DNA of 42,715 bases from positions 1-42,715 of the forward strand of contig JAKSPO010000015.1 of the NCBI GenBank assembly GCA_024404675.1. Reading direction: 5' to 3'. The position numbers and the translations under genes were made by a program. Positions 1 to 42,715 of the stretch are shown piece after piece. Below the pieces are notes generated by a model that had not been told where the DNA came from, did no database searches, and saw only the letters and a program-made list of their open reading frames with translations. Position 1 is the first letter of the stretch. Every line of letters starts with the position of its first letter. The stretch is from Lachnospiraceae bacterium (GTDB taxonomy: Bacteria; Bacillota; Clostridia; Lachnospirales; Lachnospiraceae).

Positions 1-2
1 AC

Positions 3-86
3 TTCGAGGGACAGAACGGCAAGAAGTATTACCTGAATGGTTACTATGGTGGAGGTCTGTCGTTTCTTTTTTTAGAATTAATATGA
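3..86 (+). CDS. possible 3' end of a gene entering from the left edge
   Basis: One frame is open from the left edge to a TGA at 84-86 and reads as 27 residues. It begins FEGQNGKKYYLNGYYGGG and ends in a hydrophobic stretch. The Tyr/Gly-rich NGKKYYLNGYY part resembles cell-wall-binding repeat or surface-protein sequence, but this is too short to assign a family. If real, the gene is convergent with ppdK. No start codon is visible, so this could be a chance open frame. Confidence 0.3.
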   Translation, partial: FEGQNGKKYYLNGYYGGGLSFLFLELI

Positions 87-133
87 CTTATAAATACAGC
101 TTATCGTCTGACACATTGTCCATAGAATACTTG

Positions 134-176
134 TCAAAAAAAACTCTGTTCCAACCGTTATGATCAGAACAGAGTT
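134..176 (-). terminator. intrinsic terminator of ppdK
   Basis: A perfect 10-bp inverted repeat, AACTCTGTTC (142-151) and GAACAGAGTT (167-176), encloses a 15-nt loop. Read on the minus strand it is followed by a run of T from the A-tract at 136-143. It lies about 50 bp past the ppdK stop, as expected for a rho-independent terminator of that gene. Confidence 0.85.
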
Positions 177-224
177 CTCAGTATTTACTTTATTCGCACA
201 ACCTTTATGCTATGAACATCAGGC

Positions 225-2924
225 TTACTTCATGTTCAGTGCCCAAGCGTACTCAGGGTTCTCGTCAGCCAGCTTCTTGAAGATTGCCTTCTTCTCGGCG
301 ATAGCTGCCTGTGCTGCTGCAAGACGTGCAATCGGCACACGGAAAGGAGAACAGGATACATAATCAAGACCGATCTTGTGGCAGAACTCAACGGAGGAAG
401 GATCGCCGCCGTGCTCACCACAGATACCTACATGCAGCTTCGGGTTAACAGGCTTACCAAGCTTAATGGACATCTCCATCAGCTTGCCGACACCGGTCTG
501 GTCAAGCTTTGCGAACGGATCGTTCTCAAAGATCTTGGTATCGTAGTAAGCGTTCAGGAATTTGCCGGCATCATCACGAGAGAAGCCAAATGCCATCTGG
601 GTAAGGTCGTTGGTACCGAAGCAGAAGAAATCAGCCTCGGAAGCGATCTCGTCAGCGGTAAGTGCCGCACGAGGAATCTCGATCATCGTACCAACCTCGT
701 ACTCAAGGTCAACACCTGCAGCTGCAATCTCTGCATCAGCGGTGTCTACAACGATGCTCTTAATATACTTAAGCTCCTTCACTTCACAAACAAGCGGAAT
801 CATGATTTCCGGCTTGATCTCCCAGTCAGGATGAGCGCTCTTCACTTCGAGAGCGGCACGAATAACTGCCTTGGTCTGCATTCTTGCGATGGACGGATAG
901 GTAACTGCAAGACGGCAGCCTCTGTGACCCATCATCGGGTTGAACTCATGCAGCGAGCTGCAGATAGCCTTGATCTCTTCTACAGTCTTGCCCTTAGCCG
1001 TAGCAAGCTTCTGAATATCAGCCTCTTCAGTAGGTACGAACTCATGGAGCGGCGGATCGAGGAAACGAATGGTAACCGGGCATCCCTCAAGTGCCTCATA
1101 CAAAGCCTTGAAATCGCTCTGCTGGTAAGGAAGAATCTTATCAAGAGCAACCTCTCTCTCTTCCTCGGTATCAGAGCAGATCATCTCACGGAAAGCTTCA
1201 ATTCTCTCCGGATCGAAGAACATGTGCTCTGTACGGCAGAGACCGATACCCTCTGCGCCAAGCTCGTGAGCCTTGCGAGCATCTGCCGGTGTATCTGCAT
1301 TGGTACGAACCTTCAGTCTGCGGTATTTGTCTGCCCAGCTCATAACACGACCGAAATCGCCGGAGATGGAAGCATCTACCGTAGGAATCAGGCCTGCGTA
1401 AATATTACCGGTGGTACCGTCGATGGAAATCGTGGAGCCTTCGGTGAATACTTTGCCGCCAAGCTTGAACTTCTTATTCTCTTCATCCATATTGATGTCA
1501 CCGCAGCCGGATACACAGCAGGTACCCATACCACGTGCGACTACTGCTGCATGGCTGGTCATACCGCCACGAACGGTAAGAATACCCTGTGCAGCCTTCA
1601 TACCGGTGATATCCTCAGGGGATGTCTCAAGACGAACAAGCACTACCTTCTCGCCTCTCTCTGCCCATGCAACCGCATCCTCAGCGGAAAATACGACTTT
1701 ACCGCAGGCAGCTCCGGGCGAAGCGCCAAGACCTCTTCCAAGAGGGGTAGCCTTCTTCAGTGCCTTCATATCAAACTGCGGATGAAGGAGCGTGTCAAGG
1801 TTACGAGGATCGATCATGGCAACAGCCTCTTCCTCGGTCTTGTGGCCCTCATCTACAAGATCGCAGGCGATCTTCAGTGCAGCGGGAGCGGTTCTCTTAC
1901 CGTTACGACACTGAAGCATATAGAGCTTCTTGTTCTCAACGGTAAATTCCATATCCTGCATATCATGGTAATGGTTCTCAAGAATGCCGCATACGTCGAT
2001 GAACTGTGCGTAAGCATCCGGGAACTCCTTCTCCATCTGTGCGATCGGCATCGGAGTACGAACACCTGCTACTACGTCCTCACCCTGTGCATTGATGAGG
2101 AACTCACCCATAAGCTTCTTCTCGCCGGTTGCGGGATCACGGGTGAATGCAACGCCGGTACCGGACTGGTCATTCAGGTTACCGAATACCATGGGCATTA
2201 CGTTAACTGCGGTACCCCAGCTGTACGGGATATCGTTGTCACGACGATACACATTTGCACGAGGGTTATCCCAGGAACGGAATACAGCCTCGATTGCGAG
2301 CTTCAGCTGCTCAACCGGATCGGAGGGGAACTCCTTACCAAGCTGATTCTTGTACTCGGTCTTGAACTGCTTAGCAAGTGCCTTCAGGTCTGCAGCGGTG
2401 AGCTCAACATCGAACTGAACACCCTTCTGCTTCTTCATCTTGTCAATCAGTTCCTCGAAATACTTCTTGCCGACACCCATAACGACGTCGGAGAACATCT
2501 GGATGAAACGTCTGTAGGAATCGTATACGAATCTCTTAAACTTCGGATCCGGATTGCCTGCGATCATTGCATCCACAACCTTATCATTCAGGCCGAGGTT
2601 CAGAATTGTATCCATCATACCGGGCATGGAAGCTCTCGCACCGGAACGAACGGAAACAAGAAGCGGGTTCGTCAGGTCGCCGAACTTCTTACCGTTAATC
2701 TCCTCCATGTACTTAACGCCTTCCATGGCCTGTGTCATAATCTCGTCATTAATCTTACGACCGTCCTCGTAATACTGTGTACAAGCCTCGGTTGTAATGG
2801 TAAAGCCCTGCGGAACCGGGAGACCGATTTTGGTCATCTCGGCAAGGTTCGCACCCTTACCACCCAAGAGGTTTCTCATGTCTGCACTACCTTCGGTAAA
2901 TGCATATACCCATTTTTTAGCCAT
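225..2924 (-). CDS. ppdK: pyruvate, phosphate dikinase
   Basis: This cytosolic enzyme interconverts pyruvate, ATP and phosphate with phosphoenolpyruvate, AMP and pyrophosphate, linking glycolysis and gluconeogenesis in many anaerobes. The 899 residues match the usual length. The N-terminal nucleotide-binding part shows LLGGKGANLAEM near residue 20 and SVRSGARASMPGMMDT near 91-106. The swivelling phosphohistidine domain has GGMTSHAAVVARGMG with the catalytic histidine at about 458. The C-terminal PEP-utilising TIM barrel ends with CGEHGGDPSS, catalytic cysteine about 835. The start is set by a GAGGAGG ribosome-binding site about 12 nt upstream of ATG. It is a single-gene unit with its own promoter and terminator. 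The opposite strand is open almost throughout (895 codons), but that is a composition effect. The identification is secure. Confidence 0.98.
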   Translation of the reverse strand: MAKKWVYAFTEGSADMRNLLGGKGANLAEMTKIGLPVPQGFTITTEACTQYYEDGRKINDEIMTQAMEGVKYMEEINGKKFGDLTNPLLVSVRSGARASMPGMMDTILNLGLNDKVVDAMIAGNPDPKFKRFVYDSYRRFIQMFSDVVMGVGKKYFEELIDKMKKQKGVQFDVELTAADLKALAKQFKTEYKNQLGKEFPSDPVEQLKLAIEAVFRSWDNPRANVYRRDNDIPYSWGTAVNVMPMVFGNLNDQSGTGVAFTRDPATGEKKLMGEFLINAQGEDVVAGVRTPMPIAQMEKEFPDAYAQFIDVCGILENHYHDMQDMEFTVENKKLYMLQCRNGKRTAPAALKIACDLVDEGHKTEEEAVAMIDPRNLDTLLHPQFDMKALKKATPLGRGLGASPGAACGKVVFSAEDAVAWAERGEKVVLVRLETSPEDITGMKAAQGILTVRGGMTSHAAVVARGMGTCCVSGCGDINMDEENKKFKLGGKVFTEGSTISIDGTTGNIYAGLIPTVDASISGDFGRVMSWADKYRRLKVRTNADTPADARKAHELGAEGIGLCRTEHMFFDPERIEAFREMICSDTEEEREVALDKILPYQQSDFKALYEALEGCPVTIRFLDPPLHEFVPTEEADIQKLATAKGKTVEEIKAICSSLHEFNPMMGHRGCRLAVTYPSIARMQTKAVIRAALEVKSAHPDWEIKPEIMIPLVCEVKELKYIKSIVVDTADAEIAAAGVDLEYEVGTMIEIPRAALTADEIASEADFFCFGTNDLTQMAFGFSRDDAGKFLNAYYDTKIFENDPFAKLDQTGVGKLMEMSIKLGKPVNPKLHVGICGEHGGDPSSVEFCHKIGLDYVSCSPFRVPIARLAAAQAAIAEKKAIFKKLADENPEYAWALNMK

Positions 2925-3058
2925 AAATTGTATGACCTCCTCATTTTTCTACGCTGCCCAAAAGCAATTGCCTTCTCCACCTTTCGACGTCCGCCGCATC
3001 CGCCCGCGCATCAAAGCAGGGGAACACAAATAAACGTCTGTAGACAGCCGCTGGTCGT

Positions 3059-3087
3059 ATTGTAACACACGCGCGTACGCAATACAA
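3059..3087 (-). promoter_or_regulatory. sigma-A-type promoter of ppdK
   Basis: On the minus strand TTGTAT (3082-3087) and TACAAT (3059-3064) are separated by exactly 17 bp. This predicts a leader of about 130 nt before ppdK. No riboswitch or attenuator structure was recognised in the leader. Confidence 0.65.
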
Positions 3088-3180
3088 ACATTATTTCGCC
3101 TTCTCAGAAAGAAAGAAGGGCGGGCGCGCGGATATGTATGAATATCTGTCATAAATACATAATTCTTCAGTTTCTGGTTT

Positions 3181-3267
3181 TGAGCCCTTAACCCCGTCCC
3201 CAAGGGTTCATTCGGGGACTTCCGGTGCGGAAAATGAGCCCTTGACCCCGTCCCCAAGAGACCAAAA
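3181..3267. repeat. 87-bp dispersed GC-rich repeat, copy 1
   Basis: It is the same length as the copy at 7515-7601 and differs from it at about 5 of 87 positions. Inside, a 24-bp block beginning TGAGCCC and containing ACCCCGTCCCCAAG occurs twice in the same orientation (3181-3204 and 3235-3258). Between the blocks lies a small palindrome, TTCCGgtgCGGAA. CCCC/GGGG tracts allow further hairpins. It ends four bases before the stop codon of the AAA ATPase gene on the minus strand, so it would form the start of that gene's 3' untranslated RNA. Confidence 0.85.
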
Positions 3268-3271
3268 GGGG

Positions 3272-4369
3272 TCACAGCTGGCCGATTTCGTCCATGCCGA
3301 GGGCGTACCAGTTCGCATGAATGAAGCGGAGACAGTTCTCGTCATCCAGTTCAAGGAAGATGTGCTTCACAATTCCGCGGTTTAATTGCAGCAGGTTGCG
3401 AAGGCCCATCACGATGAATTCCGCCTTCGTCAGTCGGAACAGGGCACGTAATACCTCCTGCACCGTTCTCTCCTGATTCTCGGTAAGCTCCTCAGGCGTA
3501 CGTACAGAGGGCAGGAAGCCTGCCTTTCCGACGATACCGTTTACAAGAATATACAGCTCATCCGGGCTCTCCGGTGCTTCGGCATTGCCGTACATAAAAT
3601 CATCCGCACCGACCAACTTCTCCTGATGCTTACAATATTCAATAAACTGCAAGCCCTCCTTTTCGCCGATGTTGCCGACAATCTTATGCTGAATCACCTG
3701 ATTGTCCACGTTACAGTCAAACTTCAGAATGTCGCTGACTCTCGTCCACGAACGAGGCGTTGCGAACACAATATTGCTGTCGCCTGCCACCTGCGTATGC
3801 AGTGCCTCCGGTTTGAAGGTCAGGTAGTCAAGCACAAACTTGTGAATTTTGTTCGGGATTGCATAATCATGCTTCCAGGTCTCAAAATGCGGCTCGATAT
3901 AGTGGATCTCGAAACGGTCGGCAAGCGGTCCCGCAAGGCGGATATAAACACCGTCGTCGTCCTCGCGGTTTCCGAGCGCGATGACCATCGTCCCGGTTGG
4001 AAGCGTATACTGTCCGATTCGTCTGTCGAGAATCAGCTGATAAGCCGCTACCTGTACGCGCTTTGTACAGGATGTGATCTCATCGAGAAGAAGAATTGTT
4101 CTCGGGCCGTCTCTACGCTCATCGGGAAGCACCTCAGGCGAAAGCCAGATTGTCTTCGTCCGGTCAGCATTCGGATAGATCAAGCCACTGATTTCTACCT
4201 CGGACATTTGCGCCAGTCGGATATCAATTACCTTGTAGCCGTACTTGGCACCGATCTGACGGATAATCTCGGATTTGCCGATACCGGGTGCACCGAGACC
4301 GAGAATTGTATGCTTCAAATTATGCTGCAGATTAAACTCCACAGTATCGCCAAATTCTTTAATGTTCAT
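3272..4369 (-). CDS. MoxR-type AAA ATPase paired with a VWA protein
   Basis: This is a predicted AAA+ chaperone-like ATPase that would remodel a protein target by ATP hydrolysis. The Walker A loop GAPGIGKS is at residues 26-33, and Walker B LLLDE at 93-97 is followed by T and S. A sensor-like VIALGNRED follows near 125-135. The length (365 aa) fits single-domain MoxR/CoxD-type ATPases. A GGAGG site 7 nt before ATG fixes the start. It is the last gene of a four-gene minus-strand operon, 50 bp after the VWA/metallopeptidase-like gene. MoxR ATPases next to DUF2201 VWA proteins are a recurrent but poorly understood pair. Both proteins probably act as one complex. The true substrate is unknown. 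Confidence 0.88.
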   Translation of the reverse strand: MNIKEFGDTVEFNLQHNLKHTILGLGAPGIGKSEIIRQIGAKYGYKVIDIRLAQMSEVEISGLIYPNADRTKTIWLSPEVLPDERRDGPRTILLLDEITSCTKRVQVAAYQLILDRRIGQYTLPTGTMVIALGNREDDDGVYIRLAGPLADRFEIHYIEPHFETWKHDYAIPNKIHKFVLDYLTFKPEALHTQVAGDSNIVFATPRSWTRVSDILKFDCNVDNQVIQHKIVGNIGEKEGLQFIEYCKHQEKLVGADDFMYGNAEAPESPDELYILVNGIVGKAGFLPSVRTPEELTENQERTVQEVLRALFRLTKAEFIVMGLRNLLQLNRGIVKHIFLELDDENCLRFIHANWYALGMDEIGQL

Positions 4370-4419
4370 AGCTGTTCCTCCTCCGCCCTTGCGGATACGC
4401 CCGCCATTAACGGGAGCGG

Positions 4420-5655
4420 TTATTTTACGTAATTGTCCTTCAGCCAGGCAACCTTCCCCATTCGCTTCATGTCCTCCGTCGGGTCAATCTCCTCCGAAAG
4501 AACAAGCAGGGTGTTGCGCCTCAGATACGGCAGAAAACGATTCGGGTCAAGCGGCCCGAACTCACCGTCGGTCAGAATCAGCATAACCTCCGGCCGTATC
4601 TTATTCACACGCAGCCAGTCATATATACAGTTTACATCCGTGCCGCCGGAATGCGTCGGCACACATTTTAAAAGGTTCTTCTCGCCAATCACCCTTCGGT
4701 ACACATCGGTCACCCGCGTGTCCCAGAAGCACAGATTGATGATGCAGTGAAATTCTCTCGAAATCCGGTACAGCTGCGACAGAAACACGTCCATACGCTC
4801 CTTACCGATAGAACCCGAGGAATCGACAAATGCCCACAGCTCCTCAAGCTCCTCGTCCGCTGTCGGATGTCCCGGCAGAATCAGGTCCATATGCAAATAT
4901 TTACGCTCAGGTGTCGCGTAGGAAACCTCGTCCTGAATCTCCGAATCCAGAAAGTCCCGCATCAGAACACGCCAGTCCGGCTTCTTCGTGTCTAAAAGCT
5001 GCGTCAGCTGCGGCGGAATCGAGTAGCTTCCCGTACCGCGCTTAGCAGCACGCTGGATTAGCCCCTTGATGCGCTCCTCCATAAGAGCCTCCTGCGCCTT
5101 CGACATCGGTGCCGGCTCCGCAAGGTCATTTTCCGGGGCCCGCACGAAGCGTTTCTCGCCATTGATGCCCTCACGATAGGTCGCACGCCCGTTCATAATG
5201 CCCGTATCCTCAGTCGACAGCGGATTATCTCTAAGAATGATGTCATATAAACTTTCCGCGGACTGCATACGGTCAAGCTCGGCGAAAAGACCGTCCTTCG
5301 GGCGATCGAACGGTACACCAATCTTACGCATAACGGGACGAACGTCCCAGTCAAGAATCGAATTCACAACATAATCGGCCGCTGCGTTCCACACATCCGC
5401 ACGGCGGTTCTTCGCACGCATGGGATGCCTGAGCAAGACATGCATCACCTCGTGCATGATGATATAGTTCTGCTCGCCGATGGTCAGACCCCCGAGAAAA
5501 TCCGGGTTGTACCGAACCGTCACGCCGTCCGTTACAGCCGTCGGAACGCTTCGATCCTCAAGAAATGACATCGAAACAAGAATATCTCCGTAAAATGGTG
5601 CCTTTCGGACCGTCGTCATGCGAAGCTTTTGAATTTCGGATGCCACATCCCTCAT
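4420..5655 (-). CDS. VWA-like protein with N-terminal metallopeptidase-like domain (DUF2201 family)
   Basis: The 411-aa soluble protein has two recognisable parts. The N-terminal region has HEVMH at residues 68-72, a zincin HExxH motif followed by an Arg/His-rich stretch. The C-terminal part is a von Willebrand A fold with a MIDAS motif DSSGS at 278-282 and a later LILTDGEFG strand that would complete the metal site. This order matches the DUF2201 family (putative metallopeptidase plus VWA-like domain), which habitually partners MoxR AAA ATPases, as here. Whether it cleaves peptides is not known. The motif is intact, so catalysis is possible. Start chosen at ATG after GGGAGAGAG. The gene lies 42 bp after the leucine-rich-repeat gene. 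Confidence 0.85.
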   Translation of the reverse strand: MRDVASEIQKLRMTTVRKAPFYGDILVSMSFLEDRSVPTAVTDGVTVRYNPDFLGGLTIGEQNYIIMHEVMHVLLRHPMRAKNRRADVWNAAADYVVNSILDWDVRPVMRKIGVPFDRPKDGLFAELDRMQSAESLYDIILRDNPLSTEDTGIMNGRATYREGINGEKRFVRAPENDLAEPAPMSKAQEALMEERIKGLIQRAAKRGTGSYSIPPQLTQLLDTKKPDWRVLMRDFLDSEIQDEVSYATPERKYLHMDLILPGHPTADEELEELWAFVDSSGSIGKERMDVFLSQLYRISREFHCIINLCFWDTRVTDVYRRVIGEKNLLKCVPTHSGGTDVNCIYDWLRVNKIRPEVMLILTDGEFGPLDPNRFLPYLRRNTLLVLSEEIDPTEDMKRMGKVAWLKDNYVK

Positions 5656-5697
5656 CGTCTCTCTCCCGTACTCTGCGCCGGCGGCTCTCCACAGGCG

Positions 5698-6684
5698 CTA
5701 GAAATTTGTAATCAGCTTATATTTGGCAAAAATCGATTTGCGCAGCTCCGGGGAAACATAACCGCCGCCCGCGCGAACAATATCCGCCTCCTGGCGGTAA
5801 TACCGATAGGTCTCGTCGTTGGTCGGATAGTTTCTGCAATATACATAATACCGCTCCCCGCCGTACACGACTGCATGTCCTGCCTGGAAGAAGCAGAAGC
5901 TCTTACGCGCATCGATCATAACATGAACGATGCCGCCCTGCCGCTCCGGCTTACCAAAGGTAAGAAATACCGACTCCTCAAGCATTCCGACGCGGTTCTC
6001 CGACAGTCGCATGCTCATATCGCAAAGCCCCTCCGTGATAGGGTCCACACATCTGCTCTTGCGGGGATCCTTTGCATTGACGAAGGTGTCTTTTTCATTC
6101 TGTCCGACATAATAACCGCTAAAGGTCATCGAATTACGGGAGACGGAAAGCGACTCCGTTCCGGTATTCAGGTTCACATTTCGCACAAGGAATATGCTCT
6201 CGAGCTCGGGGCGAATGCCGACCGGCCGGATTCCCATATCGCGGATCATCTCGTAGATTACATGCATATAGTGGAGCTTTTCCTCGTGATCATCGACAAG
6301 AAAACGACCATCCGCCAGCGCAAAGCTGTGCCGTAACAGTTCCTCATACTCGCTCTCCATCAGATCGAGAAAGAACTTCATCTGGCGCAGCCTGCGACAG
6401 GATTGAAACGGTCGTTCGCCACAGGTGAGGACCGTTGCGGGAACCACAACCTCCTCTAATTGCGTGCATTTTTTGAAAGCATAATCTCCGACGGATTCGA
6501 TGCCGCCGGAGATGGTAAGTCTCTTCATCTGTTCCGAGCCGTAGAAGGCGCCCTTGCCGATCTTCGTCAGAGAGTGAAAATCGTCGCCGCACGTCACCGG
6601 CACGCGCACGGACTCCTCCCCGCCGTAATAAGCGAAGATACAGTTGTCCGCTACGGTATATTTATCATCCACATAAGCATACAT
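5698..6684 (-). CDS. leucine-rich-repeat (BspA-like LRR_5) cytosolic protein
   Basis: The 328-aa protein has no signal peptide or membrane segment. Residues about 35-115 carry BspA/LRR_5-type repeats, recognisable from the recurring GAF-x-x-C/S-x-x-L spacing (KGAFYGSEQMKRLTI, DYAFKKCTQLEEVVV, ERPFQSCRRLRQMKF). Residues about 120-328 are not recognised. They are mixed alpha/beta with a tyrosine-rich end. It begins 3 bp after the 89-aa gene and precedes the VWA gene, so translation is probably coupled. LRR_5 domains usually bind proteins, so a role as substrate receptor or adaptor for the AAA/VWA pair is a reasonable inference, not a demonstrated one. Confidence 0.7.
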   Translation of the reverse strand: MYAYVDDKYTVADNCIFAYYGGEESVRVPVTCGDDFHSLTKIGKGAFYGSEQMKRLTISGGIESVGDYAFKKCTQLEEVVVPATVLTCGERPFQSCRRLRQMKFFLDLMESEYEELLRHSFALADGRFLVDDHEEKLHYMHVIYEMIRDMGIRPVGIRPELESIFLVRNVNLNTGTESLSVSRNSMTFSGYYVGQNEKDTFVNAKDPRKSRCVDPITEGLCDMSMRLSENRVGMLEESVFLTFGKPERQGGIVHVMIDARKSFCFFQAGHAVVYGGERYYVYCRNYPTNDETYRYYRQEADIVRAGGGYVSPELRKSIFAKYKLITNF

Positions 6685-6687
6685 AGG

Positions 6688-6957
6688 CTAACCAAACGTC
6701 TCCGACCAAACTTTTCTTTCCATCGAGCGGCGGTACGCTAAGAGCAATACCTCCTCATTCACCGGCTTGTCCTTCGGCAGCGCCAGAAGGTCCGGCACAC
6801 AATTCTGCAGACCGCGCACGAGCGCAAGCTGCTCCTCACTGGTACCATTCTCGGAAAGCAGCTCCGCAAGCTGTGCCAGAAGAAGCCCGCCCTGCGTCGG
6901 GTCCTTGGCAACACGAACGATCTGCCCGATATACGCCATCAATTGATTCTTATCCAT
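6688..6957 (-). CDS. small helical protein, first gene of the AAA/VWA operon
   Basis: This is an 89-aa soluble protein of unknown function. It is rich in Leu, Ala, Glu and Gln and predicted to be mostly helical, with stretches such as LLLAQLAELLSENG and VNEEVLLLAYRRSMERK. No family was recognised. It is first in the operon, behind a good promoter at 7028-7056, with a leader of about 65 nt and an AGAGAGGACAGG ribosome-binding region before ATG. Its stop is 3 bp from the next start. Position suggests a small partner subunit of the LRR/VWA/AAA set. Confidence 0.7.
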   Translation of the reverse strand: MDKNQLMAYIGQIVRVAKDPTQGGLLLAQLAELLSENGTSEEQLALVRGLQNCVPDLLALPKDKPVNEEVLLLAYRRSMERKVWSETFG

Positions 6958-7027
6958 CAGAATCCTGTCCTCTCTTTATAACACGCTACCGCCCTCTTCG
7001 GCGGCATACACAGATTTCCCCACCTAC

Positions 7028-7056
7028 AATATAACAAATTGCAGAAGTGTTTGCAA
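7028..7056 (-). promoter_or_regulatory. promoter of the four-gene AAA/VWA operon
   Basis: On the minus strand TTGCAA (7051-7056) and TATATT (7028-7033) have exactly 17 bp between them. It is the only good promoter seen upstream of the 89-aa, LRR, VWA and AAA genes. Confidence 0.7.
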
Positions 7057-7202
7057 AAGGATTTTCCGCACTGTGGGCGGCACTGACGGGCGGTTACGGA
7101 ATATCTGTCATTTTTCTGCAACTTGTCGGAAAATGCCTGTCAATGGTGAAAAATCACAAAACATATTTTCGTTCCAACAAGACTACATTCATGGTATATG
7201 TG

Positions 7203-7301
7203 TGTGGATAAAGTTGATAAAAATGTGGAAATGCCGAAAAAATAGGCTCTGCACGACATTTTTGGTGTGGATAACTCGGGCATTTTAAAAAGTTATCAAC
7301 A
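7203..7301. promoter_or_regulatory. cluster of DnaA boxes in an AT-rich intergenic region
   Basis: Two perfect DnaA boxes (TTATCCACA, both read on the minus strand) are at 7203-7211 and 7266-7274. A near-match TTATCAACA is on the plus strand at 7293-7301, and TTATCAACT on the minus strand at 7212-7220. All four fall within 99 bp, surrounded by A/T runs. No dnaA, dnaN or rpmH is nearby, so this is more likely a DnaA-binding regulatory or titration site than the chromosomal origin. Confidence 0.6.
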
Positions 7302-7423
7302 TTTGCCAGGATTGGCTAAAACGGCTCTCTTCTCTGTTTTGTGCAAGTTGCCAGCCGAAGGGCTTGCGAGGAACGGTTTTGCGAGAGCTGCCCCGGTAGA
7401 GGCAAGGTAGCGTAGCCGGGGAT

Positions 7424-7463
7424 AAAAACAGGGCGCATGAAGATTTTGCTTCTTCATACGCCC
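7424..7463 (-). terminator. intrinsic terminator downstream of the chromate transporter pair
   Basis: The stem GGGCG-ATGAAG (7431-7442) pairs with CTTCAT-CGCCC (7452-7463), with one internal mismatch. On the minus strand it is followed by TGTTTTTATCC. The stretch 7310-7420 just beyond it is GC-rich with further inverted repeats (for example CCCCGG and CCGGGG around 7391-7420), and no gene was found there. Confidence 0.7.
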
Positions 7464-7514
7464 AAAGAAACCTAGTGAATTGTCAGCTCGCCGACTGCGT
7501 GGGTGGGGTAATTG

Positions 7515-7601
7515 TGAGCCCCTGACCCCGTCCCCAAGGGGTCATTCGGGGGCTTCCGGTGCGGAAAATGAGCCCCTGACCCCGTCCCCAAGAGACCAAA
7601 A
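7515..7601. repeat. 87-bp dispersed GC-rich repeat, copy 2
   Basis: This is the same element as 3181-3267, with about 94 percent identity, the same length and the same orientation. It contains the internal TGAGCCCCTGACCCCGTCCC block twice. It starts on the minus strand three bases after the stop codon of the chromate transporter subunit gene, a placement nearly identical to copy 1. Confidence 0.85.
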
Positions 7602-7604
7602 TTG

Positions 7605-8159
7605 CTACAGCTTGAAGATGATACCGATTACGGCGCCGCACAGGATCCAGACAGCGGGGTGCAGCTTCTTAAACTTTTTGATATTCATCACGCCGTAGAA
7701 GGCTGCGCAGAGAAGCACAAGGTAGATGGGAAACTGCCACTTGCCCTCAGCGGTTGTGAAGATTGCCACCCTGAAGATTCCGAAGACTGCGGTTGCGATC
7801 AGACCGGTAACGGCAGGACGAATCGTTGCAAAGCTTGAACGAACGTACATATTCTTGCTGAATCGGTCCAGAATCTTTGCGATGATGCAGATGACAATCA
7901 GGCTCGGCAGAACAAGCGACAGCGTCGCCACAAGGCCACCGGGAAGACCGGCTGCGCGGAAGCCCGCGTAGGTTGCCATATTGATACCGATCGGACCGGG
8001 GGTGCTTTCGCTGACCGCAAGCATATTGGTCACATCATTGACGGTGTACCAGTCGTAGCGCTCGGCGATATCCATCAGAAACGGAATGGTTGCCGGACCG
8101 CCGCCGATAGCGAACAGACCGATCTTGAAAAACTCAATGAAAAGCTTCAGAAAAATCAT
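7605..8159 (-). CDS. chromate transporter family protein, second half-size subunit
   Basis: This 184-aa integral membrane protein belongs to the short-chain CHR family. Single-domain members occur as adjacent pairs that work together, whereas long-chain ChrA is a fusion of two such halves. The N-terminus FFKIGLFAIGGGPATIPFL and the TPGPIGINMATYAG motif near 55-70 are diagnostic. About five to six membrane segments are visible. Its ATG overlaps the upstream half's stop by 4 bp, indicating translational coupling. Known members export chromate or related oxyanions, but the true substrate in gut-type anaerobes is uncertain. Confidence 0.88.
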   Translation of the reverse strand: MIFLKLFIEFFKIGLFAIGGGPATIPFLMDIAERYDWYTVNDVTNMLAVSESTPGPIGINMATYAGFRAAGLPGGLVATLSLVLPSLIVICIIAKILDRFSKNMYVRSSFATIRPAVTGLIATAVFGIFRVAIFTTAEGKWQFPIYLVLLCAAFYGVMNIKKFKKLHPAVWILCGAVIGIIFKL

Positions 8160-8698
8160 TCGCGGTACCTCCCTGTCTTATAAAGAATGATACCGAAGAT
8201 GCCTGCCAGTACGACGATCAATACGGTCGGGAACGGCAGAAACATCGACACAAGGAAGGCAATCAGAAGCACTGCGGCGCCGAGAATATTCTTCACCGTC
8301 TTCTTCACCATGGTCACCACGGTCTGTAGCATCAGCGCGCAGACAACGACCTTAATACCGCCAACCGCATGCGCGACAACCTGGTTACTTAAAAACTGCT
8401 CTAAAAAGAATGCAAGCACCGACACGATAAGAAGCGACGGGCTTACCATCCCAAGCGTCGAGAAGATACCGCCGATTACGCCTCTCTTCTTATAGCCGAC
8501 AAATGTAGCTACATTGACCGCGATAATACCGGGCGTACACTGACCAACCGCGTAATAATCGAGAATCTCCTCCTCAGTTACCCATTCCTTCTTCTGTACA
8601 AGCTCATGCTTCAGCATCGGAAGCATGGCAAGTCCTCCGCCGAAGGTAAGCCCTCCGATCCGGAAGAAGGCGAAATACAATGACAATAATTCACCCAT
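8156..8698 (-). CDS. chromate transporter family protein, first half-size subunit
   Basis: This 180-aa membrane protein is homologous to its downstream neighbour. The N-terminus FFRIGGLTFGGGLAMLPML and the motif CTPGIIAVNVATFVGYK are the family hallmarks, in the order expected for the N-terminal half. The start follows AAGGAGATACAT. The two halves form an operon with a 4-bp overlap and would assemble into a heterodimeric transporter. A tandem GTTAACCATTAAC repeat lies about 50 bp upstream of the start. Confidence 0.88.
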   Translation of the reverse strand: MGELLSLYFAFFRIGGLTFGGGLAMLPMLKHELVQKKEWVTEEEILDYYAVGQCTPGIIAVNVATFVGYKKRGVIGGIFSTLGMVSPSLLIVSVLAFFLEQFLSNQVVAHAVGGIKVVVCALMLQTVVTMVKKTVKNILGAAVLLIAFLVSMFLPFPTVLIVVLAGIFGIILYKTGRYRE

Positions 8699-8750
8699 AT
8701 GTATCTCCTTACATGTTTTTTGAAAAGCCTTCTATGGAGCCCTAAGGCGC

Positions 8751-8779
8751 GTTAACCATTAACGGCGTTAACCATTAAC
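8751..8779. repeat. tandem 13-bp motif GTTAACCATTAAC, 16-bp period
   Basis: GTTAACCATTAAC occurs at 8751-8763 and again at 8767-8779. Each is nearly palindromic. The pair lies between the Nudix gene's stop and the chromate transporter start, so it could be an operator for the transporter operon. A 12/13 match (reverse orientation) occurs at 30243-30255 over the end of the TIR gene. Confidence 0.55.
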
Positions 8780-8805
8780 AGACCTCTTTCATCCGTCAGC
8801 TCGCG

Positions 8806-9294
8806 CTACTGCCCGGTCGCTTCCTTCACCAACTGCCAGGCTATGCTTCCCTCGCGCATCTTCGACAAAGCCTCCTCATACGAAAACCACTCCACCGAAT
8901 CCACCTCACCGGACAGCCTGAAATCGTGCTTCTTCACAAACGCCCGGAAGCCGAGCATCAGCATCTCCTTCTTCTCATACGGATAGCTCTTTATGAACCG
9001 AAGCGACTCGACCTTCTGTCCGATTTCCTCGAAAACCTCCCGGATTACCGTCTCCTCGGCCGATTCGTTTGGTTTCATAATTCCTGCCACACAGACATAG
9101 CTTACCTTGGAAACATACTCCTGTCTAAGAAGTGCCACCTCGTTATATTCATTCGTAACGGCGGCAATAATACTTGTCGTAAACATATCCCAAAGCGGAA
9201 CCTGACAGGTCTCGCAATACGGAATCATTCCTTCGTCTCCGATCTCACGAAGCACTGCCTTAGTGCCGCAATGCGGGCAAAACGTAAAATGCAT
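8806..9294 (-). CDS. Nudix hydrolase with N-terminal zinc ribbon
   Basis: It is predicted to hydrolyse a nucleoside-diphosphate-linked substrate. The Nudix box is complete: GIMKPNE, then seven residues, then REVFEEIG. A zinc ribbon with paired cysteines (C6, C9, C27, C30) precedes it, as in NADH pyrophosphatase-like Nudix proteins, so NAD(H) or a similar dinucleotide is a plausible substrate. Start moved to ATG at 9294 because GGGGAGGAAG lies about 5 nt upstream of it and the protein then opens directly with the zinc ribbon. The 14 extra residues of the longer frame look untranslated. 162 aa. It is separated from neighbours by about 100 bp on each side. Confidence 0.85.
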   Translation of the reverse strand: MHFTFCPHCGTKAVLREIGDEGMIPYCETCQVPLWDMFTTSIIAAVTNEYNEVALLRQEYVSKVSYVCVAGIMKPNESAEETVIREVFEEIGQKVESLRFIKSYPYEKKEMLMLGFRAFVKKHDFRLSGEVDSVEWFSYEEALSKMREGSIAWQLVKEATGQ

Positions 9295-9436
9295 CCTTCT
9301 TCCTCCCCGCGCCAGTGGCTCCACCACCAAGCGCAATAATCATTATAACATATATTATCCTTCGGGTATAGCCGATTATTTTATACAAAAAGAAACGGAA
9401 GCCGAAGCTCCCGTTCCCTATACGAAGCGATTTTTC

Positions 9437-9739
9437 TTAAATCTCGTAATCCATGCAGACACGATGCGCGGTGTGCGGTCTTACCTTTCCGTTCGCAACG
9501 GCAACATGCTCGGGGTGAACCGAGTATCCCTTAAGAGAAGCCTCATCGGCAAATGTGGAATCAAGCATCACATCGCAGTTCGAGGATGCAAGCGGTGCAA
9601 CATTCACATGAATCTCAAGAAGTCCCGGAATCTTTCCGAGAAGCCCCTCAAGTCCCTCCTTGATACCGGCCTTGATCGTCTCCTTCTCCACCTCTGTGTA
9701 GCTATCCTTCAAGTTCCAAAGAATCACATGCTTAACCAT
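9437..9739 (-). CDS. Dabb (stress-responsive A/B barrel) family protein
   Basis: This is a 100-aa single-domain protein. The start MVKHVILWNLKD and the later strand with DVMLDSTFADEASLKGYSVH fit the dimeric alpha/beta barrel (Dabb) family. Members are small dimeric proteins, mostly without assigned reactions. A GGAGG site precedes ATG by 6 nt. It lies 22 bp downstream of trxB, so both are probably on one transcript. A redox or stress link is suggested only by that position. Confidence 0.85.
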   Translation of the reverse strand: MVKHVILWNLKDSYTEVEKETIKAGIKEGLEGLLGKIPGLLEIHVNVAPLASSNCDVMLDSTFADEASLKGYSVHPEHVAVANGKVRPHTAHRVCMDYEI

Positions 9740-9761
9740 AGAAACCTCCTGTATTCACACC

Positions 9762-10676
9762 TTACTGCTCCGCAAGGTACTGTTCGATTCGATAGATTGC
9801 ATTGGCCCCGTCGGCCGTTGCGGTAATAACCTGTCGCAGGTTCTTCGTTCGTACGTCGCCTGCCGCATAGATGCCTTGCACCTTCGTCTCGCAGGTCTCA
9901 TCCGCCAGAAAATACCCGCCTTCGTCACACGGTATCTTCTCCTCCCAACCAAGGTTGTTCGGCTTCGTTCCGACTGCAACGAAAACACCGTCAGCAGGGT
10001 AGCTGACCACTTCCCCGGTCTTCACATTTCTAAGCTCGATTGCTTCCACCTGTCCGCTCCCGACGATTCGCTCCGGAACACTGTCCCAGATAATGCTCAC
10101 ATTCGGAAGGCTTTTTAGCTTCGTCACCAGATTCTTCGAAGCACGAAGCGTGTCACGTCGATGCACAAGCGTCACCTTGCGACAGCCTCTTGCTAAGAAA
10201 ATCGCATCCTCTACCGCCGTGTTGCCGCCGCCGATTACGAACACCTCACGGTTTCTGTAAAAGGCTCCGTCGCAGGTCGCGCAATACGATACGCCGGCAC
10301 CTGTAAGCTCCTCCTCACCGGGGCAGCCAAGCTTACGCGGATTCGCACCGGTTGCAATCAGAATTGTCTTCGTTTCCATCGTCTTCCCGCCGTCGAAAAT
10401 CAGCTCATAGCCACCTGCAATCGGGCGAAACGACTCAATCTCCACATCCTCAATAATCTCGGCACCGCACGACTCTGCGTGCTCTCGAAGCTTACTTGCA
10501 AGCTCAAAGCCGCTCACCGACTGTATACCGGGATAGTTGTCCACATCCGAAGTCTGCAGAATCTGTCCACCGCTTATGCTTTTCTCCACTACCAGAAAGT
10601 TAAGCTCCGCGCGTGCAGCATAAACCGCCGCTGCCATTCCCGCAGGTCCGGAACCGATTATAATCACATCATACAT
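9762..10676 (-). CDS. trxB: thioredoxin-disulfide reductase
   Basis: A 304-aa cytosolic flavoprotein that passes electrons from NADPH to thioredoxin. The FAD-binding IIGSGPAGMAAAVYAAR is at the N-terminus. The redox-active CATCDGAFY is near residues 134-142, the NADPH-binding VFVIGGGNTAVEDA near 149-162, and the C-terminal FAD contact GIYAAGDVRTKNLRQ near 268-282. Length, order and motifs are typical. Start follows AGAGGAGAACGAATAGT. It is followed by the Dabb protein gene. Confidence 0.96.
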   Translation of the reverse strand: MYDVIIIGSGPAGMAAAVYAARAELNFLVVEKSISGGQILQTSDVDNYPGIQSVSGFELASKLREHAESCGAEIIEDVEIESFRPIAGGYELIFDGGKTMETKTILIATGANPRKLGCPGEEELTGAGVSYCATCDGAFYRNREVFVIGGGNTAVEDAIFLARGCRKVTLVHRRDTLRASKNLVTKLKSLPNVSIIWDSVPERIVGSGQVEAIELRNVKTGEVVSYPADGVFVAVGTKPNNLGWEEKIPCDEGGYFLADETCETKVQGIYAAGDVRTKNLRQVITATADGANAIYRIEQYLAEQ

Positions 10677-10746
10677 ACTATTCGTTCTCCTCTGTCATCA
10701 GACTGCAAAGCATCCCCCAACGCTCTGCCGATTCATCAAACGTACA

Positions 10747-11676
10747 TCAACCAAGAAGCTCTGAAGCGACCATCAGAACTATCATACAAAGACATCCCGC
10801 CACAAGCGGCAATGTAAAGAACCCGAGGAAGGCCTTACCCTTACCCTTCTCGGAAAGCGCAGCCTTAAGCTGCTCATTTCTATGACATACCGAAACAATA
10901 GCACGGTACACCATAACGGAAAGCACCAGTCCAAAAACCGCCGGCAACAGATATGTCCGAAGCACACCCGAAACGGTAAGCTCCTGAGCCTCCGCGGCCA
11001 TCGCCGAAAGGCTCTCCCCTTCCGCTCCTAAACTCTCCGTCAGCTTTGGCAGCAGATACAGAAGCACGGTAGAGGTTCCGTTAATCACCAGATGCATCAG
11101 CATACTTGATAGCAATGAGCCTGTTGCATAAACAACCATCGAGAATGCAAAGCCCATAAAAAATGCATAGAAAAACTGATTCAGATTACCGTGCATAACG
11201 CCAAATAAAAGCCCGGAAAGCACCGCGCCCGGAAGTACGGCCATCTCACTGTAGGACTGAAAGAATATCCCTCGATAGACAAATTCCTCAAGCACCGCGG
11301 GCGTAACGGCAACCAGTAAAAACATCTCGACAAAGCCGATTCTGTCGGCAGCGGAGATAATCTGCGAGGTTGTCGGCGTATCCACGAAGCACTGCGACAA
11401 TGCATTCAGAAAGGTCAGCACCGGCTGCAGCGTGTAGCTGAATACAATGATCAGAACGACTGCCCGAAACGGAAGCTTTTTGATGCCAAGCTCCGCCGGT
11501 GTATAGCCGCTTTGGAAAGCAAAAAGCGCAGGCACCAGTACAAGGCCAAGCTGGCTCACAAGAATGTTAACCGCAAACGGCATACGAATCGGCAGCGAAC
11601 TAACCACAAAGGACAGTCCGATATAAACCGTTACCGTAAGCAGAAATACCAAATTGACCCGTTCCTTCTGACTCAT
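10747..11676 (-). CDS. CPBP family intramembrane glutamic endopeptidase
   Basis: This is a predicted membrane protease of the CPBP (Abi/Rce1-like) family. The conserved motifs are present: EEFVYRG (EExxxR), a HGNLNQFFYAFFMG block carrying motif 2, and a final HLVINGTS motif. About eight hydrophobic segments are visible. Start taken at ATG 11676, preceded by GAAGGAGG. The longer open frame adds 40 residues without a ribosome-binding site. 309 aa. Bacterial members include bacteriocin self-immunity and prenyl-processing-like proteins. Nothing here tells which, since no peptide gene lies next to it. It is divergent from cvfB. Confidence 0.85.
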   Translation of the reverse strand: MSQKERVNLVFLLTVTVYIGLSFVVSSLPIRMPFAVNILVSQLGLVLVPALFAFQSGYTPAELGIKKLPFRAVVLIIVFSYTLQPVLTFLNALSQCFVDTPTTSQIISAADRIGFVEMFLLVAVTPAVLEEFVYRGIFFQSYSEMAVLPGAVLSGLLFGVMHGNLNQFFYAFFMGFAFSMVVYATGSLLSSMLMHLVINGTSTVLLYLLPKLTESLGAEGESLSAMAAEAQELTVSGVLRTYLLPAVFGLVLSVMVYRAIVSVCHRNEQLKAALSEKGKGKAFLGFFTLPLVAGCLCMIVLMVASELLG

Positions 11677-11834
11677 GCTGCCTCCTTCGCCCGCAAGCGG
11701 GCATTTGAAGTCATTATAGCATTTTCCGAGGGCAAATACAAGAAAGAATCCACCCCGCACTTCTCCTCCTTCAGAAATAATGCTTCTCTTCTTCAACGAT
11801 ATGTGTTATAGTGACTGTACCCGCAGAAATTCCC

Positions 11835-11869
11835 TGTCGGCACGGCAGGCGGGAGCCATACTGCCGACA
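11835..11869 (+). other. hairpin in the cvfB leader
   Basis: TGTCGGCA (11835-11842) pairs perfectly with TGCCGACA (11862-11869), and the 19-nt loop can form an inner GGC/GCC helix. It sits 23 bp before the cvfB start and 12 bp before the AGGAGA ribosome-binding site. It may affect translation or message stability. No known riboswitch class was recognised. Confidence 0.5.
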
Positions 11870-11892
11870 TTCCGTATCTGAAAGGAGATATT

Positions 11893-12729
11893 ATGACTGA
11901 ACTTGGAAAGAAACAGACAATGTATGTAGAAAGACTCGTCGACCACGGCGCATACCTGAAGGCTGACCTTAAGGAGGAGGCACATATCCTTCTTCCGAAG
12001 AATCAGCTTGCAGAGGAGAAGCCCGGCGATGCAGTAGAGGTATTCGTTTATAAGGATTCGGAGGACCGTCCGATTGCTACAAAGCAGATTCCTGCGTTAG
12101 AGCTCGGCGGACTTGCGGTGCTTCCCGTCGTTCAGGTGAACCAGATCGGTGCCTTCCTCGACTGGGGGCTTGCGAAGAACCTTTTCCTCCCCTTCCGCGA
12201 GCAGACAAGAATCGTGAAGGAGGGCGACTCCGTTCTTGTATCCCTCTATATCGACAAGAGCAGCCGTCTGTGCGCAACGATGCATGTCTACGATTACCTG
12301 AAGACCGATTCCCCTTACAAGGTTGACGATAAGGTGAGCGGTGTTGTTTATGATGTAAGCAGAAACTTCGGCGCATTTGTCGCTGTCGATGACCGCTATT
12401 CGGCGCTCATCCCGAAGGCCGACCTGCCGTACCCGCTTCGCTCGGGTCAGCTCGTGGAGGCGCGTGTGGCACGTGTTCTTCCGGACGGTAAGCTGACGCT
12501 TTCGATTCGTGAGAAGGCACATGTGCAGATGGATTCCGATGCGAAGCTGATTCTCTCTTCGCTTAAGGGTGCCGGCGGCTTCTTACCGTTCAACGATAAG
12601 AGCGATGCCGAGGAGATTAAGACTCGCTTCTGCTTAAGCAAGGCTGCGTTCAAGCGTGCAATCGGCCGACTTTACAAGGAGCGCCTCATTACGATTGGGG
12701 AAGACGGCATTCGCCTTAGCGAGCAGTAA
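11893..12729 (+). CDS. cvfB: S1-domain RNA-binding protein, CvfB family
   Basis: This is a 278-aa cytosolic RNA-binding regulator. CvfB proteins carry tandem S1-like folds followed by a winged helix. Here S1-like repeats appear around residues 70-130 (QVNQIGAFLDWGLAKNLFLP) and 145-210 (VSRNFGAFVAVDDRYSALIP), and the C-terminus has a winged-helix-like stretch (LSKAAFKRAIGRLYKERLI). Start follows GAAAGGAGATATT. It is the first plus-strand gene in the window and converges with comF, with no base between their stop codons. Its terminator lies inside comF (12850-12884). Confidence 0.92.
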   Translation: MTELGKKQTMYVERLVDHGAYLKADLKEEAHILLPKNQLAEEKPGDAVEVFVYKDSEDRPIATKQIPALELGGLAVLPVVQVNQIGAFLDWGLAKNLFLPFREQTRIVKEGDSVLVSLYIDKSSRLCATMHVYDYLKTDSPYKVDDKVSGVVYDVSRNFGAFVAVDDRYSALIPKADLPYPLRSGQLVEARVARVLPDGKLTLSIREKAHVQMDSDAKLILSSLKGAGGFLPFNDKSDAEEIKTRFCLSKAAFKRAIGRLYKERLITIGEDGIRLSEQ

Positions 12730-13461
12730 TTATTCCGTATAGCCTCCCGCAACCGCGATGGTAACAGGCATGATGCGTTCCACACCTGCCTTCTTCAGTA
12801 CGCGTGCGCAGGCCTCCATCGTACTACCCGTTGTATAGATGTCATCTACAAGAATCACTCTTTCTATGGAGTGATTCTTTTTATATTCCGTAAGCTTCTC
12901 TTCCTCTACGGCAAATGCGTTTAAAAGGTTCTGTAGCCTGGCCACATCGTTCAGATTCTTCTGCGGCTCGGTGTAGCGGGTACGAAGCAGGATATCGCTT
13001 CTCACCGGAACCGAAAGCCGCTCGGAAAGCTCCTTTGCAAGACTCGCCGCCTGGTTGTAGCCTCTTCTTCGTTCCTTTCTTTTGTGCATGGGAACCGGCA
13101 GAATCAGTGTTGCATGAAACCTGAAAAGCTCCTTTTCGTATCGTTCCGTCAGCTTTTCCGCATACCACGAGGCAAACTCCTCCCGTCCGTGGAACTTAAA
13201 GCGAAGAACCGATTCCTTCAAAGCACCCTCGTACGCCCCAAGCGACACGCCGCCACTATAATTTCTCTTCTTTCTGGAACAGTCATAACAGAATTCGCGG
13301 TCATCCCGCTCGATCGGTCTTCCGCAGCACATGCAGTACGGTGCGGAGACGTAAGATACCTGCTCTATGCACGACGGGCAGCATACAGGCTCATCAGAAA
13401 ACCGCACCCCGTCGCAGATCGGGCAACGGGGCGGGTATAAGAATTCAAGAATCGAATACAT
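12730..13461 (-). CDS. comF: ComF family phosphoribosyltransferase-like protein
   Basis: 243 aa. An N-terminal cysteine-rich zinc-binding segment has CxxC pairs between residues 13 and 61. A phosphoribosyltransferase fold follows, with the PRPP-binding motif VILVDDIYTTGST near the C-terminus. ComF is linked to DNA uptake in transformable bacteria. In many anaerobes it occurs without a full competence set, and none is visible here. It follows the nucleotidyltransferase gene by 10 bp with a GAGG ribosome-binding site. A segment upstream of the PRPP motif also encodes, on the other strand, a perfect terminator hairpin for cvfB. Confidence 0.93.
   Translation of the reverse strand: MYSILEFLYPPRCPICDGVRFSDEPVCCPSCIEQVSYVSAPYCMCCGRPIERDDREFCYDCSRKKRNYSGGVSLGAYEGALKESVLRFKFHGREEFASWYAEKLTERYEKELFRFHATLILPVPMHKRKERRRGYNQAASLAKELSERLSVPVRSDILLRTRYTEPQKNLNDVARLQNLLNAFAVEEEKLTEYKKNHSIERVILVDDIYTTGSTMEACARVLKKAGVERIMPVTIAVAGGYTE
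12850..12884 (+). terminator. cvfB terminator embedded antisense in comF
   Basis: AAGAATCACTC (12850-12860) and GAGTGATTCTT (12869-12879) form a perfect 11-bp stem with an 8-nt loop, followed on the plus strand by TTTTATATT. It stands about 120 bp past the cvfB stop, wholly inside the comF coding region. On the minus strand no T-run follows, so it should terminate only plus-strand transcription. Confidence 0.75.
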
Positions 13462-13471
13462 AAAACCTCAA

Positions 13472-14389
13472 TTACTGAAAGGTTGCCTCCGGGAACTCCC
13501 CTGCGGCAATCAGCTTCGCGATAGACTCTACGAAGAGCGGCTTATCCTCCTTGTAGGTCACGCCGAACCAGCGGTCGTTGGTCGGAAGCACAGCTACACT
13601 TGCACGGCCCTCACGCACCATCTCACCGACAACTTGCGGCAGAAGATACTCGGCCTTTAACGGGTTGGCAGCAGCCTCCTTTGAAAGAAAGTCCGCAAAC
13701 TTCGCATTCAGCTCCTCTAAGAAATCCGGGGTAAAGCCCCAGAGATTCATCGAAACAGGAACCGAAGGATCGCAGGTGATCGGCTCACCGACGGAATTCT
13801 CACCAAGCACAACATCGCCCTCTCTTCTTAACGAGAAGCACTCCTCTACCGATACAAGCTGTCCGTCCTTTGCCTCACAAACACCACGCGTAACCATACC
13901 GTGCTCACTTAAGGTGTTTCCGAGAACAAAGCCGCCCATACAGTATCTGTGCTCGCTTCCCTCCGGAAGATTCACAAGATACTCGTGCGTAGCGCGGAAG
14001 GCTTCCTTTCCGTAGAAATCATCCGCGTTAATAACAACGAAGGGCTCCTTCAGCGTTCCGAGGCAGGCAAGTACAGCCTGGCCGGTACCCCACGGCTTCT
14101 TACGGCCTTCGGGAACGGTATATCCGTCCGGAAGCTTGTCCATCTCCTGATATACATATCCAACCTCAATATACTTCTCGATACGGTTTCCGATAATCTC
14201 ACGGAAATCCTTCTCAAGATCTCTTCGAATGATGAAAACGACCTTGTTAAAGCCCGCCTCCTTCGCAGCGTAAATGGAATAATCCATAATAATCTCGCCG
14301 CTCGGTCCAACCTTCTCTAGCTGCTTGATTCCGCCGCCGAAACGGCTTCCCATACCTGCTGCCATTACAACCAGTGTTGTATTCTTCAT
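13472..14389 (-). CDS. sugar-nucleotidyltransferase-like protein
   Basis: This is a predicted nucleotidyltransferase that would join a sugar phosphate to an NTP. The N-terminus VVMAAGMGSRFGGGIKQL is the nucleotide-binding signature, and NADDFYG near residue 115 supplies the catalytic metal-binding aspartates. The rest does not identify the sugar. Start at ATG 14389 because AGGAGG lies 7 nt upstream and the signature then begins at residue 7. 305 aa. It is 10 bp upstream of comF, and 125 bp separate it from recD2. No cell-wall or polysaccharide genes are adjacent. Confidence 0.85.
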   Translation of the reverse strand: MKNTTLVVMAAGMGSRFGGGIKQLEKVGPSGEIIMDYSIYAAKEAGFNKVVFIIRRDLEKDFREIIGNRIEKYIEVGYVYQEMDKLPDGYTVPEGRKKPWGTGQAVLACLGTLKEPFVVINADDFYGKEAFRATHEYLVNLPEGSEHRYCMGGFVLGNTLSEHGMVTRGVCEAKDGQLVSVEECFSLRREGDVVLGENSVGEPITCDPSVPVSMNLWGFTPDFLEELNAKFADFLSKEAAANPLKAEYLLPQVVGEMVREGRASVAVLPTNDRWFGVTYKEDKPLFVESIAKLIAAGEFPEATFQ

Positions 14390-14514
14390 TTCTACCTCCT
14401 GCACATTACCACTCAGGCTCCGACTACGACCGAACACCCTATTTCAATCTTAACAGATAAAATGCTTCTTCTCAACCAAAATCCAAAGAATCCACAAAAA
14501 GTACACGATTCGGC

Positions 14515-16761
14515 TTAATGAACGATTACCTCCTTAAGCCGCTCGCAAAGACCCGTATAACGCTTCTGCTCGTTCATGTTGGCGATCATCTGCCGTACCT
14601 GCTCCTCGCTTCCGACGATTGTGACACAATTGACGGCACGCGTCACCGCGGTATAAAGGATATTTCTTGTCATCAGCATACGAGGTCCGGAAAGGATCGG
14701 CATGACAACGGCCGGATACTCACTACCCTGCGATTTGTGGATTGTTACGGCGTATGCATGCTCCAGATCCTCCAGTGCGGAGAAGGGATAATGCACCGTC
14801 CGGTTATCGTCGAACAGAATTTCAAGCTCTTCCGCGAAATGGTTGATGTCCTTAATGATTCCGATGTCGCCGTTATAGATACCGGTTCCCGTTTCGATCA
14901 CGGTATTCCTGCGGCTTAACACCTCCCACTCAATCTGGTAGTTGTTCTTCACCTGCATGACCTTGTCGCCTACACGGAATACGATGTCACGGGTTTCGTA
15001 CTGCTTCTTTCCTTCGGCGTACGGGTTCAGATATTCCTGTAAAGCCCGGTTCAGATTCTCCACGCCGAGCTCGCCCTTTCGCATCGGGGTTAGCACCTGG
15101 ATATCGTAGGGCGTCGCGTTCACATACTTCGGGAGCTTGTCTCGAACAAGTCCACAGACAACCGAAGCTATCGTCTGCGGGTTATCTCTTCGCATCATGA
15201 AGAAATCCTTGCTCTTATTGTCAAGGCGAATGCTTTCGCCGCTGTTGATCTTATGGGCATTTACGATAATATCGCTTTCCTCGGCCTGTCGGAATATTTT
15301 CGTAAGGCATACCGAAGGGAAGCAGCCGCTCATCAGAATGTCTCGAAGGACATTGCCCGGTCCGACACTCGGAAGCTGGTTGCTGTCGCCCACAAGAATC
15401 AGCCTCGTTCCGACCGGAACGGCGTGTAAGAGCGCACTCATCAGATAGACATCCACCATCGACATCTCATCGATAATGATGACATCAGCCTCTAACGGGT
15501 TGTCCTCGTTACGATTGAACATCCCTCTTCGAAACTCCTTAGACTCCTCATCCATATGGGAGACCTCTAGGAGGCGGTGCATCGTGCGGGCTTCCTTACC
15601 GGTCGCCTCGGTCATACGCTTGGCCGCGCGCCCCGTCGGCGCTGCAAGAAGGATATCTAAGCCTTTACTCTCAAAGAAAGCAATGATTGCATTGATTGTC
15701 GTTGTCTTACCGGTTCCGGGACCACCTGTCAGTACGAAGACACCGCTTGCCGCAGCCTCATAAACAGCCTTTCGCTGCGTTTCATCCAGGGAAATCTTCA
15801 GTCCGTCCTCGATCCTTAGCATCTCCCGAAGGAAATATTCCTCGGATAACTCGTCCCGCTCGTTCAGATCGTGAAGCATTCTCGCTACACCGAGCTCGGT
15901 ATAATAAGAAAGCGCCGAGTAAACCTGTCGTTCCGTCTCTCCCTGCGCATTCTCGTATGTCTTTATAATCAGCTTCCGTTCCATCGCCAGATCCGTCATA
16001 ACGTGCTCCATCGAATCGACAGAAACCGAAAGCAGTTCCACGCAATAACGATAAAGCTCCTGCTCCGGCAGATACACATGCCCGTACTGCGCCGCAAGCT
16101 GCAAAGCATATAAAATGCCTGCCCGCACACGGTCCTCGGACTCTCCCGATATGCCGATTCTGCCGGCAATCGCATCGGCTGTTTTGAAGCCGACACCGGC
16201 AATATCCTCGGTCATTCGGTACGGATTGGTTTCTAAAATATTCTTCATAGCGGCACCGTATTGCTTATAAATCTTCACAGCAAGCGTGCCGGAAATATTA
16301 TATTTCTGCAGGTACATCATGGCATCCCGCATGCCCTGCTTTTCCTTAAACTGTGCGAAAATCTCACGCGCCATACGCTCGCTGATGCCTTTGATCTCGG
16401 CAAGGCGCTCGGGTTCCCGCTCTATGATTCGAAACGTATCGTCGCCGAATTTCCTGACAATTCGCGAGGCCATCGTCAGCCCGACCCCCTTGATGGCGCC
16501 GGAACCGAGATACCGCTCCATCGCAAGACGGTCCTGTGGAATACATGCCTCGGCGCTTACGACCTGCAGCTGCTCCCCATACAGGGTGTGCACGGTCATA
16601 TTGCCGGTAAGGCGCAGATACTCTCCCTCGCTGATGATGGGAAAGCTTCCGACACACGTCAGCTCCTCCTCATCGCCCGGAAGCGACAGTTGGAAGATCG
16701 TGTAGCCGTTGTCCGCATTTCGGTATTTGATATGCTCAACGTATCCTTCTCTTTGCTCCAT
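14515..16761 (-). CDS. recD2: RecD2-type ATP-dependent DNA helicase
   Basis: 748 aa, matching stand-alone RecD2 5'-3' helicases of bacteria lacking RecBC. An N-terminal OB-like region is followed by helix-hairpin-helix segments (LAEIKGISERMAREI, IAGVGFKTADAIAGRIG). Then come the superfamily 1 motifs: Walker A LTGGPGTGKTTT near 340-352, Walker B VIIIDEMSMVD near 436, and a C-terminal AYAVTIHKSQGSEYP followed by ILYTAVTRA. It acts in DNA repair in the cytosol. It starts 9 bp after mreB with AGGGGT as a weak ribosome-binding site, so the two are probably cotranscribed. Confidence 0.95.
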   Translation of the reverse strand: MEQREGYVEHIKYRNADNGYTIFQLSLPGDEEELTCVGSFPIISEGEYLRLTGNMTVHTLYGEQLQVVSAEACIPQDRLAMERYLGSGAIKGVGLTMASRIVRKFGDDTFRIIEREPERLAEIKGISERMAREIFAQFKEKQGMRDAMMYLQKYNISGTLAVKIYKQYGAAMKNILETNPYRMTEDIAGVGFKTADAIAGRIGISGESEDRVRAGILYALQLAAQYGHVYLPEQELYRYCVELLSVSVDSMEHVMTDLAMERKLIIKTYENAQGETERQVYSALSYYTELGVARMLHDLNERDELSEEYFLREMLRIEDGLKISLDETQRKAVYEAAASGVFVLTGGPGTGKTTTINAIIAFFESKGLDILLAAPTGRAAKRMTEATGKEARTMHRLLEVSHMDEESKEFRRGMFNRNEDNPLEADVIIIDEMSMVDVYLMSALLHAVPVGTRLILVGDSNQLPSVGPGNVLRDILMSGCFPSVCLTKIFRQAEESDIIVNAHKINSGESIRLDNKSKDFFMMRRDNPQTIASVVCGLVRDKLPKYVNATPYDIQVLTPMRKGELGVENLNRALQEYLNPYAEGKKQYETRDIVFRVGDKVMQVKNNYQIEWEVLSRRNTVIETGTGIYNGDIGIIKDINHFAEELEILFDDNRTVHYPFSALEDLEHAYAVTIHKSQGSEYPAVVMPILSGPRMLMTRNILYTAVTRAVNCVTIVGSEEQVRQMIANMNEQKRYTGLCERLKEVIVH

Positions 16762-16770
16762 ATACCCCTA

Positions 16771-17784
16771 CTACTGAAGCGAAAGCTTCTTACGGTTGTG
16801 ACTGTTCATCATCTCCACATAACGGCCGGTTCCGATTGCAACACAAAGTGTCGGGTTCTCGGCGGTCATCGTGCGGATGCCTGTCTTCTCCTCAATCAGA
16901 TCCTCAAGACCATATAAAAGCGAACCGCCGCCGGTCAGTACAATACCGCCGTCCGCGATATCCGCAGCAAGCTCCGGCGGAGTGCTCTCGAGTGCCTGAT
17001 GGATTGCCTCGATAATCTGCGAGGTCGTCTCCTTCAGCGCTTCCTCTGTCTCTTCGCTGGTAAGCGAAATCGTCTTCGGCAGACCTGTTACAAGGTTACG
17101 GCCACGCACCTCCATAGAGAGCGTCTCCGGTCTTGCATAGCAGGCACCAATCTTAATCTTAACCTCCTCTGCGGTTCTCTCACCGATCAGAAGGTTGTGC
17201 TTTCTTCTCATGTAACGAACGATTGCCTCATCGAAATCATCGCCTGCTACCTTGACGGAGGTGCTGACAACCGCACCGCCGAGCGAGGTTACGGCAATAT
17301 CCGTCGTACCGCCGCCGATGTCGACTACCATACGGCCACACGGTCTGCTGATATCAATTCCCGCACCGATTGCTGCCGCAAGCGGCTCCTCGATGATCTG
17401 AACATAACGGGCACCTGCCTCATAGGTGGCGTCCTGAACTGCCTTCTTCTCAACCTCGGTCGCGCTGCTCGGTACGCAGATGCTGACCATAGGTCTGTTA
17501 AAACGGCGCTTACCGATAGACTTCTGGATGAAGTACTTAATCATACGCTCCGTTACGGAATAATCGGAAATTACGCCCTGCTTTAACGGGCGAACCGCAA
17601 CGATATTGCCGGGCGTTCTGCCGAGCATCTGTCTTGCTTCCTCTCCGATTGCCTTAATCTTACTGGATTCACGGTCGTATGCAACAACCGAGGGTTCCTG
17701 CAGAACGACACCTTTTCCCTTTATGTATACGAGTACATTCGCTGTACCCAAATCGATACCGATATTGGTTGTAAAGCTAAACAT
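16771..17784 (-). CDS. mreB: rod shape-determining protein MreB/Mbl
   Basis: A 337-aa actin-like protein that polymerises under the membrane and guides lateral wall synthesis. The N-terminus NIGIDLGTANVLVYIKGKG is the phosphate-1 loop region, and VVDIGGGTTDIAV near residue 165 is phosphate-2. The C-terminal GGIVLTGGGSLLYGL is the adenosine motif. Start taken at ATG 17784, with GGGAGG 7 nt upstream, rather than 12 codons earlier. No mreC or mreD follows. recD2 follows instead, which suggests an Mbl-like stand-alone paralogue. Confidence 0.94.
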   Translation of the reverse strand: MFSFTTNIGIDLGTANVLVYIKGKGVVLQEPSVVAYDRESSKIKAIGEEARQMLGRTPGNIVAVRPLKQGVISDYSVTERMIKYFIQKSIGKRRFNRPMVSICVPSSATEVEKKAVQDATYEAGARYVQIIEEPLAAAIGAGIDISRPCGRMVVDIGGGTTDIAVTSLGGAVVSTSVKVAGDDFDEAIVRYMRRKHNLLIGERTAEEVKIKIGACYARPETLSMEVRGRNLVTGLPKTISLTSEETEEALKETTSQIIEAIHQALESTPPELAADIADGGIVLTGGGSLLYGLEDLIEEKTGIRTMTAENPTLCVAIGTGRYVEMMNSHNRKKLSLQ

Positions 17785-17822
17785 ATTCGGTCCTCCCATC
17801 TTTCTAAACGGCCAAAACAACT

Positions 17823-17849
17823 ACAGCGCAGGAACAAGTCCCACGCTGT
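17823..17849 (-). other. hairpin between the CaCA exchanger and mreB
   Basis: ACAGCG (17823-17828) pairs with CGCTGT (17844-17849), with further partial pairing inside. On the minus strand AGTTGTTTTGG follows. It may be a weak terminator for the exchanger operon. It also lies at the predicted mreB transcription start. Confidence 0.4.
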
Positions 17850-17850
17850 A

Positions 17851-17879
17851 ATAATAACAGAGACACTACTATTTTGCAA
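17851..17879 (-). promoter_or_regulatory. sigma-A-type promoter of mreB
   Basis: On the minus strand TTGCAA (17874-17879), 17 bp, TATTAT (17851-17856). It lies between the exchanger stop and mreB. Confidence 0.6.
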
Positions 17880-17883
17880 TCAT

Positions 17884-18930
17884 TTACTTGAAGAACATCG
17901 GTGCAACAAACTGGTATACGCAGAATGCCGCATAGCTTGCAAGTAACGCAATTCCCTGGAATCGGGAAAGCTTTCCGCGAATCAGTGTCGGAATTGTAAG
18001 GACTACCATAACCAAAAGCGCTACCGGAACGTCCACCACCAGAGAGGAAATAAATCCACCGATATGCATATCCGCAGGAACATCGAACGGCTTAAGCGTG
18101 ATAGAAAGACCGCTTACAAGCACAAGGTTGAAAAGGTTTGCACCGACGATATTTCCAAGCGACAAAGCGCCATGTCCCTTTGCAAGCGCCGTAATTGCGG
18201 TTACCAGCTCGGGAAGCGAGGTCCCAAGTGCGACAAATGTGAGTGCAACGACGGCCTCCGGCACACCAAGTCCGGTCGCAATAATCGTTCCGTTGTTAAC
18301 CAGAAGATCCGCACCGGCAGCAATACCTGCGGCACCGATTACCAGAAGAAGGATACATACGGGAACGGAACGCGGCTTTTCCGCATCTTCCTCCTTTACC
18401 TCCGCCGAAGCACCCTTAGCGGCCTTCATCTCCTTCATCGCCTGAAGAATCAGAACGGTCATATATGCTGCGAAGATAATGAGAAGAATAATGCCGACAG
18501 GTCTTGAGAAGGACTGATAGCGATATGCGGAAAATGCGTAAACCGCAGCTGCTGCGAAGAAGAACAGGACCGGTGTAAGGAAGGATTTTCTCGCCACTAC
18601 GGTCGGTCTTATCGCAATCGTCAGTGCGGCAATCAATGCGGTATTACAGATGATGGAGCCAAGCGCGTTGCCGTATGCCATCTGCGGATGTCCGCTGACA
18701 GCCGAGGTTGCGGAAACCATAACCTCCGGAAGCGTGGTTCCGATGGAAACAACCGTTGCTCCGATCAAAAGCTCCGGCACATGAAACTTCTGTGCGATTC
18801 CGCCGGCTCCATCAACGAACCAGTCACCGCACTTGATAAGAAGAAGCAGTCCGATTACAAATAAAACGACCGCTGCTGCCATCTTCGGGACGCCAATATC
18901 CATCAGCATCTTTGTAAAATCAGGTAACAT
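17884..18930 (-). CDS. calcium/sodium antiporter, CaCA superfamily
   Basis: 348-aa membrane protein with the two inverted alpha repeats of the cation/Ca2+ exchanger superfamily. The first is GATVVSIGTTLPEVMVSATS near 56-76. The second is ALTFVALGTSLPELVTAITA near 229-248. About ten hydrophobic helices surround them, with a charged cytoplasmic loop (about 175-190) in the middle. It probably exchanges Ca2+ for Na+ or H+ (YrbG-like). It starts 1 bp after mntP, with AAGGAG as ribosome-binding site, so a divalent-cation export operon is likely. Confidence 0.92.
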   Translation of the reverse strand: MLPDFTKMLMDIGVPKMAAAVVLFVIGLLLLIKCGDWFVDGAGGIAQKFHVPELLIGATVVSIGTTLPEVMVSATSAVSGHPQMAYGNALGSIICNTALIAALTIAIRPTVVARKSFLTPVLFFFAAAAVYAFSAYRYQSFSRPVGIILLIIFAAYMTVLILQAMKEMKAAKGASAEVKEEDAEKPRSVPVCILLLVIGAAGIAAGADLLVNNGTIIATGLGVPEAVVALTFVALGTSLPELVTAITALAKGHGALSLGNIVGANLFNLVLVSGLSITLKPFDVPADMHIGGFISSLVVDVPVALLVMVVLTIPTLIRGKLSRFQGIALLASYAAFCVYQFVAPMFFK

Positions 18931-18931
18931 C

Positions 18932-19516
18932 TTAGAATACTCCTTTCACAAATATCTCGATTCCGATGGCAATCAGAATCACGCCACCGAGAATCGAAGC
19001 TTTGCCGGCAAGCACCGTACCGACCTTTCGGCCGATCAGGAGTCCGGCAATACAGATAACAAAGGTTACCAGGGCAATAATCAGCGCGCAGACGATTGCC
19101 TGCAGCCAGCCGTAATCCGCCATGGTAAACCCTACCGATAACGCATCAATCGAGGTTGCGATTCCCTGAAGCATCAAGGCTCCAAAACCGACCGCTTGGG
19201 TTGTCTCCTCCGCTTCTCCTCCGCGAAGTCCGTCGAGAAGCATCTTCCCGCCGATGAAGCAAAGAAGCAGTAACGCGACCCACGGAATCCACTTCTGTAA
19301 CGAGGTGAATAACGAAACGATCGTATGGATACAGAAGTATCCGATTAAGGGCATCAGCGCCTGAAAGCCACCGAATACACCAGCTATCGTGCACATTCTT
19401 GTGCGGCGCATCTTAGGCTCCTGCAGTCCGTTTGCAAGCGACAGGGAAAATGCATCCATCGCCAGCGCCACGCCAAGAAGAATACTGTTCAGAAAAAAAG
19501 TCAAGCCATAATTCAT
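18932..19516 (-). CDS. mntP: manganese efflux pump MntP
   Basis: 194 aa with six membrane helices in two similar halves. Conserved acidic residues lie in ALAMDAFSLSLANGL near residue 18 and in ATSIDALSVGFTMADYG near 120, matching the MntP family that exports Mn2+. The yybP-ykoY manganese riboswitch often found before mntP is absent. The gene follows hflC by only 23 bp and must rely on the upstream promoter unless an internal one was missed. Confidence 0.92.
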   Translation of the reverse strand: MNYGLTFFLNSILLGVALAMDAFSLSLANGLQEPKMRRTRMCTIAGVFGGFQALMPLIGYFCIHTIVSLFTSLQKWIPWVALLLLCFIGGKMLLDGLRGGEAEETTQAVGFGALMLQGIATSIDALSVGFTMADYGWLQAIVCALIIALVTFVICIAGLLIGRKVGTVLAGKASILGGVILIAIGIEIFVKGVF

Positions 19517-19539
19517 CAGGGTTACCGTCTCTCTAAAAA

Positions 19540-20412
19540 TCAGGGATTTCCGTAAAGAATCCGTGCATACTCGGAATTCTTATCAAGGATAATGGTGTTT
19601 CCTTCCTTTGCAATCGCCTTCATGGAGCTCAGACCGCGCATGTAGTTGTAAAGCTCAGCCTTACCCTCGTCGTTGTAGGCATCGGAAAGAATTCTCATGT
19701 ACTCTGCTTCACCCTCGGCCTCAATCTTGGCAGCCTCACGCTCGGCATTTGCTATCAGAATGGAAACCTGCTTATTCGTATCGTTTTTAATCTTCTGTGC
19801 CTCGGCATTACCCTTTGCGCTGTAGCTCGAAGCGATGTTGTTTCGCTCGGAAATCATACGCTCGTAAACAGCGTTCTTGTTGTCATCGGGAAGGTCGAGT
19901 GCCTTGATCTCGGCAAGGTTGATGCTGATGCCGTAATCGAAGATGTCGGAATTGGCTGCATCGGTAATTAACTGTGTCAGCATATCGCCTCTTGCAGCAA
20001 TGATCTCGTCCTGACTTCTCGCGGAGATTGTATTCTTCGTTGCATTGTAAACGGCAGCCTCAATACGCTCCTCCGCACGCTCTGCGGTTGCGCCGAGCGT
20101 CTGGTAATACTTGGCCGGATCGATTACCGACCACAGTACATAGTTGTCCGCAATCATCGACTTCTTGTCGGAGGTGATGACATCGGACGAAGGAATATCA
20201 CTGCGAACGGTACCGATATAAACCTTGTCCACGCTCTTGATGAACGGAACGATAAAATGAAGTCCCGGCTCGGTAACTACACTGTCAATCTTACCAAGCT
20301 TTAAAATGATGGCAGCCTCGTTGGGCTTAACCGTATAAGTGGTCATACCGATTGCAATTAAGACAAATACAAGAACAACCACGGAAAGAATCGCTTTTTT
20401 CAAACTTTTCAT
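19540..20412 (-). CDS. hflC: HflC, SPFH-domain protease modulator
   Basis: A 290-aa membrane-anchored protein with one N-terminal transmembrane helix (residues 8-28) and an SPFH/band-7 domain from about 25 to 190 (NEAAIILKLGKIDSVVTEPG). A coiled-coil region rich in Ala/Glu/Lys follows, and the conserved end YNYMRGLSSMKAIAKEGN. With HflK it forms the large complex that restrains FtsH. It starts 17 bp after hflK with AGGAGG as ribosome-binding site. Confidence 0.94.
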   Translation of the reverse strand: MKSLKKAILSVVVLVFVLIAIGMTTYTVKPNEAAIILKLGKIDSVVTEPGLHFIVPFIKSVDKVYIGTVRSDIPSSDVITSDKKSMIADNYVLWSVIDPAKYYQTLGATAERAEERIEAAVYNATKNTISARSQDEIIAARGDMLTQLITDAANSDIFDYGISINLAEIKALDLPDDNKNAVYERMISERNNIASSYSAKGNAEAQKIKNDTNKQVSILIANAEREAAKIEAEGEAEYMRILSDAYNDEGKAELYNYMRGLSSMKAIAKEGNTIILDKNSEYARILYGNP

Positions 20413-20429
20413 CGTCCTGTACCTCCTAA

Positions 20430-21389
20430 CTACTGTGCAGACGGATTCAGTTCCGTCATAAAGGAATCGAGCGGAAGAATCTTCTCCGTCTCGCCGTCGG
20501 TAATGATGACTCTGACGCGCGGAAGGATGCTCTCCATGGACTCGTAGAACATACGCTTCTTCGTGATCAGAGGATACTTGATATACTCATCGTAAATCTG
20601 GTTGAAGGTTGCAACCTCACCCTCTGCCTCTGCGATACGTGCAGCCTTGTTCGCCTCAGCCTGCTGAACGATTGCGTCTGCCTTCGCCTCGGCTGCGGGA
20701 ATCTGCTCGTTCTGGTACTGGCGTGCATTGTTCAAAGAAGTATCGGCGCCCTGCTTCGCAGTCTCAACATTCTTGAATGCAGCAATAATCTGCTGGGTCG
20801 GCGGCTCGGAATCCTGAATCGTAATATTTACAACGGAAAGTCCGATATTGCGAACCTCTAACTGCTTTACGATGGCTGCCCTTACATCGGCCTGAATCTT
20901 ATTCTTACCGGTCGTCATCGCCTCATCTACCGTGTAGTTCGATACGATTGTACGAATGTTGGCAAGTGCGATATCCTTAAGAATCAACTCCGGCTCTACG
21001 GAATTGTAGGTATAAGCAATCGGGTCGGAAACCTTATACTCCAGATAGAAATCGATATTCAGAAGATTGAAATCTGAAGTAATCATGATACCGTTACTTG
21101 TATCAATGATGTTCTGTCCCGTCGGTGATACCACATAACCGATACCGGTACCGTGGGTCGTCATATCCACCTTGGTTACCGACTGCCACGGGAATTTGAA
21201 ATAGAAACCCGCCTGGTCAACACGCACCACTTTGCCAAACTGGGTTACAATTGCATTATTCTGCTCGTTGACAGAATAGCCGCAACGGAAAATCATCACC
21301 AATGCGACAACAACCAAAACGATTCCGACAACCATTCTTGTCGTTTTCGTGATTGTGCGATCGGTTTCATCAACATAACGTTCTGCCAT
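20430..21389 (-). CDS. hflK: HflK, SPFH-domain protease modulator
   Basis: 319 aa, the larger partner of HflC. A transmembrane helix lies at about 18-38. The SPFH domain follows (NNAIVTQFGKVVRVDQAGFY), with the characteristic VRNIGLSVVNITIQDSEPP, and then the Ala/Glu-rich coiled coil (EAKADAIVQQAEANKAARIA). It is the first gene of the hflK-hflC-mntP-CaCA cluster. ATG follows AAAGGAGAGATATA. The 53-bp palindrome array lies about 235 bp upstream of this start. Confidence 0.93.
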   Translation of the reverse strand: MAERYVDETDRTITKTTRMVVGIVLVVVALVMIFRCGYSVNEQNNAIVTQFGKVVRVDQAGFYFKFPWQSVTKVDMTTHGTGIGYVVSPTGQNIIDTSNGIMITSDFNLLNIDFYLEYKVSDPIAYTYNSVEPELILKDIALANIRTIVSNYTVDEAMTTGKNKIQADVRAAIVKQLEVRNIGLSVVNITIQDSEPPTQQIIAAFKNVETAKQGADTSLNNARQYQNEQIPAAEAKADAIVQQAEANKAARIAEAEGEVATFNQIYDEYIKYPLITKKRMFYESMESILPRVRVIITDGETEKILPLDSFMTELNPSAQ

Positions 21390-21439
21390 TATATCTCTCC
21401 TTTACTTATCCTCTTGCCGGCCGCACCGTGCGCACCGGC

Positions 21440-21474
21440 GGCGAGCCCCCTTGCTCGCCTGCTACATTGTAGCA
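21440..21474 (-). promoter_or_regulatory. possible extended -10 promoter and start-site hairpin for hflK
   Basis: On the minus strand TGCTACAAT (21466-21474) matches an extended -10 element. No good -35 is present. A 7-bp stem, GGCGAGC (21440-21446) with GCTCGCC (21453-21459), begins at the predicted transcription start, and more GC-rich inverted sequence lies at 21416-21438. The rest of 21475-21622 holds no recognised element. Confidence 0.4.
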
Positions 21475-21622
21475 CAACTCGGGGACTAATTCCATAGCAT
21501 TTTTGTGCAAGAGGGGGTATTCTCCACAAATGTTGAGATTTTTGCCTGTTCTACTGCTGTAGAGCGCATAATATTTCGCATTCGCCGTTTTTATAAGAAT
21601 ACGCCAGGCATCGCTTCGGTGG

Positions 21623-22245
21623 TTTGGTACTGAATTGTCTACTTTGGAAGTTTCGTACCAAAGCTGCTCTGGTGATTTGGTACTGAATTGTCTATTTTGG
21701 AAGTTTCGTACCAAAACTGCTCTGGTGATTTGGTACTGAATTGTCTACTTTGGCAGTTTCGTACCAAAGCTGTTCTGGTGATTTGGTACGGGATTGTCTA
21801 CTTTGGAAGTTTCGTACCAAAACTGCTCTGGTGATTTGGTACGAAATCGCCTGCTTTGGAAGTTTCGTACCAAAACTGTTCTGGTGCTTTGGTACTGAAT
21901 TGTCTACTTTGGAAGTTTCGTACCAAATCTGTTCTGGTGATTTGGTACGAAATCAGAAATATCCGGAATTCAGTACCAAACGGACACGATTGATTTGGTA
22001 CGAAATCAGAAATCTCCGAAATTCAGTACCAAACGGACACGGTTGATTTGGTACGAAATCAGAAAATTCCGAAATTCAGTACCAAACGGACACGGTTGAT
22101 TTGGTACGAAATCAGAAATTTCCGGAATTCAGTACCAAACGGACACGGTTGGTTTGGTACGAAATCAGAAATTTCCGGAATTCAGTACCAAACGGACACG
22201 GTTGATTTGGTACGAAATCAGAAATTTCCGGAATCCAGTACCAAA
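21623..22245. repeat. tandem array of twelve 53-bp units, each a palindrome with TTTGGTAC/GTACCAAA ends
   Basis: TTTGGTAC begins at 21623, 21676, 21729, 21782, 21835, 21888, 21941, 21994, 22047, 22100, 22153 and 22206, spaced exactly 53 bp apart. Every unit has a 40-bp core that ends in GTACCAAA, plus a 13-bp linker. Units 1-6 (type A) share one core and the linker GCTGCTCTGGTGA. Units 7-12 (type B) share another core and the linker CGGACACGGTTGA. Unit 5 has perfect 12-bp arms, TTTGGTACGAAA and TTTCGTACCAAA. The period is not a multiple of three, and the open frames across the array cycle through all three frames, so it is not a repeat protein gene. It lies between the 3' end of the GH31 gene and the hflK promoter region. 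Confidence 0.95.
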
Positions 22246-22267
22246 GCTGCAGAGATTTATGCGAAAA

Positions 22268-22306
22268 CGGCCGAGTGGCTCAGATTGATTCTGAAACACT
22301 CGGTCG
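22268..22306. terminator. probable terminator of the GH31 gene
   Basis: CGGCCGAGTG (22268-22277) pairs with CACTCGGTCG (22297-22306), with one G-U or mismatch position. An inner TCAGA/TCTGA helix (22280-22284, 22290-22294) extends it. On the minus strand TTTTCGC follows. It stands about 35 bp past the GH31 stop and just outside the 53-bp array. Confidence 0.6.
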
Positions 22307-22342
22307 CTTTATTCATCGGGGGTATTTCACTGCCCCATCCTT

Positions 22343-24370
22343 CTACTGCTTTTCAAATACCGGCATGTAATCGATCGGTGCCGCAACCTTAACTTTGCAG
22401 CCGCCCTCCATAATCTCACCGGTCGAGGTCAGCTTCCAGCTACCCTTAGGAAGATATACTTCTCTTTCAAACTGATTCAGTGCAAAAATCGGTGCGCACA
22501 GATAGCGATCACCGAACATGTACTGATCCTGAAGCTCCCAGCAGGTCGCATCGTCGGGGAACTCGTAGAACATCGTACGGATCAGGGGTGAACCGTTGGT
22601 GTGTGCCTCCTCATAAAGCTTCCTGATGTAATCATGCATTTCGATACGAATGTCATAATACTTCTTCATGATACGGTAGTTGTCCTCACCGTAGCTCCAA
22701 AGCTCGTTCGGCTGACCGGTATGAAGATAGCCGCCGCCCCAATCCCGATCATCAAGCGGAGGGATATCGTAAGGACCACGGTCACCATGCATACGGAACA
22801 CTGCGGAATATACAGCGAACTGATACCAGCGGATCAGAAGCTGGCGGAAATCCGGATCGTTCACATCGTCCGTCATAAAGCCGCCGATATCGGTCGTCCA
22901 CCACGGGATACCGGCAAGACCGATATTCAGACCGGCCTGCAGCTGCTCGTAAAATGCCTGGAAGGTGCTCGGTACATCACCGGACCAGATGACATTACCG
23001 TATTTCTGGCTGCCTGCCCAACAGGAACGAAGAAGATTTACAACCGTTCCGTCACCCATAGTACTCATCTTATCGTAGAAGATACGGCTGTACATCTGCG
23101 GATACATGTTGCTGCAGGAAAGCGCAGGCATGTCCATGTAACGATAGTTTTCAAAATCGTATACACCGTAGTCCGGCTCGGAGTTATCAAGCCAGAACGC
23201 GTCGATGCCGTAATCGTAGTAGTTCTTCTTGCAGACATTCCAGACGTACTCTCTCGTTGCGGGATTGAAGGGATCGATTTCTACGCAGTCGCCCTGATAA
23301 TCATAGGTCTGGTCTGCACCGCGTTCGGTGCGGATGAGAAGTCCCTGCTCCATCATCGGATAGAAATTCTCACTCTTTCGGTCAACGGAGGGCCATACGG
23401 ATACAATGACCTTGATGCCCATCGCGTGCAGCTCGTCAACCATTGCCTTGACATCCGGCCAGTACTTCTTGTCGAACTTCCAATCGCCCTGCAGAGTCCA
23501 ATGGAAGAAATCGATAACGATCTGGTCGATCTTGATGCCTTCCTTTTCGTATGCATGCGCAACCTCAAGCACCTCGGCTTGGGTACGGTAACGAAGCTTA
23601 CACTGCCAAAGTCCCATCAGATTCTCCGGGAACATCGGCGCATGACCGGTAACATCGGCATAGGCTGCAACGATTTCCTTCGGCGTATCCGCAACGGTGA
23701 ACCAGTAATCCATATCCTTCGTAGAGCGTGCAATCCATTCGGTGAAATTCTTACCGAAGGTTACGCGACCCACAGCCGGGTTATTCCAAAGAAGACCGTA
23801 ACCCCAGGAAGAAATCATGAATGGAACGGAGTTCTGGGAATTACGCTGCGCCAGCTCGACCATGTTACCCTTCATGTCAAGATAGGGCTGCTGATACTGA
23901 CCCATACCGAAGATCTTCTCGCCCTCGTTGGCGTCAAACTTCAGATTTAACGTAAAATCGCTTCCGCCGATGACACCCTTCCACTCACGGTTCACAAGCT
24001 TCAGACAGCGGCTGCCGCGAGAGATTGTTCCGCCGTAGGAACGGTAATACTCGCGAAGCATCAGCTTATCGTCCTTATAAAGGGAGATAACACCCGCAAA
24101 ATTCACAACTGCCTTGGCGCGGCCGTTCACAATAACCGCTACGGGATTGCCGTCCGGGATATACGGATCGCCGTCCCACTCCTCCGGAGAATAAATCTTC
24201 ACCGTCGTGTCCGTGATCGGAACCTCCTCGGTGAGCGCCCATGCATAGTCCGTAAAGGATGAAAACATCGTCGCACGAACACGAAGGGAATCCTTGCCCC
24301 AGGGCTCGATGCGAAGCGTCTCGCCGCGATGCTTTGCAACCAAAGCGCCGCAATCATCGAAAAAATACAT
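22343..24370 (-). CDS. glycoside hydrolase family 31 (alpha-xylosidase/alpha-glucosidase-like)
   Basis: 675 aa. Predicted retaining glycosidase acting on alpha-linked glucosyl or xylosyl units. The catalytic nucleophile lies in FWLDNSEPDYGVYDF (D395) and the acid/base in IWSGDVPSTF (D465). GH31 landmarks around them include IDQIVIDFFHW and WTTDIGGF. FWLD-x-x-EP followed by YG resembles the alpha-xylosidase (YicI-like) subgroup, but specificity cannot be settled by eye. No signal peptide, so it should act on imported oligosaccharides. Start chosen at ATG 24370 because AGGAGG lies 5 nt upstream. The open frame extends 10 codons further. No sugar transporter is adjacent. Confidence 0.93.
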   Translation of the reverse strand: MYFFDDCGALVAKHRGETLRIEPWGKDSLRVRATMFSSFTDYAWALTEEVPITDTTVKIYSPEEWDGDPYIPDGNPVAVIVNGRAKAVVNFAGVISLYKDDKLMLREYYRSYGGTISRGSRCLKLVNREWKGVIGGSDFTLNLKFDANEGEKIFGMGQYQQPYLDMKGNMVELAQRNSQNSVPFMISSWGYGLLWNNPAVGRVTFGKNFTEWIARSTKDMDYWFTVADTPKEIVAAYADVTGHAPMFPENLMGLWQCKLRYRTQAEVLEVAHAYEKEGIKIDQIVIDFFHWTLQGDWKFDKKYWPDVKAMVDELHAMGIKVIVSVWPSVDRKSENFYPMMEQGLLIRTERGADQTYDYQGDCVEIDPFNPATREYVWNVCKKNYYDYGIDAFWLDNSEPDYGVYDFENYRYMDMPALSCSNMYPQMYSRIFYDKMSTMGDGTVVNLLRSCWAGSQKYGNVIWSGDVPSTFQAFYEQLQAGLNIGLAGIPWWTTDIGGFMTDDVNDPDFRQLLIRWYQFAVYSAVFRMHGDRGPYDIPPLDDRDWGGGYLHTGQPNELWSYGEDNYRIMKKYYDIRIEMHDYIRKLYEEAHTNGSPLIRTMFYEFPDDATCWELQDQYMFGDRYLCAPIFALNQFEREVYLPKGSWKLTSTGEIMEGGCKVKVAAPIDYMPVFEKQ

Positions 24371-24463
24371 AAAAACCTCCTGAAAATATATTACGCACAC
24401 AGCCGACCAAATGCCGGCTTCTACAAAGCGTCCGAACGCTGTTGTATTCCGATTCTGAAGAGC

Positions 24464-25672
24464 TTAATCCGTCTGGTTATTCATACGCCATTCGATACAT
24501 CTTCTCAGGTAATGAATATACTCCTCGCTCTTACACATTCCCTTTCCTTTTACATCGGAAAGCTTTGCCACATCCATACCGTTGCAGGCTGTGGTCTTCA
24601 TAACGATATTCAAAGGCTCAACCTTCGTATCATTTGCTATATAAGTACCGATACCGAAGGCAATCTTCGTTCTGCCCTTGAAGTATCGATAGATTTCCGT
24701 CGCACGCTCGAAATTCAGGCTGTCGCTGAAAAGAAGCGTCTTCTGCTTCGGGTCAATGCCGAGGCTCTGATAATGCGCAATCATCTTATCGCCCCACATA
24801 AACGGGTCTCCGCTGTCATGACGCACGCCGCTAAATAGCGTGGAATAGGTCAGCTGGAAGTCGCGCAGGAAGCAGTCTGTTGTAATCGTATCCGTAAGTG
24901 CGGTTCCGTTCAGGACGCCGTACTCCTTCACCCAGGCATCCAGTGCATACCAGTTGGAGTACGCGGGATTGTGCTTATGATTGCCCTGTCCCACACACAT
25001 AATCCACTCGTGCGCCATCGTTCCGATCGGCACAACATTATGCTTCTTGGCAAGATATACGTTCGAGGTGCCGACAAATGTCGAGCCCTCGTAGCTTCCC
25101 TCCTTCAGCGCAAGAATCGCCATCTCCTCCGCTTCTCCGGAGAAACGTCGGCGCATACCGAACTCGGAGAACGGTCCCATCTCGTAGGTGCCGTTGCGAA
25201 GTCCCTCTAGCTTAGCCGCAAGGCGCTCCCGGAAGCTTGCCATCAGCTCATCATAGTCATAAGCCATACGGAAGTACACCTCATTAACAATCGCAAGGGT
25301 CGGAATCTCATACATCGAGGTGTTAAGCCAGGTTCCCTTGGTCTCGATGGAAAGACCGCACGGAGCATCGTCCGTAATCGTAAAATCCTCATAGCGCGGC
25401 TTCCAAAGTCTCAGAAAGTCAACATAAGAGCCCTTGATCCACTTAATGGAATTCAGATACATAAGCTCGTCTTCCTTAAAGCGAAGGCCACAGTAAAGCT
25501 GAATCTGACGCTTGATCTCTTCAACCATCTCCTTCGTAAAATGCACATCCTCGTTTCTGCACTTAAAGGACCAGGTCGTTTTATACGCACTGAACTGGTG
25601 ATAGATTGCCTGTCCCATCGAAAATTTATACGCATCAGTTTCCAATAAACTGTTGATAATCTGCTGAAGCAT
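24464..25672 (-). CDS. pncB: nicotinate phosphoribosyltransferase
   Basis: 402 aa. Converts nicotinate and PRPP (with ATP) to nicotinate mononucleotide, the first step of the Preiss-Handler NAD salvage route. The N-terminus LLETDAYKFSMGQAIY, the block GTSNVYLAKKHNVVPIGTMAHEW near 175-197 (likely carrying the phosphorylated histidine region) and GVRHDSGDP near 276-284 are typical. A good promoter at 25735-25763 drives it, with AGGAGGG before ATG at slightly long spacing. NAD supply may matter to the TIR/SIR2 operon 5 kb away, but no direct link is shown. Confidence 0.92.
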   Translation of the reverse strand: MLQQIINSLLETDAYKFSMGQAIYHQFSAYKTTWSFKCRNEDVHFTKEMVEEIKRQIQLYCGLRFKEDELMYLNSIKWIKGSYVDFLRLWKPRYEDFTITDDAPCGLSIETKGTWLNTSMYEIPTLAIVNEVYFRMAYDYDELMASFRERLAAKLEGLRNGTYEMGPFSEFGMRRRFSGEAEEMAILALKEGSYEGSTFVGTSNVYLAKKHNVVPIGTMAHEWIMCVGQGNHKHNPAYSNWYALDAWVKEYGVLNGTALTDTITTDCFLRDFQLTYSTLFSGVRHDSGDPFMWGDKMIAHYQSLGIDPKQKTLLFSDSLNFERATEIYRYFKGRTKIAFGIGTYIANDTKVEPLNIVMKTTACNGMDVAKLSDVKGKGMCKSEEYIHYLRRCIEWRMNNQTD

Positions 25673-25734
25673 GATGATTTATTCCCTCCTGAAAAGACTC
25701 CAAAGTATGGAAGCCCTTTAATCAATTTGAAAAT

Positions 25735-25763
25735 ATTATACCGATTTTCAATAGGGAAATCAA
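25735..25763 (-). promoter_or_regulatory. sigma-A-type promoter of pncB
   Basis: On the minus strand TTGATT (25758-25763), exactly 17 bp, then the consensus TATAAT (25735-25740). The predicted leader is about 55 nt. Confidence 0.75.
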
Positions 25764-25826
25764 TAGACGAATTATGCCTCCCGAGGCGTCGGCAGAGATT
25801 CCACCGAATCTGATTAAAATATGCCA

Positions 25827-25855
25827 TTGCCTGCCCGGTATGTTTTTTTTATACT
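25827..25855 (+). promoter_or_regulatory. promoter of the FMN-enzyme/isomerase pair
   Basis: TTGCCT (25827-25832), 17 bp including a T-run, then TATACT (25850-25855). It lies about 30 bp before the first plus-strand gene and is divergent from the pncB promoter 64 bp away. Confidence 0.65.
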
Positions 25856-25883
25856 GATAGAAAGCATAAAAAGGAGGCCCCTT

Positions 25884-26771
25884 ATGGGTATTTATACATC
25901 TAAGACCGACGAAATCACGAGACAGTATTTTGATTCCATTATGTTCACCCCGAGATATCTTGACTCGGATCTGGCAGACACCACTACCGAGCTGTTCGGC
26001 CGCACCTTTGACACCCCGATTACCACTGCTGCGCTCTCGCATCTTCATAAGATCTGTGACAACGCACTTTACGAGTTTGCACGCGGTGCGAAGCTTGCCG
26101 GCGCCGTACATTTCTACGGCATGTCGGAGGAGGACGAGCTTGACACGATGCTTTCCGCAGGTGCCGCAACCATTAAGGTGATCAAGCCGCATCTCGACGA
26201 CGAGGTCATCTTCCGTAAGATTAAGCACGCGGTAGACGGAGGAACCTTCGGAGTCGGTATGGACATCGACCATGCGATTGCCTGGAACGGCGGCTATGAC
26301 AATGTCCTCGGGCTTCCGATGCACACAAAGACAACTGCACAGCTTGCGTCCTATGTAAAGGCGGCAGGTATTCCATTTGTCGTAAAGGGCGTACTGAGCA
26401 TCGCGGATGCCGTGAAGAGTGCCGAGGCTGGTGCAGCCGGCATCATCGTATCCCATCATCACGGCATGATGGATTCTATGGTTCCGCCGCTTATGATGCT
26501 TCCCGAGATCAAAAAGGAGCTTGGCGATCGTGTGAAGATTTTCGTAGATTGCGGCTTCGAACGAGGACTCGATGTGTTCAAGGCACTTGCACTCGGTGCG
26601 GATGCTGTATGCATTGGCCGTGCGCTGATGGATCCGCTGAAGCAGAAGGGCGAAGGCGTTGCCGAGAAGATTAACGAGATGAATCGTGAGCTGAAGGCTG
26701 CCATGGCAAGAACCGGCGCTCGTACCATCAAGGAAATCGATCCGTCCGTTCTTCGGTTCCGCAGCTTCTGA
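25884..26771 (+). CDS. FMN-dependent alpha-hydroxy-acid dehydrogenase-like TIM-barrel protein
   Basis: 295 aa, start at ATG 25884 after AAGGAGG. The fold is read from the C-terminal half: PFVVKGVLSIADAVKSAEAG with the flavin lysine (K168), then IIVSHHHG (188-194) where the family has SNHGGRQ, and the FMN-phosphate-binding VDCGFERGLDVFKALALGAD followed by VCIGRALM. Its N-terminal FTPRYL-x-D resembles the MTPRYL-type segment. The arginine that normally binds the substrate carboxylate in this motif is replaced by methionine, so it may not oxidise a 2-hydroxy acid. It is shorter than classical members (about 350 aa). A sugar isomerase-like gene follows after about 40 bp. Confidence 0.75.
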   Translation: MGIYTSKTDEITRQYFDSIMFTPRYLDSDLADTTTELFGRTFDTPITTAALSHLHKICDNALYEFARGAKLAGAVHFYGMSEEDELDTMLSAGAATIKVIKPHLDDEVIFRKIKHAVDGGTFGVGMDIDHAIAWNGGYDNVLGLPMHTKTTAQLASYVKAAGIPFVVKGVLSIADAVKSAEAGAAGIIVSHHHGMMDSMVPPLMMLPEIKKELGDRVKIFVDCGFERGLDVFKALALGADAVCIGRALMDPLKQKGEGVAEKINEMNRELKAAMARTGARTIKEIDPSVLRFRSF

Positions 26772-26812
26772 TGTCCGCGCCAATACGATTATGAATGATT
26801 GGAGACAATAGT

Positions 26813-27637
26813 ATGAGACTTGGTTTATCCACCAATATGAATGCACACTCTGCAAAGGAGTGGGCCGAAACGATGCAGGCACTTGGCTGTAGAAGCGTTG
26901 TATTTCCTTTGGATTGTTCCGCAGATGAGGCGCTCGTTGACGAATATGTGAAAGAGGCAAAGGCACACGATCTTCTGATTGCCGAGGTCGGCATCTGGAG
27001 AAATGCCCTCGCAACCGATCCCGCAGAGCGCCGCAAAAATATCGATTACAGTATTGCGCAGCTTCGCCTTGCGGAGCGCATCGGCGCACGGTGCTGCGTT
27101 AATGTCGCAGGTGCCTTCGGTGCACGCTGGGACGGCGGCTACAAGGAGAATTTCACTAAAGAGGCGTGGGATGCTACGGTAGCAATGGTACAAGAGATCA
27201 TCGACGCCGTGAATCCGAAGAATACCTACTTCTCATTAGAGCCGATGCCGTGGATGATTCCCACCGGTCCCGAGGAGTATCTGAAGCTGATTCAGGATGT
27301 GAATCGCGAGCGTTTCGCTGTACATATGGACATCATCAATATGATCAATTGTCCGGACCGCTACTTCTTCCAAGAGGAGTTTCTTGAGAAAACCTTCTCG
27401 CTCCTTGGAAGCAGAATCAAGAGCTGCCACTTAAAGAATGTTCGTCTGCTTGACGGTTTTACCTTCCAGCTTTTAGAGTGTGACTGCAGCGAAGGCTGTT
27501 TCAATTTAGAGCGCTACGCAGAGCTTGCTAGCAAGGCCGATGCAGACATGCCGATGATTATCGAGCATCTGGCTAATGACGAGGCTTATCGCCAGAGCAT
27601 CGCCTACACAAAGGAAAGACTTGCCGCTTATCTCTAA
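26813..27637 (+). CDS. sugar phosphate isomerase/epimerase family TIM-barrel protein
   Basis: 274 aa of the xylose-isomerase-like TIM-barrel (AP endonuclease family 2) fold. Recognisable parts are an N-terminal MRLGLSTNMNAHSAKEW, a central LIAEVGIWRN strand, SLEPMPWMIPTG, where the metal-binding glutamate is expected, and VHMDIINMINCPDRYF with metal-ligand histidine and aspartate. IIEHL at the end supplies another. Start at ATG 26813 because GGAG lies 8 nt upstream. An earlier ATG six codons before lacks a site. Substrate unknown. Pairing with the FMN enzyme suggests a two-step oxidation/isomerisation of a sugar acid, as inference only. Confidence 0.82.
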   Translation: MRLGLSTNMNAHSAKEWAETMQALGCRSVVFPLDCSADEALVDEYVKEAKAHDLLIAEVGIWRNALATDPAERRKNIDYSIAQLRLAERIGARCCVNVAGAFGARWDGGYKENFTKEAWDATVAMVQEIIDAVNPKNTYFSLEPMPWMIPTGPEEYLKLIQDVNRERFAVHMDIINMINCPDRYFFQEEFLEKTFSLLGSRIKSCHLKNVRLLDGFTFQLLECDCSEGCFNLERYAELASKADADMPMIIEHLANDEAYRQSIAYTKERLAAYL

Positions 27638-27664
27638 GAAACGGTAGCCTCAAGGTATAATAAT

Positions 27665-27724
27665 ACGGACCAATGCGTCAGTCAGAAGAAGCTTCTCTTC
27701 GCTGAACCGTTGGTCCGTTTGTAT
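27665..27724 (+). terminator. terminator of the FMN-enzyme/isomerase operon
   Basis: ACGGACCAA (27665-27673) pairs perfectly with TTGGTCCGT (27710-27718), followed on the plus strand by TTGTATTTG. The 36-nt apical part can fold again (TCAG/CTGA and AGAAGCTTCT). Confidence 0.7.
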
Positions 27725-27771
27725 TTGATTCTGATTTCGTTTCTTCGAGGGCGGTATGCCGCAACATTGTC

Positions 27772-28191
27772 CTATGCCCACAGCGCCATCATAAGCGTTC
27801 CCGAAAGCATTAGCATAAGGCCGAGCATCGCGCGCTTTGAAAGCTTTTCCTTAAATACCACAAAGGAGAAGCCGACGGAAACCAGGATGCTCATCTTATC
27901 GATCGGTACGACTACACTGACGATTCCGTGTCCGATTGCATAATAATAGCATAGCCACGAGGCACCGGTCGCCAGTCCCGAAAGAATCAGAAAGAGAAGT
28001 GAACGCGGCGCGATATCGGTGATACTTCCCGCCGAGCCGACAATCAGCACCATCACAAACGAGAACACAAGTACCACAATGGTACGAAGTGCTGTTGCCA
28101 CATCCGAATCGGTTTTGCGGATTCCGCACTTTGCAAGTATCGAAGTAAGTCCCGCAAAAAGCGCGGAAAGAACGGCCATGAAAAGCCACAT
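27772..28191 (-). CDS. EamA-type four-helix membrane transporter
   Basis: 139 aa with four clear membrane helices and one EamA-like domain. The start MWLFMAVLSALFAGLTSILAK and the later WLCYYYAIGHGIVSVVVPIDK are typical of the drug/metabolite transporter superfamily. Single-domain members act as dimers. Start at ATG 28191, after AAAGAGGCG. The longer open frame adds a basic 30-residue stretch with no ribosome-binding site. Substrate unknown. Confidence 0.85.
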   Translation of the reverse strand: MWLFMAVLSALFAGLTSILAKCGIRKTDSDVATALRTIVVLVFSFVMVLIVGSAGSITDIAPRSLLFLILSGLATGASWLCYYYAIGHGIVSVVVPIDKMSILVSVGFSFVVFKEKLSKRAMLGLMLMLSGTLMMALWA

Positions 28192-28254
28192 AAGAAACGC
28201 CTCTTTTCCTCTCGCCGGCCGCGAACGACCGGGACGGTGTATTTTCCGTTTACG

Positions 28255-28288
28255 ACAAAACAGCGCAGCGGCTGAAACCACTGCGCTG
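28255..28288 (-). terminator. terminator of the 28307-28963 gene
   Basis: CAGCGCAG (28261-28268) and CTGCGCTG (28281-28288) form a perfect 8-bp stem. On the minus strand TTTTGTCG follows. It lies 18 bp past the stop of the upstream membrane-protein gene. Confidence 0.7.
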
Positions 28289-28306
28289 AAACATTACTCA
28301 CATCAA

Positions 28307-28963
28307 TCAATTCTTTCTGGTAAGCTTCATATGGGAGAAACGTGCCTGCTCTACGTTCAAAGCACCGCTTCCCTGTCCGGGTGCAGAATGACACTCCTCA
28401 ATCTCATAAGCATTCGGATAATGCTTGTCGATATACTTTGCAAGCATTCTGCAACCGTCTGCCGAAAAGGAAGCACGGTCATACGCATCTACATCAAAGG
28501 AATAGCTTCTGCGTCCCTCCAGACGGTCACGGAACAGAAGGATCTCCTTGGCACCGGCCTCAGCATCCTTCAGAAGATACTGACACACCTTATCCTCATC
28601 GAACATCTTAGAGGTGGTCTCAATCCACCATTTCTCGGGAATCTTCTTCGCAAAAGCTGACGTAACAGCAATCACCACAACAACCAAAACGGCATATACA
28701 ACCGTTCCCATCAAAGCATCGGTGTCCTGCGATACGCGAAGCACATCCGTCGACATAAACTTTGCGAAGGATGAGCCCTGCGACAGAAGCAGAACTACCG
28801 CGCCGATAATACCGATCCAGCGAACCAGTCCGAACCACTTCGGGCTGATTGACTCACCGGCCATCATCGGCCGAAACTTACGAAACTGAATTGCCACAAC
28901 GAACACCGCAACGGCAACCAGAATTAAAATCATTGCTACTGCATTATCCCTTAATACATCCAT
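28307..28963 (-). CDS. membrane protein of unknown function, three predicted helices
   Basis: 218 aa. Three hydrophobic helices (about 9-27, 47-65, 86-103) are followed by a soluble tail of about 110 residues, containing CQYLLKDAEAGAKEILLFRD and a conserved-looking HYPNAYEIEECHSAPGQGS. No family was recognised. Start taken at ATG 28963. An in-frame GTG immediately before it is equally served by the AAGGGG site. Flanked by its own terminator. Confidence 0.7.
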   Translation of the reverse strand: MDVLRDNAVAMILILVAVAVFVVAIQFRKFRPMMAGESISPKWFGLVRWIGIIGAVVLLLSQGSSFAKFMSTDVLRVSQDTDALMGTVVYAVLVVVVIAVTSAFAKKIPEKWWIETTSKMFDEDKVCQYLLKDAEAGAKEILLFRDRLEGRRSYSFDVDAYDRASFSADGCRMLAKYIDKHYPNAYEIEECHSAPGQGSGALNVEQARFSHMKLTRKN

Positions 28964-29072
28964 CACTTGTTACCCCTTAACCATATTACCGCGGCAGGTC
29001 TTAAAGGTACCGAACGGACCCTCCGCCGCAGCCAGATAACATTGTAACAGATTCTCACGCAGTAATCAAGTG

Positions 29073-29330
29073 TTAAGCCGTCATTCCGGACTTCATCGGA
29101 ACCATATCAAAAACGAGAATCTCATCGATGCTCGTTCCGAACACGGCTGCCAACACCGCAAGGTTGTCGATTGTCGGCATAGCAGCGCCATGCTGCCATT
29201 TGTAAATTGCCTGGGGCGTAGCAAAGCCGAAGATCGCCTGCAGCTCCTTCACCGACAGGCCTGCCTTCTTTCTCAGTACAGTAATGTTCGCTCCGGTTGC
29301 CCCCATGTTAATCACTGGCATCTGAAACAT
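29073..29330 (-). CDS. XRE-family helix-turn-helix regulator
   Basis: 85 aa. The helix-turn-helix is clear: ITVLRKKAGLSVKELQAIFG followed by FATPQAIYKWQHGAAMPTID, then a hydrophobic helix LAVLAAVFGTSIDEILVF. Start at ATG 29330, with GAGGAG 7 nt upstream. It follows the 102-aa gene by 41 bp, so the two are probably one transcript. It may regulate that operon or the nearby small transcription unit at 29801-30079. Confidence 0.85.
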   Translation of the reverse strand: MFQMPVINMGATGANITVLRKKAGLSVKELQAIFGFATPQAIYKWQHGAAMPTIDNLAVLAAVFGTSIDEILVFDMVPMKSGMTA

Positions 29331-29371
29331 AATAAACTCCTCTCCGCCGCCTGACAAAGAGAAGCTCCGCG

Positions 29372-29680
29372 TCAGCCGGCTCTATAAAATTCTGGCATGA
29401 ACCAGTCCTTTGTTTCTCTGCTTTCCTTCCCTGCGGCGCGCACATTCTTATTATGAGACGTCCTCGAGCCAAGCACATTTTTTCTAAGCTGGGCCTCGTT
29501 TGCGCCCTGATTCCACATTACTTCTCTGCTGCCGATGGCATTGCTCATAACGTAAAATGCACGCACGCCGTTAAGGTCGGTTTCTTCGAGCAAAATCTCC
29601 GGGAAGCTTCCCGGTTCCATAAGCCCTGTCTTGCAAGGCTCTGCATTGTTCATTTCATTCATTCGCAATACGTCTTTCAT
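29372..29680 (-). CDS. small protein of unknown function upstream of the XRE regulator
   Basis: 102 aa, start at ATG 29680 because AAGGAG lies 6 nt upstream. A longer frame adds 40 polar residues with no site. No family was recognised. The middle reads like a folded strand/helix region (FPEILLEETDLNGVRAFYVM), and the C-terminus is basic, with NVLGSRTSHNKNVRAAGKES. Position directly before an XRE gene resembles a two-gene toxin-antitoxin or regulator/target pair, but nothing else supports this. Confidence 0.55.
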   Translation of the reverse strand: MKDVLRMNEMNNAEPCKTGLMEPGSFPEILLEETDLNGVRAFYVMSNAIGSREVMWNQGANEAQLRKNVLGSRTSHNKNVRAAGKESRETKDWFMPEFYRAG

Positions 29681-29746
29681 GTTCTGCTCCTTCTTTCTTA
29701 CAGGTATCGGTCCCTGTGTCTGTGAATCGCTCTTGTCTCTTTGTGT

Positions 29747-29762
29747 TTCTACAATAGTAGAA
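29747..29762. promoter_or_regulatory. inverted repeat before the XRE operon
   Basis: TTCTAC-aata-GTAGAA is a perfect 6-bp inverted repeat 67 bp upstream of the 102-aa gene's start, between it and the terminator at 29801-29835. It could be the operator of the adjacent XRE protein. No clear promoter was seen beside it. Confidence 0.4.
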
Positions 29763-29800
29763 CCCTTATTCTCATTACTGTTTCTTTCGATTTCATGCAA

Positions 29801-29835
29801 TAAAAAACCGCTTACCCGATAGCAGTAAGCGGTTT
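29801..29835 (-). terminator. terminator of the small-ORF transcription unit
   Basis: AAACCGCTTAC (29805-29815) and GTAAGCGGTTT (29825-29835) are a perfect 11-bp stem with a 9-nt loop, followed on the minus strand by TTTTTTAT. It closes the unit that begins at the promoter 30035-30063. Confidence 0.85.
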
Positions 29836-29934
29836 AAATCCACACCAATCAAGAGTTACCCAAGCTGCTTTCGCAGTCGTGTCCCACCAAAACTTACACA
29901 CATCGAGCATATACCTGTTCCATGCAAAGAACAT
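29812..29934 (-). CDS. alternative overlapping 40-aa Trp-rich ORF
   Basis: A second frame inside the same transcript starts at ATG 29934 and runs MFFAWNRYMLDVCKFWWDTT to an end in the terminator stem. It holds five tryptophans and two cysteines among 40 residues, unusual for a chance frame. Its ribosome-binding site is weak. It may be a leader, a peptide, or nothing. It competes with the better-initiated 42-aa frame. Confidence 0.22.
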   Translation of the reverse strand: MFFAWNRYMLDVCKFWWDTTAKAAWVTLDWCGFKPLTAIG

Positions 29935-29984
29935 TCCATGTAATTCTCATTTTCAAGAAAGTTTATAATGAAAACACTGTTCAT
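29856..29984 (-). CDS. 42-aa small ORF with its own promoter and terminator
   Basis: This is too short for routine ORF calling but well supported by signals. GGGAAGGAG stands 7 nt before ATG 29984, a consensus promoter lies about 50 bp upstream, and a strong terminator follows. The peptide starts MNSVFIINFLENENYMECSL and ends GGTRLRKQLG, with three cysteines. No homology was recognised. It may be a signalling, leader or membrane-active peptide, or the transcript may function as RNA. Confidence 0.45.
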   Translation of the reverse strand: MNSVFIINFLENENYMECSLHGTGICSMCVSFGGTRLRKQLG

Positions 29985-30034
29985 TGAGGGTCTCCTTCCC
30001 GGGCAAATACCCGCTTAATCTGTCATCGTAGTGC

Positions 30035-30063
30035 ATTATAGCATATATTTTTTTATTTGTCAT
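30035..30063 (-). promoter_or_regulatory. consensus promoter of the small transcription unit
   Basis: On the minus strand ATGACA (30058-30063), exactly 17 bp, TATAAT (30035-30040). This is among the best promoters in the window. The predicted RNA runs about 230 nt to the terminator at 29801-29835. Confidence 0.75.
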
Positions 30064-30079
30064 TATACTTGCAGTATAA
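30063..30079. promoter_or_regulatory. palindromic operator candidate abutting the -35
   Basis: TTATACT-tgc-AGTATAA is a perfect 7-bp inverted repeat whose edge touches the -35 hexamer of the promoter at 30035-30063. Its placement is typical of a repressor or activator site. The XRE protein encoded at 29073-29330 is the nearest candidate binder. Confidence 0.5.
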
Positions 30080-30114
30080 CTGCGACGCGGCAAAGTAAGG
30101 CGGGTATCGAGGGC

Positions 30115-30243
30115 TCAAACTTTGAAGCCATCTGACATCCAGCATCTCTGTAGCAATGCATTATCGAAACAATCTTTTTTCTTTATACCAGTCTCAACGT
30201 CAATATAAAGCACATCATGCCGCCAACGAACCAAGCAACTCTG
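30115..30243 (-). pseudogene. possible remnant coding frame after the TIR gene
   Basis: A 42-codon frame with no usable ATG at its head runs to a TGA at 30115-30117. It reads protein-like (RWRHDVLYIDVETGIKKKD, then CFDNALLQRCWMSDGFKV). It could be the tail of a gene lost by deletion, or chance. Evidence is limited to amino-acid texture. Confidence 0.2.
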
Positions 30244-30250
30244 TTAATGG

Positions 30251-32734
30251 TTAATCCTGACTGATCCACATGGCCGGGCGAACGCCATTACAATCGCTGT
30301 TGACAGTACCACCATAGGTCGCGATATATCCCTGATAGTTGACAAGGCAGGCATGTGACTGTTCTGCGCCGGGCGTTCGGAGCCACCACCAGCAGGTACT
30401 ATCCTCTATATCTACGCCATTGGCGGTTGCATGTTTTGTAGGCTTGGTTTGTCTTGCCTTATCAGAAGAAAAATACATATCCGCTTCCGTAACACTAAGC
30501 AAAAACACTTTGTCCTCTGTTGCGTTTCCAGGGCTCACATTGGACCACATATTCCTATCTGCACTGACGTTCGTTATCAGTATTCTTTCCTTCTCCTCTG
30601 TTGAAAAGGCAGCGTTTAAAAACACCCCATTCAACCATGTGCGCAAGCCACATCTCTCCCAGGTCGTCCCTAAACTAGAGGAGTCATATTCCCGGCAATC
30701 TAACGCAAATTTGCTGATAACAAGGACTTTTCCTTCCGCTTTACCAAGTACAATCCACTCAATAGCTTCTTTTCCGTTATGTTCGTTGCTGTCCTGCTCG
30801 TAAACACCCCATAAAATGATGTCTCCAAGGTCAGCACTTTTCAATTTCTCTAGTTTGTACTGTTCGAAAATCCCACTTGCTTTTTGTGCACTATCTTTAT
30901 AACCCTTCAACGCGACAAGACTTTCATATGATTCAATAATATTACCGTCATTGAGCAAAGAAATGGCCGCATTATACTTTTTGTTCGGTATTATTACTGC
31001 CTCAAGAACGATCAAAAATACTATGCAAACTGCAACAATAGATATTCCGATGCCCAATGCTTTCTTGCGCTTTTTTGCTATATTTTCAGCCGCAACATGT
31101 TCCTCTTCAGCTTTCCGGGCGGCTTCCAATCGGTCAGCCTCTTCCTTAGCTGCCGCTTCCAATCGGTTAGCCTCCTCCTTAGCCTTGATCTCGGCAATCC
31201 TTTGCTGGCAGACAGAAATCTTCTCATCCGTGTCCTTCCAGCCGAGAATCGTCTGAAATTCACCAATTGCCTTCTCATAACTCGCGGCTGTATTCTCACT
31301 CATTCTGGTCATCGCCTTGGAATAAACACCATCCTTACGACATATCTCAGACTTGTCACGACACTCTTTCTCAAACATATCCGCAGCCTTGAAGCCTGAA
31401 ACACTCGCAAACAAATTCGCAGCCTTAATATATGACAACTCGGTGGCGGCAAGTTTCATCTCCTCTTGCGCATTCGTATAGATACCCATTAAACGATCAT
31501 TCTCATTGCGCTCATTGATACAGGCTATATATCCCCGCAATTCCGTTTTAAGTGGCTCTTCGCCAAAGCGCAACACTTTTCTATAATGATCGCTGTCATC
31601 AAAAGGCTTAGCACAATTGGCCAATTGATCCCGGTTTTTTACCTCTATCTGAGCCATCAGTTTTCCGAGATACGCTTCTGCATTCTTCGGGTCGATGTCG
31701 AGGACTTTTTCACAGTATGTATCCGCCTCGTCCCATTTTCCATCTTCCAAAAAGATAAAAACTCTCTCAAGGAGTGGCTTTATAGAAGTATTACTCGTAT
31801 TCAAAACGACCGTTTCCTTGACGTCATTCCTTATAACATCTGCAGAAATAATCTTTTTTACACCACGAATCAGATCCTGCATGAAGCCTAGCTTACTCAT
31901 GTCCTGTGCCTGCAAATGTGAGAATTCTTCCGGTAAATCATAGGGGTCCATATCACGATATGCCGGGATAAGCATCTTCTTCGCACCGCTTCTGATGAGC
32001 GCAAGATAACGGCTCCATTCATTTTTTACCCAAACTGAACTGAAATATTCCGGCTTCGTTCCAAGAACAACCATCACTTTTGAAGAATTCAGTGCAGCAA
32101 AAATGTAAGGCTCATATGCTGTGCCAAGCTTGTCCTCCAATGTAATCCGGGAGAAAAACACCTTAAAGCCTTCCAATGTCAACTGATGATACAAGTCTGT
32201 TGCAAGAACACTATCCTGTGTTCTACGCCCATTCGTATCACTTTCCTTATAGCAGATGAATACATCGAACGGTTCTTCTTTTGATGAGATTTCTAGAATA
32301 CCCTTTTGAATACCATCGATTGTCGATGCCTCCTCTTCATAAATCTGCCGCTGAAATCCATCTGCATACTGCAAGGCAGCCTTGTAGTCCTCATCAGCAA
32401 AAACGGAAGTAAACTGAGCACGATTTACAGTAGGAATACGCTTATGCGAAGTCGGGTCCTCTACATATTCGATACCGTAACGGCAGAGAACGAGTGACCA
32501 ATATGCCTCTGCATCCGTATTATCCTCATTCAAAATCTGCTCATAGATACCCATCGCCTTATCGAAATCGTTGTTTCGACGGAAATGGTTGGCTCGATCG
32601 TAAAGATTTGCCCTTTTGTCATCGTCAAGGCGAGGTAATGTTTGTTTTGTTCCACAACTATCACACACACCGACGGAGGAGCCTTGGTCAAACTCTATTG
32701 TACCGCCGCACATTTTACATTTAAAAGTTGCCAT
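30251..32734 (-). CDS. zinc ribbon-TPR-TIR-transmembrane-DUF6273 protein
   Basis: 827 aa. N-terminal zinc ribbon (C6, C9, C24, C27), then a TPR-like helical segment (about 40-85). A TIR domain follows at about 155-297 (FDVFICYKESD, FKVFFSRITLEDK, KVMVVLGTKPEYFSSVWVKN). E208 in AYEPYI sits where catalytically active TIR NADases have their glutamate. More TPR-like helices (about 320-500) and a Glu/Ala/Arg-rich coiled coil (about 505-555) come next. One transmembrane helix (about 560-580) leads to a C-terminal DUF6273-type domain (about 630-825; DIILWGVYEQDSN, WWWLRTPG, GVRPAMWI), which would lie outside the membrane. Start follows AAGGAG and overlaps the SIR2 stop by 14 bp. Likely a membrane-anchored sensor or effector. 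Defence function is an inference. Confidence 0.85.
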   Translation of the reverse strand: MATFKCKMCGGTIEFDQGSSVGVCDSCGTKQTLPRLDDDKRANLYDRANHFRRNNDFDKAMGIYEQILNEDNTDAEAYWSLVLCRYGIEYVEDPTSHKRIPTVNRAQFTSVFADEDYKAALQYADGFQRQIYEEEASTIDGIQKGILEISSKEEPFDVFICYKESDTNGRRTQDSVLATDLYHQLTLEGFKVFFSRITLEDKLGTAYEPYIFAALNSSKVMVVLGTKPEYFSSVWVKNEWSRYLALIRSGAKKMLIPAYRDMDPYDLPEEFSHLQAQDMSKLGFMQDLIRGVKKIISADVIRNDVKETVVLNTSNTSIKPLLERVFIFLEDGKWDEADTYCEKVLDIDPKNAEAYLGKLMAQIEVKNRDQLANCAKPFDDSDHYRKVLRFGEEPLKTELRGYIACINERNENDRLMGIYTNAQEEMKLAATELSYIKAANLFASVSGFKAADMFEKECRDKSEICRKDGVYSKAMTRMSENTAASYEKAIGEFQTILGWKDTDEKISVCQQRIAEIKAKEEANRLEAAAKEEADRLEAARKAEEEHVAAENIAKKRKKALGIGISIVAVCIVFLIVLEAVIIPNKKYNAAISLLNDGNIIESYESLVALKGYKDSAQKASGIFEQYKLEKLKSADLGDIILWGVYEQDSNEHNGKEAIEWIVLGKAEGKVLVISKFALDCREYDSSSLGTTWERCGLRTWLNGVFLNAAFSTEEKERILITNVSADRNMWSNVSPGNATEDKVFLLSVTEADMYFSSDKARQTKPTKHATANGVDIEDSTCWWWLRTPGAEQSHACLVNYQGYIATYGGTVNSDCNGVRPAMWISQD

Positions 32735-33707
32735 CAGTCATTCTCCTTTTACAATACTCAAAAACCGCTCTATAATACTTCATATAATCCAAACTCGGAT
32801 TATTACTTTCATCAAATTCCACAAAAGGGCACTCCACTCCGTAACTATCAAGCATCAACTTCATAGCCTCCTCTATGTATGGTTGGAAAAAAAACACCTT
32901 GGAATCCGGATTGATTCTCTTTTTCAAGCTTATCAACCACCATATATCACTTTCAGCAAAATCCAGCGCAAACCCAACAATATACACATTTCCAATCAAA
33001 AAATAGTCTATCCAAGACATCGGATAAAAGGGAGTCCGATTAGCTTTTGCATAATGTATCCCTCGGTTGGCTCGACTTGCTCTTTGATCTATCTCTCCCA
33101 CCAATTTTCCATACGAAAGGTGTCCCATAACTAAAGAATTTTTCCTTAGCGCAGTTCCATGGATATGCCATAACGAAGGCTTATTCCCATATGGAAGTTC
33201 GGTATACTGGTAGATTCCTAATCTCTTCTGTTGTTCTGACTGTTTTGCTGTAGTTCGATATTGTGAGTATATCCTTTGAACAGCACAATTCCCCATCACG
33301 CTTTTCTCAAATTCCAGACTGTAATTTGTCGATAATATCGCATCAAAATTCAAATCTAAAGCAGCTTGAATCAGCATTCTTTGCTCATTGTCAACCGAAC
33401 CGTCCCTCAGTTTTTGGGCAAATTCTTGAAGTTCAATATCAAGATTATTATTCGAGGCCGAAACAATCTCCATTGGAAAAGGCAATCTCCATAGCGGATG
33501 CGAATGAATACTATCCAGTCTCCTCGGTAGATTGGAATGATGATATTTTCTCCAGATTTTTCTGATAATATCATCTGTTTTTACAGCCCCATCAAAGGGC
33601 AGATTAATACCATTTCCAACAAGAAATACATTCACCGGTTGCTCAGGTTGCCCCGTTTCGCCGATTTGAATCTCCGGCAAACAATCATACACTCTTCTTG
33701 TACTCAT
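32721..33707 (-). CDS. SIR2-like protein
   Basis: 328 aa. SIR2-type NAD-binding features: FLVGNGINLPF (GNGIN 31-35), a STNYS motif at 126-130 with the usual asparagine, and LWHIHGTA with H181 and H183 in the catalytic-histidine position. The closing strand VYIVGFALDFAESDIWWL is at about 241-258. This matches the SIR2_2 group found in phage-defence proteins (for example ThsA), where SIR2 destroys NAD. No SLOG or other sensor domain is attached. The gene sits 7 bp after the membrane-protein gene and overlaps the TIR gene by 14 bp. Codons are AT-rich relative to the housekeeping genes. Confidence 0.85.
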   Translation of the reverse strand: MSTRRVYDCLPEIQIGETGQPEQPVNVFLVGNGINLPFDGAVKTDDIIRKIWRKYHHSNLPRRLDSIHSHPLWRLPFPMEIVSASNNNLDIELQEFAQKLRDGSVDNEQRMLIQAALDLNFDAILSTNYSLEFEKSVMGNCAVQRIYSQYRTTAKQSEQQKRLGIYQYTELPYGNKPSLWHIHGTALRKNSLVMGHLSYGKLVGEIDQRASRANRGIHYAKANRTPFYPMSWIDYFLIGNVYIVGFALDFAESDIWWLISLKKRINPDSKVFFFQPYIEEAMKLMLDSYGVECPFVEFDESNNPSLDYMKYYRAVFEYCKRRMTDGNF

Positions 33708-33714
33708 TGCGTTC

Positions 33715-34410
33715 CTACTTACTTACCTTGCATACTCTGTTTCGTTCAGCAAGCAACCCTTTCATCTTTTTACAAAAATCACCAATATCCTCAACCTTAC
33801 TTTCCAAGACTGCCTTTTGAATGTTCTTGGCAATTTCCGACATGTTCTGCTCTAAGTCCGCCGATGCTTCACAGGTAACTGGATCACTATATCTAAGTTC
33901 CTCCGCAAGATTTTCCAGTAATCTTTTAGCCGGCTCATCATCACATTGTGTGACACAAGCAGTGATAACGGCATGCATATCTCTCATTGTTGTTATACTC
34001 TTTTTCAAAGTAGCATCTTGTTTAACAATTTCGTCTCGCACGACCTCTACAGTAATGCAACCAATTATAAACACTGCAAGAATAATTATATTCGTAACGA
34101 TAAAAAGCCACTCCGGAACCCTGGCAATCAATGTAGTAATAACCATTCCACAAAGACTAACAGAGATCTGCGCAACAAGATAGAGGACTCCAATCCTTGC
34201 TATCGGAAAACCATAGAATCTGCTTCTCGCATTACTATTATGGAATGATACATGAAAGACATACATTTGAAGCATTATCGCAATAATACCAAAGACATAC
34301 GAACACCAAAATGTAGTATTTTTTGCGAAAGGCACAGCAAATGCAACCACACTAAAAACGATGATCAGGATGACAAGTATGATGGCTCCTCTGACACTAT
34401 TCCTTTTCAC
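33715..34410 (-). CDS. four-helix membrane protein of the SPFH/SIR2/TIR operon
   Basis: 231 aa starting at GTG 34410, chosen because GAGAGGAG lies 9 nt upstream and the SPFH stop is 4 bp away. A GTG 27 bp earlier lacks a site. Four hydrophobic helices (about 8-28, 35-52, 73-95, 101-120) are followed by a cytoplasmic helical tail of about 110 residues, with CDDEPAKRLLENLAEELRY and a final basic stretch. No family recognised. Probably anchors the complex or forms the membrane effector. Confidence 0.7.
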   Translation of the reverse strand: MKRNSVRGAIILVILIIVFSVVAFAVPFAKNTTFWCSYVFGIIAIMLQMYVFHVSFHNSNARSRFYGFPIARIGVLYLVAQISVSLCGMVITTLIARVPEWLFIVTNIIILAVFIIGCITVEVVRDEIVKQDATLKKSITTMRDMHAVITACVTQCDDEPAKRLLENLAEELRYSDPVTCEASADLEQNMSEIAKNIQKAVLESKVEDIGDFCKKMKGLLAERNRVCKVSK

Positions 34411-34414
34411 AATT

Positions 34415-36271
34415 TCATTCTCCTCTCTTAGTTCCACAGTATGTGCAGAAGTTTCCGACTATGCCCTTATGCCCGCAACTGCAATCCCATGTATTTGGGC
34501 CAATCGTTAAAGGTCTGGGGGCTCCGCAATTATTGCAAAAACCGCCTATAATTCCTGTTTGCCCACAATGGCAATTCCAGGACTGATTCTTGTCAAAAGC
34601 CGGCTTCTTTGTTCCACAACAAGTACAAAAATTGCCAACTATGCCTTTGTGTCCACATGTACAATCCCAAGTATCACTTGGCATTCCAATTGGTTCTTCT
34701 TTCCAAGTCTTAACAATATTTGATTGTCCTATAGCACCAAAGTTCCCCATCATCTGTCCTATTTGAGGTGATATAACACTTGCAGCAGCCATTCCCACAC
34801 CGATTCCCATCATATCGCCTACTATCGAGCTGCCTCCACCCGACGATATAGCTGGTCCCATATTGCCAATGCCTTCTGCATAAGCCTTCTGAACTTCAGT
34901 AGTAAGTACATCTTTTTGGTTATACCCTTTGGCAGCCATAATCTCTGCTTCTGTAAGCCCCCTCATGCGCATAGCCTGTGCTTCAGCCTGCGCTTCGATT
35001 ACCTGACGCTCAGCTTCTCTTCTGGCAATCTCTGTTTCCGTGGTCTGCTGCTCAAGCACAACACCACGATGTGCTGCTTCAATAGCGGCTCTACTCTGCT
35101 CCTCTGCAGTCCTGTACATAGCCTCAGACTGCGCTTTCGCCACACGCACAGTTGCCTCAGCCTGCAACATTCTTGTTTGCAGCGTAATAGTATGCAATTC
35201 CCTTATTCTTCTAAAATTGGGATCATCTTCCGGAAGGACAATGTTAGTCACATAGAACTGAGGAATAGTAAGTCCATATTCATCAAAACCGGAAATTAAT
35301 CTTTCTCTCAACCTTTCAGAAATAACATCCAACTTTGAATCAATCTCAAGCAAATCAATCGACTCATTGTTTATGATTGCCGACAGATTAGTTTTAACCA
35401 CATTAGATATCAGCGGTCTGAAGGAATTCTGAATCGATTTACTCAATCCCGGGCCATCCTCCCAGGCAATTCCCTTGGTTGTTCCCACAAGCTTAACAAG
35501 TAGTTTTCTGGAATTACTTACCTGTAGATTCAATTCACCGGACGCACCAATCTGAAGCGGCGTACCCGTAAGGGTATCAATAAACCTAACCTTTTCAGGC
35601 GTCCCCCACTTAATAGCCATTTGCACGGTTTTGTTGATATAGTAGACTTCAGAATGAAATGTCCCTTCAGAATCTGTAGTAAGCAAGTAAGTTTTCTCAA
35701 GAAGCGGCAACTGCTGGGTTTCAAGCGTGTATCTGCCCGGACCAAAAAGATCAAGAGCCTGACCGTCTTTAAAGAAAATTGCCTCTTGACTTTCATGAAC
35801 AATCAACTGCGAGCCGTAATTGAAATCTTCGATAGGATGTTTCCAAATAAGCGTATTATTATCACCTTCATACTTGATAATGCTAGCCAACCCATCCTTC
35901 TTGATTTTTTCAGACATAATTCTTTCCTGCACATCGTTCACATAATCACATACGGGGCATGTATAAGACGATGCATTTTTTGATGCGAATAATCTCACTC
36001 CACATTGACCGCAGGAAATCTCAAAAACAACTTGTTTATCATTAAGAGTGTTTAGCGGAGTAAAGCACACCGGGCAAAGGGCTTCATCCCCTTTGCTCTG
36101 GTCATAAGCAACCACATTTCCACAGTGCGGACATTCTTTCGATGCCATTTTATCTGTTCTGACATCAATGATATAACCACAACTACAGTCAATCTTCTTT
36201 CTTGCAAAGAATCCTGTTTTCGCCTCTGCATACTTCCCGCAATGCGGGCATTCAATTGCAAATCTTGCCAT
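34415..36271 (-). CDS. SPFH-domain protein with N- and C-terminal zinc ribbons
   Basis: 618 aa, start at ATG 36271 after AGGAGG. The first 110 residues carry several CxxC pairs (ECPHCGKY, ECPHCGNV, CGQCGVRL, YTCPVCDY). An SPFH/band-7 domain follows at about 120-340 (SQEAIFFKDGQALDLFGPGRY), then an Ala/Glu-rich coiled coil (about 355-450). A Gly-rich link and three tandem C-terminal zinc ribbons come last, each of the form W-x-C-x-CG-x(9)-C-x2-CG. SPFH proteins assemble into rings or caps at membranes. This architecture resembles YdjI/virion-core-like proteins, not flotillin. First gene of the operon, with a leader of about 190 nt. Confidence 0.85.
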   Translation of the reverse strand: MARFAIECPHCGKYAEAKTGFFARKKIDCSCGYIIDVRTDKMASKECPHCGNVVAYDQSKGDEALCPVCFTPLNTLNDKQVVFEISCGQCGVRLFASKNASSYTCPVCDYVNDVQERIMSEKIKKDGLASIIKYEGDNNTLIWKHPIEDFNYGSQLIVHESQEAIFFKDGQALDLFGPGRYTLETQQLPLLEKTYLLTTDSEGTFHSEVYYINKTVQMAIKWGTPEKVRFIDTLTGTPLQIGASGELNLQVSNSRKLLVKLVGTTKGIAWEDGPGLSKSIQNSFRPLISNVVKTNLSAIINNESIDLLEIDSKLDVISERLRERLISGFDEYGLTIPQFYVTNIVLPEDDPNFRRIRELHTITLQTRMLQAEATVRVAKAQSEAMYRTAEEQSRAAIEAAHRGVVLEQQTTETEIARREAERQVIEAQAEAQAMRMRGLTEAEIMAAKGYNQKDVLTTEVQKAYAEGIGNMGPAISSGGGSSIVGDMMGIGVGMAAASVISPQIGQMMGNFGAIGQSNIVKTWKEEPIGMPSDTWDCTCGHKGIVGNFCTCCGTKKPAFDKNQSWNCHCGQTGIIGGFCNNCGAPRPLTIGPNTWDCSCGHKGIVGNFCTYCGTKRGE

Positions 36272-36471
36272 TTTCTTAGCCTCCTGATAAACCACTGTAT
36301 GTCAGACACATGCTTTAACTCTGTCATTTCCCTTTGAAGAAGCAGCCGAAGTTAAATGTGAAACAAAAATCAACGCCATAATAGACAGCATATCATCCAT
36401 TCGGTAACCTTTTGAACCGCTCTAACTCCGTGCCACACACTTTCGCATGCCTTGGTTTTGTTATAAAAACT

Positions 36472-36500
36472 AGTATACATTACGTATCATATATGTGCAA
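36472..36500 (-). promoter_or_regulatory. promoter of the SPFH/membrane/SIR2/TIR operon
   Basis: On the minus strand TTGCAC (36495-36500), exactly 17 bp, TATACT (36472-36477). The leader to ATG 36271 is about 190 nt and contains a possible 32-codon ORF (starting about 36399) with a weak AAAGG site. No terminator was recognised in the leader. Confidence 0.7.
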
Positions 36501-36562
36501 TGCATTTTGCAATTATAACTACATTGCATAAGTCAGCGCATACTTTCCTTGCTATATGCAAT
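36496..36562. promoter_or_regulatory. four TGCAAT hexamers between divergent operon and RHH gene
   Basis: TGCAAT occurs at 36496-36501 (overlapping the -35 of the SPFH operon), 36508-36513 and 36557-36562, and inverted (ATTGCA) at 36523-36528. The middle two form an inverted pair with a 9-bp gap. Ribbon-helix-helix repressors often bind such short repeated half-sites, and an RHH gene begins at 36594. A clear promoter for that gene was not resolved. 36300-36470 holds nothing else recognised. Confidence 0.5.
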
Positions 36563-36593
36563 AAAATTTTACATTAAAGGAGGTGCTTGCAAA

Positions 36594-36761
36594 ATGCCAT
36601 TTGAGATTAAACCCAACCGTAAAGAAAGCGAGAACAAAACAATTCGTTTTCCTATTGAACTCATCGACCGTGTAAATGAAGCAATAACAGGCAAGGATGT
36701 TTCCTTCTCGAATTTTGTAATCCAGGCAGTCGAATATGCTTTGGAGAACGTAAAAAAATAA
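36594..36761 (+). CDS. ribbon-helix-helix (CopG/Arc-like) DNA-binding protein
   Basis: 55 aa. A strand KTIRFPIELIDRV followed by two helices (NEAITGKDVSFSNFVIQAVE, then YALENVKK) is the ribbon-helix-helix pattern. Start at ATG 36594 after AAAGGAGG. The frame's earlier ATG has no site. Such short proteins act as dimers and repress nearby promoters. Divergent orientation and the TGCAAT cluster suggest it controls the SPFH/SIR2/TIR operon. It is followed by a very strong hairpin. Confidence 0.75.
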   Translation: MPFEIKPNRKESENKTIRFPIELIDRVNEAITGKDVSFSNFVIQAVEYALENVKK

Positions 36762-36775
36762 TCCCGAATATAAAA

Positions 36776-36865
36776 AGAAGCACCTGTCGGTATGATATGT
36801 ACCCCTTTCACTGGTTGTCCAGTAAAAGGGGTACATATCAGTACAAGGCAGATGCTTCTATCTTT
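36776..36865. terminator. long near-perfect hairpin after the RHH gene
   Basis: TGATATGTACCCCTTT (36793-36808) pairs with AAAGGGGTACATATCA (36825-36840). An inner ACTGG/CCAGT extends it past one mismatch, with a 4-nt loop. An outer AGAAGCA (36776-36782) pairs with TGCTTCT (36853-36859). On the plus strand ATCTTTTTAT follows, as in a terminator. The length (over 80 nt) and symmetry also fit a small palindromic mobile element. Confidence 0.65.
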
Positions 36866-36885
36866 TTATATTCTATTTCTTAACA

Positions 36886-37216
36886 TCAGTTATACACACT
36901 CTGCATGATCTCATTCAGCCGCTCCATAGCTCCGTCCCCATAGAAATCGCTTTGCGCGGCGAGCGGAAACAGATTACGCTTCCACATATTTGCAGAAGCC
37001 TCCAGCTCAGCCGGTCCGTCATAGATCTGCAGAAGCTCCTACCGCTTCCCGGAAGTAACGGATAACGATATCCGCAACAATCCTTTGGATAATAGTAATC
37101 CGAAAGCACTGCGGCAATCGTCGCGCACCCGCATAGCGGGTGGTTGATATTTCGTGCGTGCTCATTTCTCTGTTGAGAAACTCGCTTACGCACTCAACTG
37201 GGTCTATCCGACCCAC
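36886..37216 (-). pseudogene. decayed gene fragment of unknown family
   Basis: Protein-like sequence continues across at least two frames. One frame reads IVADIVIRYFREAVG before stopping at 37019. A second, after an in-frame TAG at 37039-37041, reads ELLQIYDGPAELEASANMWK and ends EIMQSVYN at a TGA (36886-36888). The head of the region (about 37120-37216) contains a perfect 7-bp hairpin, CACCCGCataGCGGGTG (37126-37142), of the kind seen at ends of IS200/IS605-type elements. No transposase remains. The original gene is not recognised. Confidence 0.4.
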
Positions 37217-37218
37217 AA

Positions 37219-37255
37219 CAAAAAGGCACTGCCCGCCATGCAGCGGGGCAATGCC
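37219..37255 (-). terminator. terminator of glmS
   Basis: GGCACTGCCCGCC (37225-37237) pairs with GCGGGGCAATGCC (37243-37255) with mismatches at two positions. On the minus strand TTTTTGTTG follows. It stands about 80 bp past the glmS stop. A smaller stem, GTCGG/CCGAC, lies nearer at about 37303-37320. Confidence 0.65.
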
Positions 37256-37334
37256 CTGTTACTTTCCGTATTTCGTAAGCGCATGCCGAAGCGCTACGCA
37301 CTCTGTCGGCTCTTCAACCGACTGCTCCGTTAAG

Positions 37335-39209
37335 CTACTCAACGGTAACACTCTTAGCAAGATTTCTCGGCTTGTCTACATCAAGTCCTTTAGAAACACT
37401 CAGGTAATATCCGAGAAGCTGCAGCTGTACGATTGCAACCACACCGATGAAATGCTCGTCGGTCTTCGGTACATATACAACGAAGTCCGCATTGCTCTCC
37501 ACCTCGTAACGGCCGTAGGTCGTAAGTCCCATCAGGTACGCGCCACGGCTCTTACACTCCATCATATTGCTGAGCGTCTTCTCATAAAGATCGCTCTGCG
37601 TAAGAGAACCGATAACAAGCGTCCCCTCCTCAATCAGAGAAATCGTACCGTGCTTCAGCTCTCCTGCGGCATAAGCCTCGGAGTGAATGTAGCTAATCTC
37701 CTTCATCTTCAGTGAGCCCTCAAGACATACCGCATAATCGATACCGCGACCGATGAAGAAGATGTCCTGTGCACCAGCGTATTTTGCAGCAAACCACTGG
37801 ATCTGCTCATTGTCCGCAAGCGATTCCTCAAGCTTCTCGGGAATAGACAACAGCTCCTCGATGTAGTATTCATATCTGTCAAGTGCTCCGCGCACACGGC
37901 CGAATTCAACCGAAAGCAGGTACGAGCAAATAAGCTGACAGCTGTACGCCTTCGTCGTGGCAACCGAAATTTCGGGACCTGCGATGGTATACATACAGTA
38001 ATCGGCCTCACGTGCGATCGAGCTGCCGACAACATTCACGATTGCAAGCGTCTTGACGCCTCTATCCTTCGCCATACGAAGTGCTGCCAAGGAGTCTGCC
38101 GTCTCACCGGACTGCGAGATGATCACTACCAGTGCGTTCGTATCCAGACGATTCTTTCTGTAACGGAATTCGGAAGCAAGCTCCACTCTTACCGGAATAT
38201 CCGAAAGCTCCTCAAAGACATACTGCGCCTGCACGCCGACATGCCATGCCGAACCGCAGCCAACAATATACAGGGAGGAAAATCCCCGAATCTGCTCCTC
38301 GGTAAGACCGGTCTCGGAAAGATCGATCCGGCAACTGCCGTTCTCTTCACGAATATACTTCCGAAGTGTGTTACCTGCTGCCTTCGGCTGCTCGTGAATC
38401 TCCTTCATCATGAAATGCTCGTAGCCGCCCTTCTCGGCAGCCTCGGCATCCCACTCAATATTGGTAATCGGCTTCTCCACCGTGTCGCCGTCCAGATTAT
38501 AAAAGACAGCTTCTCCGGCAGAAAGCTCTGCCATCTCAAGATTTCCGATGTAATATACCTGTCTTGTATGATTCAGAATTGCGGGAACATCGGATGCAAG
38601 GAATACCTCCTCGGCATTCTTACCGATGATCATCGGCGAATCCTTTCGCGCCACATAAATCTTGCCGGGAATGTCCTTAAACATAACGGCAAGGGCATAC
38701 GAGCCTCTGACACGAACGATTGTCTTAGCGAGTGCATCGATCGGGCCGACCTTGTATTTTCTGTAATAATAATCTACAAGCTTGATAAGCACCTCGGTAT
38801 CGGTCTGCGAATAGAATTCATAACCGTGGCGCTCAAGCTTTCCCTTCAATTCCTGATAATTCTCAATAATACCGTTGTGGACGCCCACTACCTGGGACTC
38901 CACCTTTCCGGTTCCGGAGCCGGCACAGTTGCCGGACACGTGCGGATGTGCATTGGCCTGACTCGGTGCACCATGCGTTGCCCAACGCGTATGACCGATA
39001 CCGCAGGTACCGATTACCGCCTTGCCGTCGTCTGTCTTCTCCTCGAGATTTCTAAGTCTGCCAAGTGTCTTAACAACCTCCGCTGCGTTCTCACCGTCAC
39101 GTACTGCAATGCCGGCAGAATCATAGCCTCTGTATTCAAGCTTGGAAAGGCCCTCTAAAAGAATCGGCGCCGCCTGCTTGTTACCGATGTAACCAACAAT
39201 TCCACACAT
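37335..39209 (-). CDS. glmS: glutamine-fructose-6-phosphate aminotransferase (isomerizing)
   Basis: 624 aa. Makes glucosamine-6-phosphate, the first step of amino-sugar supply for peptidoglycan. The N-terminal glutaminase domain starts MCGIVGYIGNKQAAPI, with the catalytic cysteine at position 2 after start removal. LEYRGYDSAGIAV and HTRWATHGAPS follow. Two SIS sugar-isomerase domains occupy the C-terminal half (VGCGSAWHVGVQAQYV; VVIISQSGETADSLAALR; FIGRGIDYAVCLEGSLKMKE), ending KGLDVDKPRNLAKSVTVE. Start after AAGGAGTTAAT. 17 bp downstream of dapL. No glmS ribozyme fits in that gap. Confidence 0.97.
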   Translation of the reverse strand: MCGIVGYIGNKQAAPILLEGLSKLEYRGYDSAGIAVRDGENAAEVVKTLGRLRNLEEKTDDGKAVIGTCGIGHTRWATHGAPSQANAHPHVSGNCAGSGTGKVESQVVGVHNGIIENYQELKGKLERHGYEFYSQTDTEVLIKLVDYYYRKYKVGPIDALAKTIVRVRGSYALAVMFKDIPGKIYVARKDSPMIIGKNAEEVFLASDVPAILNHTRQVYYIGNLEMAELSAGEAVFYNLDGDTVEKPITNIEWDAEAAEKGGYEHFMMKEIHEQPKAAGNTLRKYIREENGSCRIDLSETGLTEEQIRGFSSLYIVGCGSAWHVGVQAQYVFEELSDIPVRVELASEFRYRKNRLDTNALVVIISQSGETADSLAALRMAKDRGVKTLAIVNVVGSSIAREADYCMYTIAGPEISVATTKAYSCQLICSYLLSVEFGRVRGALDRYEYYIEELLSIPEKLEESLADNEQIQWFAAKYAGAQDIFFIGRGIDYAVCLEGSLKMKEISYIHSEAYAAGELKHGTISLIEEGTLVIGSLTQSDLYEKTLSNMMECKSRGAYLMGLTTYGRYEVESNADFVVYVPKTDEHFIGVVAIVQLQLLGYYLSVSKGLDVDKPRNLAKSVTVE

Positions 39210-39226
39210 ATTAACTCCTTCGGATG

Positions 39227-40441
39227 CTACATTTTCTTAATTCGCTCGATTGCCTCCACTGTAGCATCATAGTCGCCGAAGGCAGTCAGACGGAAATACC
39301 CCTCACCGTTCGGTCCGAAGCCTGCGCCCGGAGTACCGACAATATTGACGTTCCGGAGCAGATAATCAAAGAAATCCCAGCTGGTCATACCGGCGGGTGT
39401 CTTCAGCCAAATGTAAGGTGCGTTCACTCCACCATACACCTCATAGCCCGCACTTGTCAAGCCATTCAGGATAAGAGACGCATTTCTCATGTAATATCCG
39501 ACCAGTTCTTTGACCTCTTTCTTGCCGCTTTCGGAGTAAACTGCCTCACCGGCTCTCTGAATAATATAGGGTGCGCCGTTGTATTTTGTGCTGTGTCTTC
39601 TTGCCCAGAGAGAGTGCAGGGAAACGCCCTCGACCATAAGATCCTTCGGGATTACCGTGAAGCCGAGACGTACACCCGTGAAGCCCGCGTTCTTAGAGAA
39701 GGAACGAAGCTCGATTGCACAGGTTCTTGCATTGTCGCACTCATAAATGGAGTGCGGAACATCCTCATCATGAATATATGCCTCATAGGCGGCATCGAAA
39801 ATAATCACAGCGCCCTTTTCGTTCGCATAATCGACCCATTTCTGGAGCTCTGCCTTCTTCATTGCCTCACCGGTCGGGTTGTTCGGCGAGCAAAGGTAGA
39901 TGATATCGGGCGTCTCTGTCGGCAGCTGCGGCGTGAAACGGTTGTCCTTCGTGCAGGGCATATAAATGATATTCTCGTAGCGGCCAAGCGCGGTATCATA
40001 AGCGCCGGAGCGACCTGCCATAACATTGGAATCAACATAAACCGGATATACCGGGTCACATACGGCAATCTTATTGTCTCTTGAAAAAATCTCCTGAATA
40101 TTACCGGAGTCACACTTTGCGCCGTCGGAAACGAAGATTTCGTCCGCGGAGATTGCGCAGCCTCTTGCCACATAATCGTTCTCGCAGATTGCCTTTCTCA
40201 AAAAGTCATAGCCGAGATCGGGGGCGTAGCCGCGGAAGGTCTCCTTTCTTGCCATTTCGTCAACAGACTTGTGAAGCGATTCGATAATGGTCGGCGTAAG
40301 CGGTCTTGTTACATCACCGATTCCAAGTCTGATGATCTTCTTGTCCGGGTTCTCCGCGCTGAACGCAGCAACCTTCTTCGCTATCGTGGAAAACAGGTAG
40401 CTACCCTGTAAATTCGTATAGTCCTGATTAATCTTTGCCAT
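39227..40441 (-). CDS. dapL: LL-diaminopimelate aminotransferase
   Basis: 404 aa PLP enzyme converting tetrahydrodipicolinate directly to LL-diaminopimelate for lysine and peptidoglycan, a route common in Clostridia. Typical features: KIIRLGIGDVTRPLTPTIIE near 35-55, YLCSPNNPTGEAMKK near 181-195, and the PLP lysine in RSFSKNAGFTGVRLGFTVIP. The ending GEGYFRLTAFGDYDATVEAI is usual. Start after GGGAGAGAG. Forms an operon with glmS, both serving wall precursors. A 6-bp stem GACGCC/GGCGTC (40488-40503) lies upstream. Confidence 0.96.
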   Translation of the reverse strand: MAKINQDYTNLQGSYLFSTIAKKVAAFSAENPDKKIIRLGIGDVTRPLTPTIIESLHKSVDEMARKETFRGYAPDLGYDFLRKAICENDYVARGCAISADEIFVSDGAKCDSGNIQEIFSRDNKIAVCDPVYPVYVDSNVMAGRSGAYDTALGRYENIIYMPCTKDNRFTPQLPTETPDIIYLCSPNNPTGEAMKKAELQKWVDYANEKGAVIIFDAAYEAYIHDEDVPHSIYECDNARTCAIELRSFSKNAGFTGVRLGFTVIPKDLMVEGVSLHSLWARRHSTKYNGAPYIIQRAGEAVYSESGKKEVKELVGYYMRNASLILNGLTSAGYEVYGGVNAPYIWLKTPAGMTSWDFFDYLLRNVNIVGTPGAGFGPNGEGYFRLTAFGDYDATVEAIERIKKM

Positions 40442-40548
40442 AATACTCTCTCCCGAATATTTCTATTTTTCAGTCAAATCCCTCGGACGCCCGGCGGCGT
40501 CATCTAAAAAACATAACGCTCCCAAAGGTGCTTCAGGCCGGCCGTATT

Positions 40549-41082
40549 TTATGTACTGTTCATCATAAGGACCATCTGGGCACTTTCTTTCATTGTGCGC
40601 CCCATGTCCATACTGATCTTCTGGATGTATCGAAAGGCTTCCGGCTCACTCATGGATTTCTTCTCCATCAGAAGGCGTTTTGCCTTGTCAACGAGCATTC
40701 GCTCCTCCTCGCTTCTCTCGCGTCTTTTCGGCTTCGTGAAAGCCTCCGGCATGAGATTTCTAAGAATCGCTGTCAGATTCTCTGCACGGAACGGCACCAC
40801 AAGCGGTACGATATTGCTTGAGAACGGAAGCATCTCCGAATCCTTTGTCACAACAATCATGTTCACAGATGCGGGAAGATATGTGGAAAGCTCCTCATAT
40901 CCCATATCCTTTAATCTCCTTGCACAGATTACAAGAGAGATGTCCTGGTTGCTGCTTCTTCGCAGTACATCATTACCGTTCATACATACAACCGTTTGCG
41001 AATAAACTCCACACTGCTGTATCAGACCGGCAATTCGGACGGCATCCTCACTTTTGGGCATCGATATCAAAATGCTGCCCAT
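40549..41082 (-). CDS. ANTAR-domain RNA-binding regulator next to glnA
   Basis: 177 aa. The N-terminal 120 residues resemble a receiver domain without a clear phosphoacceptor site (SILISMPKSEDAVRIAGLIQ, LVICARRLKDMGYEEL). The last 55 residues are an ANTAR domain (EEERMLVDKAKRLLMEKKSM, then EPEAFRYIQKISMDMGRTMK). ANTAR proteins prevent transcription termination by binding paired hexaloop hairpins. An ANTAR regulator (NitR) located beside glnA is known in clostridia. Start after AAGGAGG, 11 bp past glnA, so it is cotranscribed. It probably acts on nitrogen genes. Confidence 0.9.
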   Translation of the reverse strand: MGSILISMPKSEDAVRIAGLIQQCGVYSQTVVCMNGNDVLRRSSNQDISLVICARRLKDMGYEELSTYLPASVNMIVVTKDSEMLPFSSNIVPLVVPFRAENLTAILRNLMPEAFTKPKRRERSEEERMLVDKAKRLLMEKKSMSEPEAFRYIQKISMDMGRTMKESAQMVLMMNST

Positions 41083-41093
41083 CGGAGTCCTCC

Positions 41094-42374
41094 TTAGATT
41101 CTGGTAAGGTATCTGTTAATTTCCCAGTCTGATATTTCCATCATATAATCTTTCCATTCCGCACGCTTGATGTCAGAGAAGGTCTTTACAAAATCCGCTC
41201 CGAGCGTTTCCGTGATTACCGGATCAAGCTGCAGCATGGCAATCGCTTCCTTCAAATCCTCCGGATAACGTTCTGCCTCATCGACCGCACACTCCGGACA
41301 AAGCTTTTCACCCTTCTCGATACCGTCGATTCCCGCTGCAATCGCACAGGCGAAAAGCAGATACGGGTTCGCGGAGCCGTCAGGGAAACGAAGCTCCACC
41401 TTGGTGCTTTCTCTGTCGGAATCAAGCTTAACAAGGGCATTCTCGCCGGTCGTCGACCAGGAGATGGTATTCGGTGCCTCGTAACCACTATTCAGACGCT
41501 TATACGAGTTAACGGTCGGATTGGCAATTGCCGCAAGTGCCTTCGCATGCTTCAAAATACCTGCGATAAAGCTGTAGGCTTCCTCGGTAACCTGTCCGTC
41601 TCTTGTACGGAATACCTCTTTACCATCCTTCAGAAGAACCATGTTGGTATGCATACCGGAGCCCGCAACACCTGCCTTCGGCTTCGGCATAAAGGTTGCG
41701 TAAAGACCGAAACGCTTAGCAATGGAACGGACCGCGAAACGGAAGGTCTGAATCGCATCTGCGGTATGAAACGCCTCGTCCATAGCAAAATCAATCTCGT
41801 GCTGCGCCGGTGCATGCTCATGGTGAGAGGACTCAATTTCAAAGCCCATCTCCTCGAGAGTAAGAACGATATCTCTTCTTGCATTCTCACCAAAGTCAAC
41901 GGGACCAACATCCATATAGCCGCCCATCTCATGCGTGGTGGTCGTCGGCAGTCCGTTCTCATCGGTGTGGAACAGAAAGAACTCGTTCTCGGGATCGATC
42001 AGAATCTCGTAGCCCTTCTTCGAAACCTCAGCGAGGGTTCTCTTTAATATATGTCTTGAGCACATCTCAAACGGTGTTCCGTCATCCATACAGATATCAC
42101 AGCATACCTTGGCAACCTTGCCCTGCTGCGGTCTCCAGGGAAGGATCATAAAGGTATCGAGATCCGGATACAGAAACAGCTTTCCGTCATAGCGGAAGCG
42201 ATCTCCGAAGGCTGCGGAACCGGCAAAGGAGTAGCGGTTGTTGAACACACGCTCCATCTGCCCCGGGGTAACGGCAATATTTTTAAGTCTGCCGAAAATA
42301 TCGGTAAACTGGAGTCTTACGAACTCCACATCCTCTTCCTCGATCAACTGCATAATTTCATCTTTCGTTTTCAT
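41094..42374 (-). CDS. glnA: glutamine synthetase, type I
   Basis: 426 aa. Makes glutamine from glutamate, ammonia and ATP. N-terminal beta-grasp with FVRLQFTDIFGRLKNIAVTP near 21-40. Catalytic motifs are KPKAGVAGSGMHTNMVLL near 225, NPTVNSYKRLNSGYEAP near 291, and VELRFPDGSANPYLLFACAI near 341. The length and absence of an obvious adenylylation tyrosine loop suggest the GSI-alpha form. Start at ATG 42374 after GAAGGAG. The open frame upstream lacks a site. Preceded by a hairpin (42441-42485) and followed by the ANTAR gene. Confidence 0.96.
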   Translation of the reverse strand: MKTKDEIMQLIEEEDVEFVRLQFTDIFGRLKNIAVTPGQMERVFNNRYSFAGSAAFGDRFRYDGKLFLYPDLDTFMILPWRPQQGKVAKVCCDICMDDGTPFEMCSRHILKRTLAEVSKKGYEILIDPENEFFLFHTDENGLPTTTTHEMGGYMDVGPVDFGENARRDIVLTLEEMGFEIESSHHEHAPAQHEIDFAMDEAFHTADAIQTFRFAVRSIAKRFGLYATFMPKPKAGVAGSGMHTNMVLLKDGKEVFRTRDGQVTEEAYSFIAGILKHAKALAAIANPTVNSYKRLNSGYEAPNTISWSTTGENALVKLDSDRESTKVELRFPDGSANPYLLFACAIAAGIDGIEKGEKLCPECAVDEAERYPEDLKEAIAMLQLDPVITETLGADFVKTFSDIKRAEWKDYMMEISDWEINRYLTRI

Positions 42375-42440
42375 CGGTACTCCTTCCCGGATCACTCCGT
42401 TCAAATGTGTGGCTGCCAAATGCATCCAAATGATAGAATA

Positions 42441-42485
42441 AAGGCACCAAACCAATGGCTTAACGGCCTATCAGCATGGTGCCTT
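42441..42485 (-). promoter_or_regulatory. terminator or attenuator hairpin in the gdhA-glnA interval
   Basis: AAGGCACCA (42441-42449) pairs perfectly with TGGTGCCTT (42477-42485). The 27-nt apical part can form GGC-(6 nt)-GCC. On the minus strand TTTATTCTATC follows, a weak U-tract. It could end gdhA transcription or, if the promoter at 42503-42531 is used, act as an attenuator in the glnA leader. The apical hexaloop (CGTTAA) lacks the A1/G4 pattern of known ANTAR targets. Confidence 0.6.
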
Positions 42486-42502
42486 CAGTTTGTTCGATAT
42501 AT

Positions 42503-42531
42503 AGTTTATACCATTTTTCGACTCATGCCAA
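42503..42531 (-). promoter_or_regulatory. candidate glnA promoter
   Basis: On the minus strand TTGGCA (42526-42531), 17 bp, TAAACT (42503-42508). A better -10 (TATAAA, 42505-42510) gives only a 15-bp spacer. The match is moderate. Its start would lie just upstream of the hairpin at 42441-42485. Confidence 0.45.
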
Positions 42532-42545
42532 CAGTTTTTTACTGA

Positions 42546-42715
<170 letters not shown>

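Follow-up and report, generated by a model that had tools for sequence, protein, structure and literature searches.

Four genes packed together on contig JAKSPO010000015.1 of a Lachnospiraceae bacterium encode an SPFH protein (A), a membrane protein (B), a SIR2-like protein (C) and a TIR protein (D). The question raised by this locus is what such a combination does, and which of its members belong together. The whole stretch of 42,715 nucleotides that was analysed is referred to below as the window. An initial annotation, made from the DNA alone, had taken the operon for a candidate NAD-based defence or stress system assembled at the membrane around a TIR-SIR2 pair.

Layout of the operon

The genes lie in the order A-B-C-D, all on the minus strand (Table 1), with intergenic gaps of 4 bp between A and B and 7 bp between B and C and an overlap of 14 bp between C and D, exactly as the initial annotation had described them. 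AGGAGG precedes gene A, and the start codon of gene B is GTG. This tight packing makes co-transcription of A-D likely. The evidence for the single promoter proposed earlier is weak: the closest match immediately upstream of A agrees with 9 of 12 consensus positions (36499-36472), and promoter-like sites in this region number 24, against 18.0 +/- 4.5 in shuffled sequences. The hairpin downstream of D is likely to mark the end of the operon. The A+T-richness of the island was also recovered, with a G+C content of 0.423 at 29900-37300 against 0.505 in the remainder of the window, but cassettes elsewhere show it barely: among 20 hand-picked examples 15 lay below their flanks, and the mean difference was only 0.014.

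Table 1. Positions of the operon features in the window.
Feature	Positions	Strand	Basis or remark
Gene A, SPFH (Band 7) protein, 618 aa	34415..36271	-	Pfam Band_7_1, 5e-36
SPFH domain of A, residues 149-349	35225..35827	-	Range of Pfam match
Gene B, four-TM protein with helical bundle, 231 aa	33715..34410	-	AlphaFold2 model
Gene C, SIR2-like protein without SLOG, 328 aa	32721..33707	-	SIR2 fold
C residues G31 N32 G33	33609..33617	-	Invariant in 15/15 cassette C proteins
C residue N128, TNY motif	33324..33326	-	Invariant in 15/15; aligned with TTNY of KomC and ThsA
C residue H183, HIHG motif, proposed catalytic His	33159..33161	-	Invariant in 15/15
Gene D, zinc ribbon-TPR-TIR-TPR-TM-DUF6273, 827 aa	30251..32734	-	Pfam; ribbon and TM read from sequence
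TIR domain of D, about residues 155-281	31892..32272	-	TIR_2, 2.9e-12
D residue E208, putative TIR catalytic glutamate (YEPYIFAAL)	32111..32113	-	Invariant in 21/21
Predicted TM helix of D, about residues 559-582	30989..31060	-	Read from sequence
DUF6273 domain of D, residues 668-825, proposed extracytoplasmic sensor	30260..30733	-	PF19789, 1.1e-27
Terminator-like hairpin and T tail	29805..29835	-	12-pair stem; consensus match only

Gene D and its predicted topology

The N-terminal part of D is well conserved, residues 1-310 being 51-82% identical to the window copy over 20 homologues. Residue 208 is a glutamate, as had been stated before, and we take it to be equivalent to the catalytic glutamate of SARM1. 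Of 59 D-like ORFs, 49 carry a YEPYIFAAL-type motif and all 49 have the glutamate. When the TIR profile of D was compared with solved structures, the TLR15/TLR2 TIR structure was matched at 7.5e-4, whereas the match to a flax resistance protein reached 0.53. At E <= 0.01 the sole solved TIR reached is therefore from a Toll-like receptor rather than an NADase, which we count against the reading preferred below.

The region after the TIR domain is far more variable. Among the families listed in a scan of 64 D proteins, TIR_2 was found in 62, DUF6273 in 13 and RCC1_2 in six, with LRR_5, WG and Listeria-Bacteroides repeats as rarer tails, one each. At one locus (L065) the TIR protein adjoining C is short (379 aa). 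Diversification of the DUF6273 domain by a DGR was considered and rejected: the genome has one RT gene, but nothing resembling a template for the last 650 bases of D was found.

The sequence KKRKK ahead of the predicted helix of D indicates an N-in/C-out orientation. Hydropathy analysis of 65 D proteins (window excluded) gave exactly one helix after the TIR domain in 34, none in 19 and more in 12; among the 34 single-helix homologues, 32 carry more positive charge on the N side and 27 have more than 100 residues past the helix. For single-helix D proteins, hydropathy and charge thus predict a cytoplasmic TIR domain and a tail outside the membrane; the D proteins with no helix or with several weigh against the reading preferred below.

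The SPFH protein A and the four-helix protein B

A carries CxxC zinc-ribbon motifs at its N- and C-terminus (the ribbons are seen as motifs only), and ten homologues in other cassettes are 36-71% identical to the window copy. The AlphaFold2 model of B, for which the alignment took in nine homologues, has four membrane-length helices and a helical bundle (pLDDT 80, pTM 0.48). No Pfam family was matched by B above cut-off, the best being IES5 at 21.3 bits against 25. A lies immediately upstream of B in 60 of the 63 loci that hold both on one strand, the exceptions being L151, L177 and L178; three loci with split or extended frames (L021, L023 and L211) were taken as adjacent. A is proposed to be a platform component.

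In five loci (L065, L144, L145, L149 and L150) B has a DUF6273 tail of its own above the Pfam cut-off (4e-10 to 1e-16). The presence of the same tail on both B and D suggests that the two proteins act together. An insert in the L009 B protein that looked LRR-like on inspection matched no Pfam family and was dropped.

The SIR2-like protein C

C falls below the Pfam threshold for SIR2_2 (0.0021; 18.6 bits against a cut-off of 24.5), and it has a SIR2 fold over residues 22-326 resembling KomC, ThsA and DSR2. Family searches of the operon proteins found neither a SLOG nor another ligand domain on C. Overall identity among cassette C proteins is low (22-36% to the window copy). The histidine previously assigned to position 183 is present there and pairs with H146 of KomC, although the second segment of the alignment, in which this pairing lies, scores just 2.9 bits and is weak. 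The key positions of both proteins, which the initial annotation had singled out, are thus conserved: GNG, N128 and H183 in all 15 C proteins, and E208 in all 21 D proteins. With the fold and the active-site Asn and His of a defence-type SIR2 NADase, C is a probable NADase, as judged from sequence, and is proposed to be the effector of the window cassette. Two candidates for a second SIR2 protein (L168:2765-3814 and L208:11080-12732) had just a TNY-like stretch in common with C, with hhalign probabilities of 3.5 and 2.9, and were not counted as SIR2.

The conserved core of the cassette

Homologues of C were sought by scanning a four-row alignment over genome contigs, the best 80 of 93 relatives being kept, and all loci were scored at uniform profile thresholds (1e-20 for A, C and TIR; 1e-10 for B). 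Among the best 80 C loci, A, B, C and TIR occur together in 10, C and TIR in three, A, B and C in one, and A and C in one (a 3-kb contig). The remaining 65 have C without A, B or TIR, 29 of them with less than 11 kb of sequence. C is therefore not specific to the cassette. In eight C-only loci an LRR protein of the BspA type lies beside C, as judged from the number of motifs and, for L061, from Pfam; proteins of this type are common in these bacteria, and no weight was given to the observation. Where C and TIR are both present the association is close, the two genes adjoining on the same strand in 13 of 13 distinct loci with -35 to 64 bp between the open frames.

A different picture emerged from B. 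In the class, 37 of 391 genomes have it (E <= 1e-3), and in the family 23 of 299 (E <= 1e-10); 49 regions were taken for these hits, leaving out weak places (10 of 40 besides the window in the class, two of 24 in the family). A, B and TIR occur together in 24 of the 49 regions, and 23 of these 24 lack C. The sole C-bearing one, L179, is on the same contig as L009. Thus, the TIR-SIR2 pairing, which the initial annotation had treated as the defining feature, has to be abandoned as such, C being absent from most A+B+TIR loci reached through B and common elsewhere.

These counts also bear on the possibility that the operon is a variant of Thoeris, in which D would make a diffusible ADP-ribose-type signal and C would bind it without a SLOG domain, A and B being accessory. 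Against it, C has no SLOG or other recognizable ligand domain, it is missing from 23 of the 24 loci just described, and TIR is accompanied more constantly by A-B than by C. We regard this explanation as quite improbable.

Besides the window, 35 distinct loci hold A, B and TIR together, including L200 and the viral contig L207, so the neighbourhood that the initial annotation had reported from a single copy is a recurrent one; a 60-mer comparison of the 35 revealed no duplicates other than L179/L009. The genome-search counts are lower bounds because only first-look candidates were scored. The association was also seen at the level of genomes. In the family sample of 299 genomes (298 genera), TIR-D (1e-30) was present in 21 and B in 23, and the two co-occur in 12 genomes where 1.6 are expected (hypergeometric P 3.4e-10). 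Eleven of the 12 have both genes less than 10 kb apart on a single contig; the remaining genome, G875, has them on separate contigs, that of B beginning inside a D-like gene. Three of the nine TIR-D genomes without B show A beside TIR (L190, L194 and L196). The conserved core is therefore the SPFH/zinc-ribbon protein A, the four-helix protein B and the zinc-ribbon/TPR/TIR protein D, with C as one of several partners.

There are also 26 A-B loci without TIR at threshold, some of which end with the contig while others carry zinc-ribbon proteins, and A-B may accordingly be a general envelope module. This leads to the main rival of a defence function, namely that the operon is a membrane-guarding envelope-stress module akin to YdjGHI/PSP, where TIR and SIR2 would adjust NAD or provide a scaffold during stress and immunity would play no part. 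According to PMC8581546, the SPFH protein YdjI and its membrane partners serve the PSP response, and the combination of an SPFH protein with a membrane partner is found in the A-B pair. No PspA- or TPM-type family is present among the four operon proteins, however, and further evidence that makes this reading unlikely is given by the partner genes and their distribution.

Exchangeable partner genes

C adjoins D in the window and likewise in 10 other distinct loci with A, B and TIR, although these came from the search made with C. Elsewhere other genes were found with the core. L131, from the window's own family, has the most similar A found (73%), and the C profile finds nothing there; instead, a RES-domain gene (5e-15) lies between two TIR genes, and B and D are separated by the gene of a small TM protein. 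The RES family comprises toxins with NAD phosphorylase activity. A DUF4365 gene (7.5e-17) lies between B and D in L134; the partner in L207 is a HEPN-like protein (pEK499_p136, 3.7e-5, 23.9 bits, just below the cut-off of 26.6); L168 has a DUF2971 protein (2.2e-9) and another that matches SIR2_2 below the threshold; and in L133 an RNase_T-BRCT protein follows B. The small proteins in L132, L136, L142, L144, L164, L165, L169 and L172 matched no family above cut-off. Ordinary-looking genes (LGT, NlpC/P60 and Met-tRNA synthetase) are also neighbours of cassettes, so adjacency by itself is not proof of an effector role. The cassette thus has a constant part, comprising the SPFH, membrane and TIR proteins, and a changing partner, which is SIR2, RES, DUF4365, HEPN-like or unassigned. 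The SIR2 enzyme C looks recruited rather than specific to the cassette.

Distribution and mobility

A strong match to A (2e-236) was obtained in one of 22 genomes of the genus, the window's own; among the 13 genomes with a completeness of 90% or more it was likewise obtained in one. The other 21 genomes gave 18 weak partial matches (best 8e-15, mostly to the C-terminal part) and three without any. The cassette is consequently not a core gene set, which would have spoken against the initial annotation. One flanking gene, which we take from its sequence to be glmS, is present in 20 of 22 genus genomes (1e-50; ten at only about 50% identity), and the second flank of the window copy was found in none of eight glmS regions from genus genomes, two of them short, so that the comparison yielded no clean empty site.

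The A-B pair was also found on three viral contigs (L207, L208 and L209), in a scan limited to two peptide patterns. On L207 a GH25 lysin, an unassigned ORF and a resolvase are followed by A-B-HEPN-like-TIR. On L209 the tail sheath and tail tube genes and one small ORF are followed by A-B and by the first part of a D-like gene. On L208 the A-B pair is accompanied by a TIR-less protein with zinc ribbon and TPRs and by a protein containing GNG, with a ResIII helicase and a resolvase nearby. In Butyrivibrio, a 20 kb plasmid has A and B together with a zinc-ribbon protein, close to restriction subunit S and recombinase genes, and SPFH relatives of A, mostly distant, were found in 20 plasmid records; TIR-D was found in none of the plasmid records. 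Outside chromosomes C was found on two viral contigs (23% identity), one Vibrio plasmid and one Salmonella record in a phage collection. Neither the presence of A-B on viral contigs nor the predicted membrane span of D with its interchangeable tails had figured in the initial annotation.

In the flanks of cassettes, 64 genes picked from 238 eligible matched 77 PADLOC families, including a methyltransferase, PD-T4-6, PDC-S01 and DruM, each of the 25 families listed being matched in one member. Among 48 control genes 11 families were matched, again by a single member each. Single matches are scattered over both sets, and with overlapping models taken into account the flank set is not clearly the richer of the two.

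The patchy occurrence in the genus argues against an envelope-stress module, and carriage on viral contigs together with changing RES, DUF4365 and HEPN-like partners is hard to explain for housekeeping repair. A further explanation is superinfection exclusion or phage-phage conflict, the cassette spreading mainly as prophage cargo that protects the lysogen and the chromosomal copies being remnants. The position of A-B in a tail module (L209) and near a lysin and a resolvase (L207), and the A+T-rich island in the window, fit this; yet only the three viral contigs with A came from the pattern scan, no phage family was found among ten proteins scanned around the window copy, and annotated phage records contained neither TIR-D nor A. 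It is very unlikely as an account of the cassette as a whole. It concerns ecology, and is compatible with the reading that we prefer.

A model for the cassette

Recurrence in many relatives with changing partners, together with some phage contigs, indicates that the cassette is probably an immune system, and an accessory, virus-borne unit with a sensor-like core and changing NAD- or RNA-directed enzymes resembles an abortive-infection system. We therefore favour, with somewhat better than even confidence, a mobile, membrane-anchored TIR abortive-infection cassette with an exchangeable effector, here a probable NADase. In this model A would oligomerize beneath the membrane and be anchored there by B, as suggested by the SPFH fold and by B. 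subtilis YdjI. D would sit at this platform with its zinc ribbon, TPRs and TIR domain in the cytoplasm and DUF6273 outside via one helix, and this outer domain, whose place is taken in other members by an RCC1-type domain in the cytoplasm, would sense an infection-related trigger. The clustered TIR domains might then use NAD via E208, as NADase or as signal maker, and the adjacent effector, in this case C, would be switched on, so that NAD is destroyed and the infected cell stops before phage release. The overall proposal of the initial annotation, a membrane-assembled and probably NAD-consuming candidate cassette unlike Thoeris, survives in this form, stripped of the TIR-SIR2 pair as its definer.

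A bolder version, put forward tentatively, is that the cassette is a bacterial counterpart of Toll-like receptors: a transmembrane TIR protein with swappable outer domains on an SPFH/four-TM platform, linked to modular cytoplasmic killers and providing surface-sensing immunity, spread by phages and mobile elements in Clostridia. The outer domains would be DUF6273, LRR_5, Listeria-Bacteroides repeats and others, and the killers SIR2, RES, DUF4365 and HEPN-like proteins. The membrane protein of the platform can carry the same outer domain as D.

The literature searched, which covered few subscription papers, contained no description of this combination, and the parts consulted of PMC7159879, PMC11237479, PMC8581546 and PMC13142454 do not describe it. 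None of the four proteins passes an NCBIfam cut-off, and the best PADLOC matches are weak (PDC-S66 at 1.1e-4, the best for D and lying over its TIR domain; ThsB at 0.0015). The cassette is thus probably an immune system of a type undescribed in the literature searched. We class it as a variant of TIR/SIR2 NAD-consuming defence; if the outer-sensor topology is true, it would deserve a kind of its own. To our knowledge, the known bacterial TIR defence proteins are cytoplasmic sensors or enzymes. A membrane-crossing TIR protein with a swappable outer domain on an SPFH platform would, if true, mean that infection is sensed at the cell surface, would be a prokaryotic parallel to the Toll-like receptor layout, and would provide DUF6273, which has no known function, with a role. 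The exchangeable partners also raise the question of whether RES, DUF4365 and HEPN-like genes are stand-ins for the SIR2 NADase.

Comparison with known systems

The operon resembles Thoeris in having a TIR protein (D; ThsB in Thoeris) beside an effector gene (C). However, the Thoeris effector ThsA is a SIR2-SLOG protein, whereas C lacks SLOG and the SIR2 gene is replaceable; D adds a zinc ribbon, TPRs, a TM helix and a tail domain, and the cassette adds the SPFH and four-TM partners. D scores 30.7 bits against ThcB4, for which the NCBIfam cut-off is 220, and its PADLOC match to ThsB came from a search without cut-offs. Membership of Thoeris was rejected on the lack of SLOG in C and the sub-threshold score of D.

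Animal Toll-like receptors are an analogy only. The likeness consists of a predicted cytoplasmic TIR, one membrane helix and a variable outer domain (LRR_5 once), together with the profile match to a TLR TIR given above; in D the order is reversed, with TIR on the N side, and the enzyme-type glutamate is conserved. There is no evidence for common descent of the whole D and Toll-like receptor architecture.

According to PMC8581546, the SPFH protein YdjI depends on two membrane proteins, YdjG/H, and connects PspA with the membrane; ydj operons couple Band-7 proteins, zinc ribbons and PspA (PMC11237479). The cassette shares with B. subtilis pspA-ydjGHI an SPFH protein without a TM of its own, membrane partners and zinc ribbons in the operon. 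It differs in that PspA and TPM (YdjH) families are absent from the four genes, which have a TIR and an NADase-like protein instead. Finally, KomC of Kongming is a SIR2-only NADase, whereas the operon companions of C are SPFH, membrane and TIR proteins.

Proteins at the position of D and neighbours of the SIR2-like gene

The position of D, the TIR-domain gene of the window cassette, is occupied in loci L072, L138, L139 and L140 by genes for proteins without a TIR domain. The L072 protein combines RCC1 repeats (4.5e-27) with a zinc ribbon-like start, and that of L138 matches DUF6591 (2e-95). The second, divergent TIR-like paralogues of L144, L145 and L150 lack the glutamate motif YEPYIFAAL and are possibly regulatory pseudo-enzymes. 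At L137, a cassette of A (SPFH/zinc-ribbon), B (four-TM) and TIR genes has two zinc-ribbon kinase-like proteins next to it; in the second of these, a C-type lectin domain (2.5e-12) accompanies the protein kinase domain (2.8e-32).

The SIR2-like gene C is adjoined at L022 by genes for three large proteins that lack a TIR but contain DUF6273-like regions, and these are a possible different partner for its family. BspA-type LRR surface proteins adjoin the SIR2-like gene in eight loci (L018, L055, L056, L061, L062, L073, L074 and L078); because such proteins are frequent in these bacteria, this adjacency may be due to chance.

Features of the compared loci and of the window
Feature	Location	Strand	Remark
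C and large proteins with DUF6273-like regions	L022:3158-11166
D-position protein	L072:5520-7934
Kinase-like proteins beside A-B-TIR cassette	L137:7303-11401
TIR-like paralogue	L144:729-2774		adjoins canonical D
TIR-like paralogue	L145:13850-15769		adjoins canonical D
TIR-like paralogue	L150:14245-15828		adjoins canonical D
Nicotinate phosphoribosyltransferase (NAD salvage)	window 24464-25672	-	NAPRTase 8e-67
glmS-like gene	window 37335-39209	-	named from sequence

Genomic surroundings of the window cassette

The window's genome encodes a single reverse transcriptase (L203, 433 aa frame), which lies outside the window and is unlinked to D. The nicotinate phosphoribosyltransferase gene lies ∼5 kb from the cassette, a closeness that is probably coincidental.

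The cassette island lies directly 3′ of a gene which we take to be glmS-like. In genome G620 (L188), the stretch past the glmS-like gene is A+T-rich too (G+C 0.415), although the genes assigned there encode an ABC transporter and a regulator. The region downstream of glmS is the classic attachment region of Tn7.
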